The position numbers and the translations under genes were made by a program. The notes below the pieces were generated by a model, which saw nothing but the letters and a program-made list of their open reading frames with translations, was not told the DNA's origin and did not search any database. A DNA stretch of 38,708 bases from Bacteroidota bacterium (lineage in GTDB: Bacteria > Bacteroidota > Rhodothermia > Rhodothermales > Bin80), in the NCBI GenBank assembly GCA_026709065.1, contig JAPOTS010000123.1, positions 1-38,708 of the forward strand, read 5' to 3'. Positions 1 to 38,708 of the stretch are shown here, piece after piece; the stretch's first letter is position 1, and every line of letters starts with the position of its first letter.

Positions 1-367
1 TATATCCAGTAGGCTATCAAAAAAACGGTTAACCCACTAAAAAAGTTGTAGATCCGTTACTTAAAGCGATAGTTGCTCACCAAGAGGCATGATGATCATA
101 ATGTATAGTCGGGGTATTACACGGATCATACTATTTGAAACTTATTTGCACTTATTACATGATTTCTCAAATTAACCAATTTAATCAACCTTTTTGCAAA
201 GTGCCTACGTTGAGAACATTCTTCATCTAAAAACATGTAGAAGCATTCTTTCTTGATTACATAGGTTTATGTGATCATCACTCACAAATCATTGAAAGAT
301 GTCATCCTAACTTGGGAACCATTAACCCAGTATCTTGTCAAACAACTCTTACTTGCTATCTTTTCAT
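1..367. other. Gene-free left end
   Basis: No open frame of useful length and no recognisable domain could be read on either strand. The stretch is AT-rich and interrupted by stops in all frames. It lies directly upstream of the ATPase pseudogene and may be decayed mobile or duplicated DNA, but nothing specific supports that. Confidence 0.4.
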
Positions 368-1527
368 ATGACAGAGTTCTTACCTCCAGATTCCTCCTAA
401 GTACCAGATTTTTATGATGATCGTGGACCTGCAAAATATTTTCACGGTCGGCATCGGATACTGGGAAATTTTTTGAAACTTCTCAAAAAATCTGTAAATG
501 AAAAAGGGGGATCAACCTTCTTGATTCAAGGTGCGCTTGGTGCAGGAAAAACTGCATTACTTGATCAATGTAAGAAACTGGCAAAAGATAATGGTAGGGA
601 AACTGCGATTGTTTATCCCCCTGCTCTTTGGGATCCACAAGAATTACTCCAATATCTTGGCGGAGGGACCCAATCGAAAATTACTGGTGTGCCTGGAAAA
701 GTTGGAGTTGATGCCGTCGTAAAAGCAGAGGGTAAACTTGATCTTGCAATTGAACGTCAGAATCCTAATACCCTAAAAATTTTAGAGAATGTTAAGAAGC
801 CCCTGCTGCTGATTTTGGACGAAGCCCAAACACTGGCGAAAGCAAATAAACCACCAAATAAAGAATTGGAAGGTATAACAGCAAATGTTCTCAATGCTAT
901 TCATAATGGCAGTTTGAAAAGCTCAGTCGTTCTCCTAGCGGCGGGCTTAGGTCCAACTGAAGAGGCTTTTAGCTCTCTTGGAATTTCTAGATTCAAGGCA
1001 GGATGTTTTATTGAGTTAGGGGCATTGGGCAAGAATCTGAATGTGCCGTGATCCATGACTGGCTTGTAAAAGATGGTGGAGCCAAAGGGGATCCTACTCC
1101 ATGGATTAATGAGATCGCTCAAAAAACATCCGGTTGGCCTCAGCATATTTCAGCTTATGGTGATGCAGCTTCACAACAAATCAAGAAAGATCATCGAAAG
1201 ATGACACCTAAGGGAGTTAAAATCGTGCACAGAATAGGAACGGAAAGACTTGAAGCCTATTACAAACAACGTGCTAAGGGCATCAGCATAAAAGAGCGCT
1301 TTGCTTTGGCAAAATTAATCAAAAACATTAAATCAGGAAATGAGCTTGGCCGAGAAGATATTGAGACAGCTCTATTGAATGAATTTAACGATTCTGATAA
1401 AGCGAAAAATCTATTTACCAGAGCGGTTGAGCGCGGTATATTACACAGCCAAGAAGAGTTATACAGCATACCGATTCCGTCCATGCATAATTGGTTGATA
1501 TCTAACTATTCTTCTGATTCAATTTAA
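368..1527 (+). pseudogene. P-loop (AAA-type) ATPase pseudogene, nonsense and frameshift
   Basis: This is a broken ATP-binding protein gene. Reading from the ATG at 368, ten codons (MTEFLPPDSS) are followed by a TAA at 398-400. The same frame then continues with protein-like sequence (DFYDDRGPAKYFHGRH) into a Walker A motif (GALGAGKTAL, near 530-560) and a Walker B motif (LLLILDEAQT, near 806-835). The frame ends prematurely at 1051. The natural continuation (HDWLVKDGGAKGDPTPWI) lies in the next frame, restored by assuming one lost base in the G-run at 1027-1029, and ends at 1527. The repaired protein would be about 385 residues. The exact family is not certain: it looks like a stand-alone AAA/STAND-like ATPase. 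Two independent lesions make a functional product unlikely, although sequencing errors cannot be excluded for the homopolymer lesion. Confidence 0.75.
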
Positions 1528-2058
1528 TTCCCCCTGCTCAAGATTAGTTATCGGTGAAATTAGCTTAGTTCCTTAAAACGAAAAATAACCGTTCCTTCCC
1601 AGTAGCTTGTCACCCATCATATTAACGATGTATATCATGAGATGCAGCGAAATCAAGTCCAGATTCAATCATCGGCTCTGAATAATATCTTGATTCAGAC
1701 ATTGAGTGGTACGTTAATTTTTGGGAATTATGCAAATTACTGTAATGCGTTTTTGTGGAAATTCAGGCAGATTCCTAACTCTGGGGCGTATCCTGTACCG
1801 AAACGTGGGATCACTTGTACTGGTTGTAGCCTAAACCCCGCACCAAAGCCTCTTTGTGTCTTAACTTACCCCCTAAATTTCCTTAAAATAGGAATTTTGT
1901 GCCTTTCTCCCCATTTCCTCTGAATTCCCCTCATTTCGCGCTTGATTTCCGCTTTACTTAAATAGCCACAGTTGTTTGCTGTTTTGGGTTAAAATACATT
2001 AAAATATCCCTGTTCATATATTTATATTTATCTATTCCTATAATCAATTATCGTCTCC
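1528..2058. other. Intergenic region before the IS element
   Basis: No gene was recognised. A 93-codon open frame at 1642-1923 has no domain-like features and atypical composition, so it was not called. The right part, from about 1977, probably contains the left end of the IS1634-type element. Confidence 0.4.
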
Positions 2059-3846
2059 ATGTATATTGACTGTGTTCCGAATCGAAACTCCAACCCCACA
2101 TACCTAATCCGTGAGTCCAAGCGTGTCAATGGGAAACCGACCAAACGCACCCTCGCCAATATCACTAAACTCCCCTTGCCCATCATTGAGCAGATTAAAC
2201 TCCTGCTGAAAGGAGGAACCGTTGTCCAAGCGTTTGATGATATGTTTGATATCCAGAGTACTCTCCCGCACGGCCATGTCGCCGCCGTTTTGGGAACTAT
2301 GGAGCAACTGAAGATTCCAGAACTCATTGGGCCTAAGAATTCACGCTTTCGCCGACTGGTTCTTGGCATGATTGCCGCCCGCGTGTTGAGCCCTGCCAAT
2401 AAACTGGCTACGGGATACATGATGGATTCCGACTCCCCTTCCTCTACTCTAAACGAAGAGCTCGGCCTCAAACGCGTGGATCAAGACGATCTCTATGAAG
2501 CAATGGATCAATTAGTCACGCATAAAACCGACATTGAATGCAGATTAGCCAAACGCCATCTCAAAGAAGGGGCCCTGGTGCTCTGTGACGTGACCAGCAG
2601 TTACGTTGAAGGGCAAAAGAATGAACTGGCAGACTTTGGGTTCAGCAAAGATGAGAAACGCAACAAGAAGCAAGTCGTCATTGGTCTGATGACCGATGAG
2701 GATGGATGTCCTGTGGGCGTAGAGGCATTCAAGGGCAATACTGCTGATGTCAGTACACTCAGTACACAGATTGTGAAAATTCAAAAAACCTTTGGGCTTG
2801 AGAATGTGGTTCTGGTGGGGGATCGTGGGATCTTAAAGCAAAAGCAACTCAATGAAGAGATCATGCCTGTAGGACTGGATTGGGTGACGGCGATGCAGAA
2901 GAGTCAGATCCGAGAGATTGTAGAGCAAGAAAAAGTGCAGATGAGTCTCTGCGATCAGCAGAATCTCACTGAAATATATAGTGATTTGTATCCAGAGGAC
3001 CGGCTGATTCTATGCAAGAATCCCGTCTTAGCCGCCTCCAAGAAAGAGAAACGTGACAAACTGCTGCGCCTGACCGAGAAACTACTTGATCCAATTGTTG
3101 AAGCGACCAAGCGTGAATCCCGTAAACTCAAGGGAAAAGATAAGATTGGTGAGCGGGTTGGGAAAGTGATCAACAAGTACAAGATGGCAAAGTTCTTTGA
3201 TCGGGAGTATGGAGAGGAATCGTTTTCCTATTCGCGCAAAGAGGAGCTGATTGAAAAAGCAGAACTGTTTGACGGTGTGTATGCCATCCGTTCAAGTCTC
3301 AAGGATCATCCAGAGGCCGAGGAGTTGGTGGCCAACTATAAGCGTCTGTCGACGGTAGAGGTTGCATTCCGTACGATGAAAACTATATCCTTACACATCC
3401 GTCCGATTCATCACCGGATAAAAAATCGTGTCATCGCACATGTCTTTTTGTGTATGCTAGCCTATTATGTGGAATATCACATGCGTAAAAAATTAGCCCC
3501 CATGTTATTTGCCGAAGAGAAACCATTAGAGCGGCGTGCACAGCGCGAGGATGTGGTTGCACCTTCCCAACCCTCTGAGGCCGTTAAAAAGGCAGATACA
3601 GGTGAAAAGGTGATGAGCTTCGCCAATGTGCTTGATATGCTGTCAGGATTGTGCAGAACAGTCGTGATTCCTAAAATCAGTACGAAGAATAAACCTGAAG
3701 TCGTCATGGTACGCAAAATCAGTGCGACTCAAAAACGAGCGTTGAAACTTCTTGGGGTAGATTACAAGTAATTCAAATCCGTCAGTAGTAAAATTTTTCT
3801 CCTTGACTGCACCCCTCGGAGCAGTCTTATTTTTGCCCAAAAATCA
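1977..3846 (+). mobile_element. IS1634-type insertion sequence (approximate limits)
   Basis: The limits are set by an imperfect inverted repeat flanking the transposase gene. At 1977-1997 the plus strand reads TGCTGTTTTGGGTTAAAATA. The reverse complement of roughly 3827-3846 reads TGATTTTTGGGCAAAAATAA. They share a TTTTGGG core followed by an A-run. This is a visual match only, and no target-site duplication was confirmed. The element would be about 1.87 kb, a normal size for a one-gene IS of this family. It abuts a truncated IS110 gene on its right, suggesting nested or successive insertions. Confidence 0.45.
2059..3771 (+). CDS. IS1634-family transposase (IS4 superfamily, DDE)
   Basis: An intact 570-residue transposase that would catalyse cut-and-paste movement of its own IS. 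The DDE triad can be placed at D177 (LCDVTSSY), D255 (VLVGDRGIL) and E434 (STVEVAFRTMK). The last sits in the Y-(2)-R-(3)-E-(6)-K type signature typical of IS4-superfamily enzymes. The length and the long insertion between the second D and the E match IS1634 members. The ATG at 2059 gives the natural N-terminus (MYIDCVPNRNS). The C-terminal part after E434 contains a hydrophobic helix pair (VFLCMLAYYVEYHMRKKLAP) seen in these transposases. No frameshift or stop is present, so the element may be active. Family assignment is firm; the exact subgroup is inferred from length and motifs. Confidence 0.9.
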   Translation: MYIDCVPNRNSNPTYLIRESKRVNGKPTKRTLANITKLPLPIIEQIKLLLKGGTVVQAFDDMFDIQSTLPHGHVAAVLGTMEQLKIPELIGPKNSRFRRLVLGMIAARVLSPANKLATGYMMDSDSPSSTLNEELGLKRVDQDDLYEAMDQLVTHKTDIECRLAKRHLKEGALVLCDVTSSYVEGQKNELADFGFSKDEKRNKKQVVIGLMTDEDGCPVGVEAFKGNTADVSTLSTQIVKIQKTFGLENVVLVGDRGILKQKQLNEEIMPVGLDWVTAMQKSQIREIVEQEKVQMSLCDQQNLTEIYSDLYPEDRLILCKNPVLAASKKEKRDKLLRLTEKLLDPIVEATKRESRKLKGKDKIGERVGKVINKYKMAKFFDREYGEESFSYSRKEELIEKAELFDGVYAIRSSLKDHPEAEELVANYKRLSTVEVAFRTMKTISLHIRPIHHRIKNRVIAHVFLCMLAYYVEYHMRKKLAPMLFAEEKPLERRAQREDVVAPSQPSEAVKKADTGEKVMSFANVLDMLSGLCRTVVIPKISTKNKPEVVMVRKISATQKRALKLLGVDYK

Positions 3847-3881
3847 GCCAAATAATGCAGAGTTTTGGGCTCCTGAAAAAA

Positions 3882-4298
3882 TCAAAATGGGAGTAAGTTA
3901 AGTTCTTCATCTGGAATACTGATCGGAGTCAGTAATCCAGCAACATAAAGAGTTGCAAGCTTTTGGGCATCCCGCCGATCGGTTTTTACCCGATCACCAC
4001 TGCGACTCGGAATCGACGAAGGAGCAATCACCTCGCACGAGATCCCATTGGCTTCTAACGTGCGCTGTAATCCAAATCCACATGACGACGCTTCATAACA
4101 GCAATGAAGCTGACCATGACGAGTCTGTACCTTCTGGAGATATTTTATCACCTTCGGTAGATCATGAGGTAATTCTCGCTCATCCAAGACCGCACCTGTC
4201 TTTGCATGATAGACACAAAAAGCAATCGTCTTTTTGTGCACATCCATCCCAACTGAGATCGAAGATGCTGAATTGAACGTTTTGATGTAGTTTTGCAT
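3882..4298 (-). pseudogene. IS110-family transposase, N-terminal fragment
   Basis: The 138-residue product is the DEDD (RuvC-like) N-terminal domain of an IS110 recombinase. It has D19 (GMDVHKKT), E69 (CYEASSCGFG) and D107/D110 (VKTDRRDAQKLA), in the family's standard spacing. Intact members are about 320-400 residues long and carry a C-terminal Transposase_20 domain with a catalytic serine. That whole half is missing here. Homology appears to stop after PDEEL, about residue 133, and the last five residues (NLLPF) look like read-through into foreign sequence. The break point near 3895-3900 lies close to the right end of the IS1634-type element. It is therefore a truncated remnant, expected to be non-functional. 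Confidence 0.85.
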
Positions 4299-4425
4299 AG
4301 GACTGTTCTTGTCTGATTGATTGATAAATGAGCGCTAAAGTAACGCAAACCAGGCAGAACCGTCCTACTATAAGATCTGTTTTTGGACTGATGCGTCATA
4401 GAATTATCGGAACTCGGAAACCCAA
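4299..4425. other. Flank of IS110 remnant
   Basis: These 127 bp lie upstream of the IS110 fragment and downstream of the stop of the large outer-membrane gene. In IS110-group elements the guide (bridge) RNA is encoded in the left-end non-coding region upstream of the recombinase, so a vestige of that RNA gene could lie here. No convincing hairpin could be assigned by eye. Confidence 0.25.
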
Positions 4426-7400
4426 TTAGAAGGTTGCTGATAACTGCATGCGTACGGTATGGATTTGAGGAGCGTCTGAAGGATTCCTGCCTGAGTACGT
4501 TAATGTAGCACGTAATACTTTACTTAACTGCAACCATCCGTTCATGTGCCACAATAACGACCGCCCACCTCCTCTCCCATCAGTTAACTCAAAGAGTGCG
4601 AGCCCAGAAGACTTTGACTGCTGACTTAAAGTGATACTTGCAAATTCAACTCTTAAACTCATATTTGCACGACCTGCCCGCTCCCAAGAACTTTGGATTG
4701 GAAACTTTATAATCGTTGCATCTCCCCTATCTTCAGCATTTTTTCGTGAATAATCTAAACCCGAAGACACGCGAATATTTGATGTCACTGATACCTGAGC
4801 TTCTTGCAGAAAAGATTGGGTGCGAATATCAAATTCTCTTGACGAAAATGCAGAGCTTTTGCTTTGTTTTTCGGAAAACTTTCCCTCAGAGGTAAATGCC
4901 CATGCATCTCCAATGCTCCACCGAAGCTGAGTGCGCCATTCATCAATGCTCCGCATCTCTGTATCCGCCGCAAATACATTCGTTGATCGAACATGATGCC
5001 ACGAAGCATGAAGTCCATAACGGGGATTATTTCTCAGGAGCCACAAATCCTGAACGAGATTTAATGTGCCTCTAATTGAATTAACTGGATCACGAAATTT
5101 ACCTTGCCTCAATAAGTAAATATTAATCGGATCTGGATTCTTACTCTTTTCTTGAATATCAATGCCCGTTCGTAATGCAAGATGGCGTAACCATTTTTGC
5201 CATGAATTTATTGGGTTTCGCCAATACTGGGCTCCATCAAAATGAAGGTTTAACCGCGCTTTAAGTCCAGTTACGGACTCGAGAGAGTCTGAGGGGATTA
5301 ATGTCCTTGCATACTCTCCCTCGTCCTGCGATACTTCTGGAATGAATTCATCAATCTCAAGAATTCCATTTTGATTGGAATCAATCCATACATATTCCCC
5401 AAGTTCTGGGCCAGTCCGTATATAAATTTCCTGAAGCACTGGGGTCTGCTCAGAGAGGGCCTCATAATGCCAGTTGACTCGCAATAACCGATCCCATGGA
5501 TGTGCACGTCCGCTCCATCGCATGACAAGAGAGCGTTCATCTGTCAATCCTTGATAGGTTTCAAAAAAGTTTGAATGATCCGTGAACTGAATTCCGACAC
5601 GCCCTTCACTTTGAAAAACTCCCCCTGGCCTTGTGGAATAATTGAGACTAGTGGTTGCAGTTCTTCTACCGGGTAGCAATTTGTAATCAGACATCCACAG
5701 GTGTTCTTCACGCCAATCAAATCCAGCAGATATCACTGACCGACCTCTTTTGAATTCAATTAATGGAGAAATTTCCCAAAATTGGCGAGAATCCTGCCGA
5801 AGTCCCAGTGGAATCTGTTGATGGCGTTGACTAGTCTTGAATCGAGTACTGATATTCAATTGCTGTTGAATCAGAGATGTACTGGTCAACAATTCATGTC
5901 TGATCCATTGACCTCGCACTGAATCAGAATCACTTTCAATATAATTAAACTGATAATCAAGTTGAGGTATATTAGGCTCATCCACCACAAGATTGAATTG
6001 TCTTCTATTTCCTTTAAATACAGTCTCTTGATGCAAGCGCCCAACCGTTCCTGAAATCTCAGATTTATCGGAAAATTCCCAACTGATATTTAATTCATCA
6101 ATTGTTTCGCGATTAGACTGGAGTAACGAACGATCAATCGGGAGATTCCATGAGCGTACAAATTCTATGGGTTGTGTACGATCAAAGGTGGCAAAATTTT
6201 GGCCAGTCACACGACGATCAAGTTTAATACCACCTCTTCCTATTCCTAAGGGCAATTCATAGAGTTTTAGGCTACCCCGATAACTATGGGCATGATTGTC
6301 GGCAGCATCTAAGGAAGAAAACCGATTTTCATCACGATACGAGTTGGCCCACTCACCCGTGATCTCTACATACCTCACAGGTGAAAAACTTCCAACGAAA
6401 TCAATCATCCGCTGTTGTGATGGTTTTGGTAAAACACGAATTGGTAAGTACTCTCCTTGATTAGGACCCCTATAAGAGTATACGATCCCATTGGTTACTT
6501 CACCTTGTCTGACATAGTCACCTTGATTGAATCCTACTCTGGTGAATTGAACCCGATAAACATTTCTTTCCGAAGCATCCGTAATTGGAACATATATGGA
6601 ATAACTATTGCCAGCAATGCTGGTGTCCCGTTGAGTATAATGAATCCAAGGCGCATCTGGATCATAACTTACAGGCGTAGCACTACTGCGCGTTGCATCC
6701 TTATCTCCCAATTGTTCTAGCAAAAGCCGGTCTGAATCGGTGAGACCAAATTCCTGATCAAATGATTTGCCATCTGCTTCACGAATAAATGTAACAGCTA
6801 ATGAAGCAAGTGGTGGGCGTTGCTGGTGTGTTTTAGTAGATACAGCCACTTCGGTGGAGGTAAGAGTTCGAGTGAATTCCGTCGTTCGATATTGAAATTC
6901 CACTGCCACACGATGATGAAACTTAATCAATCGATTCGTGGTGAACATGATTTCTCCAGTCGCATAATCAATGACATAATCATAGGACTCCCCGCGTTGG
7001 AGTCTTACACCATCCAAATACACCGACTCGGACCCAGGAATTACCAGGATGAACGGCTCATTCGCATTTCCTTGTAGACGATAGGGCCCCTGAACCCCGT
7101 CAATTACATTCAAGTCTTGCGTTTTAAAAAGTCCCCTAGATGTTGCGGCAGCCCCTTTCAGAGTTCCTGAAAAACCACCCAATGGTAGTGGAACACTAAT
7201 ACCGATTCCTTGAATTTTACGATTGATTTGAGCGAAGATACTTTGATCAAGTTGATACTGAAAATCACCGAGCCTTGCCGAACTATATGGGGTATCAATC
7301 TCTATAAATACACGATCTAGCTCACTGAGTCTCTGAGTTGTTCCCTCGGGAAGAATCGGAGTGTTTTCATCAGTAAGGGCAGCTCGTACTTGGATGCCGG

Positions 7401-7920
7401 GAGACAACTCTCCTGACATTTGCAAACGGAGTCCGGACTCTATTCTAGCATCACGATTATTCCCCGCAATGATTCCCCGAGTAATAGATCCACTACGTCT
7501 GAGTTGAGTGGTTGTCAACGGAGTTGTGGCTTCAATCGGCGCAGAAATAGAGACCGTATCAATACTGATTGGTACATCAGTCACTCTCACATACCGCTCT
7601 GACAAATCTAAATCCCAGATTCTGTAATTAACGGTAACCGTATCTGTATGCAGAACTGAAGGAACCCAGAGATGATTAGATCTCGGATCATACCGATAGT
7701 CGCTTTCATGAAGGAGAGAATCACCACTGGTTACACTGAGTGTACCTGGGATGATAAATGATTGAAGAATATATGGCTGCTGGCCAGTGAATAATTCAAT
7801 TTTATTCACAGAACTCTGAGCTGATGCCAACAAGGGTGCAAACGTTACACATAGACATGACGTACTCAGGCATCCGAGTTTAAATAATTTATTGAATTTT
7901 GGAAACAGTCTAAACTCCAA
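4426..7920 (-). CDS. Large outer-membrane beta-barrel protein
   Basis: A 1164-residue exported protein. Residues 1-34 form a signal peptide: basic start, hydrophobic core and an ASA|Q cleavage site. Most of the mature protein alternates short amphipathic strands, rich in Arg, Gln, Ser and aromatics. It ends in LSATF with a C-terminal Phe, the usual recognition signal for outer-membrane assembly. The N-terminal third has text such as GIQVRAALTDENTPILPEG, which recalls large Bacteroidota/Chlorobiota barrel proteins distantly like SprA. That comparison is from memory and tentative. Around residues 842-858 a DSNQNGILEIDEF loop looks like an EF-hand/dockerin-type calcium site. It is the last gene of a five-gene minus-strand operon and overlaps the TPM gene by 11 bases. 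Its substrate or cargo is unknown. Confidence 0.75.
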   Translation of the reverse strand: MEFRLFPKFNKLFKLGCLSTSCLCVTFAPLLASAQSSVNKIELFTGQQPYILQSFIIPGTLSVTSGDSLLHESDYRYDPRSNHLWVPSVLHTDTVTVNYRIWDLDLSERYVRVTDVPISIDTVSISAPIEATTPLTTTQLRRSGSITRGIIAGNNRDARIESGLRLQMSGELSPGIQVRAALTDENTPILPEGTTQRLSELDRVFIEIDTPYSSARLGDFQYQLDQSIFAQINRKIQGIGISVPLPLGGFSGTLKGAAATSRGLFKTQDLNVIDGVQGPYRLQGNANEPFILVIPGSESVYLDGVRLQRGESYDYVIDYATGEIMFTTNRLIKFHHRVAVEFQYRTTEFTRTLTSTEVAVSTKTHQQRPPLASLAVTFIREADGKSFDQEFGLTDSDRLLLEQLGDKDATRSSATPVSYDPDAPWIHYTQRDTSIAGNSYSIYVPITDASERNVYRVQFTRVGFNQGDYVRQGEVTNGIVYSYRGPNQGEYLPIRVLPKPSQQRMIDFVGSFSPVRYVEITGEWANSYRDENRFSSLDAADNHAHSYRGSLKLYELPLGIGRGGIKLDRRVTGQNFATFDRTQPIEFVRSWNLPIDRSLLQSNRETIDELNISWEFSDKSEISGTVGRLHQETVFKGNRRQFNLVVDEPNIPQLDYQFNYIESDSDSVRGQWIRHELLTSTSLIQQQLNISTRFKTSQRHQQIPLGLRQDSRQFWEISPLIEFKRGRSVISAGFDWREEHLWMSDYKLLPGRRTATTSLNYSTRPGGVFQSEGRVGIQFTDHSNFFETYQGLTDERSLVMRWSGRAHPWDRLLRVNWHYEALSEQTPVLQEIYIRTGPELGEYVWIDSNQNGILEIDEFIPEVSQDEGEYARTLIPSDSLESVTGLKARLNLHFDGAQYWRNPINSWQKWLRHLALRTGIDIQEKSKNPDPINIYLLRQGKFRDPVNSIRGTLNLVQDLWLLRNNPRYGLHASWHHVRSTNVFAADTEMRSIDEWRTQLRWSIGDAWAFTSEGKFSEKQSKSSAFSSREFDIRTQSFLQEAQVSVTSNIRVSSGLDYSRKNAEDRGDATIIKFPIQSSWERAGRANMSLRVEFASITLSQQSKSSGLALFELTDGRGGGRSLLWHMNGWLQLSKVLRATLTYSGRNPSDAPQIHTVRMQLSATF

Positions 7921-8563
7921 AAGTCACGTCGTCCGAAAGTTCATTAGTATCATCATCCCGTATTTCTACTCCTGCTTTTTCAAGAAGATGTCCACACTCA
8001 TGAATTCCCTCCACGAGGCCATCGGTTAAGTTTCCATCCTTCATATGTTTTTGGATTCTAGCGACAATATGTGTCCAATCCTCTGGACTGACCTTCGCAT
8101 TGATTCCAGAGTCACCAACGACTTCAATACGATGCTCAAATAAAGAGATAAACAATAAAATCCCCGTGCGCTCACGTGTCAGGAACACCTCTTTTTCAAG
8201 AAATGCCTCCATCGCACGATGATGAGTCGCTAAAGCTAACCTGCGGCTTCCAGCAAATCTACGCTTTACCGATGGAACCCATTGTGTGATTACAGCACCC
8301 AGTACACCTGTAAGGATCACGATCAGAACTGGCATAATTCCTTCTGTGATCAGAGCACCTCCCCATCCAGAAAACCACCGAACACTTAAAATTACTGCAT
8401 AGCCTATTAAGGCAAACAGTCCTGATCCCCTCCAAACTGCGACTTCGTGTTGAGCACTCTGTGGGACAATATATGGAACGATTTCTCCTGAGGTTTGCTT
8501 TTCGGCTGTTGATACGGCTTCTTTGATTTGATTAAGGTCCGCCTCGGTAAGAATAGACTTCAT
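7910..8563 (-). CDS. TPM-domain membrane protein
   Basis: The 217-residue protein starts with the characteristic TPM-fold opening (LTEADLNQIKEAVSTAEKQTSGEIVPYIV). Two membrane segments follow at about 48-66 and 76-95. The second TPM half contains ERTGILLFISLFEHRIEVVGDSGI and ends in an acidic tail. TPM proteins (Pfam family TPM_phosphatase) are membrane-associated proteins of uncertain biochemical role, linked in plants to photosystem II repair phosphatase activity and in bacteria to membrane assembly. The split-domain arrangement, with the membrane pair inside, is common among small bacterial members. It lies 11 bases downstream of modB and overlaps the outer-membrane protein gene by 11 bases, so it is probably translated from one message with them. 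Function in this operon is unknown. Confidence 0.75.
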   Translation of the reverse strand: MKSILTEADLNQIKEAVSTAEKQTSGEIVPYIVPQSAQHEVAVWRGSGLFALIGYAVILSVRWFSGWGGALITEGIMPVLIVILTGVLGAVITQWVPSVKRRFAGSRRLALATHHRAMEAFLEKEVFLTRERTGILLFISLFEHRIEVVGDSGINAKVSPEDWTHIVARIQKHMKDGNLTDGLVEGIHECGHLLEKAGVEIRDDDTNELSDDVTFGV

Positions 8564-8574
8564 AGAAAAAGTAG

Positions 8575-9249
8575 CTAAGAATGTGATAAACGAGAAGATA
8601 AATATGCGTGAACAGATAAGCTAAGAATACTCAACGTAATTGCAACAATGACTAATCGGATGAGTGATGATTCAGTTCCTACCTGCCCCAGCCTTGTAAA
8701 TACTGCTAAGGGGATAGTTTGGGTTCGTCCAGGTATATTCCCTGCAAAAACAATGGTCGCACCAAACTCTCCAACTGCTCGTGCAAACCCTAAAATGATC
8801 CCAGCTATTACCCCCTTTGCAGCTAATGGAAATGTGACCCATCTGAAAATTGCCCAACGTCCACCACCATAGACTAAGGCCGCCTCCTCCCATTCAGTAT
8901 CCACCTGTTCAATTGCAACTCTAAAGGTTTGAACTAACAATGGAAAAGCCATGATTCCTGCTGCAATGGCAGCACCAATACTGGTAAATGCGATCTGTAA
9001 CCCGAATAATTCATGAAGCATACGCCCACCTGCTCCATTTGGTCCCAGAAAGAATAACAAGAGAAGTCCAGTCACAACCGGGGGAAGAACCAATGGAAGT
9101 TGTGTTAGATTCTCAATAAAGAATGTAAGAACCGATCTCTTTCGTGCTAAATACCATGCGGTCACCATTGCAGGAATTAGAGTGATCGCAATAGAAAGTA
9201 AAGCGACTTGCACCGACAAGACAATGATTGACCATTCCAAAGCGTCCAT
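8575..9249 (-). CDS. modB: Molybdate ABC transporter permease
   Basis: This 224-residue inner-membrane protein forms the channel of the molybdate/tungstate ABC importer. It shows five to six hydrophobic segments and the ModB-type opening (VALLSIAITLIPAM, then FFIENLTQLPLVLPPVVTGLLLL). The EAA loop that contacts the ATPase is readable as EEAALVYGGGRWAIFRWVTFPLA, followed by the family signature ARAVGEFGAT. Length is normal for ModB. It begins four bases after the modA stop, so the two genes are co-transcribed. The cognate ATPase gene modC, usually next in line, is absent; the following gene is a TPM protein. The importer must use an ATPase encoded elsewhere. Confidence 0.9.
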   Translation of the reverse strand: MDALEWSIIVLSVQVALLSIAITLIPAMVTAWYLARKRSVLTFFIENLTQLPLVLPPVVTGLLLLFFLGPNGAGGRMLHELFGLQIAFTSIGAAIAAGIMAFPLLVQTFRVAIEQVDTEWEEAALVYGGGRWAIFRWVTFPLAAKGVIAGIILGFARAVGEFGATIVFAGNIPGRTQTIPLAVFTRLGQVGTESSLIRLVIVAITLSILSLSVHAYLSSRLSHS

Positions 9250-9253
9250 GAAA

Positions 9254-9994
9254 CTATAGACTAAATCCGAATTGCTCCCAGAGGGCGTGATTTAATGAAT
9301 CTGTTGTAAAAAACAGAAACGCCTCAGCTAATTGAGGGTTTGAAGTTTGGCTAAGAATTGAAATAGCATAATTGATGTCTGGTGTACAGGATTCTGGGAT
9401 CTCAAATACTACTTTGATTTCTGTAGACAAGGCGCTGTCAGATCCATACACCACAACAAGATCTGCCGCTCCGCTAATGACGGCGGTCAAGGCTGCTCTT
9501 GAATCCAATGTAGGAATCACATTGGGTTGAATTGTTTCCCATAGCTCAAGGCATTGGAGTGCTTGCTTAGAATAGACACCCGAAGGTACATGGGATGGAT
9601 CTGCCATTGAAATGCGATCAGCATTGGCCAGCTCTGAGATATCAGTCAATACATCCATTGTTGAGCTTCCCATAACTACTAATGAGTTGCCAGCTAATCG
9701 GAAAGTTGATCCTCGGATGAAGTCTCTCTGATGTAGAAAATCTATCCACTCAGGACTTGCTACCATAAATATATCCGCTGGTGCCCCCTGCTCAATCTGT
9801 CTTGCTAATAACGACGTAGGTCCGATGTGCGTGTGAACTTTTACGTTCGGATTTTCAAGTTCAAAGCGCTTAACAAATTCGTTTAGAATATCTGTTAATG
9901 ACGCTGCAGCAAAAACGGTAATGGATTGATTAGAAGAGTGAGACTCCACACTACATCCAGTCAAAAATATTGCGACCAAAATAAGTCGCATCAT
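9254..9994 (-). CDS. modA: Molybdate-binding lipoprotein
   Basis: The 246-residue solute-binding protein of the molybdate importer. The N-terminus is a short lipoprotein signal with lipobox LTGC (lipidated Cys14), so it would be membrane-anchored rather than free. The ModA fold follows: ITVFAAASLTDIL (oxyanion-binding Ser loop), then SLLARQIEQGAPADIF, DRISMADPSHVPSGVYSKQAL, and AADLVVVYGSDS near the C-terminal lobe. All are recognisable family blocks. It overlaps the upstream TPR gene by four bases (ATGA type) and is followed four bases later by modB. With moaA elsewhere in the window it points to a molybdoenzyme-using cell. Specificity for molybdate over tungstate cannot be decided by eye. 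Confidence 0.88.
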   Translation of the reverse strand: MMRLILVAIFLTGCSVESHSSNQSITVFAAASLTDILNEFVKRFELENPNVKVHTHIGPTSLLARQIEQGAPADIFMVASPEWIDFLHQRDFIRGSTFRLAGNSLVVMGSSTMDVLTDISELANADRISMADPSHVPSGVYSKQALQCLELWETIQPNVIPTLDSRAALTAVISGAADLVVVYGSDSALSTEIKVVFEIPESCTPDINYAISILSQTSNPQLAEAFLFFTTDSLNHALWEQFGFSL

Positions 9995-10746
9995 AAGCCA
10001 GATTGTTGTTGAATGGATCCAATCAATTCACGCGCTCTCTGGTAATGCATAGATGTAGAATCAGAAGCCAGTGTAAGCACCAATTCGAGTTGAGAAACGG
10101 CTTCCTCGGTACGATTAATTCTGGCAAGCATCAGTCCATAATTAAAATTAGCATTTAGATGACGAGGATCGGCTTCAAGTACTTTTTTGATTTCGGTAAC
10201 TCCTAACATTGGTGAGTCTGTATTCAGATATGCTGTGGCCATATCTGTCCGCACATCTAGGTTATCAGGTGTTAACTCTAGTACTCTTTGATACGCGTTC
10301 ACTGCTTGATTCGCAATCTGATGACGAAGCTGAGATTGCGGCTCATCGGTCATCTCCCCATAATACAAGTCACCAGCTGTTTTCCAATCTTCGGGGAGAT
10401 TCGTTTCTTCAGCAATATCGGTTTGAAGTGCTGCGGCAAGATCCGATCGATTACCCTCGGCTAAGATAAATACTTTTTCTCTCTTCAATAATAATGCAAA
10501 ATCGCTGGTATCCCCCGCGATTGCATTATCTATTTCGGCAATACGCTCTGCAATGGCACCTGATAGAGGAATTTGAGCTGGAGGCGCAGATGACGTTGAA
10601 ATGGCTACTGAGTCAGGAGGAGATATACGCTTACTGACGATGGTAGTCATAAACAGAGTTGCTACCAATAGGATCCCAACTGATATGACAATAAAGATTT
10701 GTTGACACACATCCGTTTTGAGGGATGAAGAACGTTCTGACGTCAT
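9991..10746 (-). CDS. Membrane-anchored TPR protein
   Basis: The 251-residue protein has a cytoplasmic head, one membrane helix at about residues 16-37 (IFIVISVGILLVATLFMTTI) and a periplasmic domain. The C-terminal 120 residues contain tetratricopeptide repeats, for example NAYQRVLELTPDNLDVRTDM and ADPRHLNANFNYGLMLARI. The layout resembles TPR proteins used in cytochrome c maturation (CcmH/CycH-like) or general assembly scaffolds, but no specific family signature decides this. It is the first complete gene of the mod operon and overlaps modA by four bases. A possible short reading-frame remnant ends eight bases before its ATG. Confidence 0.7.
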   Translation of the reverse strand: MTSERSSSLKTDVCQQIFIVISVGILLVATLFMTTIVSKRISPPDSVAISTSSAPPAQIPLSGAIAERIAEIDNAIAGDTSDFALLLKREKVFILAEGNRSDLAAALQTDIAEETNLPEDWKTAGDLYYGEMTDEPQSQLRHQIANQAVNAYQRVLELTPDNLDVRTDMATAYLNTDSPMLGVTEIKKVLEADPRHLNANFNYGLMLARINRTEEAVSQLELVLTLASDSTSMHYQRARELIGSIQQQSGL

Positions 10747-10754
10747 GATTATCT

Positions 10755-10858
10755 TTACTGTTTAGAAGGTTCCACTAACGCCAATGTATCGTCGTTAAGA
10801 CGTACAGACAAAACGAACCAAGGACCAACCCCTTGAGTCCAAGGTAGATGACGATACA
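10755..10858 (-). pseudogene. Possible C-terminal gene remnant upstream of TPR gene
   Basis: A 34-codon frame read on the minus strand (from a GTG near 10858 to TAA at 10755-10757) looks strongly protein-like. It contains PWTQGVGPWFVLSVRL and NDDTLALVEPSKQ, with codon choice like the neighbouring genes. It is closed upstream by a TGA about three codons before the GTG. It ends eight bases before the TPR gene start, the spacing expected of an operon neighbour. It may be the tail of a gene whose 5' part was lost or shifted in frame. An overlapping 39-codon frame starting from the ATG at 10892-10894 contains a hydrophobic stretch and is an alternative. I do not recognise either product. Confidence 0.35.
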
Positions 10859-10861
10859 CTG

Positions 10862-11296
10862 CGAATTGTCACTCCAATCTCTAAATTTAGTCATGATTTT
10901 ATTTGTATTCGTTTAGTTCATTGACGAATAATTTTAGTTCTACTGCCTTTTCTGTGGAATGATTAAATTTAGCCAAATCAACCACTCCAATTTTCATGAA
11001 ACTCGCATTGATACATATATGCCCAGTTACAGGTCGCTTTCTGGGGTTTATCGTTGCTTGGAATCAAGATGGAGATGAAAAAATCTATGTTGATTAGAGT
11101 CAAAAAGGAGTACTTCAGATTTTGATCAAAGATCCTTGAATCGGAAAAATAAATGTGGTCAATGCCATTTTGAGAATAAGGAATAGCATTGAAGCTAGAA
11201 ACGCTCAGATATTACTGATATACTCTAATAATTGAAAGACTTCGTGAGGGGGTTTTACCAAAATAAGAGATGAAGATTGAATGATCGGTCATGCAA
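10862..11296. other. Gene-free region
   Basis: About 430 bp without a supported gene. A 34-codon plus-strand frame starting at 10998 (MKLALIHICPVTGRF) was noted but has no context to support it. The promoter of the mod operon may lie at the left edge, but no clear box could be chosen. Confidence 0.35.
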
Positions 11297-11674
11297 TTAG
11301 AGATCATTCACATTGTCGGTTTCCAGTGAATTGGTTTCAGAAAGATTAGGTCTTAGGAGCGTAACATGATGCTGTATAATTTGAGAGTGAAATCTCTCGG
11401 GAATGCGAGCCCAATCAACCACCTCAACGATGAATGGTATTCTTGACTCTCTAAGCGCATCCTTCAATTCAACCAACTGATTCGTCGGAATTTTTTGAAG
11501 ATTTGGACCGCGTATGACAAGATCAAGGTCACTTCCATCGTGGCTTTGTCCATTCGTCCGACTACCATAGGCCCACACCTCAACATCTGGCAAGTGGGTA
11601 CGAAACAGACTAACGAGTTCTTTGTAATGCCTTGGTAAAAGATTTAAGGATTCAGTCATTTGAAGCTGCTTCAA
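11297..11674 (-). CDS. mntA: MntA-type nucleotidyltransferase antitoxin
   Basis: A 125-residue minimal nucleotidyltransferase. The catalytic signature GS-X10-D-X-D is complete: G37, S38, then D49 and D51 (WAYGSRTNGQSHDGSDLDLV). In characterised HepT-MntA pairs this enzyme transfers AMP to a tyrosine next to the toxin's RNase motif and so silences it. The gene overlaps the upstream HEPN gene by 23 bases and lies in the same operon, the standard order for toxin first, antitoxin second. The product is cytoplasmic. Family assignment is firm; the antitoxin role is by homology. Confidence 0.85.
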   Translation of the reverse strand: MKQLQMTESLNLLPRHYKELVSLFRTHLPDVEVWAYGSRTNGQSHDGSDLDLVIRGPNLQKIPTNQLVELKDALRESRIPFIVEVVDWARIPERFHSQIIQHHVTLLRPNLSETNSLETDNVNDL

Positions 11675-12077
11675 TGATATCTGCTAGTGCCTTAGCATCT
11701 ATGATGAAAGTTGGCATGAGTTTTAACGTGGCTTCTGCGAAGTCTTTACCGTAATCATGTACGGTGTAATTGCGTTGATCACGATAGTCCATCCATCGCT
11801 CAGTTGCGTCGGTATTGATTAAGTCATGGTGATTAGCATGACGGAATAAATCCTTAAAATAGAGTCGATCAACAGCTTGATTACTGGAAAAATATGGCCT
11901 TAAGCGCTTCCGAAGAAGCTTTCCGCATTGCTCAAGGATGATCTCAAACTCCTTCACACATGCGGCTCGGTAGATTTGATATAAGAGATCATCTTCTGAG
12001 TCATTGTTTTCCATCTCTTGAACTGCATGCTCAAGAGATGCAATGCATAAGCGAAGGAATGTCGTATCAATATTCAT
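11652..12077 (-). CDS. hepT: HepT-type HEPN toxin (HI0074 family)
   Basis: A 141-residue, mostly alpha-helical HEPN protein annotated in older literature as nucleotidyltransferase substrate-binding protein (HI0074-like). It carries the RX4HXY motif that marks HepT RNases: R102-NYTV-H107-D-Y109. The Arg and His form the ribonuclease site and the Tyr is the residue AMPylated by MntA. The ATG at 12077 gives the expected N-terminus (MNIDTTFLRLCIASLEHAV). It overlaps the downstream mntA-like gene by 23 bases, indicating coupled translation. Motif and partner are both intact, so the module could be active. Confidence 0.85.
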   Translation of the reverse strand: MNIDTTFLRLCIASLEHAVQEMENNDSEDDLLYQIYRAACVKEFEIILEQCGKLLRKRLRPYFSSNQAVDRLYFKDLFRHANHHDLINTDATERWMDYRDQRNYTVHDYGKDFAEATLKLMPTFIIDAKALADIIEAASND

Positions 12078-12485
12078 GTCGGGGGACTTGTCAGGTTATT
12101 GGTATCAAAACGAAAACCCTGTAGGATATGATCCAATTTTATGACTGATTATTGATTTTCTGTATTGTAGGTAAACAGGTTTTATCAATGGACATGACGC
12201 AAGTTTGCAGGTGGCCACTCATTTGGAATACTTGATCACCTGCGAAGAAATTACGGTGTTTGAATGAGTTGGGTTTGCTAAAGATCATAGCTGTATCTTT
12301 CAAATCCTGCGACGATGTCACCGCAAGAGACACTCCCCGTCGGATTCACGCAATGGGAAGATTCAATCATGAAGCGGTAGCCGTAGATCCTAAGATTAAT
12401 ATTATCATTCAATCCGAAAGATGAACACCATCGTTAAATCGTATTCAACCGTTTTAAAGACCAGCAACGGATCAGCGTCGCTACA

Positions 12486-12506
12486 GATTAGCCACATAAG
12501 CTAATC
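12486..12506. repeat. Small inverted repeat
   Basis: GATTAGC and GCTAATC form a perfect 7-bp stem around a 7-base loop. The site is about 150 bp beyond the HU stop on the HU transcript. No U-run follows on either strand, so a terminator role is unsupported. Confidence 0.4.
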
Positions 12507-12553
12507 CCAAGATCAAGAGATTACTCAACAAAGAGAAACAATCTTGGACGGAA

Positions 12554-12581
12554 ACAGGATGTTTCTGGGTATACATCCTGT
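12554..12581 (-). terminator. Candidate HU terminator hairpin
   Basis: ACAGGATGT and ACATCCTGT form a perfect 9-bp stem with a 10-base loop. On the minus strand it lies about 78 bases after the HU stop and is followed by TTTCCG, a weak T-tract. It could end the HU message, but the short T-run makes this uncertain. Confidence 0.4.
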
Positions 12582-12658
12582 GTGGAGAAATCCACTGACC
12601 ATCCAATAATTTTAGACCAGACTCAATGAGTCGTTCTAAAGCGAAGGATTTTTACCGC

Positions 12659-12943
12659 TTATGGAGTGCTGTCCTTAACGCGATCTTTCAACTCTTTAGA
12701 TGCTTTGAACACTGGCACACGACGGGCAGGAACTTGGATAGTGGCACCAGTCGAAGGGTTCCGTGCAGTCCGGGCAGGGCGAAGCTGAGGTCGGAATGAA
12801 CCAAATCCTCTAATTTCAACACTTTCTCCCTGTGTTAAGGCCTCCACAACTGTTTCGCAAAATCCTTCAAGGACAACTTGAGATTCCTTTTTGGTTAAAC
12901 CAGTTTTGTTAGAGAGTGCATCAATGAGTTTAGCTTTAGTCAT
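12659..12943 (-). CDS. HU-family DNA-binding protein
   Basis: A 94-residue nucleoid protein that would dimerise and bend DNA. The HU/IHF fold is complete: N-terminal helices (TKAKLIDALSNKTGLTKKESQVVLEGF), then GESVEIRGFGSF, the flexible beta-arm with TARNPSTGATIQVPARR containing the intercalating NP pair, and the C-terminal helix FKASKELKDRV. Length matches the standard 90-95 residue HU class. It is divergent from ppc with a 174-bp intergenic space that must contain both promoters. It is monocistronic as far as can be seen. The sequence alone does not decide between HU and an IHF-like subunit; the generic HU call is preferred. Confidence 0.93.
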   Translation of the reverse strand: MTKAKLIDALSNKTGLTKKESQVVLEGFCETVVEALTQGESVEIRGFGSFRPQLRPARTARNPSTGATIQVPARRVPVFKASKELKDRVKDSTP

Positions 12944-13062
12944 TAGAAAAAAGTTTAAGATTTAAAGATGAATAGATTGTAAGAACCTTTCGTACAATCA
13001 GCGAATATAGTTTAATTTACGAAATAATTATTTGTTCAAAGCATCCTAAGCAAAAATTTATC

Positions 13063-13095
13063 GTAACTTATATGAACTTTCCATATCAAAGTTAC
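13063..13095. promoter_or_regulatory. Inverted repeat in HU-ppc intergenic region
   Basis: GTAACTTATATG (13063-13074) faces CATATCAAAGTTAC (13082-13095). The arms pair over 12 bp with a two-base bulge and a 7-base loop. The site lies 23 bases before the ppc ATG. It could be an operator or a 5' leader hairpin of ppc; no T-run follows, so it is not an obvious terminator. Confidence 0.45.
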
Positions 13096-13117
13096 CATTG
13101 ACTAAAAATATTCCCCT

Positions 13118-15868
13118 ATGAACTCTTGGCAAGAATTGCATTTTGAATCACAAGGCACTGGCATTTCAGTCCCCTTGAGCGAACAGATCAACCTTCTTGG
13201 TGGCTTACTTGGCCGTGTCATTCAATCTCAGGCTAGCCCTGAAATGCTCTCATTAGTAGAAGAATTGCGCCAATTGACGAAACAGTCCATTCAAGAACAT
13301 GATCCGAGTATTCGTGAACAAGTTGTAGAACGAATAAAAGGATTGGAACTTAATGAAATAGAATGGCTCCTTCGTGCCTACACAACATTTTTCTATCTTG
13401 TCAATCAAAGTGAACAACAGGAAATTATTCGAATCAATCGTGAAAGAGCTAGTCTGCTACCCGAAGTTGATCGTGTCGAGTCAATTGACGAAGCCGTAGG
13501 CATGCTCAAACGTGAAGGCTTTGAATTAAATGCTGTTATGGATATCGTGTCCCGTTTAGATATTCAACCAACCATTACAGCGCATCCTACCGAAGCCCGT
13601 CGTCGAACCATTTTATATAAACAACAGCACCTGGCTTCGCTGATTGATCAACTGCGCAATAGCAAACCGACACCTCAAGAACGTAATGAACTTCTGCACC
13701 AGTTACAGAATCATGTCGGATTATTAGTTGCCTCTGATAAAGTCCGAGCCAGTAAACCGACCGTGATTGATGAAGTGGAAAATGGCCTCCACTACCTTCG
13801 TAATGCAATTTGGGAAACCGTCCCTCGCATTCATCGAGATGTTGTCAATGCCATTGAACGTCACTATCAAGTCCAGATTGAGGTTCCAGTCTTTTTAAAA
13901 TTCCGTTCATGGATTGGAGGAGATCGAGATGGGAATCCAAATGTGACGGCAGAAGTCACAATGAAAACTTTTTCCATGCATCGTAGAACCGCCCTCGCCC
14001 GATACTTGGAAGATCTCAGACTATTGCGTCGCGACTTGAGTATCTCTGAATTACTTATTGAAATACCACAGGTTTTATATGAATCTATTCAATCTGACGA
14101 GGCTTCATTAAGTCTTGATACTCACGATGCTAGACAATTCGTACAAGAGCCTTTCCGTCGAAAAATCACCTATATGATGCAACGCATTGAGTTAGCACGA
14201 GATGGTGATTTTGAGATTTATGATTCCGAGAGTTTTGTTGCTGATCTAAAGGTACTTGCGGCGGCTCTAACAGAAATGGGTTATGGAAATCTAATCTATC
14301 ATGGCCGTTTAGGAAACCTAATCTTACAGGCGCAAGCCTTTGGATTCCATATGGTCGCACTTGATGTTCGGCAGCACAGTCGACATCATGGTAATGCTGT
14401 TAATGCGTTATTCAGAGCTTCTGGCGTGTGTGAGGACTACCTCGCCATGAAAGAGAGTGATAAACGGAATTTACTAATCAATGAGTTGAATAATCCGCGT
14501 CCACTGCTCCCTCATGGAGCAGAGTTGTCAAAGGATGTTGAGGAAGTACTAAGTGCATTTGCTGTCATCAAACAGATCATTGATCGTTCTCCAAGTGCAT
14601 TTGGGAGCTATATCATAAGCATGACACATGCAGTTAGTCATGTCTTGGAAGTCTTATTGTTGTCCAAAGAATCTGGGCTCTGGAAGATCGAAAATGGGAA
14701 AGTGTCCTCCCCAATTGATGTCGTCCCACTGTTTGAGACGATTGAGGATTTAAATCTGGCTGAAGATCTACTCACAGGAATGTTTGAAGACCCTGCCTAT
14801 AAACTACATCTTGACCATCGTAAGAACATGCAAGAGATCATGTTGGGATATTCTGACAGCAATAAGGATGGTGGATACTGGATGGCGAACTGGGCGCTCC
14901 ATAAAGCAAAGGCTAGGATTGGCAATATATGTAAGGATGCTGGGGTTGATCTAAGACTTTTCCATGGTCGTGGTGGAACCGTTGGTCGTGGAGGTGGACG
15001 AGCAGGTCAAGCGATCATCGCGATGCCCCGTGTCATCCACAATGGGCGGATTCGATTTACTGAACAGGGAGAGGTGATTTCATTTAGGTATGCGCTTCCT
15101 GCCATTGCCCATCGGCATTTGGAACAGATTGTACGAGCAATGATGATTGCCCCACTTCGTGTTGCTGACGAAAAGGAAGATGCAGTGATTATGGAGCGTA
15201 TTGCAGAGGTATCGATGAACGCCTACCGCTCACTGATTCATCACCCGGATTTTTGGCCATGGTATGCCTCTTCAACTCCCATTGAACAGATCAGTCGTTT
15301 GCCGATTGCTTCACGCCCGGTCTCTCGCGGTTCATTGCATCAAGTAGACTTTGAAGATCTACGTGCAATCCCTTGGGTTTTCGCATGGACCCAGACACGT
15401 TATATTGTTCCTGGATGGTATGGAGCTGGTGAAGGGTTTGATGAAGTTTTACAAAAGCATGCATCAGATTTACAACGAATGTATCGAGAGTGGCCCTTCT
15501 TTCAAGCGGTTTTAAATAGTGCTCAGCGCGAGATGGCAAGAACGAGACTTGATATTGCTTCTGAATATCTTTCTTTGGCCTCTGATCCCGTGTCAGCCAA
15601 ACGAATCAATGAACAAATTGTGGATGATTTTCAAAAGGCCGAAGCAGCCATCATCAAAATTACGGGGCAAGAGAGCCTCTATGGGAATGTGCCTGTATTC
15701 AAAAAATCAGTCAAACTTAGAAACCCTTATTCTGATGTTCTGAATCTTCTTCAAGTTGAATTAATCGGGCGTAGTAGGAATCAGACTGAATTGGATAAAG
15801 AGCGATTAGCACACGCCTTACTCTTAAGTGTCAATGGTATAGCTGCCGCCATGCAGAGCACTGGCTAA
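13118..15868 (+). CDS. ppc: Phosphoenolpyruvate carboxylase
   Basis: A 916-residue enzyme that adds bicarbonate to phosphoenolpyruvate to give oxaloacetate, replenishing the TCA cycle. All hallmark blocks are present. TAHPTEARRRT contains the catalytic His156. GGDRDGNPNV is near residue 270, and GYSDSNKDGGYW near 576 is the second signature. The glycine-rich FHGRGGTVGRGGG loop lies near 614. The C-terminus (LLSVNGIAAAMQSTG) ends in the family's conserved NGIAAGMQNTG-type tail with small changes. Length is typical of bacterial enzymes (870-960). The ATG at 13118 is chosen because upstream sequence contains stops. It appears monocistronic, with a convergent gene downstream. Confidence 0.97.
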   Translation: MNSWQELHFESQGTGISVPLSEQINLLGGLLGRVIQSQASPEMLSLVEELRQLTKQSIQEHDPSIREQVVERIKGLELNEIEWLLRAYTTFFYLVNQSEQQEIIRINRERASLLPEVDRVESIDEAVGMLKREGFELNAVMDIVSRLDIQPTITAHPTEARRRTILYKQQHLASLIDQLRNSKPTPQERNELLHQLQNHVGLLVASDKVRASKPTVIDEVENGLHYLRNAIWETVPRIHRDVVNAIERHYQVQIEVPVFLKFRSWIGGDRDGNPNVTAEVTMKTFSMHRRTALARYLEDLRLLRRDLSISELLIEIPQVLYESIQSDEASLSLDTHDARQFVQEPFRRKITYMMQRIELARDGDFEIYDSESFVADLKVLAAALTEMGYGNLIYHGRLGNLILQAQAFGFHMVALDVRQHSRHHGNAVNALFRASGVCEDYLAMKESDKRNLLINELNNPRPLLPHGAELSKDVEEVLSAFAVIKQIIDRSPSAFGSYIISMTHAVSHVLEVLLLSKESGLWKIENGKVSSPIDVVPLFETIEDLNLAEDLLTGMFEDPAYKLHLDHRKNMQEIMLGYSDSNKDGGYWMANWALHKAKARIGNICKDAGVDLRLFHGRGGTVGRGGGRAGQAIIAMPRVIHNGRIRFTEQGEVISFRYALPAIAHRHLEQIVRAMMIAPLRVADEKEDAVIMERIAEVSMNAYRSLIHHPDFWPWYASSTPIEQISRLPIASRPVSRGSLHQVDFEDLRAIPWVFAWTQTRYIVPGWYGAGEGFDEVLQKHASDLQRMYREWPFFQAVLNSAQREMARTRLDIASEYLSLASDPVSAKRINEQIVDDFQKAEAAIIKITGQESLYGNVPVFKKSVKLRNPYSDVLNLLQVELIGRSRNQTELDKERLAHALLLSVNGIAAAMQSTG

Positions 15869-16167
15869 TATGATGCCAATCACTCATTCGCAGCGTTAAC
15901 TGTGGGTTGCAGGTCAGAAAAACGTATTGTAGCTGATCACCATGATCAACGACACATTCTGACTTTATTGATTTTCATTTAGGGCAAACCCAATAATCTT
16001 TGAGACAAGATCGACAAGGTTATTGAACACGAAAAGCCGATGATTACAGGTGTCAAAGTCCTACCCACTATTTTATTTAACGGGTAAATAATGGATTAGA
16101 ACTCATTAGATTTTAATCATCGGAAGCTTTCTACCCTGTTAGATCGCTATTTGAGTAGCAAGCCATG
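15869..16167. other. Convergent intergenic region
   Basis: About 300 bp between the ends of ppc and the convergent phosphatase-fold gene. No coding sequence is seen. It contains the large nested palindrome at 16033-16130. Confidence 0.6.
16033..16130. repeat. Three-tier imperfect palindrome (~98 bp)
   Basis: Nested arms pair in order. The outer pair is CCGATGATTA (16037-16046) with TAATCATCGG (16114-16123), a perfect 10 bp extended by AAAG/CTTT. The middle pair is AGTCCTA (16057-16063) with TAGAACT (16097-16103), one mismatch. The inner pair is CCACTATTT (16065-16073) with AAATAATGG (16086-16094), one mismatch. The loop is 12 bases. Such a structure could be a small non-autonomous palindromic element, a structured RNA or a two-way transcript end. 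No T-run follows, so a simple terminator is less likely. Confidence 0.6.
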
Positions 16168-16995
16168 CTAGTTGGAGATTTTCAAATCAACTTTTATCGG
16201 AAGATGATCCGAAACATATCTCCCATTCTTTTCAGACATCACCGCTTGATAGCTAAGAATGATAAAATGATGGGAAGCAAATATATAATCAATGCGTGGG
16301 GCTTCGTTTAGATTATCCTGTTTACGAAAGCCGCTAAATGTGCCAATTGGACCCAATGGGGGGCTGATCACTGCAGTACGAGTATCATGAAATATCTCAT
16401 CTTTAGTCAAGGTAGCATAGGCATCTGAATCTGGAGTTAAATTCAGGTCTCCAAGTAGCAGTACAGGGATTTTTATGCGGTTCTTGACAAATTGTAATAG
16501 CAGTTCAGTACTCCGTAATCGTGCAACTTTACCACGGTGATCAAAGTGAGTATTGATGATTAAAAACTCTCTTCCACTTCGCTTATCTTTGAGATGAGCA
16601 GTTGTTGCAATTCTGGGGAGTGCTGCGTCCCATCCAATGCTCCCAGGTTGATCCCTTTCTTCTGAGAGCCAAAAAGTTTTGGATCTCAAGAGTTCAAACA
16701 TTGAACTCTTGAAGAAAATCGGTGAGAATTCACCAAGTTGCTTCCCATCTTCTCTGCCAACTCCCACCCAGTCATACTCTGCGAGCTCTGTTGCAAGTTG
16801 TTCAACTTGATGGTTTAATCCTTCTTGGACACCAATAATATCTGCTTTCTCCATCTCATCTGCAACCCATGTCATTCGATGAATCCAAGCATTTTCGCCA
16901 TCATCAGGATTATCATATCGAACATTAAAAGACATCACCGTCAGCTGTGTGGGTTGGGGCTGAGCAATCATTAATAACAGAATTAAACTCAACAT
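16168..16995 (-). CDS. Exported endonuclease/exonuclease/phosphatase-fold protein
   Basis: A 275-residue protein of the DNase I-like (EEP) superfamily, which cleaves phosphodiester or phosphomonoester bonds with divalent metal. Motifs in order are MSFNVRYDNP, the metal-binding Glu in IIGVQEGL, NTHFDHRG (catalytic His), LLGDLNLTPDS (Asp/Asn), RIDYIF and the C-terminal SDHLPI. The start is the ATG at 16995, giving a short hydrophobic leader (MLSLILLLMIAQPQP) that suggests export. An in-frame TTG at 17010 would overlap moaA by 11 bases and spoil the leader. The gene sits four bases after moaA, so they are likely co-transcribed, though no functional link is known. The substrate (nucleic acid, lipid head group or other) cannot be told. 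Confidence 0.8.
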   Translation of the reverse strand: MLSLILLLMIAQPQPTQLTVMSFNVRYDNPDDGENAWIHRMTWVADEMEKADIIGVQEGLNHQVEQLATELAEYDWVGVGREDGKQLGEFSPIFFKSSMFELLRSKTFWLSEERDQPGSIGWDAALPRIATTAHLKDKRSGREFLIINTHFDHRGKVARLRSTELLLQFVKNRIKIPVLLLGDLNLTPDSDAYATLTKDEIFHDTRTAVISPPLGPIGTFSGFRKQDNLNEAPRIDYIFASHHFIILSYQAVMSEKNGRYVSDHLPIKVDLKISN

Positions 16996-16999
16996 CTCA

Positions 17000-18073
17000 T
17001 TATCCACCAATGGCGATCATGGGGCGATTCTTAGAATTTGCAATCAAATGCATTCCTGCATGTTTTGCATGCTTTGCCCCAACGGCATCATTGATAAGTG
17101 AGAGAAGATCTTCGTCCTTCGCTCCATCACGAAGTGCATTGCGCAAATTGACTTCGTTGCGACCAAAGAGACATACTTTCAGATGTCCATCAGCGGTAAT
17201 GCGGAGTCGATTACAATCAGAGCAAAAATGATCAGTCATGGATGTAATCAATCCAATATGGCCCGATGCACCACGAACTTTATATAATTTTGCTGTTTCG
17301 CTCATTCCGTATGAGAGTTTATCCAGAGTGTAGGTCTGACGAATGCGGTCAAGGATTTCATGGTAAGGCACAAGTTGGCTTTCATTCCATTGATTGCCAT
17401 CAAACGGCATAAACTCTATGAATCGCACCTCAATTTTTCGATCAATTGTTAATTTAACAAAGTCGGGTATTTCATCATCATTTATCCCACGCATCACCAC
17501 ACAATTAATTTTCAGAGGGTTAAATCCGTAGTCCAACACAGAATCTATCGCTTCAAGAACACAATCAAGTGCATCACGTCTGGTGATCTCAATGAACCGC
17601 TTTCTTTGAAGAGAATCAAGACTGATATTGATTAAATTCAATCCAGCGGAGTGTAGTTTGTGCAGGTTGCGCTTGAGCAGAAGAGCGTTCGTTGTAATGG
17701 CTAATGTTTTAAGCTTAGACATCGCCCCGAGCTCTTCTGCAATCGTAGCAATCCCTGGGCGAAGTAATGGTTCCCCGCCGGTCAAACGAATTTTTGTAAC
17801 CCCTTGATTAACAAAAAGACGTGCAAGACGAATGATCTCTTGGTCGGTTAATAGGTTTTCATCGGGTGTCCATTCAATCCCATCGTCTGGCATACAGTAT
17901 TTGCAACGTAAGTTGCATTGCTCAATCAGAGAAATCCTCAGATAGGTGTGATTTCTTCCAAATCCATCAACAAGAACATCGCCCTGCCCTAGTGATTTAT
18001 GTATCTGTAAATCAGTGAGCACCTGCGACGGAGAATGCTTACTCCGATTGGGTAATACCTTAAGTTCAATCAT
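17000..18073 (-). CDS. moaA: GTP 3',8-cyclase (molybdopterin biosynthesis)
   Basis: A 357-residue radical SAM enzyme that converts GTP into the cyclised precursor of pyranopterin in the first step of molybdenum cofactor synthesis. The N-terminal cluster motif is C53-X3-C57-X2-C60 (EQCNLRCKYCMP), followed by the SAM-binding GGEPLLR. The C-terminal second cluster is read in HFCSDCNRLR and KVCLFG, roughly residues 284-301. The protein ends in the double glycine (IAIGG) needed by MoaA. An N-terminal extension of about 35 residues before the radical SAM core is slightly long. moaC and the other cofactor genes are not in the window. Together with modAB it indicates molybdoenzymes. Confidence 0.95.
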   Translation of the reverse strand: MIELKVLPNRSKHSPSQVLTDLQIHKSLGQGDVLVDGFGRNHTYLRISLIEQCNLRCKYCMPDDGIEWTPDENLLTDQEIIRLARLFVNQGVTKIRLTGGEPLLRPGIATIAEELGAMSKLKTLAITTNALLLKRNLHKLHSAGLNLINISLDSLQRKRFIEITRRDALDCVLEAIDSVLDYGFNPLKINCVVMRGINDDEIPDFVKLTIDRKIEVRFIEFMPFDGNQWNESQLVPYHEILDRIRQTYTLDKLSYGMSETAKLYKVRGASGHIGLITSMTDHFCSDCNRLRITADGHLKVCLFGRNEVNLRNALRDGAKDEDLLSLINDAVGAKHAKHAGMHLIANSKNRPMIAIGG

Positions 18074-18395
18074 TGATATTGAGGCAAATCACACTCATAA
18101 AACTCTATAATTTTACTTGGTAATGGACGGATAGATTCTATCATTTATAGGCACTCAGTTTTAAAGTGAGTTGTCAGTCATAAATCATATTACCCCATTT
18201 GATCATTGTTACTGATATTCAAGAATTTCTACCTCTATGGTTCAACTTAAACAGGAACTGGAATAGGGTTGCCATTTCATCATGATCCGATGAGAATGAA
18301 AATTGGTATTCAATTGAGTCAGAGAATTTTCACTATTCAGTAAATTGATTTGATCCAAAATAATTTGAAAGGGTAAAAACCTTGTTTATTTTATC
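18074..18395. other. Divergent promoter region, moaA / arg operon
   Basis: 322 bp between the starts of moaA and argG. It must hold the arg operon promoter. A purine-rich AAAGGG near 18368-18373 lies 22 bases upstream of the argG ATG, too far for a normal ribosome site. No ARG box (GAAT-N4-ATTC) with correct spacing was found. No gene is seen. Confidence 0.5.
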
Positions 18396-19592
18396 ATGAA
18401 AATGGGAATTGTTTTAGCATTTAGTGGTGGTCTTGATACCTCGTTTTGTATTCCATATTTACGAGAAAAGTATGCTCAACCAATCGTTACGGCTACGGTT
18501 GATACTGGAGCTTCCCCCGATGAGGCATTATTGAGTTCTCGTTCCCATCAGTTAGGTGCTATAAAGCATTATCAAATTGATGCACGTAAATCTTTATATC
18601 AGGACTATCTGAAATATCTGATCATGGGTAATGTCCTACGTGGAGGTGTCTATCCTCTATGTGTTGGCGCTGAACGTGTGATTCAGGCACAGGAGGTTGT
18701 TAAGATTGCCAAAAAAATTGACGCGGATGCTATAGCCCATGGTTCAACTGGTGCTGGGAATGATCAGGTTCGTTTTGACTCAGTGGTTCAACTCATGGCT
18801 GATGATCTACAACTAATTACCCCTATTCGTGATCATGGATTAACAAGACAGTACACAACCCAGTTTCTTTTAGATCGAGGGTTTGAAGTCTCTCAAAAAA
18901 CGACTAGCTATTCAATCAATGAAGGCTTGTGGGGAACAACCATCGGTGGGGAAGAAACTTTAGGGACAATCCAACCCCTCCCAGATGATGCCTATCCAAA
19001 TAGCGTACCGCCTAGCGAAGCCCCAGAAAAAGGAGCCCAACTATTGATTCAGTACGATGAAGGACTTCCTGTTGCATTGAATAATCAAGCCCTACCCCCC
19101 GTTGAATTGATTACTCAACTCGCCTCAATTGGTGGTGCCCATGGAATTGGGCGCAATCTCCATATTGGTGATACGATTCTCGGACTTAAAGGCCGAATTG
19201 GATTTGAAGCCCCTGCCCCAATGATTTTGATCACATCTCATAGAGAATTAGAAAAGCTTGTCCTCACCAAGTGGCAACGCTATCATAAAGATCAACTCAG
19301 CGATTTTTATGGCATGCTTCTTCATGAAGGTCAATTCTTTGATCCAGTGATGAGAGATATTGAATCGCTCATGATATCTTCCCAACAATTTGTCACAGGA
19401 TCCGTTCGCATTCAACTCTATAAGGGAAATATTCAGGTGCTGGGATGCGAAAGTCCCTACTCTATGTTTGATACGGGTGTTGCAACGTATGGAGAAGAAA
19501 CCGCACTCTGGGACGGGGCAGACGCTCGAAGTTTTTGTAAACTTAGTGGGTTGCAGGCATATCTGGCCCATAAAGCACAGAGTAAACCATGA
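18396..19592 (+). CDS. argG: Argininosuccinate synthase
   Basis: A 398-residue cytoplasmic enzyme that joins citrulline and aspartate using ATP, the penultimate step to arginine. The ATP-pyrophosphatase P-loop is at the N-terminus (LAFSGGLDTSF), and the citrulline/aspartate block includes AHGSTGAGNDQVRFD. The C-terminal half contains the usual KGRIGFEAPAPMILITSHRELE region. Length is typical of the class. An ATG two codons later (18402) is an alternative start. It is the first gene of a six-gene operon and shares four bases with argC. argH, which would finish the pathway, is not nearby. Confidence 0.95.
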   Translation: MKMGIVLAFSGGLDTSFCIPYLREKYAQPIVTATVDTGASPDEALLSSRSHQLGAIKHYQIDARKSLYQDYLKYLIMGNVLRGGVYPLCVGAERVIQAQEVVKIAKKIDADAIAHGSTGAGNDQVRFDSVVQLMADDLQLITPIRDHGLTRQYTTQFLLDRGFEVSQKTTSYSINEGLWGTTIGGEETLGTIQPLPDDAYPNSVPPSEAPEKGAQLLIQYDEGLPVALNNQALPPVELITQLASIGGAHGIGRNLHIGDTILGLKGRIGFEAPAPMILITSHRELEKLVLTKWQRYHKDQLSDFYGMLLHEGQFFDPVMRDIESLMISSQQFVTGSVRIQLYKGNIQVLGCESPYSMFDTGVATYGEETALWDGADARSFCKLSGLQAYLAHKAQSKP

Positions 19593-20587
19593 TTCGCGTT
19601 GCAATACTCCATGGGAGTGGTTATGTAGGACGCGAATTAATTCAATTGATTCTTCGACATCCTCATGCTTTACTCACTGCTGTTACCAGTCGCACCTACG
19701 CTCATAGTCCAGTATACAAAGCTCATCCTGCTCTGCGGGGACAATTAGATCTTTGCTTTACCAATGTCTCTGAATTTGATGCTTCTGATATAGACTTGAT
19801 TTTTGTGGCTGCCGAACACGGTAAAGGAGCTGCGGCTGTTAAAGCAATCTTAAACGGTGGGTATTCAGGTTCAATCATTGATATGAGCTCTGACTTTAGA
19901 TTCAAAGATATTTCTACATTTGAGTCTCTCTTCAAGGTCAACCATCCTGCTCCAGAATTGGTGACTGACTTTTCATACGGTCAACCTGAACTCTTTGCCC
20001 CCTACTCCGGTAAATATATTGCGAACCCTGGTTGCTTTGCTACGGGCATGCTACTGGCATCTTGGCCACTACACCTAAATTGTGATCAAGCACATGTAGC
20101 AATTACAGCGATCACTGGTGCATCAGGCTCTGGCATTCGCCCAAAACCAACCACCCATTACCCTGAGCGAGATGGGAATGTCCGAGCCTATAAAGTTTTT
20201 AAACATCAGCATTTACCTGAAATCTCTCAATTTATCCATGAGGGAATTACGCTCTCTATGGTACCTGTGTCAGGCCCTTGGACTCGGGGAATATGGGGAA
20301 CTCTGCACATTAGCGCTTTGGAAAATCCATCTCAGATCGCTGATTGGTTCAAGTCGATTTATGATCATCATCAACTCATTCGCCTTTGGCCTGATATGCT
20401 CCCAGAATTAAAGTACGCAGTTGGATCCCCCTATTGTGATATAGGATGGATTGTGCGAGATGGGCATATCGTCATCGGTTTTGCAATAGATAATATGCTT
20501 AGAGGCGCGGCCTCTCAGGCAATCCAGAATATGAATATAATCATGGACTTACCCGTTGAAACAGGACTTCTACCAAGCGCAACGTGA
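19589..20587 (+). CDS. argC: N-acyl-glutamyl-phosphate reductase
   Basis: A 332-residue NADPH-dependent reductase that turns N-acylglutamyl phosphate into the semialdehyde. The dinucleotide-binding loop is HGSGYVGRELIQLI at the N-terminus, and the catalytic thiol is C149 in ANPGCFATG. TAITGASGSG and the His in HQHLPEI follow as in the family. It overlaps argG by four bases and argD by four, indicating translational coupling. The substrate acyl group (acetyl or succinyl) cannot be read from ArgC; the transcarbamylase downstream bears on that question. Confidence 0.94.
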   Translation: MIRVAILHGSGYVGRELIQLILRHPHALLTAVTSRTYAHSPVYKAHPALRGQLDLCFTNVSEFDASDIDLIFVAAEHGKGAAAVKAILNGGYSGSIIDMSSDFRFKDISTFESLFKVNHPAPELVTDFSYGQPELFAPYSGKYIANPGCFATGMLLASWPLHLNCDQAHVAITAITGASGSGIRPKPTTHYPERDGNVRAYKVFKHQHLPEISQFIHEGITLSMVPVSGPWTRGIWGTLHISALENPSQIADWFKSIYDHHQLIRLWPDMLPELKYAVGSPYCDIGWIVRDGHIVIGFAIDNMLRGAASQAIQNMNIIMDLPVETGLLPSAT

Positions 20588-21759
20588 TGAATACTCAGAC
20601 AATTATTCGTGACGAGGATTTATTTCTCATTCCGACATACAAAAAAATTCCCATCGCACTGGTTCGAGGTGAAGGATGTTATGTATGGGATGCAGATGGC
20701 AATCGATATTTAGATTTTTACGGTGGACACTGTGTCACTGGACTCGGTCATTGTCCTCCCCGTGTGGTCAATGCCATTCAAGAACAGAGCAAGAAGCTTT
20801 TATTCTATTCAAATGTAGTGTATAGTGACGTTCGGGCTAAAGCTGCAAAGCAGCTTTCAGAAATGTCTCCATTAAAACATATCTTTTTCTGTAACTCTGG
20901 CACTGAAGCCATTGAAACCGCTCTTAAAATTGCTCGGAAATCCACAGGAAAATCTGGTGTAATTTCAACTGTTGATGGATTCCATGGAAGAACATTGGGA
21001 AGTCTGGCAGCTACTTGGAATCAATCATATAGGGATCCATATGAAAATATTTTGCCAGATAGGCATCATTTTGTAAAATATGGATATTTAGATTCCATAG
21101 AATGGCTCATTGAACGAATAGAAGATATTGCTGCAATTCTGTTAGAACCCATTCAAAGCATCGGTGGCATCATCAGTGCACCCAACGCTTACTATCAAGG
21201 TCTTCGCGAGTTATGTGATGCTAACAATATATTACTCATTTTTGACGAAATCCAAACAGGTGTAGGTCGTACTGGAACATTCAGCATTTCCGAGCAGATG
21301 GGACTGTCTCCAGATATCATCACCCTTGCTAAAAGTCTCGGATCTGGCTTGCCCGTTGGTGCTGTACTGATGAATGATCATCTCGCATCTGAAATCAATT
21401 ATGGGGATCAGGGTACTACTTTTGGAGGTGGCATGCTTGCAATGAGTGCAGTTCTTGCAACACTGGAATCAATTCAAGAAGAGCACCTAATGGACCAAGC
21501 TTCTGTTATCTTTGATGCGATCAAATCCATTGTTTCTCCATATGTTGAGGAGGTTCGAGGGCGAGGGTGTCTCATCGGAATAAAAACAAAATTTTCTGTC
21601 AGTAAACTACTCCCTTTACTTCGGTCACATGGAGTTCTTGCTGGCGGAAGCGGCCATCCTAATGTTATGCGTTTGATGCCACCACTCATCACTCAATCTG
21701 AGCATATCACAGAATTTGGTGAAGTATTTGAGCTTGCAATGAAAGAAGTAGGTACGTGA
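20584..21759 (+). CDS. argD: N-acylornithine aminotransferase
   Basis: A 391-residue class III pyridoxal-phosphate aminotransferase that aminates the acylated glutamate semialdehyde with glutamate as donor. Seen are the phosphate-binding CNSGTEAIETALKIAR block, the Asp of LLIFDEIQTGVGRTG, and the Schiff-base lysine K250 in TLAKSLGSGLPVGA. Length is normal for ArgD. The first ATG (20584) overlaps the argC stop, and a second ATG follows immediately at 20587. The operon position between argC and the transcarbamylase supports the arginine role over a GABA or lysine aminotransferase. Confidence 0.93.
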   Translation: MMNTQTIIRDEDLFLIPTYKKIPIALVRGEGCYVWDADGNRYLDFYGGHCVTGLGHCPPRVVNAIQEQSKKLLFYSNVVYSDVRAKAAKQLSEMSPLKHIFFCNSGTEAIETALKIARKSTGKSGVISTVDGFHGRTLGSLAATWNQSYRDPYENILPDRHHFVKYGYLDSIEWLIERIEDIAAILLEPIQSIGGIISAPNAYYQGLRELCDANNILLIFDEIQTGVGRTGTFSISEQMGLSPDIITLAKSLGSGLPVGAVLMNDHLASEINYGDQGTTFGGGMLAMSAVLATLESIQEEHLMDQASVIFDAIKSIVSPYVEEVRGRGCLIGIKTKFSVSKLLPLLRSHGVLAGGSGHPNVMRLMPPLITQSEHITEFGEVFELAMKEVGT

Positions 21760-22769
21760 TTATGAAGTTAAACCATTTATTTGATTGGCATCTTGAAGAT
21801 GATGCTATTTGGGAACAGCAACTTGAGCGTACTCAATATCATTATCATAATCCATCAAGAATAGCTCCATCATCTATACAACGAAACCTTGGATTATTAT
21901 TTTTTAATTCCTCTCTCAGAACACGTACATCTATGGAAGTTGCAGCTTCACGATTAGGTGCACATACTTCAGTTATTATTCCTGGATCTGGTGTTTGGGG
22001 AATGGAATGGGAAGATGGCCGCATAATGGATGGAGAATCTGTTGAGCACATCCGTGAGGGTATTGGAGTCTTATCGCGATATTATGACGCTCTTGGTGTC
22101 CGCCTGTTTGCAACAGGGACAGATTATGCCTTAGATCAGAACGAAACACGATTTAAGAAGATTATTGAGGCAGCAACCGTACCAGTCATTAACTTAGAAT
22201 CTGCTTTATATCATCCATGCCAAGCTCTTGCTGACGCTGCAACAATCCGTCACCACTTCAATGGCGAAGCAACAGGCCGCAGGTTTGTATTATCTTGGGC
22301 ATGGCATCCAAATGCTCTCGCTCAAGCGGTTCCTAATTCCGCCCTCTTAATGGCTTCTCGATTGGGAATGGACATTACGATTGCGCGCCCTTCGGGTTTT
22401 GAGCTTGAATCTGAGATTATGAATCTTGCTCAGACTTACTCGTCAAAATATGGTTTATCAATTACGGAAACTGATCATCAAGATGTCGCCTGCGAGGGCG
22501 CTGATATCATCTATGCAAAAGCCTGGGGAAGTAAGCTGAGCTATGAGAATCCAGACGCAGAAAAAGCTCTACGTGATCAACATAAACACTGGCAAATTCG
22601 GGATCATCATTTAGGATCTGCCGCATTTATGCATTGTCTTCCTGTTCGACGTGGAGTGGTCGTTGAAGATGCCGTATTGGATTCTCCTCAAGCCATTCAC
22701 CTGCTTCAGGCCGAATTCAGACTCTATGCCCAAATTGCAATCCTTGAACGTGCTTGGAATTTGATATGA
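21756..22769 (+). CDS. argF': N-acylornithine carbamoyltransferase (ArgF')
   Basis: A 337-residue transcarbamylase acting on N-acylornithine rather than ornithine, as in Bacteroidota and xanthomonads. The carbamoyl-phosphate motif is SLRTRTS (53-59), HPCQ is in LYHPCQALAD (about 150), and HCLP is in MHCLPVRRGVVVEDA. The block MDGESVEHI is the acyl-specific signature. The residue that sets acyl choice (Glu in the Xanthomonas acetyl enzyme, Pro in the Bacteroides succinyl enzyme) aligns with Val96. In published mutagenesis, replacing that Glu with small or non-acidic residues shifted the enzyme toward the succinyl substrate, so a succinyl pathway is favoured here by inference. It overlaps argD by four bases and argB by 16. 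Confidence 0.9.
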   Translation: MIMKLNHLFDWHLEDDAIWEQQLERTQYHYHNPSRIAPSSIQRNLGLLFFNSSLRTRTSMEVAASRLGAHTSVIIPGSGVWGMEWEDGRIMDGESVEHIREGIGVLSRYYDALGVRLFATGTDYALDQNETRFKKIIEAATVPVINLESALYHPCQALADAATIRHHFNGEATGRRFVLSWAWHPNALAQAVPNSALLMASRLGMDITIARPSGFELESEIMNLAQTYSSKYGLSITETDHQDVACEGADIIYAKAWGSKLSYENPDAEKALRDQHKHWQIRDHHLGSAAFMHCLPVRRGVVVEDAVLDSPQAIHLLQAEFRLYAQIAILERAWNLI

Positions 22770-23545
22770 GTGCACCAGTAGTCATAAAAATTGGTGGCAC
22801 CGTCCTTGACAATCTGTCAACGTTATGGAGTCAAGTAGAAGCCATAGAAGCACCAGTCGTTATTGTTCATGGAGGCGGGAATCAATCAACGAAATTGGCT
22901 CAGCAACTTGGACATTCACCGAGGATCATTAACGGTCGTCGTGTTACGACTGATCTTGATTTAAATATTGCCGAGTGGGTCATGCGAGGAGCTGTCAATA
23001 CTGCATTAGTGGCAGAGGCGAATGTAAGTGGCCTTCATGCCGTTGGTTTAAGTGGGGTTGATGGACGAATGATTAAAGTTGAACGTAGAAAACCTTGGAT
23101 GATTGACGGTGAATCTGTTGATTTTGGTTGGGTTGGCGAAATCGTTCATATCAATACTACTGTCATTGATCAACTCACAGACAGAGGGTTTATTTGTATC
23201 ATTGCACCCTTAGGGTTTGATCTTACAGGACAACGTTTTAATATCAATGCCGATACTGTTGCCTGTTCTATTGCTCAAGAGATGAATGCGTCTGAGCTAA
23301 TTTTCGTGACGGATACTGGCGGGGTAATGAGAGATCTGTCTGATCCAGAGTCTCGGCTTAATTCATGTTCACCAGATGATGAAGCTCAGGGAATTGATAA
23401 GGGATGGATCAGCAATGGGATGTCGGTCAAAATTCACATGGCCCGTAATGCATTAAATCATGGGGTCTCTAAGGTATGGATTACTGGAGTCAATGATGTG
23501 TTATCAAAAATCAGTGCAACTGAAATTATCGCGCAAGGACTATGA
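22754..23545 (+). CDS. argB: N-acylglutamate kinase
   Basis: A 263-residue amino-acid kinase that phosphorylates the gamma-carboxyl of N-acylglutamate, the second pathway step. The N-terminal nucleotide loop is VVIKIGGTVLDN, followed by VIVHGGGNQSTKLAQQLG. A substrate-binding Asn/Asp region (FNINADTVACSIAQ) and the FVTDTGGVMRD strand-turn match the family. A C-terminal block, NGMSVKIHMARNALNHGVSKVWITG, is also typical. There is no N-terminal helix of the arginine-inhibited hexameric type, so strong feedback control is not indicated. It overlaps argF' by 16 bases and argE by four. Confidence 0.92.
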   Translation: MEFDMSAPVVIKIGGTVLDNLSTLWSQVEAIEAPVVIVHGGGNQSTKLAQQLGHSPRIINGRRVTTDLDLNIAEWVMRGAVNTALVAEANVSGLHAVGLSGVDGRMIKVERRKPWMIDGESVDFGWVGEIVHINTTVIDQLTDRGFICIIAPLGFDLTGQRFNINADTVACSIAQEMNASELIFVTDTGGVMRDLSDPESRLNSCSPDDEAQGIDKGWISNGMSVKIHMARNALNHGVSKVWITGVNDVLSKISATEIIAQGL

Positions 23546-24624
23546 AGAAAATGAGTGTGATTGATTTATTGAATGCAATGATTGAGTTTCCATCATTGAG
23601 CGGGGAAGAAGATGAAATTTGCACCTTCATGCAATCTTATGTTGATCAACCTGGAGTTCAGAGTACTCGGATTGAAAATAGCCTTTACTTCTGGATTGGG
23701 GACGGTGATCATCGTTTGCTCATGGCATCTCATTTAGATGTTGTGCCTCCTTCTTCAAGTCATCCATACCCTCCATTTACAGCAACCCATGTAGGTGGAA
23801 TGATTTATGGGCGGGGATCGGTGGATGCTAAAGCATCTGGGGCTGCGATGACTTCTGCGCTTCTTGAACTGGCTGCGGAAGGATGGTCTCCAAAACAAGG
23901 GCAGCTCATTGTCGCACTGACTGAATGTGAGGAAACTGATTATGAGAATAATGGACTTCAGAAGTTATTAAACCAAAGCCTCGCCCGCCCTGATGCCGCG
24001 TTGGTCGGTGAACCGACTAACTTAGCACCAATTGTTGCACAAAAGGGACTATTGATTCTAAGATTGGATTCCATGGGAAAGACGGCTCATGCTGCACGTG
24101 ATAGTCTCGGTGAAAATGCTATATTGGTAGCTGCTGATGACATCCAGCGTTTGTCCAAATTCAAGTTTGAGCGAACTCATCCCATCTTGGGCGAAGTGAG
24201 CATGAATGTCACAACGATTCATGGCGGGACTGCTCGAAATGTAATTCCGGATTGTTGCACCATGTACTTAGATATAAGGAGCACTCCTGCCTATACTCAT
24301 ACTGAGATCGTTGATGCGATTAGTGATGTAGTCCAATCCAAAGTTTCTATCCACAGTGACAGAGTAGTCCCTGTATCCACAGAAATTGAAGAGAATATTG
24401 TTAAGGCATGCTTAAACGCGAGCCCAGTGAATCAACTTAACGGTTCCCCTACCGCTAGCGATTGGATCTATCTACAAGGAATCCCAGCTGTAAAGATTGG
24501 ACCTGGCTCAAGCGAGTTATCCCACACTCCCAATGAGCATATAGATCAAATAGAGGTCACTGAGTCCGTCAAGCTGTATAAGGAAGTAGTTAAGTGGTAC
24601 TTTGAGAGATCAACGCAAGATTGA
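23542..24624 (+). CDS. argE: N-acyl-citrulline/ornithine deacylase (M20 family)
   Basis: A 360-residue metal-dependent M20 peptidase-type hydrolase that removes the acyl group at the end of the acylated branch. In pathways with ArgF' this acts on acylcitrulline. Metal ligands can be placed at H64 and D66 (SHLDVVPP), D95 (GRGSVDAK), the catalytic Glu pair E130/E131 (TECEETDYENNG) and E157 (VGEPTN). A late His lies in LSHTPNEHI. The C-terminal lid and dimer domain is read around residues 170-280. It is the last gene of the operon, overlapping argB by four bases. Confidence 0.9.
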   Translation: MKKMSVIDLLNAMIEFPSLSGEEDEICTFMQSYVDQPGVQSTRIENSLYFWIGDGDHRLLMASHLDVVPPSSSHPYPPFTATHVGGMIYGRGSVDAKASGAAMTSALLELAAEGWSPKQGQLIVALTECEETDYENNGLQKLLNQSLARPDAALVGEPTNLAPIVAQKGLLILRLDSMGKTAHAARDSLGENAILVAADDIQRLSKFKFERTHPILGEVSMNVTTIHGGTARNVIPDCCTMYLDIRSTPAYTHTEIVDAISDVVQSKVSIHSDRVVPVSTEIEENIVKACLNASPVNQLNGSPTASDWIYLQGIPAVKIGPGSSELSHTPNEHIDQIEVTESVKLYKEVVKWYFERSTQD

Positions 24625-24707
24625 TTAGTGATCAACTTGTAATGTTGGTGAGTGAAAATATATAGTTTTCGCGAGGATTTTGGTTCATCTAAAAACATGA
24701 TCGCAGA

Positions 24708-25181
24708 TTATGATTTTCGTCGAATGGTACTCGCGAATGTGACGAACGCCTTGCGATCACTGATTTTAGTCTTGGTAAAGGCTATGATTGCCTTCCTTGC
24801 ATCTTCTATATTCTTCAGCACTAAAGATCTGTAGAAAGTCTCGTCTGGATTGTAATCTGCATTATATCTCATTAATTGTAACCGATCAAACTCAACACAA
24901 AACTTTTGTATTTCAGGGGGGAAATCTTGCTGAATATCTTTTCGTTTACAACACGACAAGATTTGATGATGAGAGATAGAGCGATAGGCTTGTAACCATG
25001 CTTTATTGTTTCGATTTTTCGGTGACGCTCCGCTAAGAACATCTGCATAAGTCTGACAAATACAATGAAACATCGCATAATAAGCCGAACTTACAGCTCG
25101 GCGTAATTCCGACTGCCGAGGCTTGCTTCCTTCCCCTAGGGCAAGATTGACTGCAATTTCAATTAGATGCACTGAATTCAT
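24708..25181 (-). CDS. HEPN-like domain protein
   Basis: A 157-residue helical protein matching the general HEPN outline. It has an N-terminal helix with RRAVSSAYYAMFHCICQTY, a central loop RSISHHQIL that carries an R-X4-H-like pattern, and a late helical block with MRYNADYNPDETFYRSLVL. HEPN proteins of this YYAMF type are common in defence and toxin-antitoxin settings and are often RNases or RNA binders. The ADYNP block is shared by a widespread family of unknown biochemistry. The ATG at 25181 is the only suitable start. Upstream on the same strand lie the tandem small genes, 168 bp away, which could encode its partner. Toxin function is an inference. Confidence 0.6.
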   Translation of the reverse strand: MNSVHLIEIAVNLALGEGSKPRQSELRRAVSSAYYAMFHCICQTYADVLSGASPKNRNNKAWLQAYRSISHHQILSCCKRKDIQQDFPPEIQKFCVEFDRLQLMRYNADYNPDETFYRSLVLKNIEDARKAIIAFTKTKISDRKAFVTFASTIRRKS

Positions 25182-25349
25182 TGCGGCTAATCGCTGTTAT
25201 GAAATTTTTAAATGGTGAATGAAGCTCCATTGAATCAATCAGATTTGATTCAATTTATGAACTATATGTCTCATTCCTAATGATTAATGGTAGCTAGTAC
25301 CACTCAGTTGAGAGTGCAAGCTTAGGATACGTGAGTTAGATCGCAAATT

Positions 25350-25688
25350 TCAGGCTAGAAGCTCTTTGGGAGTATTCTCCATATAATCATCGTATTCAAT
25401 ATATGAAATTGAGGGAAAGCGCTCTTCATTCATTTCTAAAAGTTTAGATTCTACAAGCCAAAAAAATTTATGTCTCCTATTATAATTAAGGTCTTTTTTA
25501 AAGCTGTATACGAAAGCGATATCAAGGTGATCATTCTCCTCAAACGCAAGTGGTTCTCGGATTCTAATGAGCTCTACCTTAGCAGTTGGGAAATGGTCAT
25601 CAAAAGCATTCTTTAAGAAGAGCTCAAGTTCAGTCAGTGGTTGAGTGACTCTCTTGAATTGATGACGTTTTTTCGTCCAAGCGTCCAT
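25350..25688 (-). CDS. Tandem small protein, copy 1
   Basis: A 112-residue soluble protein of unknown family. It begins MDAWTKKRHQFKRVTQPL and ends DDYMENTPKELLA; the centre mixes beta-like strands (KVELIRIREPL, LDIAFVYSF) with charged helices. No signal peptide, membrane segment or catalytic motif is visible. About 101 of 112 residues are identical to copy 2; differences cluster in the middle (residues 48-77). It stands 168 bp upstream of the HEPN-like gene on the same strand. An antitoxin or partner role is possible but not shown. Confidence 0.65.
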   Translation of the reverse strand: MDAWTKKRHQFKRVTQPLTELELFLKNAFDDHFPTAKVELIRIREPLAFEENDHLDIAFVYSFKKDLNYNRRHKFFWLVESKLLEMNEERFPSISYIEYDDYMENTPKELLA

Positions 25689-25963
25689 TGTGTTAGTTGA
25701 GTATGTGAATGGTTAACATAGTACTTTACATCACATAGGAAAACATGTTCCATCAAGAAATTGAAGATTCACACTTACAATTTCATCATGATCTCAATGC
25801 CTGAGATGCATTCATGAGTGTACCCTTAGTTTTGCAAGCTCCATTGTCTGGATGATTTTCTCTTATTGAACCAATGTATATCATGTAAGCACATCGGTGG
25901 TATTGATCAATAGATAGACAATGAAAATTCTAAACTTGATGGATAGATTAAACTGAAATGAAG

Positions 25964-26302
25964 TCAAGCCAGTAGTTCTTTGGGAGTATTCTCCATATAA
26001 TCATCGTATTCAATATATGAAATCGCGGGAAAGCGCTCTTCATTCATTTCTAAAAGTTTAGATTGCACTAGCAAAAAAAATTCTCTTCTCCGATTATGCT
26101 TGAGGTCTTGTTTAAAGCTATACACGAAAGCGATGTCAAGGTGATTAATCTCTTCAAACCAAAGCGGTTCTCGGATCCTAATCAGCTCAACCTTAGCAGT
26201 TGGGAAATGGTCATCAAAAGCATTCTTTAAAAAGAGCTCAAGTTCAGTCAGTGGTTGAGTGACTCTCTTGAATTGATGACGTTTTTTCGTCCAAGCGTCC
26301 AT
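25964..26302 (-). CDS. Tandem small protein, copy 2
   Basis: A 112-residue paralogue of copy 1 with about eleven substitutions, among them A48W, a two-residue change just after it, and several changes in the basic stretch near 65-74. The N-terminal 47 residues and the C-terminal 19 are identical to copy 1. Both copies keep full-length frames, so selection seems to hold them open. The upstream 275-285 bp is also duplicated, so each copy may have its own promoter. Function unknown. Confidence 0.65.
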   Translation of the reverse strand: MDAWTKKRHQFKRVTQPLTELELFLKNAFDDHFPTAKVELIRIREPLWFEEINHLDIAFVYSFKQDLKHNRRREFFLLVQSKLLEMNEERFPAISYIEYDDYMENTPKELLA

Positions 26303-26585
26303 CGTGTTAGTTGTGCATGTGAATGGTTAACACAGTTTTATACACCACATGGATAATGTGTTCCATGAAGAAAATGAAATCTCACACTTACAATTTCATC
26401 ATGATCTCAATGCCTTAGAGGCATGCCTGACCGTTCCAAGTGTTCTGCAATACTCCAGGGATTGATCAATGATTTTCTCTATTAATGCCAGTGAATTTAA
26501 AAAATGGACAGCACATCAATAGTGTCGGATATCAAATAGACCAGTAAAAACTCAATAGTTGTGGATTGATTGGAACCGTAAGAAG

Positions 26586-26923
26586 TTAAGCCAGTAGTTC
26601 TTTGGGAGTGTTCTCCATGTAATCGTCATAATCAATGTAAGAAACATCTGGAAAACGATCTTCTTTATTTTCAGAGAGTTTAGATCTCATGACTCCTATG
26701 AATTCTACGCTCTTCTTAACATTTAAGTCTGCATTTGCAATAAATACATATGCAATATCTATATAATTATTCTCTTCAAAAACAAGAGGTTCGCGAACTT
26801 TGATAAGCTCGAACTTGGCGTTGGGGAATTATTGTTCAAAAGCATTGATTGCGAAATCTTCAAGTTCATTAAGGGCTCAGTCACTCTTTTAAATATAAGA
26901 TATGTAATTTGCCAGTGGTTCAT
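26586..26923 (-). pseudogene. Tandem small protein, decayed copy 3
   Basis: The minus strand from an ATG at 26921-26923 to a TAA at 26586-26588 aligns with copies 1 and 2 from end to end (338 versus 339 bp). KRVTEPL, then FPNAKFELIKVREPL, and DDYMENTPKELLA at the end are recognisable across frames. One base is lost near 26869-26871 and a TAA interrupts the corrected frame at 26829-26831. It is therefore a pseudogene. It is clearly more diverged than copies 1 and 2 are from each other. Confidence 0.8.
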
Positions 26924-27528
26924 TGTTGAGTGAGTATGATTGGTTGAATTATTACATAGATGAATTGTATTGTTAGATATGTTCTAAGTAGCTTGCCTGT
27001 TAAGAAAAGGTATAAACTTGTTAGATCAGATCATTTTACTCATCTATATGTTTAGGTGTGGGCGGACTTTATCATGTTTATTGGTTATCAAATGAGTGAC
27101 TAAATGTACGTTAATCAAGCTTCTATAGTTATCCAACAATATGATGATTACCCTCGGGTTGAATCTTATTGATTGACTTCTTCTGAGTGGTAAAGATAAT
27201 CCTCTGATTTCACCCCAAACGAATCATGAATTAGTGTCATTTATGGTTTTTATTAATTCAAATCTTCCTCCTTAAATTATGGGAAATCAAAGAATTCTAT
27301 ACATCCTTGAGCGCTCCCATTAGTTGAATTATGATATTATTTCCATATTGAATCATTGAAAATAAGGTCATCAATATTTATTGAACAACTCATTGATTGA
27401 AAGAATATAGAATTACGCGATCCACTCCCCAGAACATGAAAACTGATATGCAATATAAAAACGACATCCTAGCGAAGTGAGTCTTTATGCTATCACTTCA
27501 AATATTCCACTGATTCCCTAACAGTGAT
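26924..27528. other. AT-rich gene-free spacer
   Basis: About 600 bp between the tandem repeats and the methyltransferase stop. No frame of interest, no RNA gene and no convincing hairpin were found. It separates the DISARM-like operon from the HEPN/tandem-repeat cluster and makes co-transcription of the two less likely. Confidence 0.45.
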
Positions 27529-30500
27529 CTAATCATAGAGCTCTGGCTCATTGTCTGTTGATTCAGTGTTGAGTGTTCTTTTACTGCTCTTTGGTCCGTC
27601 ATTTTGTGCCTCAACTTTGGTTCGGGCATGATTCTCTGCAAGTAATCGCTTCAATACTTTTCGGCGGGCTTTTGGGCTGATGGTATATCGGATACGGTCA
27701 TTCTCGGGGAGCGTTTCCACCTCGTGAAAATCATGTTCAAGGTCAAGATCATGCCATCCATAGGCATCACGAACAGCGATGTCAAGGCTGACATGAAGAC
27801 GGCGGAGTTCAAGTATTCCCTCATAACCCGCAGTGGCAGTTTCCTTGTCTTTTTTGGAACTCAATGCTGTTATTTCGGGGGATAGATCGCGGTCGTGAAA
27901 TAAATTATACAAGTCCGTCAAACCAAGCCAAAGTGACAGCATCAACTCTTTACGATGAGCGTGATAACGCTCTCCAATCTGTTTGAGATCTGCATTTGAC
28001 GTTTTCCAGAGTCCTTGGGGGAAAGTGAATGTTTGAAAGCATTTAGAGGGGGAATAGCGGAGTCCTTGGCCGAATGAACTGCTGAATCTACGAGCCCAAA
28101 CTTCGTGGATATTAGATTGAAGTACTGATAAATGATCCCATCTATCAATCGTGAAAATAACTGCATCTGTAAATACAGAGTCAGTTGAGATACCTGAGAA
28201 GCATAGATATTTCGTAGTCCGAGCTGCTGCAAAACATTGCTCAATATCTTTAATCTTACTGTATAGCCCAGATGCTATTGCACCAAACTGCCACCAATTT
28301 TCTCTGCGGCTACGAATAGGATTCACATCCCTTTCTGGTTTAACTAGAGTTTTGATTCGTTCAAGTGGTTCCAAATAATCCGAGGCATGTTCCAGTGTCC
28401 AATCATGGAAGTTTATAATGAAGCGGGTGGGAGTTTGAAGAGGATTCTGATTCAAATTCTCACAATTGACTAGAGGCATTATGACCTCTGCATTCCTTGA
28501 ATCAGAGGCAATCAGTAGATCCATCTCAGATTGAGTAAGAACAAATCCGTTACCAATTATTGTAGAACCTATGAACATTGAGTTGCTATTCTCAAATAGA
28601 ATATTTGGTTCACCAAGATCTTCATCTTGTTCAAAAAATGTATTGATCATCTCTGCTGGCTGTTTGTCAAGCATCTTAGAACCATTCCACTTTCCCTTGT
28701 AAATTGATAAAGAGGATACAACTAGGTTGGCAACTCCTGTCCATTTTACTCCAGGGATGGCCATATTAATATCTCCACCCGCATTGACTATCTGATCTAA
28801 ACTATCTTTACGAATTCTCCCATCAATAATTGAATTAGTTGTGATGATAGCTAAAAAACCACCTTCTTTTAGTAAATCGTACATTCGTCGGAGGAAGTAG
28901 ACCACTAAGTCACTCAAACCTACAGGAGCATAGTTCCATTTGATACATTCACAAAAGGCATTTCCGTAGCTTCCGCGAAGTAACTGCCCTCCCAAATAAG
29001 GAGGATTACCAAGAATACAGTCAAACCCGCCCCGCTTCATAATCTCTGGAAATTCCAAAAACCAGTGAAAGAAACGCTTTTGTCGACTGATCTGGAGAGC
29101 ATTATTAATTTGATCTTCCGTAGGCTTTGATTGTCCGTTGTAATACGCACGAAACTCACCATCTGTAATGAGTTTATGCTTTTCACTGGGTGTCTTTGGT
29201 GTATAAAATTGTGCAATCGGAATATCTGCAATCGTCCGCAAATACCTCAAATCCCCTCCCTGATCAAAATCATCAAACTGCTCTTGTTTGATCTGTAACT
29301 CGGCAGGAGTATCATCTGGAAGATCCGAAACGGCTACAGATTCTTCATGTGCTGATTTTAGCCGCTGAGATGCATTATTGATATACTGAATGGACAACTG
29401 CCCTTGCTGATTCAATTCCTTTTTATTACGCTTGCGATATACCGTAGCTAATTCTTTGTCATCACTTTGTAAAGCTTTGAATGCCTCAACCGGTACACCT
29501 TGTTTGAAATCATTAAAATGGGCAAAGCCAACAATAGCATTACCCCACTTGATATGGTGGTCCAAAAAATTCAGAGGCTTTCCAGGAATATGTGCTTCAA
29601 GCCAGAGTGCAACCTTACATAATTCCACTGCTAATGGATTCAGATCTACACCATAAATGCATTCACTGATCACTTCACGAAGGGCATCACGATAGGCCTC
29701 AGGAGATGATTGCTCCTCGCCTGATTGAACGATGGCCAACTGAGTAGCAATCCGCCGGGCCGCGGCAAGAAGAATATGACCAGAGCCACAAGCAATATCA
29801 GCAACCCTTAAATTCAACAATGCACTTGCTGGATCAGATTTTTTCAGACATGCATCAATCAGATGGTCCAGTGAATGTTTAATCAAAGGCTGTACCAAAT
29901 CATCGGGCGTATAGTGAGAGCCCGTTGCAGAGCGTTCCTTTCCCTTTCGGAATTGAAATCTCACCTGATTTCCATCCACTACGAATTCGGATTCAAACTC
30001 AAGGAGCCCCTCATAGACCGACCCAAATTCCTCCACATTCAATGCCGCATAATTGACACGGATGAGCTGGCGACTCTCTGGATGTCGGTAAACACTCAAA
30101 GAGTGTAGACACTTTTGAAAGACCTCATTACCCAGTTTGCAACCGTTTAGATCACGCAAGGCTTCGGTGGAAAACAAATGGCCCGCCAAAGGAGTGATGC
30201 CAATATGATGCCCCGGTCCATCGGCCTCAAATAAACGAAAACATGCCAACAATGCAAACCAGAGATTATAGTGGCGATCTACATGAAGTGCACGATTCTC
30301 CGAAAGATGTCGCAAACGAGATACACTGTAATAGCCGTAATAAATATCCCGATGCTCCTTTTTGGCATTTTCACCATAGACGAGAGCCCTCTCCTCTATC
30401 ACCATCAAAAAGAGTAGACGATAAATGAGCCGCAAGATCTCTTGATAATAGTCACCAGCCAAGAGTTTCCCTTCCTTTATCGCATTTCGCAAATCATGAT

Positions 30501-31275
30501 TACTTGGATGTCTCAAAAAACCATTACCAAAATTGAGCACAGCATCTTTGACTGCACTGCTGAGTCCTTCCCGAATCCTAGCACCCTGCTCAAGAGAATC
30601 CTGATGGTACTGCTCAATCAAACTCTCGGCAGCCGTGTCATTGGAAAGAGGTAGACGAGTAGCATGAACTATGCGGTATAGAATTGCGAAATCCGCAAAG
30701 AGTTTATCTCTAAAAATGCGGTCCAGATCAAATTCAAGATAACTCAGCTTGACGAGCCTTGAACTATCTCTCAGAAGCCGTAACACAGATCCATTAGTCA
30801 CAATGCCGTAGAGTTGCTCATGCAGGTTGAGAAATTCCTGAATCAGTGCATGAGCCGACATCCGACGACGGGCATTTTCAGGTTTCTTGTCAAGCCCAGA
30901 GGAATCTTTAGCTCCTATGATATGCACTGGAGTATTTGCTCGGTTAGTTGCAATATGGTGGAAGGCATAAGTGCGTCCATCAATGATAGCACCTTTTTGT
31001 TGATACTGAATGTCATAATGCAAGAGCCCTAACAATGGGATGATCCACTGATTACGGGTCTCGGTTGTAGCATTGTCTCTTGCGGTTTCCAACTTGCGCT
31101 GGAAGATACGCCAATAGTCAAATGCATCCGCCCATGTGCGCGCGATTTCATCCTTGACCTTATCCTTAGAATCAAGTCCAAAATCAACCGGTCGTTGGCC
31201 TTGCAGCTCCTCAATCTGTCCAAAAATATCTGGAGATAGAATGGATCCTTCAATACGGATACCAGGATAATTCAT
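27529..31275 (-). CDS. drmMI: DrmMI-like adenine-specific DNA methyltransferase
   Basis: A 1248-residue protein of the Eco57I/PglX type of N6-adenine methyltransferases. The SAM-binding motif I is VADIACGSGHILLAAARRIA (near residue 490) and the catalytic motif IV is LGNPPYLGG (NPPY near 756). A long N-terminal helical domain and a C-terminal target-recognition region flank the catalytic core, as in PglX and DrmMI. No nuclease signature was recognised at the N-terminus, so it is read as a modification enzyme and not a type IIG restriction enzyme. In DISARM-type systems it would mark host DNA. It starts one base after the stop of the upstream SNF2 helicase gene, so the genes are one operon. A generic orphan BREX-like methylase is the alternative. 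Confidence 0.8.
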   Translation of the reverse strand: MNYPGIRIEGSILSPDIFGQIEELQGQRPVDFGLDSKDKVKDEIARTWADAFDYWRIFQRKLETARDNATTETRNQWIIPLLGLLHYDIQYQQKGAIIDGRTYAFHHIATNRANTPVHIIGAKDSSGLDKKPENARRRMSAHALIQEFLNLHEQLYGIVTNGSVLRLLRDSSRLVKLSYLEFDLDRIFRDKLFADFAILYRIVHATRLPLSNDTAAESLIEQYHQDSLEQGARIREGLSSAVKDAVLNFGNGFLRHPSNHDLRNAIKEGKLLAGDYYQEILRLIYRLLFLMVIEERALVYGENAKKEHRDIYYGYYSVSRLRHLSENRALHVDRHYNLWFALLACFRLFEADGPGHHIGITPLAGHLFSTEALRDLNGCKLGNEVFQKCLHSLSVYRHPESRQLIRVNYAALNVEEFGSVYEGLLEFESEFVVDGNQVRFQFRKGKERSATGSHYTPDDLVQPLIKHSLDHLIDACLKKSDPASALLNLRVADIACGSGHILLAAARRIATQLAIVQSGEEQSSPEAYRDALREVISECIYGVDLNPLAVELCKVALWLEAHIPGKPLNFLDHHIKWGNAIVGFAHFNDFKQGVPVEAFKALQSDDKELATVYRKRNKKELNQQGQLSIQYINNASQRLKSAHEESVAVSDLPDDTPAELQIKQEQFDDFDQGGDLRYLRTIADIPIAQFYTPKTPSEKHKLITDGEFRAYYNGQSKPTEDQINNALQISRQKRFFHWFLEFPEIMKRGGFDCILGNPPYLGGQLLRGSYGNAFCECIKWNYAPVGLSDLVVYFLRRMYDLLKEGGFLAIITTNSIIDGRIRKDSLDQIVNAGGDINMAIPGVKWTGVANLVVSSLSIYKGKWNGSKMLDKQPAEMINTFFEQDEDLGEPNILFENSNSMFIGSTIIGNGFVLTQSEMDLLIASDSRNAEVIMPLVNCENLNQNPLQTPTRFIINFHDWTLEHASDYLEPLERIKTLVKPERDVNPIRSRRENWWQFGAIASGLYSKIKDIEQCFAAARTTKYLCFSGISTDSVFTDAVIFTIDRWDHLSVLQSNIHEVWARRFSSSFGQGLRYSPSKCFQTFTFPQGLWKTSNADLKQIGERYHAHRKELMLSLWLGLTDLYNLFHDRDLSPEITALSSKKDKETATAGYEGILELRRLHVSLDIAVRDAYGWHDLDLEHDFHEVETLPENDRIRYTISPKARRKVLKRLLAENHARTKVEAQNDGPKSSKRTLNTESTDNEPELYD

Positions 31276-31276
31276 C

Positions 31277-34135
31277 TTAACTCTCTGGCAAAAGAATGTA
31301 GATCCCCATTAAATCCATCGGCAACACTGGGTAGACAACCTGATAACGACGAGGCCCAATCAATGCACTGAAGCGTTCATGAGCATTTACGAGTTGCTTG
31401 GATTGGTTTTCTGCGATCTGAGTGAAGACATCATCAAACCGATCAAGGAGTTTCAGGTCATTCTTAAGAAACCCTGCACGGGCTTCCTTTGAGAGATTGC
31501 TACTGGCTTGAACTTTGCCTAACAATGTATGCACATGCTCATGATCAAGGTGCTCCGGCTGATCGGGAGTACCTCTCCATCCCCACAAAAGCATCTCTTC
31601 GGCAACAATCTGATGTTCCCCTCTTTGCTTTTCAATGACATTTCGACATCTAAAAAGCAGTATTGAAGTCTTGATATCGACTTGATTGGTGCGAATGACT
31701 GCGGCGCGTGCGGCACGCCTGCCCTCACGATCCATCGTATTGGCCATCACTAAATGGCAGAGCTGTTCAACAAAGTGATGATTTCGGCCAATATAGCGAT
31801 ACCCCTCAGGGGTAGGAGATTCAAAACTGATTTTGATGATCTTCTGCTGAGGTAGAAGTCCCGTGAGCTGATTGGGTAAGTTGCCAGACACGATGCCATA
31901 TCCATTGCGTTCCCTGGCAATCTGAACACCAAAGAGATTGCGCAATACCCCCGTAACAAAATCCTTGACCGCTGAGGGATCCCCAATCGCCTCATCAATA
32001 TGTTTGAGATCTTCTTCAATCTCTTGTGCCTTGATGGTATTCTGGGCAAAAATGCTACGAGAGAGTTTTTCGCGCTTGACGGCCTCATCAATTTTGCGAG
32101 AAACCTTCTTTTGTGCTTCCTTTGCCTCTTCAAAATCACCCAGATCAAATAATGCACCCTGCTGAGGTGTCTCATACTTTTGGATTTTGCGATGTGGATT
32201 CAAAAGAAGAGACTGTGTGATCGTATCCATGATACTCTGAGAATTTTCAGGGAATGGAACATTGATTCCTGTAGATCGCTTGATCTCTCGTACTTTGCGC
32301 AGTAACACATCAAGTACAATTCCGTCAATCGGATTATCATTACCATAAAGTAGACAGATTTTGACTTCAGGTGCCTGCTGACCAAACCGATCTACCCGCC
32401 CTTCTCTCTGTTCAAGATCATTAGGGTTCCATGGAAGATCATAGTGCAATACCGCAGAGAACAACTCCTGAAGATTGATTCCTTGACTCAAACAATCGGT
32501 AGCAATCAATAGTCGTGGATGATCACCCGCCATATCTTCAATTCTCTGTTTGCGCAGATCATCAGGCTCTTCGCTTGTAATCACTTCCACAACCAAACCC
32601 GTGATCGTTTTGAACAGCAACGGCTTGAGATGTTCTCCCAAGTAGTTCGCCGTTTCAATAAAGCGACAAAAAATCACTGGATTGAATCCGTTTTCAATCC
32701 AATCTTTGACAATCTCCGAAGCAACTTCAAGTTTTTCATCGTTACCGATTCCCATAAACTCTTCAAGTTGTTGGGCAAAACGACGCAGTTGCTTCCGTTG
32801 ATACTCACTCCAGTCCTCACGGTCCATCACCTGAATAGGAACCGTATCTGTTAGCACTCCGTCTTCGGAGTCTCCAATTGGGTTGTAATCGTCTAATTCT
32901 TCACCAGTGGAAACTTCGGACATATCTATCGGCGTTAATTTATCGCGTCGTCTCTGTAGCATTTTGACTCCTGCACTTGGGCTTGACATGATGCCACGAA
33001 GTAAACCTAAGGCCGTCCAATAGTGTGCGCGCTTCACCGTTACTCCTTCAGGGCCAGGTGTAACAAGTTTGCGTGCAAACTCAACAACATCGTTAAAAAA
33101 CTCAAGGTAGTCTCCCCTCAGAGTATAATCCCACTCAAACGCGTCTCGCTCTGGGAAAGGTGTATCTTCGTCCATCCACTTCTCAACATCTACCCGCTTG
33201 CGTTGCACAAAATGCTGTGCCAATGCACGACGCTCATCCTGAGTAGATGTGGGCAGATCTAAATCCTCAAATTCGCGTTTCAGTAGTCCTAATATAGAAT
33301 GAAACTCCTCTGGCTTCCCACTATGAGGGGTGGCCGTGAGTAAGATCAGATGTTGCCCTTTTTTCTTTGAAATATCATTGAGCAAGTGATGTCGGAGTTG
33401 CTGAGCAGTTGAAGCTCCATGCGGACGGGCACATGTGTGGGCTTCGTCAACAATAATGAGTTCTGGACACTGCTCTATAAATACATTACGGCGACTGTCT
33501 CCCTTAATGTAGTCAATACTAATAATTTGATATCGGTAGTGCTCATAAACACTCACATCTCCTGGGACCATACGATCGAGTCTTGCCTGCGTATTGGAGC
33601 GGATGATAACGGCATCAATCCCAAATTTTGACTGTAATTCTTGTTGCCATTGATCACAAAGATGAGGAAGACAAATCACCGCAAATCGTTTGATTTGAGC
33701 CCGTTCCATCATTTCACGAAGTATGAGTAAAGCTTCCACCGTTTTACCTACACCGACATCATCTGCAATCAAAAGACGTACAACTTCTTGGCGCATAGCC
33801 ATCACCAAAGGCACAATCTGATAGGCACGCGGTCGAAACGATAGCTTCGCAAAGCAACGGAACGGGCCTGCACCATGACGGAAAGCTAAACGTGCGGCAT
33901 CATAAAGAAAACGTGCTGTTGTAATATCCCCCAGGTCCAAAGGGGTTGGATAATCAAACTTAGCATCCTTGGGGATATCTGCTTTAATTCCCAAGGGTAG
34001 ATAAATCCCCGTTGACTCCTCTTCAGAGCCACCAAGCGGTTTGACAATTAGTAGATCGGGTATATCTGATGGAAGCACCACCCACTCCCGACCACGAAGA
34101 GAAACCAGCTTACCCGGTTGCAAAGCTACACTCAT
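31277..34135 (-). CDS. drmD: DrmD-like SNF2 helicase
   Basis: A 952-residue superfamily 2 helicase of the SNF2/RapA type. Walker A is ADDVGVGKTVEA (K131), motif II is DEAH at 230-233 (IIVDEAHTC), motif III is LLTATPHSG, and the second lobe carries FCRFIETANYLGEHL, ATDCLSQGINLQ and motif VI QREGRVDRFGQ (about 576-587). The N-terminus has a small beta-rich segment and the C-terminal third is charged and helical. This architecture and the adjacent Eco57I-type methylase match DrmD of class 1 DISARM. The start overlaps the upstream helicase stop by four bases (ATGA), preceded by AGGAAGG. All catalytic motifs seen are intact. Confidence 0.82.
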   Translation of the reverse strand: MSVALQPGKLVSLRGREWVVLPSDIPDLLIVKPLGGSEEESTGIYLPLGIKADIPKDAKFDYPTPLDLGDITTARFLYDAARLAFRHGAGPFRCFAKLSFRPRAYQIVPLVMAMRQEVVRLLIADDVGVGKTVEALLILREMMERAQIKRFAVICLPHLCDQWQQELQSKFGIDAVIIRSNTQARLDRMVPGDVSVYEHYRYQIISIDYIKGDSRRNVFIEQCPELIIVDEAHTCARPHGASTAQQLRHHLLNDISKKKGQHLILLTATPHSGKPEEFHSILGLLKREFEDLDLPTSTQDERRALAQHFVQRKRVDVEKWMDEDTPFPERDAFEWDYTLRGDYLEFFNDVVEFARKLVTPGPEGVTVKRAHYWTALGLLRGIMSSPSAGVKMLQRRRDKLTPIDMSEVSTGEELDDYNPIGDSEDGVLTDTVPIQVMDREDWSEYQRKQLRRFAQQLEEFMGIGNDEKLEVASEIVKDWIENGFNPVIFCRFIETANYLGEHLKPLLFKTITGLVVEVITSEEPDDLRKQRIEDMAGDHPRLLIATDCLSQGINLQELFSAVLHYDLPWNPNDLEQREGRVDRFGQQAPEVKICLLYGNDNPIDGIVLDVLLRKVREIKRSTGINVPFPENSQSIMDTITQSLLLNPHRKIQKYETPQQGALFDLGDFEEAKEAQKKVSRKIDEAVKREKLSRSIFAQNTIKAQEIEEDLKHIDEAIGDPSAVKDFVTGVLRNLFGVQIARERNGYGIVSGNLPNQLTGLLPQQKIIKISFESPTPEGYRYIGRNHHFVEQLCHLVMANTMDREGRRAARAAVIRTNQVDIKTSILLFRCRNVIEKQRGEHQIVAEEMLLWGWRGTPDQPEHLDHEHVHTLLGKVQASSNLSKEARAGFLKNDLKLLDRFDDVFTQIAENQSKQLVNAHERFSALIGPRRYQVVYPVLPMDLMGIYILLPES

Positions 34136-37100
34136 CGAACCTTCCTAAATATATCAGGCCGCTCAGCAACCTTTGCTACAAGATTTTCACGATAATGCCA
34201 GCACCACACCTCGTCACCCCGAGCAATGATCAGTTGTCTTTGATTCTCATCACGCTCACGCACTTGAGGGTCATCATGTGGAGATCCATCGCAGAAGATC
34301 CATATTCGAGGTTCATAATAGAAGTCTGGCTGGCAATAGATTCCAGAGACACGTTTCTGTACTTGATCAGGTAATCGTAATCCGTTTTTATACAGGTAAT
34401 CAATGAAAACCCGCTCCGTAGATGAATTTGGATCGATATGGTTGAGAATATGCAGGTACTGCTCTTCATAATCTCTGGATGATCCATGCACACGAATCTG
34501 AATGTCCGCATCAATGAGTTTGGTCAGCGTATCACGAATTAAAAACCGGTCTATTCGCTGATGATCACGCTGATTGTAATAACTCAAGAGATCATCATAG
34601 GACGCAGGGGCCTTGTACGATTCATCGTCATACTGGCAAATCATTTCCGCCTCTTGAATGATTCTTCGGAAAATCTGAGGATCTTCCACGAACTGCGATA
34701 AAATGCCCAAACTCCCCTCTGCCGCTTCATAGACCAGAATGCGAGGAGATTCTGGATCTCCTATCTCCGTCACACCAATCTCACTGGATTCAACTTGAAA
34801 AACGGACTCAATAGCCCGTTTGAGTGCATACTGAAGGGTAAGGATCCCATTGCGTTCCAAATCCAATGATTCCGTAGACTCAATGTAGAGCGCATCTGCC
34901 AAATTGGATGTCCAAAGTTTGACCAAACAGGGCTTCTCATTGACTTCATCCTCTGTCTTTGGCATCTCTTTACACCAATGCCCAGAAGACATTTTTAATG
35001 GAAATCCTTCGGTTTGGCGTGATTTCCAACCCCGGTTAACATGGATCAGTCGGGCAGTTGGAATAAATTGAAGCGTTAGCAGGTGGTCTTCTCCGATGCT
35101 CACCATTGCTTCACATATACTTTCAAAGTTGCCCCCATCAACATGTAAGAACGACTCAATGTCATACCCTCTTGAGAGTCGCTCTTCTTCCTCGCATGTG
35201 ATCCGCTCCGTTTCTTCACCCCTTGATTCGGTCATCTCAATCAGATGATGAAGATACTCTGTGTTGTCAGCATCACTAAGATTGTCTCCAGAAAATGGAC
35301 AGATCTCTAAATCAGACTGCTCATGCATCAGACAATAACCCGCACGCCGATTGATTTTCATCTCTATCAAAGAAGATTCGGCATCTTGGACAACCATGTA
35401 CGAAATTCTATATTTTGATCCATTGTAATAGATCATATTTCGTGGTCCATATTCGCGAAGGGCTACCTCACGGCTACGAGATATATATTCACCAGACGTA
35501 TGACTGGTTGGTACAAAGATTCGCAGGGGCAGGCGTGTGAAGTTATAGCCTGGCAGAAAGCCTTCAGCGGCCAAATATTGATACGGATAAAACTCACTGA
35601 AGTGAAGATATCCACTACGATCATTGCGTAGCAAATTGAGCTGTCGGTTTGCCTGATCCATCTGCCGCTTGTATCGGCGATATTCGTCACTTCCAACTTT
35701 GAGTAACCCAGTATCAATCTTTTGTGTGGCACGGGTGAGTAAAGATCGTGCCGATTGGTACAGATTTCTCCATCGTTCAAGGGCTGTGTCAAGGCTCTTG
35801 ACCATCTCCTTCAGGTTTCGGTCAATCCAGTCATCGCTGTACCATGTGTTGGGTATTGCTTCCAAATCCTGGGAAAAATCTGCAATCGCCCTTAGGAAGG
35901 TAGACCTAATTGACCTCAAAGCTTCTGGTCCAAGCTTCAGTCCCTGTTCAATACCAGAAGAAAGTGGCATTTCTGAATGATTCTCATCCACAAGCCGCAT
36001 CAAAGATGACTGCTTCCCGCCAGTGTGATCCAGTCCGGGTAAACCGGTGGTGCTGATCACAAGGGCATGAAGATGTGATCTTAACAACTCCTGATTCAAG
36101 ATATCAATACGTGGTGCCTGAACGATACCAGCGACCATGTCAACCTGATTCTTGAAGTAGTGACGGTCATGTGGGGCAAAGCCTGAACAATAGGTAAAAA
36201 TCAATGCACCCTGCCCACTCCGTCCTGCTCGCCCTGATCGTTGAACATAATTGGACGCGTTGGGAGGTGCATTTCGCATGTGAACAACGGTCAATCCACC
36301 AATATCCACTCCCAGTTCCATGGTTGGCGAACAATAAAGAGCACTAATGGAGTCGCTACGAATACGCTTTTCATCAAGAATCTTGTTGGAATCGTCCACA
36401 TACCAGTCAGCCCGAAAACGATCCTCACGATCTTGACGATCAAAAACACTCAGTTGTCCAGTGTGATCCTCAGCTATCAGTCGTTTGCCCTCAGCATAGT
36501 TGGCTGAGTAGATTTTCTGAAAGAATGCATTGGGAGAGCTCATGTTTTCTTTGTAGGAACGCCTCTTGATTGGATCCTGTCGTACCTTCTTCCTATCTCC
36601 AAGCTTCCATAGAATCCTTTCAATGCGAAGTTGGAATACGGGAATCTTTTCCTTATTCGTATTGAGTGCACTCTCCTCATACAGATAGCCAGCATCTTTC
36701 AACTTTCGCATGAGTTGCAGAATGAACACGTTGTATCGCTCTCCACGAAGATGATCTGGGTTCAAGTTTACTTTCGTCACCCAATCCTTGATATATTTTC
36801 CAAAAGAGCTCCTGCTCCCCATACTCTTGTGCGAGAAACGCTCTCGTTTATGGAGCGTCTCCAGACGAAGTACATACGGTGAAGGTAGTTCCTCTTTGGA
36901 ATCAATACTCCATGGTTGCTTCAATTTTTCTCGAAAATGTCTCTTGAATTTTCTGAGATGGTTCGGCTTTAAATAGTTCTCACTATAGAGAGCGAACTCA
37001 AGCCTGAAGTATTCAAGGATATCGGTTAAAAACTTCTTGCGTTCAATTTGATCAAGGCGGTTGACAATTTCAACATCAGACCAAAATTGATCCTCAGCTA

Positions 37101-38708
37101 CAATGTCATCAAGGTTTTTGTAATCAATTAGAACAAGAGCACATTGCTCTAAATTGGGGAGTACAATGCGCCAACTTCGTTGCAGATCAGCCAGAGCACG
37201 ATAGAACAGATAGTCGCGGAGTGCCTCATCAAACTCCTTCTTGACCTGAGCTAATTCTGGCTCAACATCTATATTGCCATAATCTCGGAAGGGTAAATCC
37301 AGAGATGTAAAGATGGCATCACCCAAGGTTGCAAAATCAAGAGTTCCATTCTCAGAGGTCTTCAATGCGTTCCATATGGCAGCACGCAAGCGAACAACTT
37401 GAATAAAGTCATTGAAGTGTCCAGACTGCAAAGCGGCATCTTGACGATTATCGGTAAAACTCAACAACTTTTGATCTTGCAAGGAATACTCAGAATCATG
37501 GAGATACTTTAAGATCAAAAAAGAAAGAGTCGTCGTGGATGTGCTACGACCTTCACTTCCCAAAGATGTAAGCTTTGTACCTTCCTTGGTCTTGGTGTCA
37601 AAAAATACACCACCAGTGGGATCAAAAAGTAGGGGTGCCTGCATGAACCACCCCCAGTATTTCATGGGGGTGGTTTTGGAGCATTTTCCCGTTTCGTCGA
37701 AATAGTATTTGTGAGGAAATTGATCCTTCTTCTTTGGATGTACTACGATCCTTCCACCCGCTCGGGTCTGGAACCATGCACTTGGCAAATTCTGGCGATC
37801 CTGATCAGGATTCCAGATATCATCACCAACAATCAAATAGCCATCAGTGGCTGATAGATCTTCATCTCCACTAGAACGGAACTCACGAGGAATAAACTGA
37901 TCCTCTGCCAGAGAAACACAGATAAAAGGATGGCCAGTGGTCCGACTAAACACATTGGGGAAAATGGGCTTGGAACGATCATCATGCTTATAGATCCCTG
38001 GTTTAAGAAGGGTAATATATCGGTCTTCACCTTGATCAAGCGTCGTATAAACCGATCCCGTTTGAGCGATAAACTGATGAAGTTTGTATGGTAGTACCGT
38101 ATACCCCCCCCCATTTTTTTCGATAACCCTGTTCACCATGCTAATCCATTGCAGGGATTTTTCAAGGATCTTTTGGCATAATTCTGATGTATGTCCAGAA
38201 TCTTCTGACAGTGCCTCTACGACCTTATTTAAGCCCATCGGCCTGCGGCGAACAATGCTCCCGTCAGGTTGAATCTCCAGAGCAATACGACGCTCAAGCC
38301 AGATAATAATAGGATGCTCACAGAGCTCGGTGCGAGGAGCATCAACCTGAATACCATCGTTAATGGAAGCGTGGAGTTCAGATTTGGATGGTAGCTGATC
38401 AAGGGTGCTTCTAAAAGATGGTTTGAGAGTTTCTTCTACAATCTGCTCCTCCTGAAAGGGTTTTCCAAAAATCGTAATCGCAGTACGTGCAACATCTTTA
38501 CGGTGAGAGTTGGAGTCCTCTACCGACACCATCGTCGCTGAAGTCCCAATGCAACAGATGGATTGTTGACAATGTGAGCGAATACGTCGGATGAGCAGTG
38601 AGACATCCGCACCTTGCCTACCACGGTAGGTATGTCCCTTAATATTCACGACAATTGAGTTTAAAATTAATTTCACCAAAACTGAATCTTTTTTCCGAGG
38701 ATCTAGTT
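34132..38708 (-). CDS. DUF1998-type helicase, DrmA/DrmB-like (5' end outside window)
   Basis: At least 1524 residues read in one open frame that runs off the window edge, so the N-terminal lobe with Walker A is not visible. HTYRGRQGADVSLLIRR and CIGTSATM (motif III) belong to the first helicase lobe. CSPTMELGVDIGG and YVQRSGRAGRSGQG (motifs V and VI) lie near residues 780-830 of the visible part, and a DUF1998-like region follows to about 1390. The last 80 residues (YCQPDFYYE, FCDGSPHDDP, EVWCWHY) resemble a Vsr/DUF559 nuclease fold. Motif II, normally DExH just before HTYRG, reads NIKGH with one extra residue. In DISARM, helicase (DrmA) and DUF1998 (DrmB) parts are separate proteins; here they are one. 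An in-frame TTG at 38679 is not believed to be the start. Confidence 0.78.
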   Translation of the reverse strand, partial: LDPRKKDSVLVKLILNSIVVNIKGHTYRGRQGADVSLLIRRIRSHCQQSICCIGTSATMVSVEDSNSHRKDVARTAITIFGKPFQEEQIVEETLKPSFRSTLDQLPSKSELHASINDGIQVDAPRTELCEHPIIIWLERRIALEIQPDGSIVRRRPMGLNKVVEALSEDSGHTSELCQKILEKSLQWISMVNRVIEKNGGGYTVLPYKLHQFIAQTGSVYTTLDQGEDRYITLLKPGIYKHDDRSKPIFPNVFSRTTGHPFICVSLAEDQFIPREFRSSGDEDLSATDGYLIVGDDIWNPDQDRQNLPSAWFQTRAGGRIVVHPKKKDQFPHKYYFDETGKCSKTTPMKYWGWFMQAPLLFDPTGGVFFDTKTKEGTKLTSLGSEGRSTSTTTLSFLILKYLHDSEYSLQDQKLLSFTDNRQDAALQSGHFNDFIQVVRLRAAIWNALKTSENGTLDFATLGDAIFTSLDLPFRDYGNIDVEPELAQVKKEFDEALRDYLFYRALADLQRSWRIVLPNLEQCALVLIDYKNLDDIVAEDQFWSDVEIVNRLDQIERKKFLTDILEYFRLEFALYSENYLKPNHLRKFKRHFREKLKQPWSIDSKEELPSPYVLRLETLHKRERFSHKSMGSRSSFGKYIKDWVTKVNLNPDHLRGERYNVFILQLMRKLKDAGYLYEESALNTNKEKIPVFQLRIERILWKLGDRKKVRQDPIKRRSYKENMSSPNAFFQKIYSANYAEGKRLIAEDHTGQLSVFDRQDREDRFRADWYVDDSNKILDEKRIRSDSISALYCSPTMELGVDIGGLTVVHMRNAPPNASNYVQRSGRAGRSGQGALIFTYCSGFAPHDRHYFKNQVDMVAGIVQAPRIDILNQELLRSHLHALVISTTGLPGLDHTGGKQSSLMRLVDENHSEMPLSSGIEQGLKLGPEALRSIRSTFLRAIADFSQDLEAIPNTWYSDDWIDRNLKEMVKSLDTALERWRNLYQSARSLLTRATQKIDTGLLKVGSDEYRRYKRQMDQANRQLNLLRNDRSGYLHFSEFYPYQYLAAEGFLPGYNFTRLPLRIFVPTSHTSGEYISRSREVALREYGPRNMIYYNGSKYRISYMVVQDAESSLIEMKINRRAGYCLMHEQSDLEICPFSGDNLSDADNTEYLHHLIEMTESRGEETERITCEEEERLSRGYDIESFLHVDGGNFESICEAMVSIGEDHLLTLQFIPTARLIHVNRGWKSRQTEGFPLKMSSGHWCKEMPKTEDEVNEKPCLVKLWTSNLADALYIESTESLDLERNGILTLQYALKRAIESVFQVESSEIGVTEIGDPESPRILVYEAAEGSLGILSQFVEDPQIFRRIIQEAEMICQYDDESYKAPASYDDLLSYYNQRDHQRIDRFLIRDTLTKLIDADIQIRVHGSSRDYEEQYLHILNHIDPNSSTERVFIDYLYKNGLRLPDQVQKRVSGIYCQPDFYYEPRIWIFCDGSPHDDPQVRERDENQRQLIIARGDEVWCWHYRENLVAKVAERPDIFRKVR

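Follow-up and report, generated by a model that had tools for sequence, protein, structure and literature searches.

Upstream of a probable HEPN RNase gene in a Bacteroidota contig of 38,708 nt (hereafter the window; genome G000), a small gene occurs three times in direct tandem, which raises the question of what this gene does beside a HEPN gene and why it has been multiplied. The initial annotation proposed that the copies were immunity or antitoxin genes diversifying under selection. We refer to the small gene as the partner, number its copies from the HEPN-proximal end, and give sites in other genomes as genome:contig.

Structure of the Repeat Array

The direct repeats start at positions 25350, 25964, and 26586, and their spacing of 614 and 622 bp, with identities of 89 and 64% over 300 nt, is far beyond chance, confirming the three ~615-bp units, each with a 112-codon gene, that the initial annotation had described (Table 1). 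Repeat and ORF comparison bore out its account of the individual copies as well: copies 1 and 2 are both open, with 112 codons each, 90% protein identity and 307 of 339 bases identical, and copy 3 (338 bases, beginning with ATG) is one base short near codon 19 and is interrupted by an in-frame TAA, the remainder reading on to a normal C-terminus at ~58% identity to copy 1. As claimed, copies 1 and 2 also share a repeat in their upstream regions (72% over 273 nt); comparison showed no such repeat ahead of copy 3. No HEPN remnants were found between the partner copies of the window; here the partner alone was duplicated, whereas at another site, G029:C5, the whole pair was. No known RNA families were found between positions 24500 and 27530, and a promoter scan gave no more matches than in shuffled sequences.

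TABLE 1. Positions of the HEPN gene, the partner copies, and the intervening regions in the window.
Feature	Position	Strand	Evidence or comparison
HEPN gene (3′ gene of the pair; 157 aa), probably encoding an RNase toxin of AF0298/HEPN-T type	24708..25181	-	Pfam, AF2 model, fold match, conserved residues
Spacer between partner copy 1 and HEPN gene, 168 bp (second species: 164 bp)	25182..25349	-	No Rfam match
Partner (presumed antidote) gene, copy 1, open, 112 aa	25350..25688	-	
Region upstream of copy 1	25689..25963	-	75% end-to-end orthology with inter-copy spacer of second species
Partner gene, copy 2, open, 112 aa	25964..26302	-	
Region upstream of copy 2	26303..26585	-	Repeat also upstream of copy 1, 79% over 178 bp
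Copy 3 of the partner gene, a pseudogene with a one-base deletion and one TAA	26586..26923	-	

Age of the Array

The genome of a second species of the genus (G002) carries an orthologous site on contig C152 (JAPOUL010000140.1), where a HEPN gene that faces the same argE gene as the window HEPN is preceded by two partner copies at a matching period (614/613 bp). The 275-bp inter-copy spacer of this site aligns end to end with the window spacer between copies 2 and 1 (75%). Because the two-unit array is orthologous, the array predates the split of the two species, between which argE has a dS of 0.84. Finding the same 614-bp period in an independent genome also rules out an assembly artifact, a possibility that the initial annotation had raised. 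At the argE locus, different copies have decayed in the two species, the distal copy in G000 and the HEPN-proximal copy, which is frameshifted, in G002, and at least one intact partner copy has been kept in each. The distal copy at a further G002 site (G002:C124) is also decaying.

Selection and Probable Gene Conversion

Both genes of the pair are under purifying selection, with dN/dS values of 0.17 for HEPN and 0.15–0.18 for the partner. Between copies 1 and 2, dN/dS is 0.15, and 0.19 in the divergent middle, contrary to the diversifying pressure that had been supposed. The reported clustering of substitutions in a central region is real (the longest identical run is 71 nt, P ~0.012 under uniform placement), but it does not serve as a sign of diversification, since dS varies along the gene in the same way, from 0.09 in codons 1–38 to a maximum of 0.69 in codons 39–82 and 0.36 in codons 83–112. 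Because synonymous changes thus cluster with the others, the pattern points to homogenized ends (gene conversion) and not to a diversified middle; together with the low dN/dS, it leads us to reject diversifying selection on the copies. Over their first 117 nt, partner copies within a genome are 98% (G000) and 90% (G002) identical, compared with 82–91% between genomes, a pattern that fits the copies being kept alike by gene conversion of their ends.

The HEPN Protein

The HEPN protein matches Pfam PF05168 at 16.7 bits, below the 22-bit gathering cut-off. Its AF2 model (pLDDT 88) is an all-helical bundle of the kind expected of the HEPN fold; the top PDB match was 2hsb (AF0298), and the HEPN chains 8xeh, 8xdj, 1wwp, and 2q00 were among the best matches (E 0.05–0.4, each weak singly), with the HEPN chains of HEPN-MNT structures coming after 2hsb. 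Residues R22, S31, Y35, H39, H71, R105, A108, D109, and Y110 are invariant in 16 of 16 diverse relatives. Where the canonical motif is Rx4-6H, all 16 have RxxADY, the histidine being replaced by Tyr, and all 16 retain both the arginine of that motif (R105) and an alternative N-terminal histidine (H71, H39), the combination to look for according to earlier work (PMC3710099). In AF0298-like HEPN-T proteins the Rx4-6H histidine is absent, and a conserved histidine in the helix 2-3 insert has been proposed as its substitute (PMC3710099); H71 lies in that insert in the HEPN model. Given the sub-threshold Pfam score and the replaced histidine, the protein could be non-catalytic; judged from its conserved residues and modeled fold, it is a probable RNA-cutting toxin of AF0298 type.

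The Partner Family

The partner had no match in Pfam, NCBIfam, PADLOC, or PHROGs, and it contains no recognized DNA-binding or antitoxin domain, which counts against a toxin-antitoxin (TA) reading. In profile comparisons, which did not extend to the partners at G029:C8 and G012:C14, both further diverged, window-type partners (A1) matched order-level partners (A6) at 91% (E 9e-7), and the joint A1+A6 profile matched alphaproteobacterial partners at 96% (E 2e-9), with 60 column-shuffled controls reaching at most 4%. An ERFP.I motif near the C-terminus is common to the window and several alphaproteobacterial partners. Homology of the partners across the genus, order, and Alphaproteobacteria groups is supported by these comparisons.

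The AF2 model of the partner has the order alpha-beta-beta-alpha-beta-alpha and is of modest confidence (pLDDT 66; three close sequences). In the fold search, BolA-like folds ranked above nucleotidyltransferase folds (1ylq and 1no5, E 0.2–0.4), with no match significant, and a degenerate nucleotidyltransferase origin of the partner is possible. That the partner is itself an MNT antitoxin is ruled out, as the GS..DxD motif occurs in 0 of 21 partners and the profile comparison against real MNT gave 1.4%.

Pairing of Partner and HEPN Genes

The small gene is the constant 5′ neighbor of the HEPN gene, and the order is partner-then-HEPN wherever both are in view. Eight sites of the genus have a partner 5′ of HEPN (the window, G000:C132, G002:C152, G002:C82, G002:C124, G002:C31, G006:C5, and G006:C27); at G002:C82 an insertion with transposase-like genes separates the two, and at G000:C73 the contig breaks off within a partner that aligns at its 3′ end with the G002:C31 partner. 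When 395 genomes of the phylum were searched with a HEPN profile, relatives turned up within the order, in G054 (2), G039 (2), and G029 (2; another family of the order) and in G012, each preceded by a gene of ~100–130 aa. The pair is also found on Rhizobium, Methylobacterium, and Acidisoma plasmids, with a gap of 3 bp or an overlap of 17 bp, and replication genes (repABC or rep/parA) adjoin it in several: on Rhizobium plasmids it lies beside repABC with the 3-bp gap, and in Acidisoma the overlapping genes lie beside rep and parA. In Methylobacterium, independent searches detected the partner and HEPN (32% identity), and the two genes lie side by side. Among plasmid records with HEPN, 28 of 29 also match the partner query, and the remaining one (Acidisoma) has a partner gene upstream; 8 of 36 plasmid records with a partner are without HEPN. 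This search for homologues and their neighbors leaves a clear tie to HEPN genes, and the refuting observation named in the initial annotation, homologues that never lie near HEPN genes, thus did not occur.

A conserved pair of small genes, presumed antidote first, on mobile elements is what TA systems in general present, and an antitoxin-first gene order has been described (PMC3710099). The gap between partner and HEPN within the genus, 150–375 bp, counts against a TA reading, as the usual TA operon is tight. In viral collections no HEPN relative was found in IMG/VR (pattern search) or in phage records (tblastn), despite which the phage family phrog_5176 matches at 6e-8.

Loss and Duplication

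HEPN is often lost before the partner. A broken HEPN accompanies an open partner in six clear cases (G000:C132, G006:C27, G002:C31, Rhizobium CB3171, and two units of G029:C5), and no HEPN was found beside the partner at G002:C17 or on the R. gallicum and Rhizobium 007 plasmids. No intact HEPN with only broken partners was seen where the region upstream of HEPN is on the contig. If breakage followed gene length only, the six-to-zero asymmetry would have a probability of ~0.04, in a sample that is small, partly clonal, and partly non-independent. The clearest example is G029:C5 (L061, 1-2420), where the pair is triplicated. One HEPN there is intact, a second has an internal deletion, and the third is truncated roughly a dozen codons in, and each of the three partners is open, the contig start cutting into one of them. 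Orphan antitoxins are known to be frequent (PMC7192599).

It is quite possible, and we lean only slightly against it, that the triplication is neutral tandem duplication followed by decay and says nothing about function, an account compatible with a TA reading of the pair itself. Decay is indeed seen in copy 3, in the second G002 copy, and in the distal copy at G002:C124. Partner duplication nevertheless recurs at at least four sites in three lineages (the window/G002:C152, G002:C124, G029:C5, and G012:C14), and two window copies stay open under purifying selection.

A Toxin-Antitoxin-Like Reading of the Pair

On balance, the locus is probably a two-gene TA-like module that pairs a HEPN RNase of AF0298 type with an antidote acting by binding and without enzymatic activity, the antidote gene having been duplicated before the species split. 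The partner would be made first and bind the HEPN protein, keeping the site around R105/H71 from cleaving RNA. Were the partner lost or degraded, HEPN would be released and would cleave RNA through R105 and the alternative histidine H71 (perhaps H39) and not through the usual Rx4-6H. Duplicates may raise or safeguard the supply of partner, with gene conversion homogenizing them and surplus copies free to decay while at least one stays intact. Toxicity, RNase activity, and neutralization by binding are what we infer for the two proteins, and neutralization by binding is likelier than AMPylation because MNT, the known HEPN antidote, has a catalytic motif that the partner lacks. The idea of immunity or antitoxin genes beside HEPN thus survives in its antitoxin-like part, which is the best reading by context (constant HEPN pairing, with defense genes often near), and falls in its diversifying pressure.

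The pair could instead be an abortive-infection or restriction-modification-linked defense unit in which the partner acts as sensor or adaptor and, instead of restraining the HEPN RNase, switches it on when a phage component is encountered, which we consider unlikely. Defense genes do adjoin pairs, namely a DrmMI/DpdE/DruE-like operon in the window, type ISP restriction-modification genes at G006:C5 and G029:C5, a DUF4357 candidate-defense gene at G006:C27, and type I-G Cas genes, and because of these neighbors a defense role is plausible; several sites, however, are plasmid maintenance regions with replication genes instead, and a partner that outlives HEPN and is amplified without it would be odd for an activator. 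Distinctly improbable is an inactive or housekeeping complex in which a HEPN that binds substrate or RNA without catalysis is joined by a degenerate subunit of nucleotidyltransferase type. The canonical Rx4-6H is absent and nucleotidyltransferases are among the weak fold matches of the partner, but all 16 diverse members keep H39, H71, R105, and ADY unchanged, BolA-like folds outrank the nucleotidyltransferases, the MNT profile match is negligible, and a patchy plasmid- or island-borne distribution with frequent loss does not suit a housekeeping function.

Relation to Known HEPN Systems

If the TA-like reading is right, its nearest counterpart in organization is HEPN-MNT (HepT-MntA, type VII), which likewise consists of two small genes with the antidote 5′ of HEPN, is mobile and patchy, and lies near defense genes. 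Unlike in HEPN-MNT, the 5′ protein here has neither the GS..DxD motif nor a detectable MNT profile match, and the HEPN protein has R..ADY in place of Rx4-6H. In RnlA-RnlB/LsoA-LsoB and HEPN-ParA/Soj dyads, a HEPN RNase is paired with a non-MNT partner protein. By description, the present pair appears similar in combining a probable HEPN RNase with a non-MNT partner, which here belongs to another, unannotated family; both kinds of dyad are among the described HEPN families (PMC3710099). The HEPN-T proteins of the AF0298/UPF0332 type (2hsb, PF05168) provide the best fold match and resemble the window protein in the kept arginine, the lost Rx4-6H histidine, and the position of H71 (PMC3710099), but here the Pfam score is sub-threshold and the partner is not MNT.

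No paper describing HEPN with this partner was found in the literature; the HEPN fold and the TA logic are already known, and neither the partner family nor its association with HEPN turned up in the searched libraries or papers. The pair is likely missed by current defense and TA scanners because the partner families are without annotation in Pfam, NCBIfam, and PADLOC and HEPN falls below the Pfam cut-off. More tentatively, the pairs may represent an undescribed TA family of Bacteroidota and Alphaproteobacteria, in which an AF0298-type HEPN RNase is matched with a small non-enzymatic antidote whose gene is repeatedly amplified and homogenized, possibly for dosage buffering or for neutralization of several HEPN paralogues of the same genome. 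A HEPN class without the canonical histidine, coupled to a partner that lacks the AMPylating motif, would reveal a second means of restraining HEPN RNases, and the pair would test the 2013 proposal of an alternative histidine in AF0298-like HEPN domains.

Genomic Surroundings

A defense operon occupies 27529–38706 of the window (minus strand). Its predicted products are a DrmMI-like methyltransferase, an SNF2 helicase resembling DpdE/DrmD, and, cut short by the end of the contig, a DruE-like C-terminal part. It is not a complete named system but mixes relatives of Druantia, DISARM, and Dpd. At G039:C1 (L059, 4338-7000), type I-G CRISPR genes (csb1/csb2) and a relative of the pair are ~0.2 kb apart. 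On conjugative Rhizobium repABC plasmids (L066, 4632-5450, and L067), the pair is downstream of repC and annotated as hypothetical proteins only. The window also contains a canonical HEPN-MNT pair at 11297–12077 (minus strand; Pfam NTase_sub_bind, 6.9e-17, and Polbeta) with a GSRTNGQSHDGSDLD motif, its MNT (11297–11674) carrying GS..DxD. Near the contig start, transposase-like reading frames, judged from their translations only, occupy 2059–3771 and 3882–4298.
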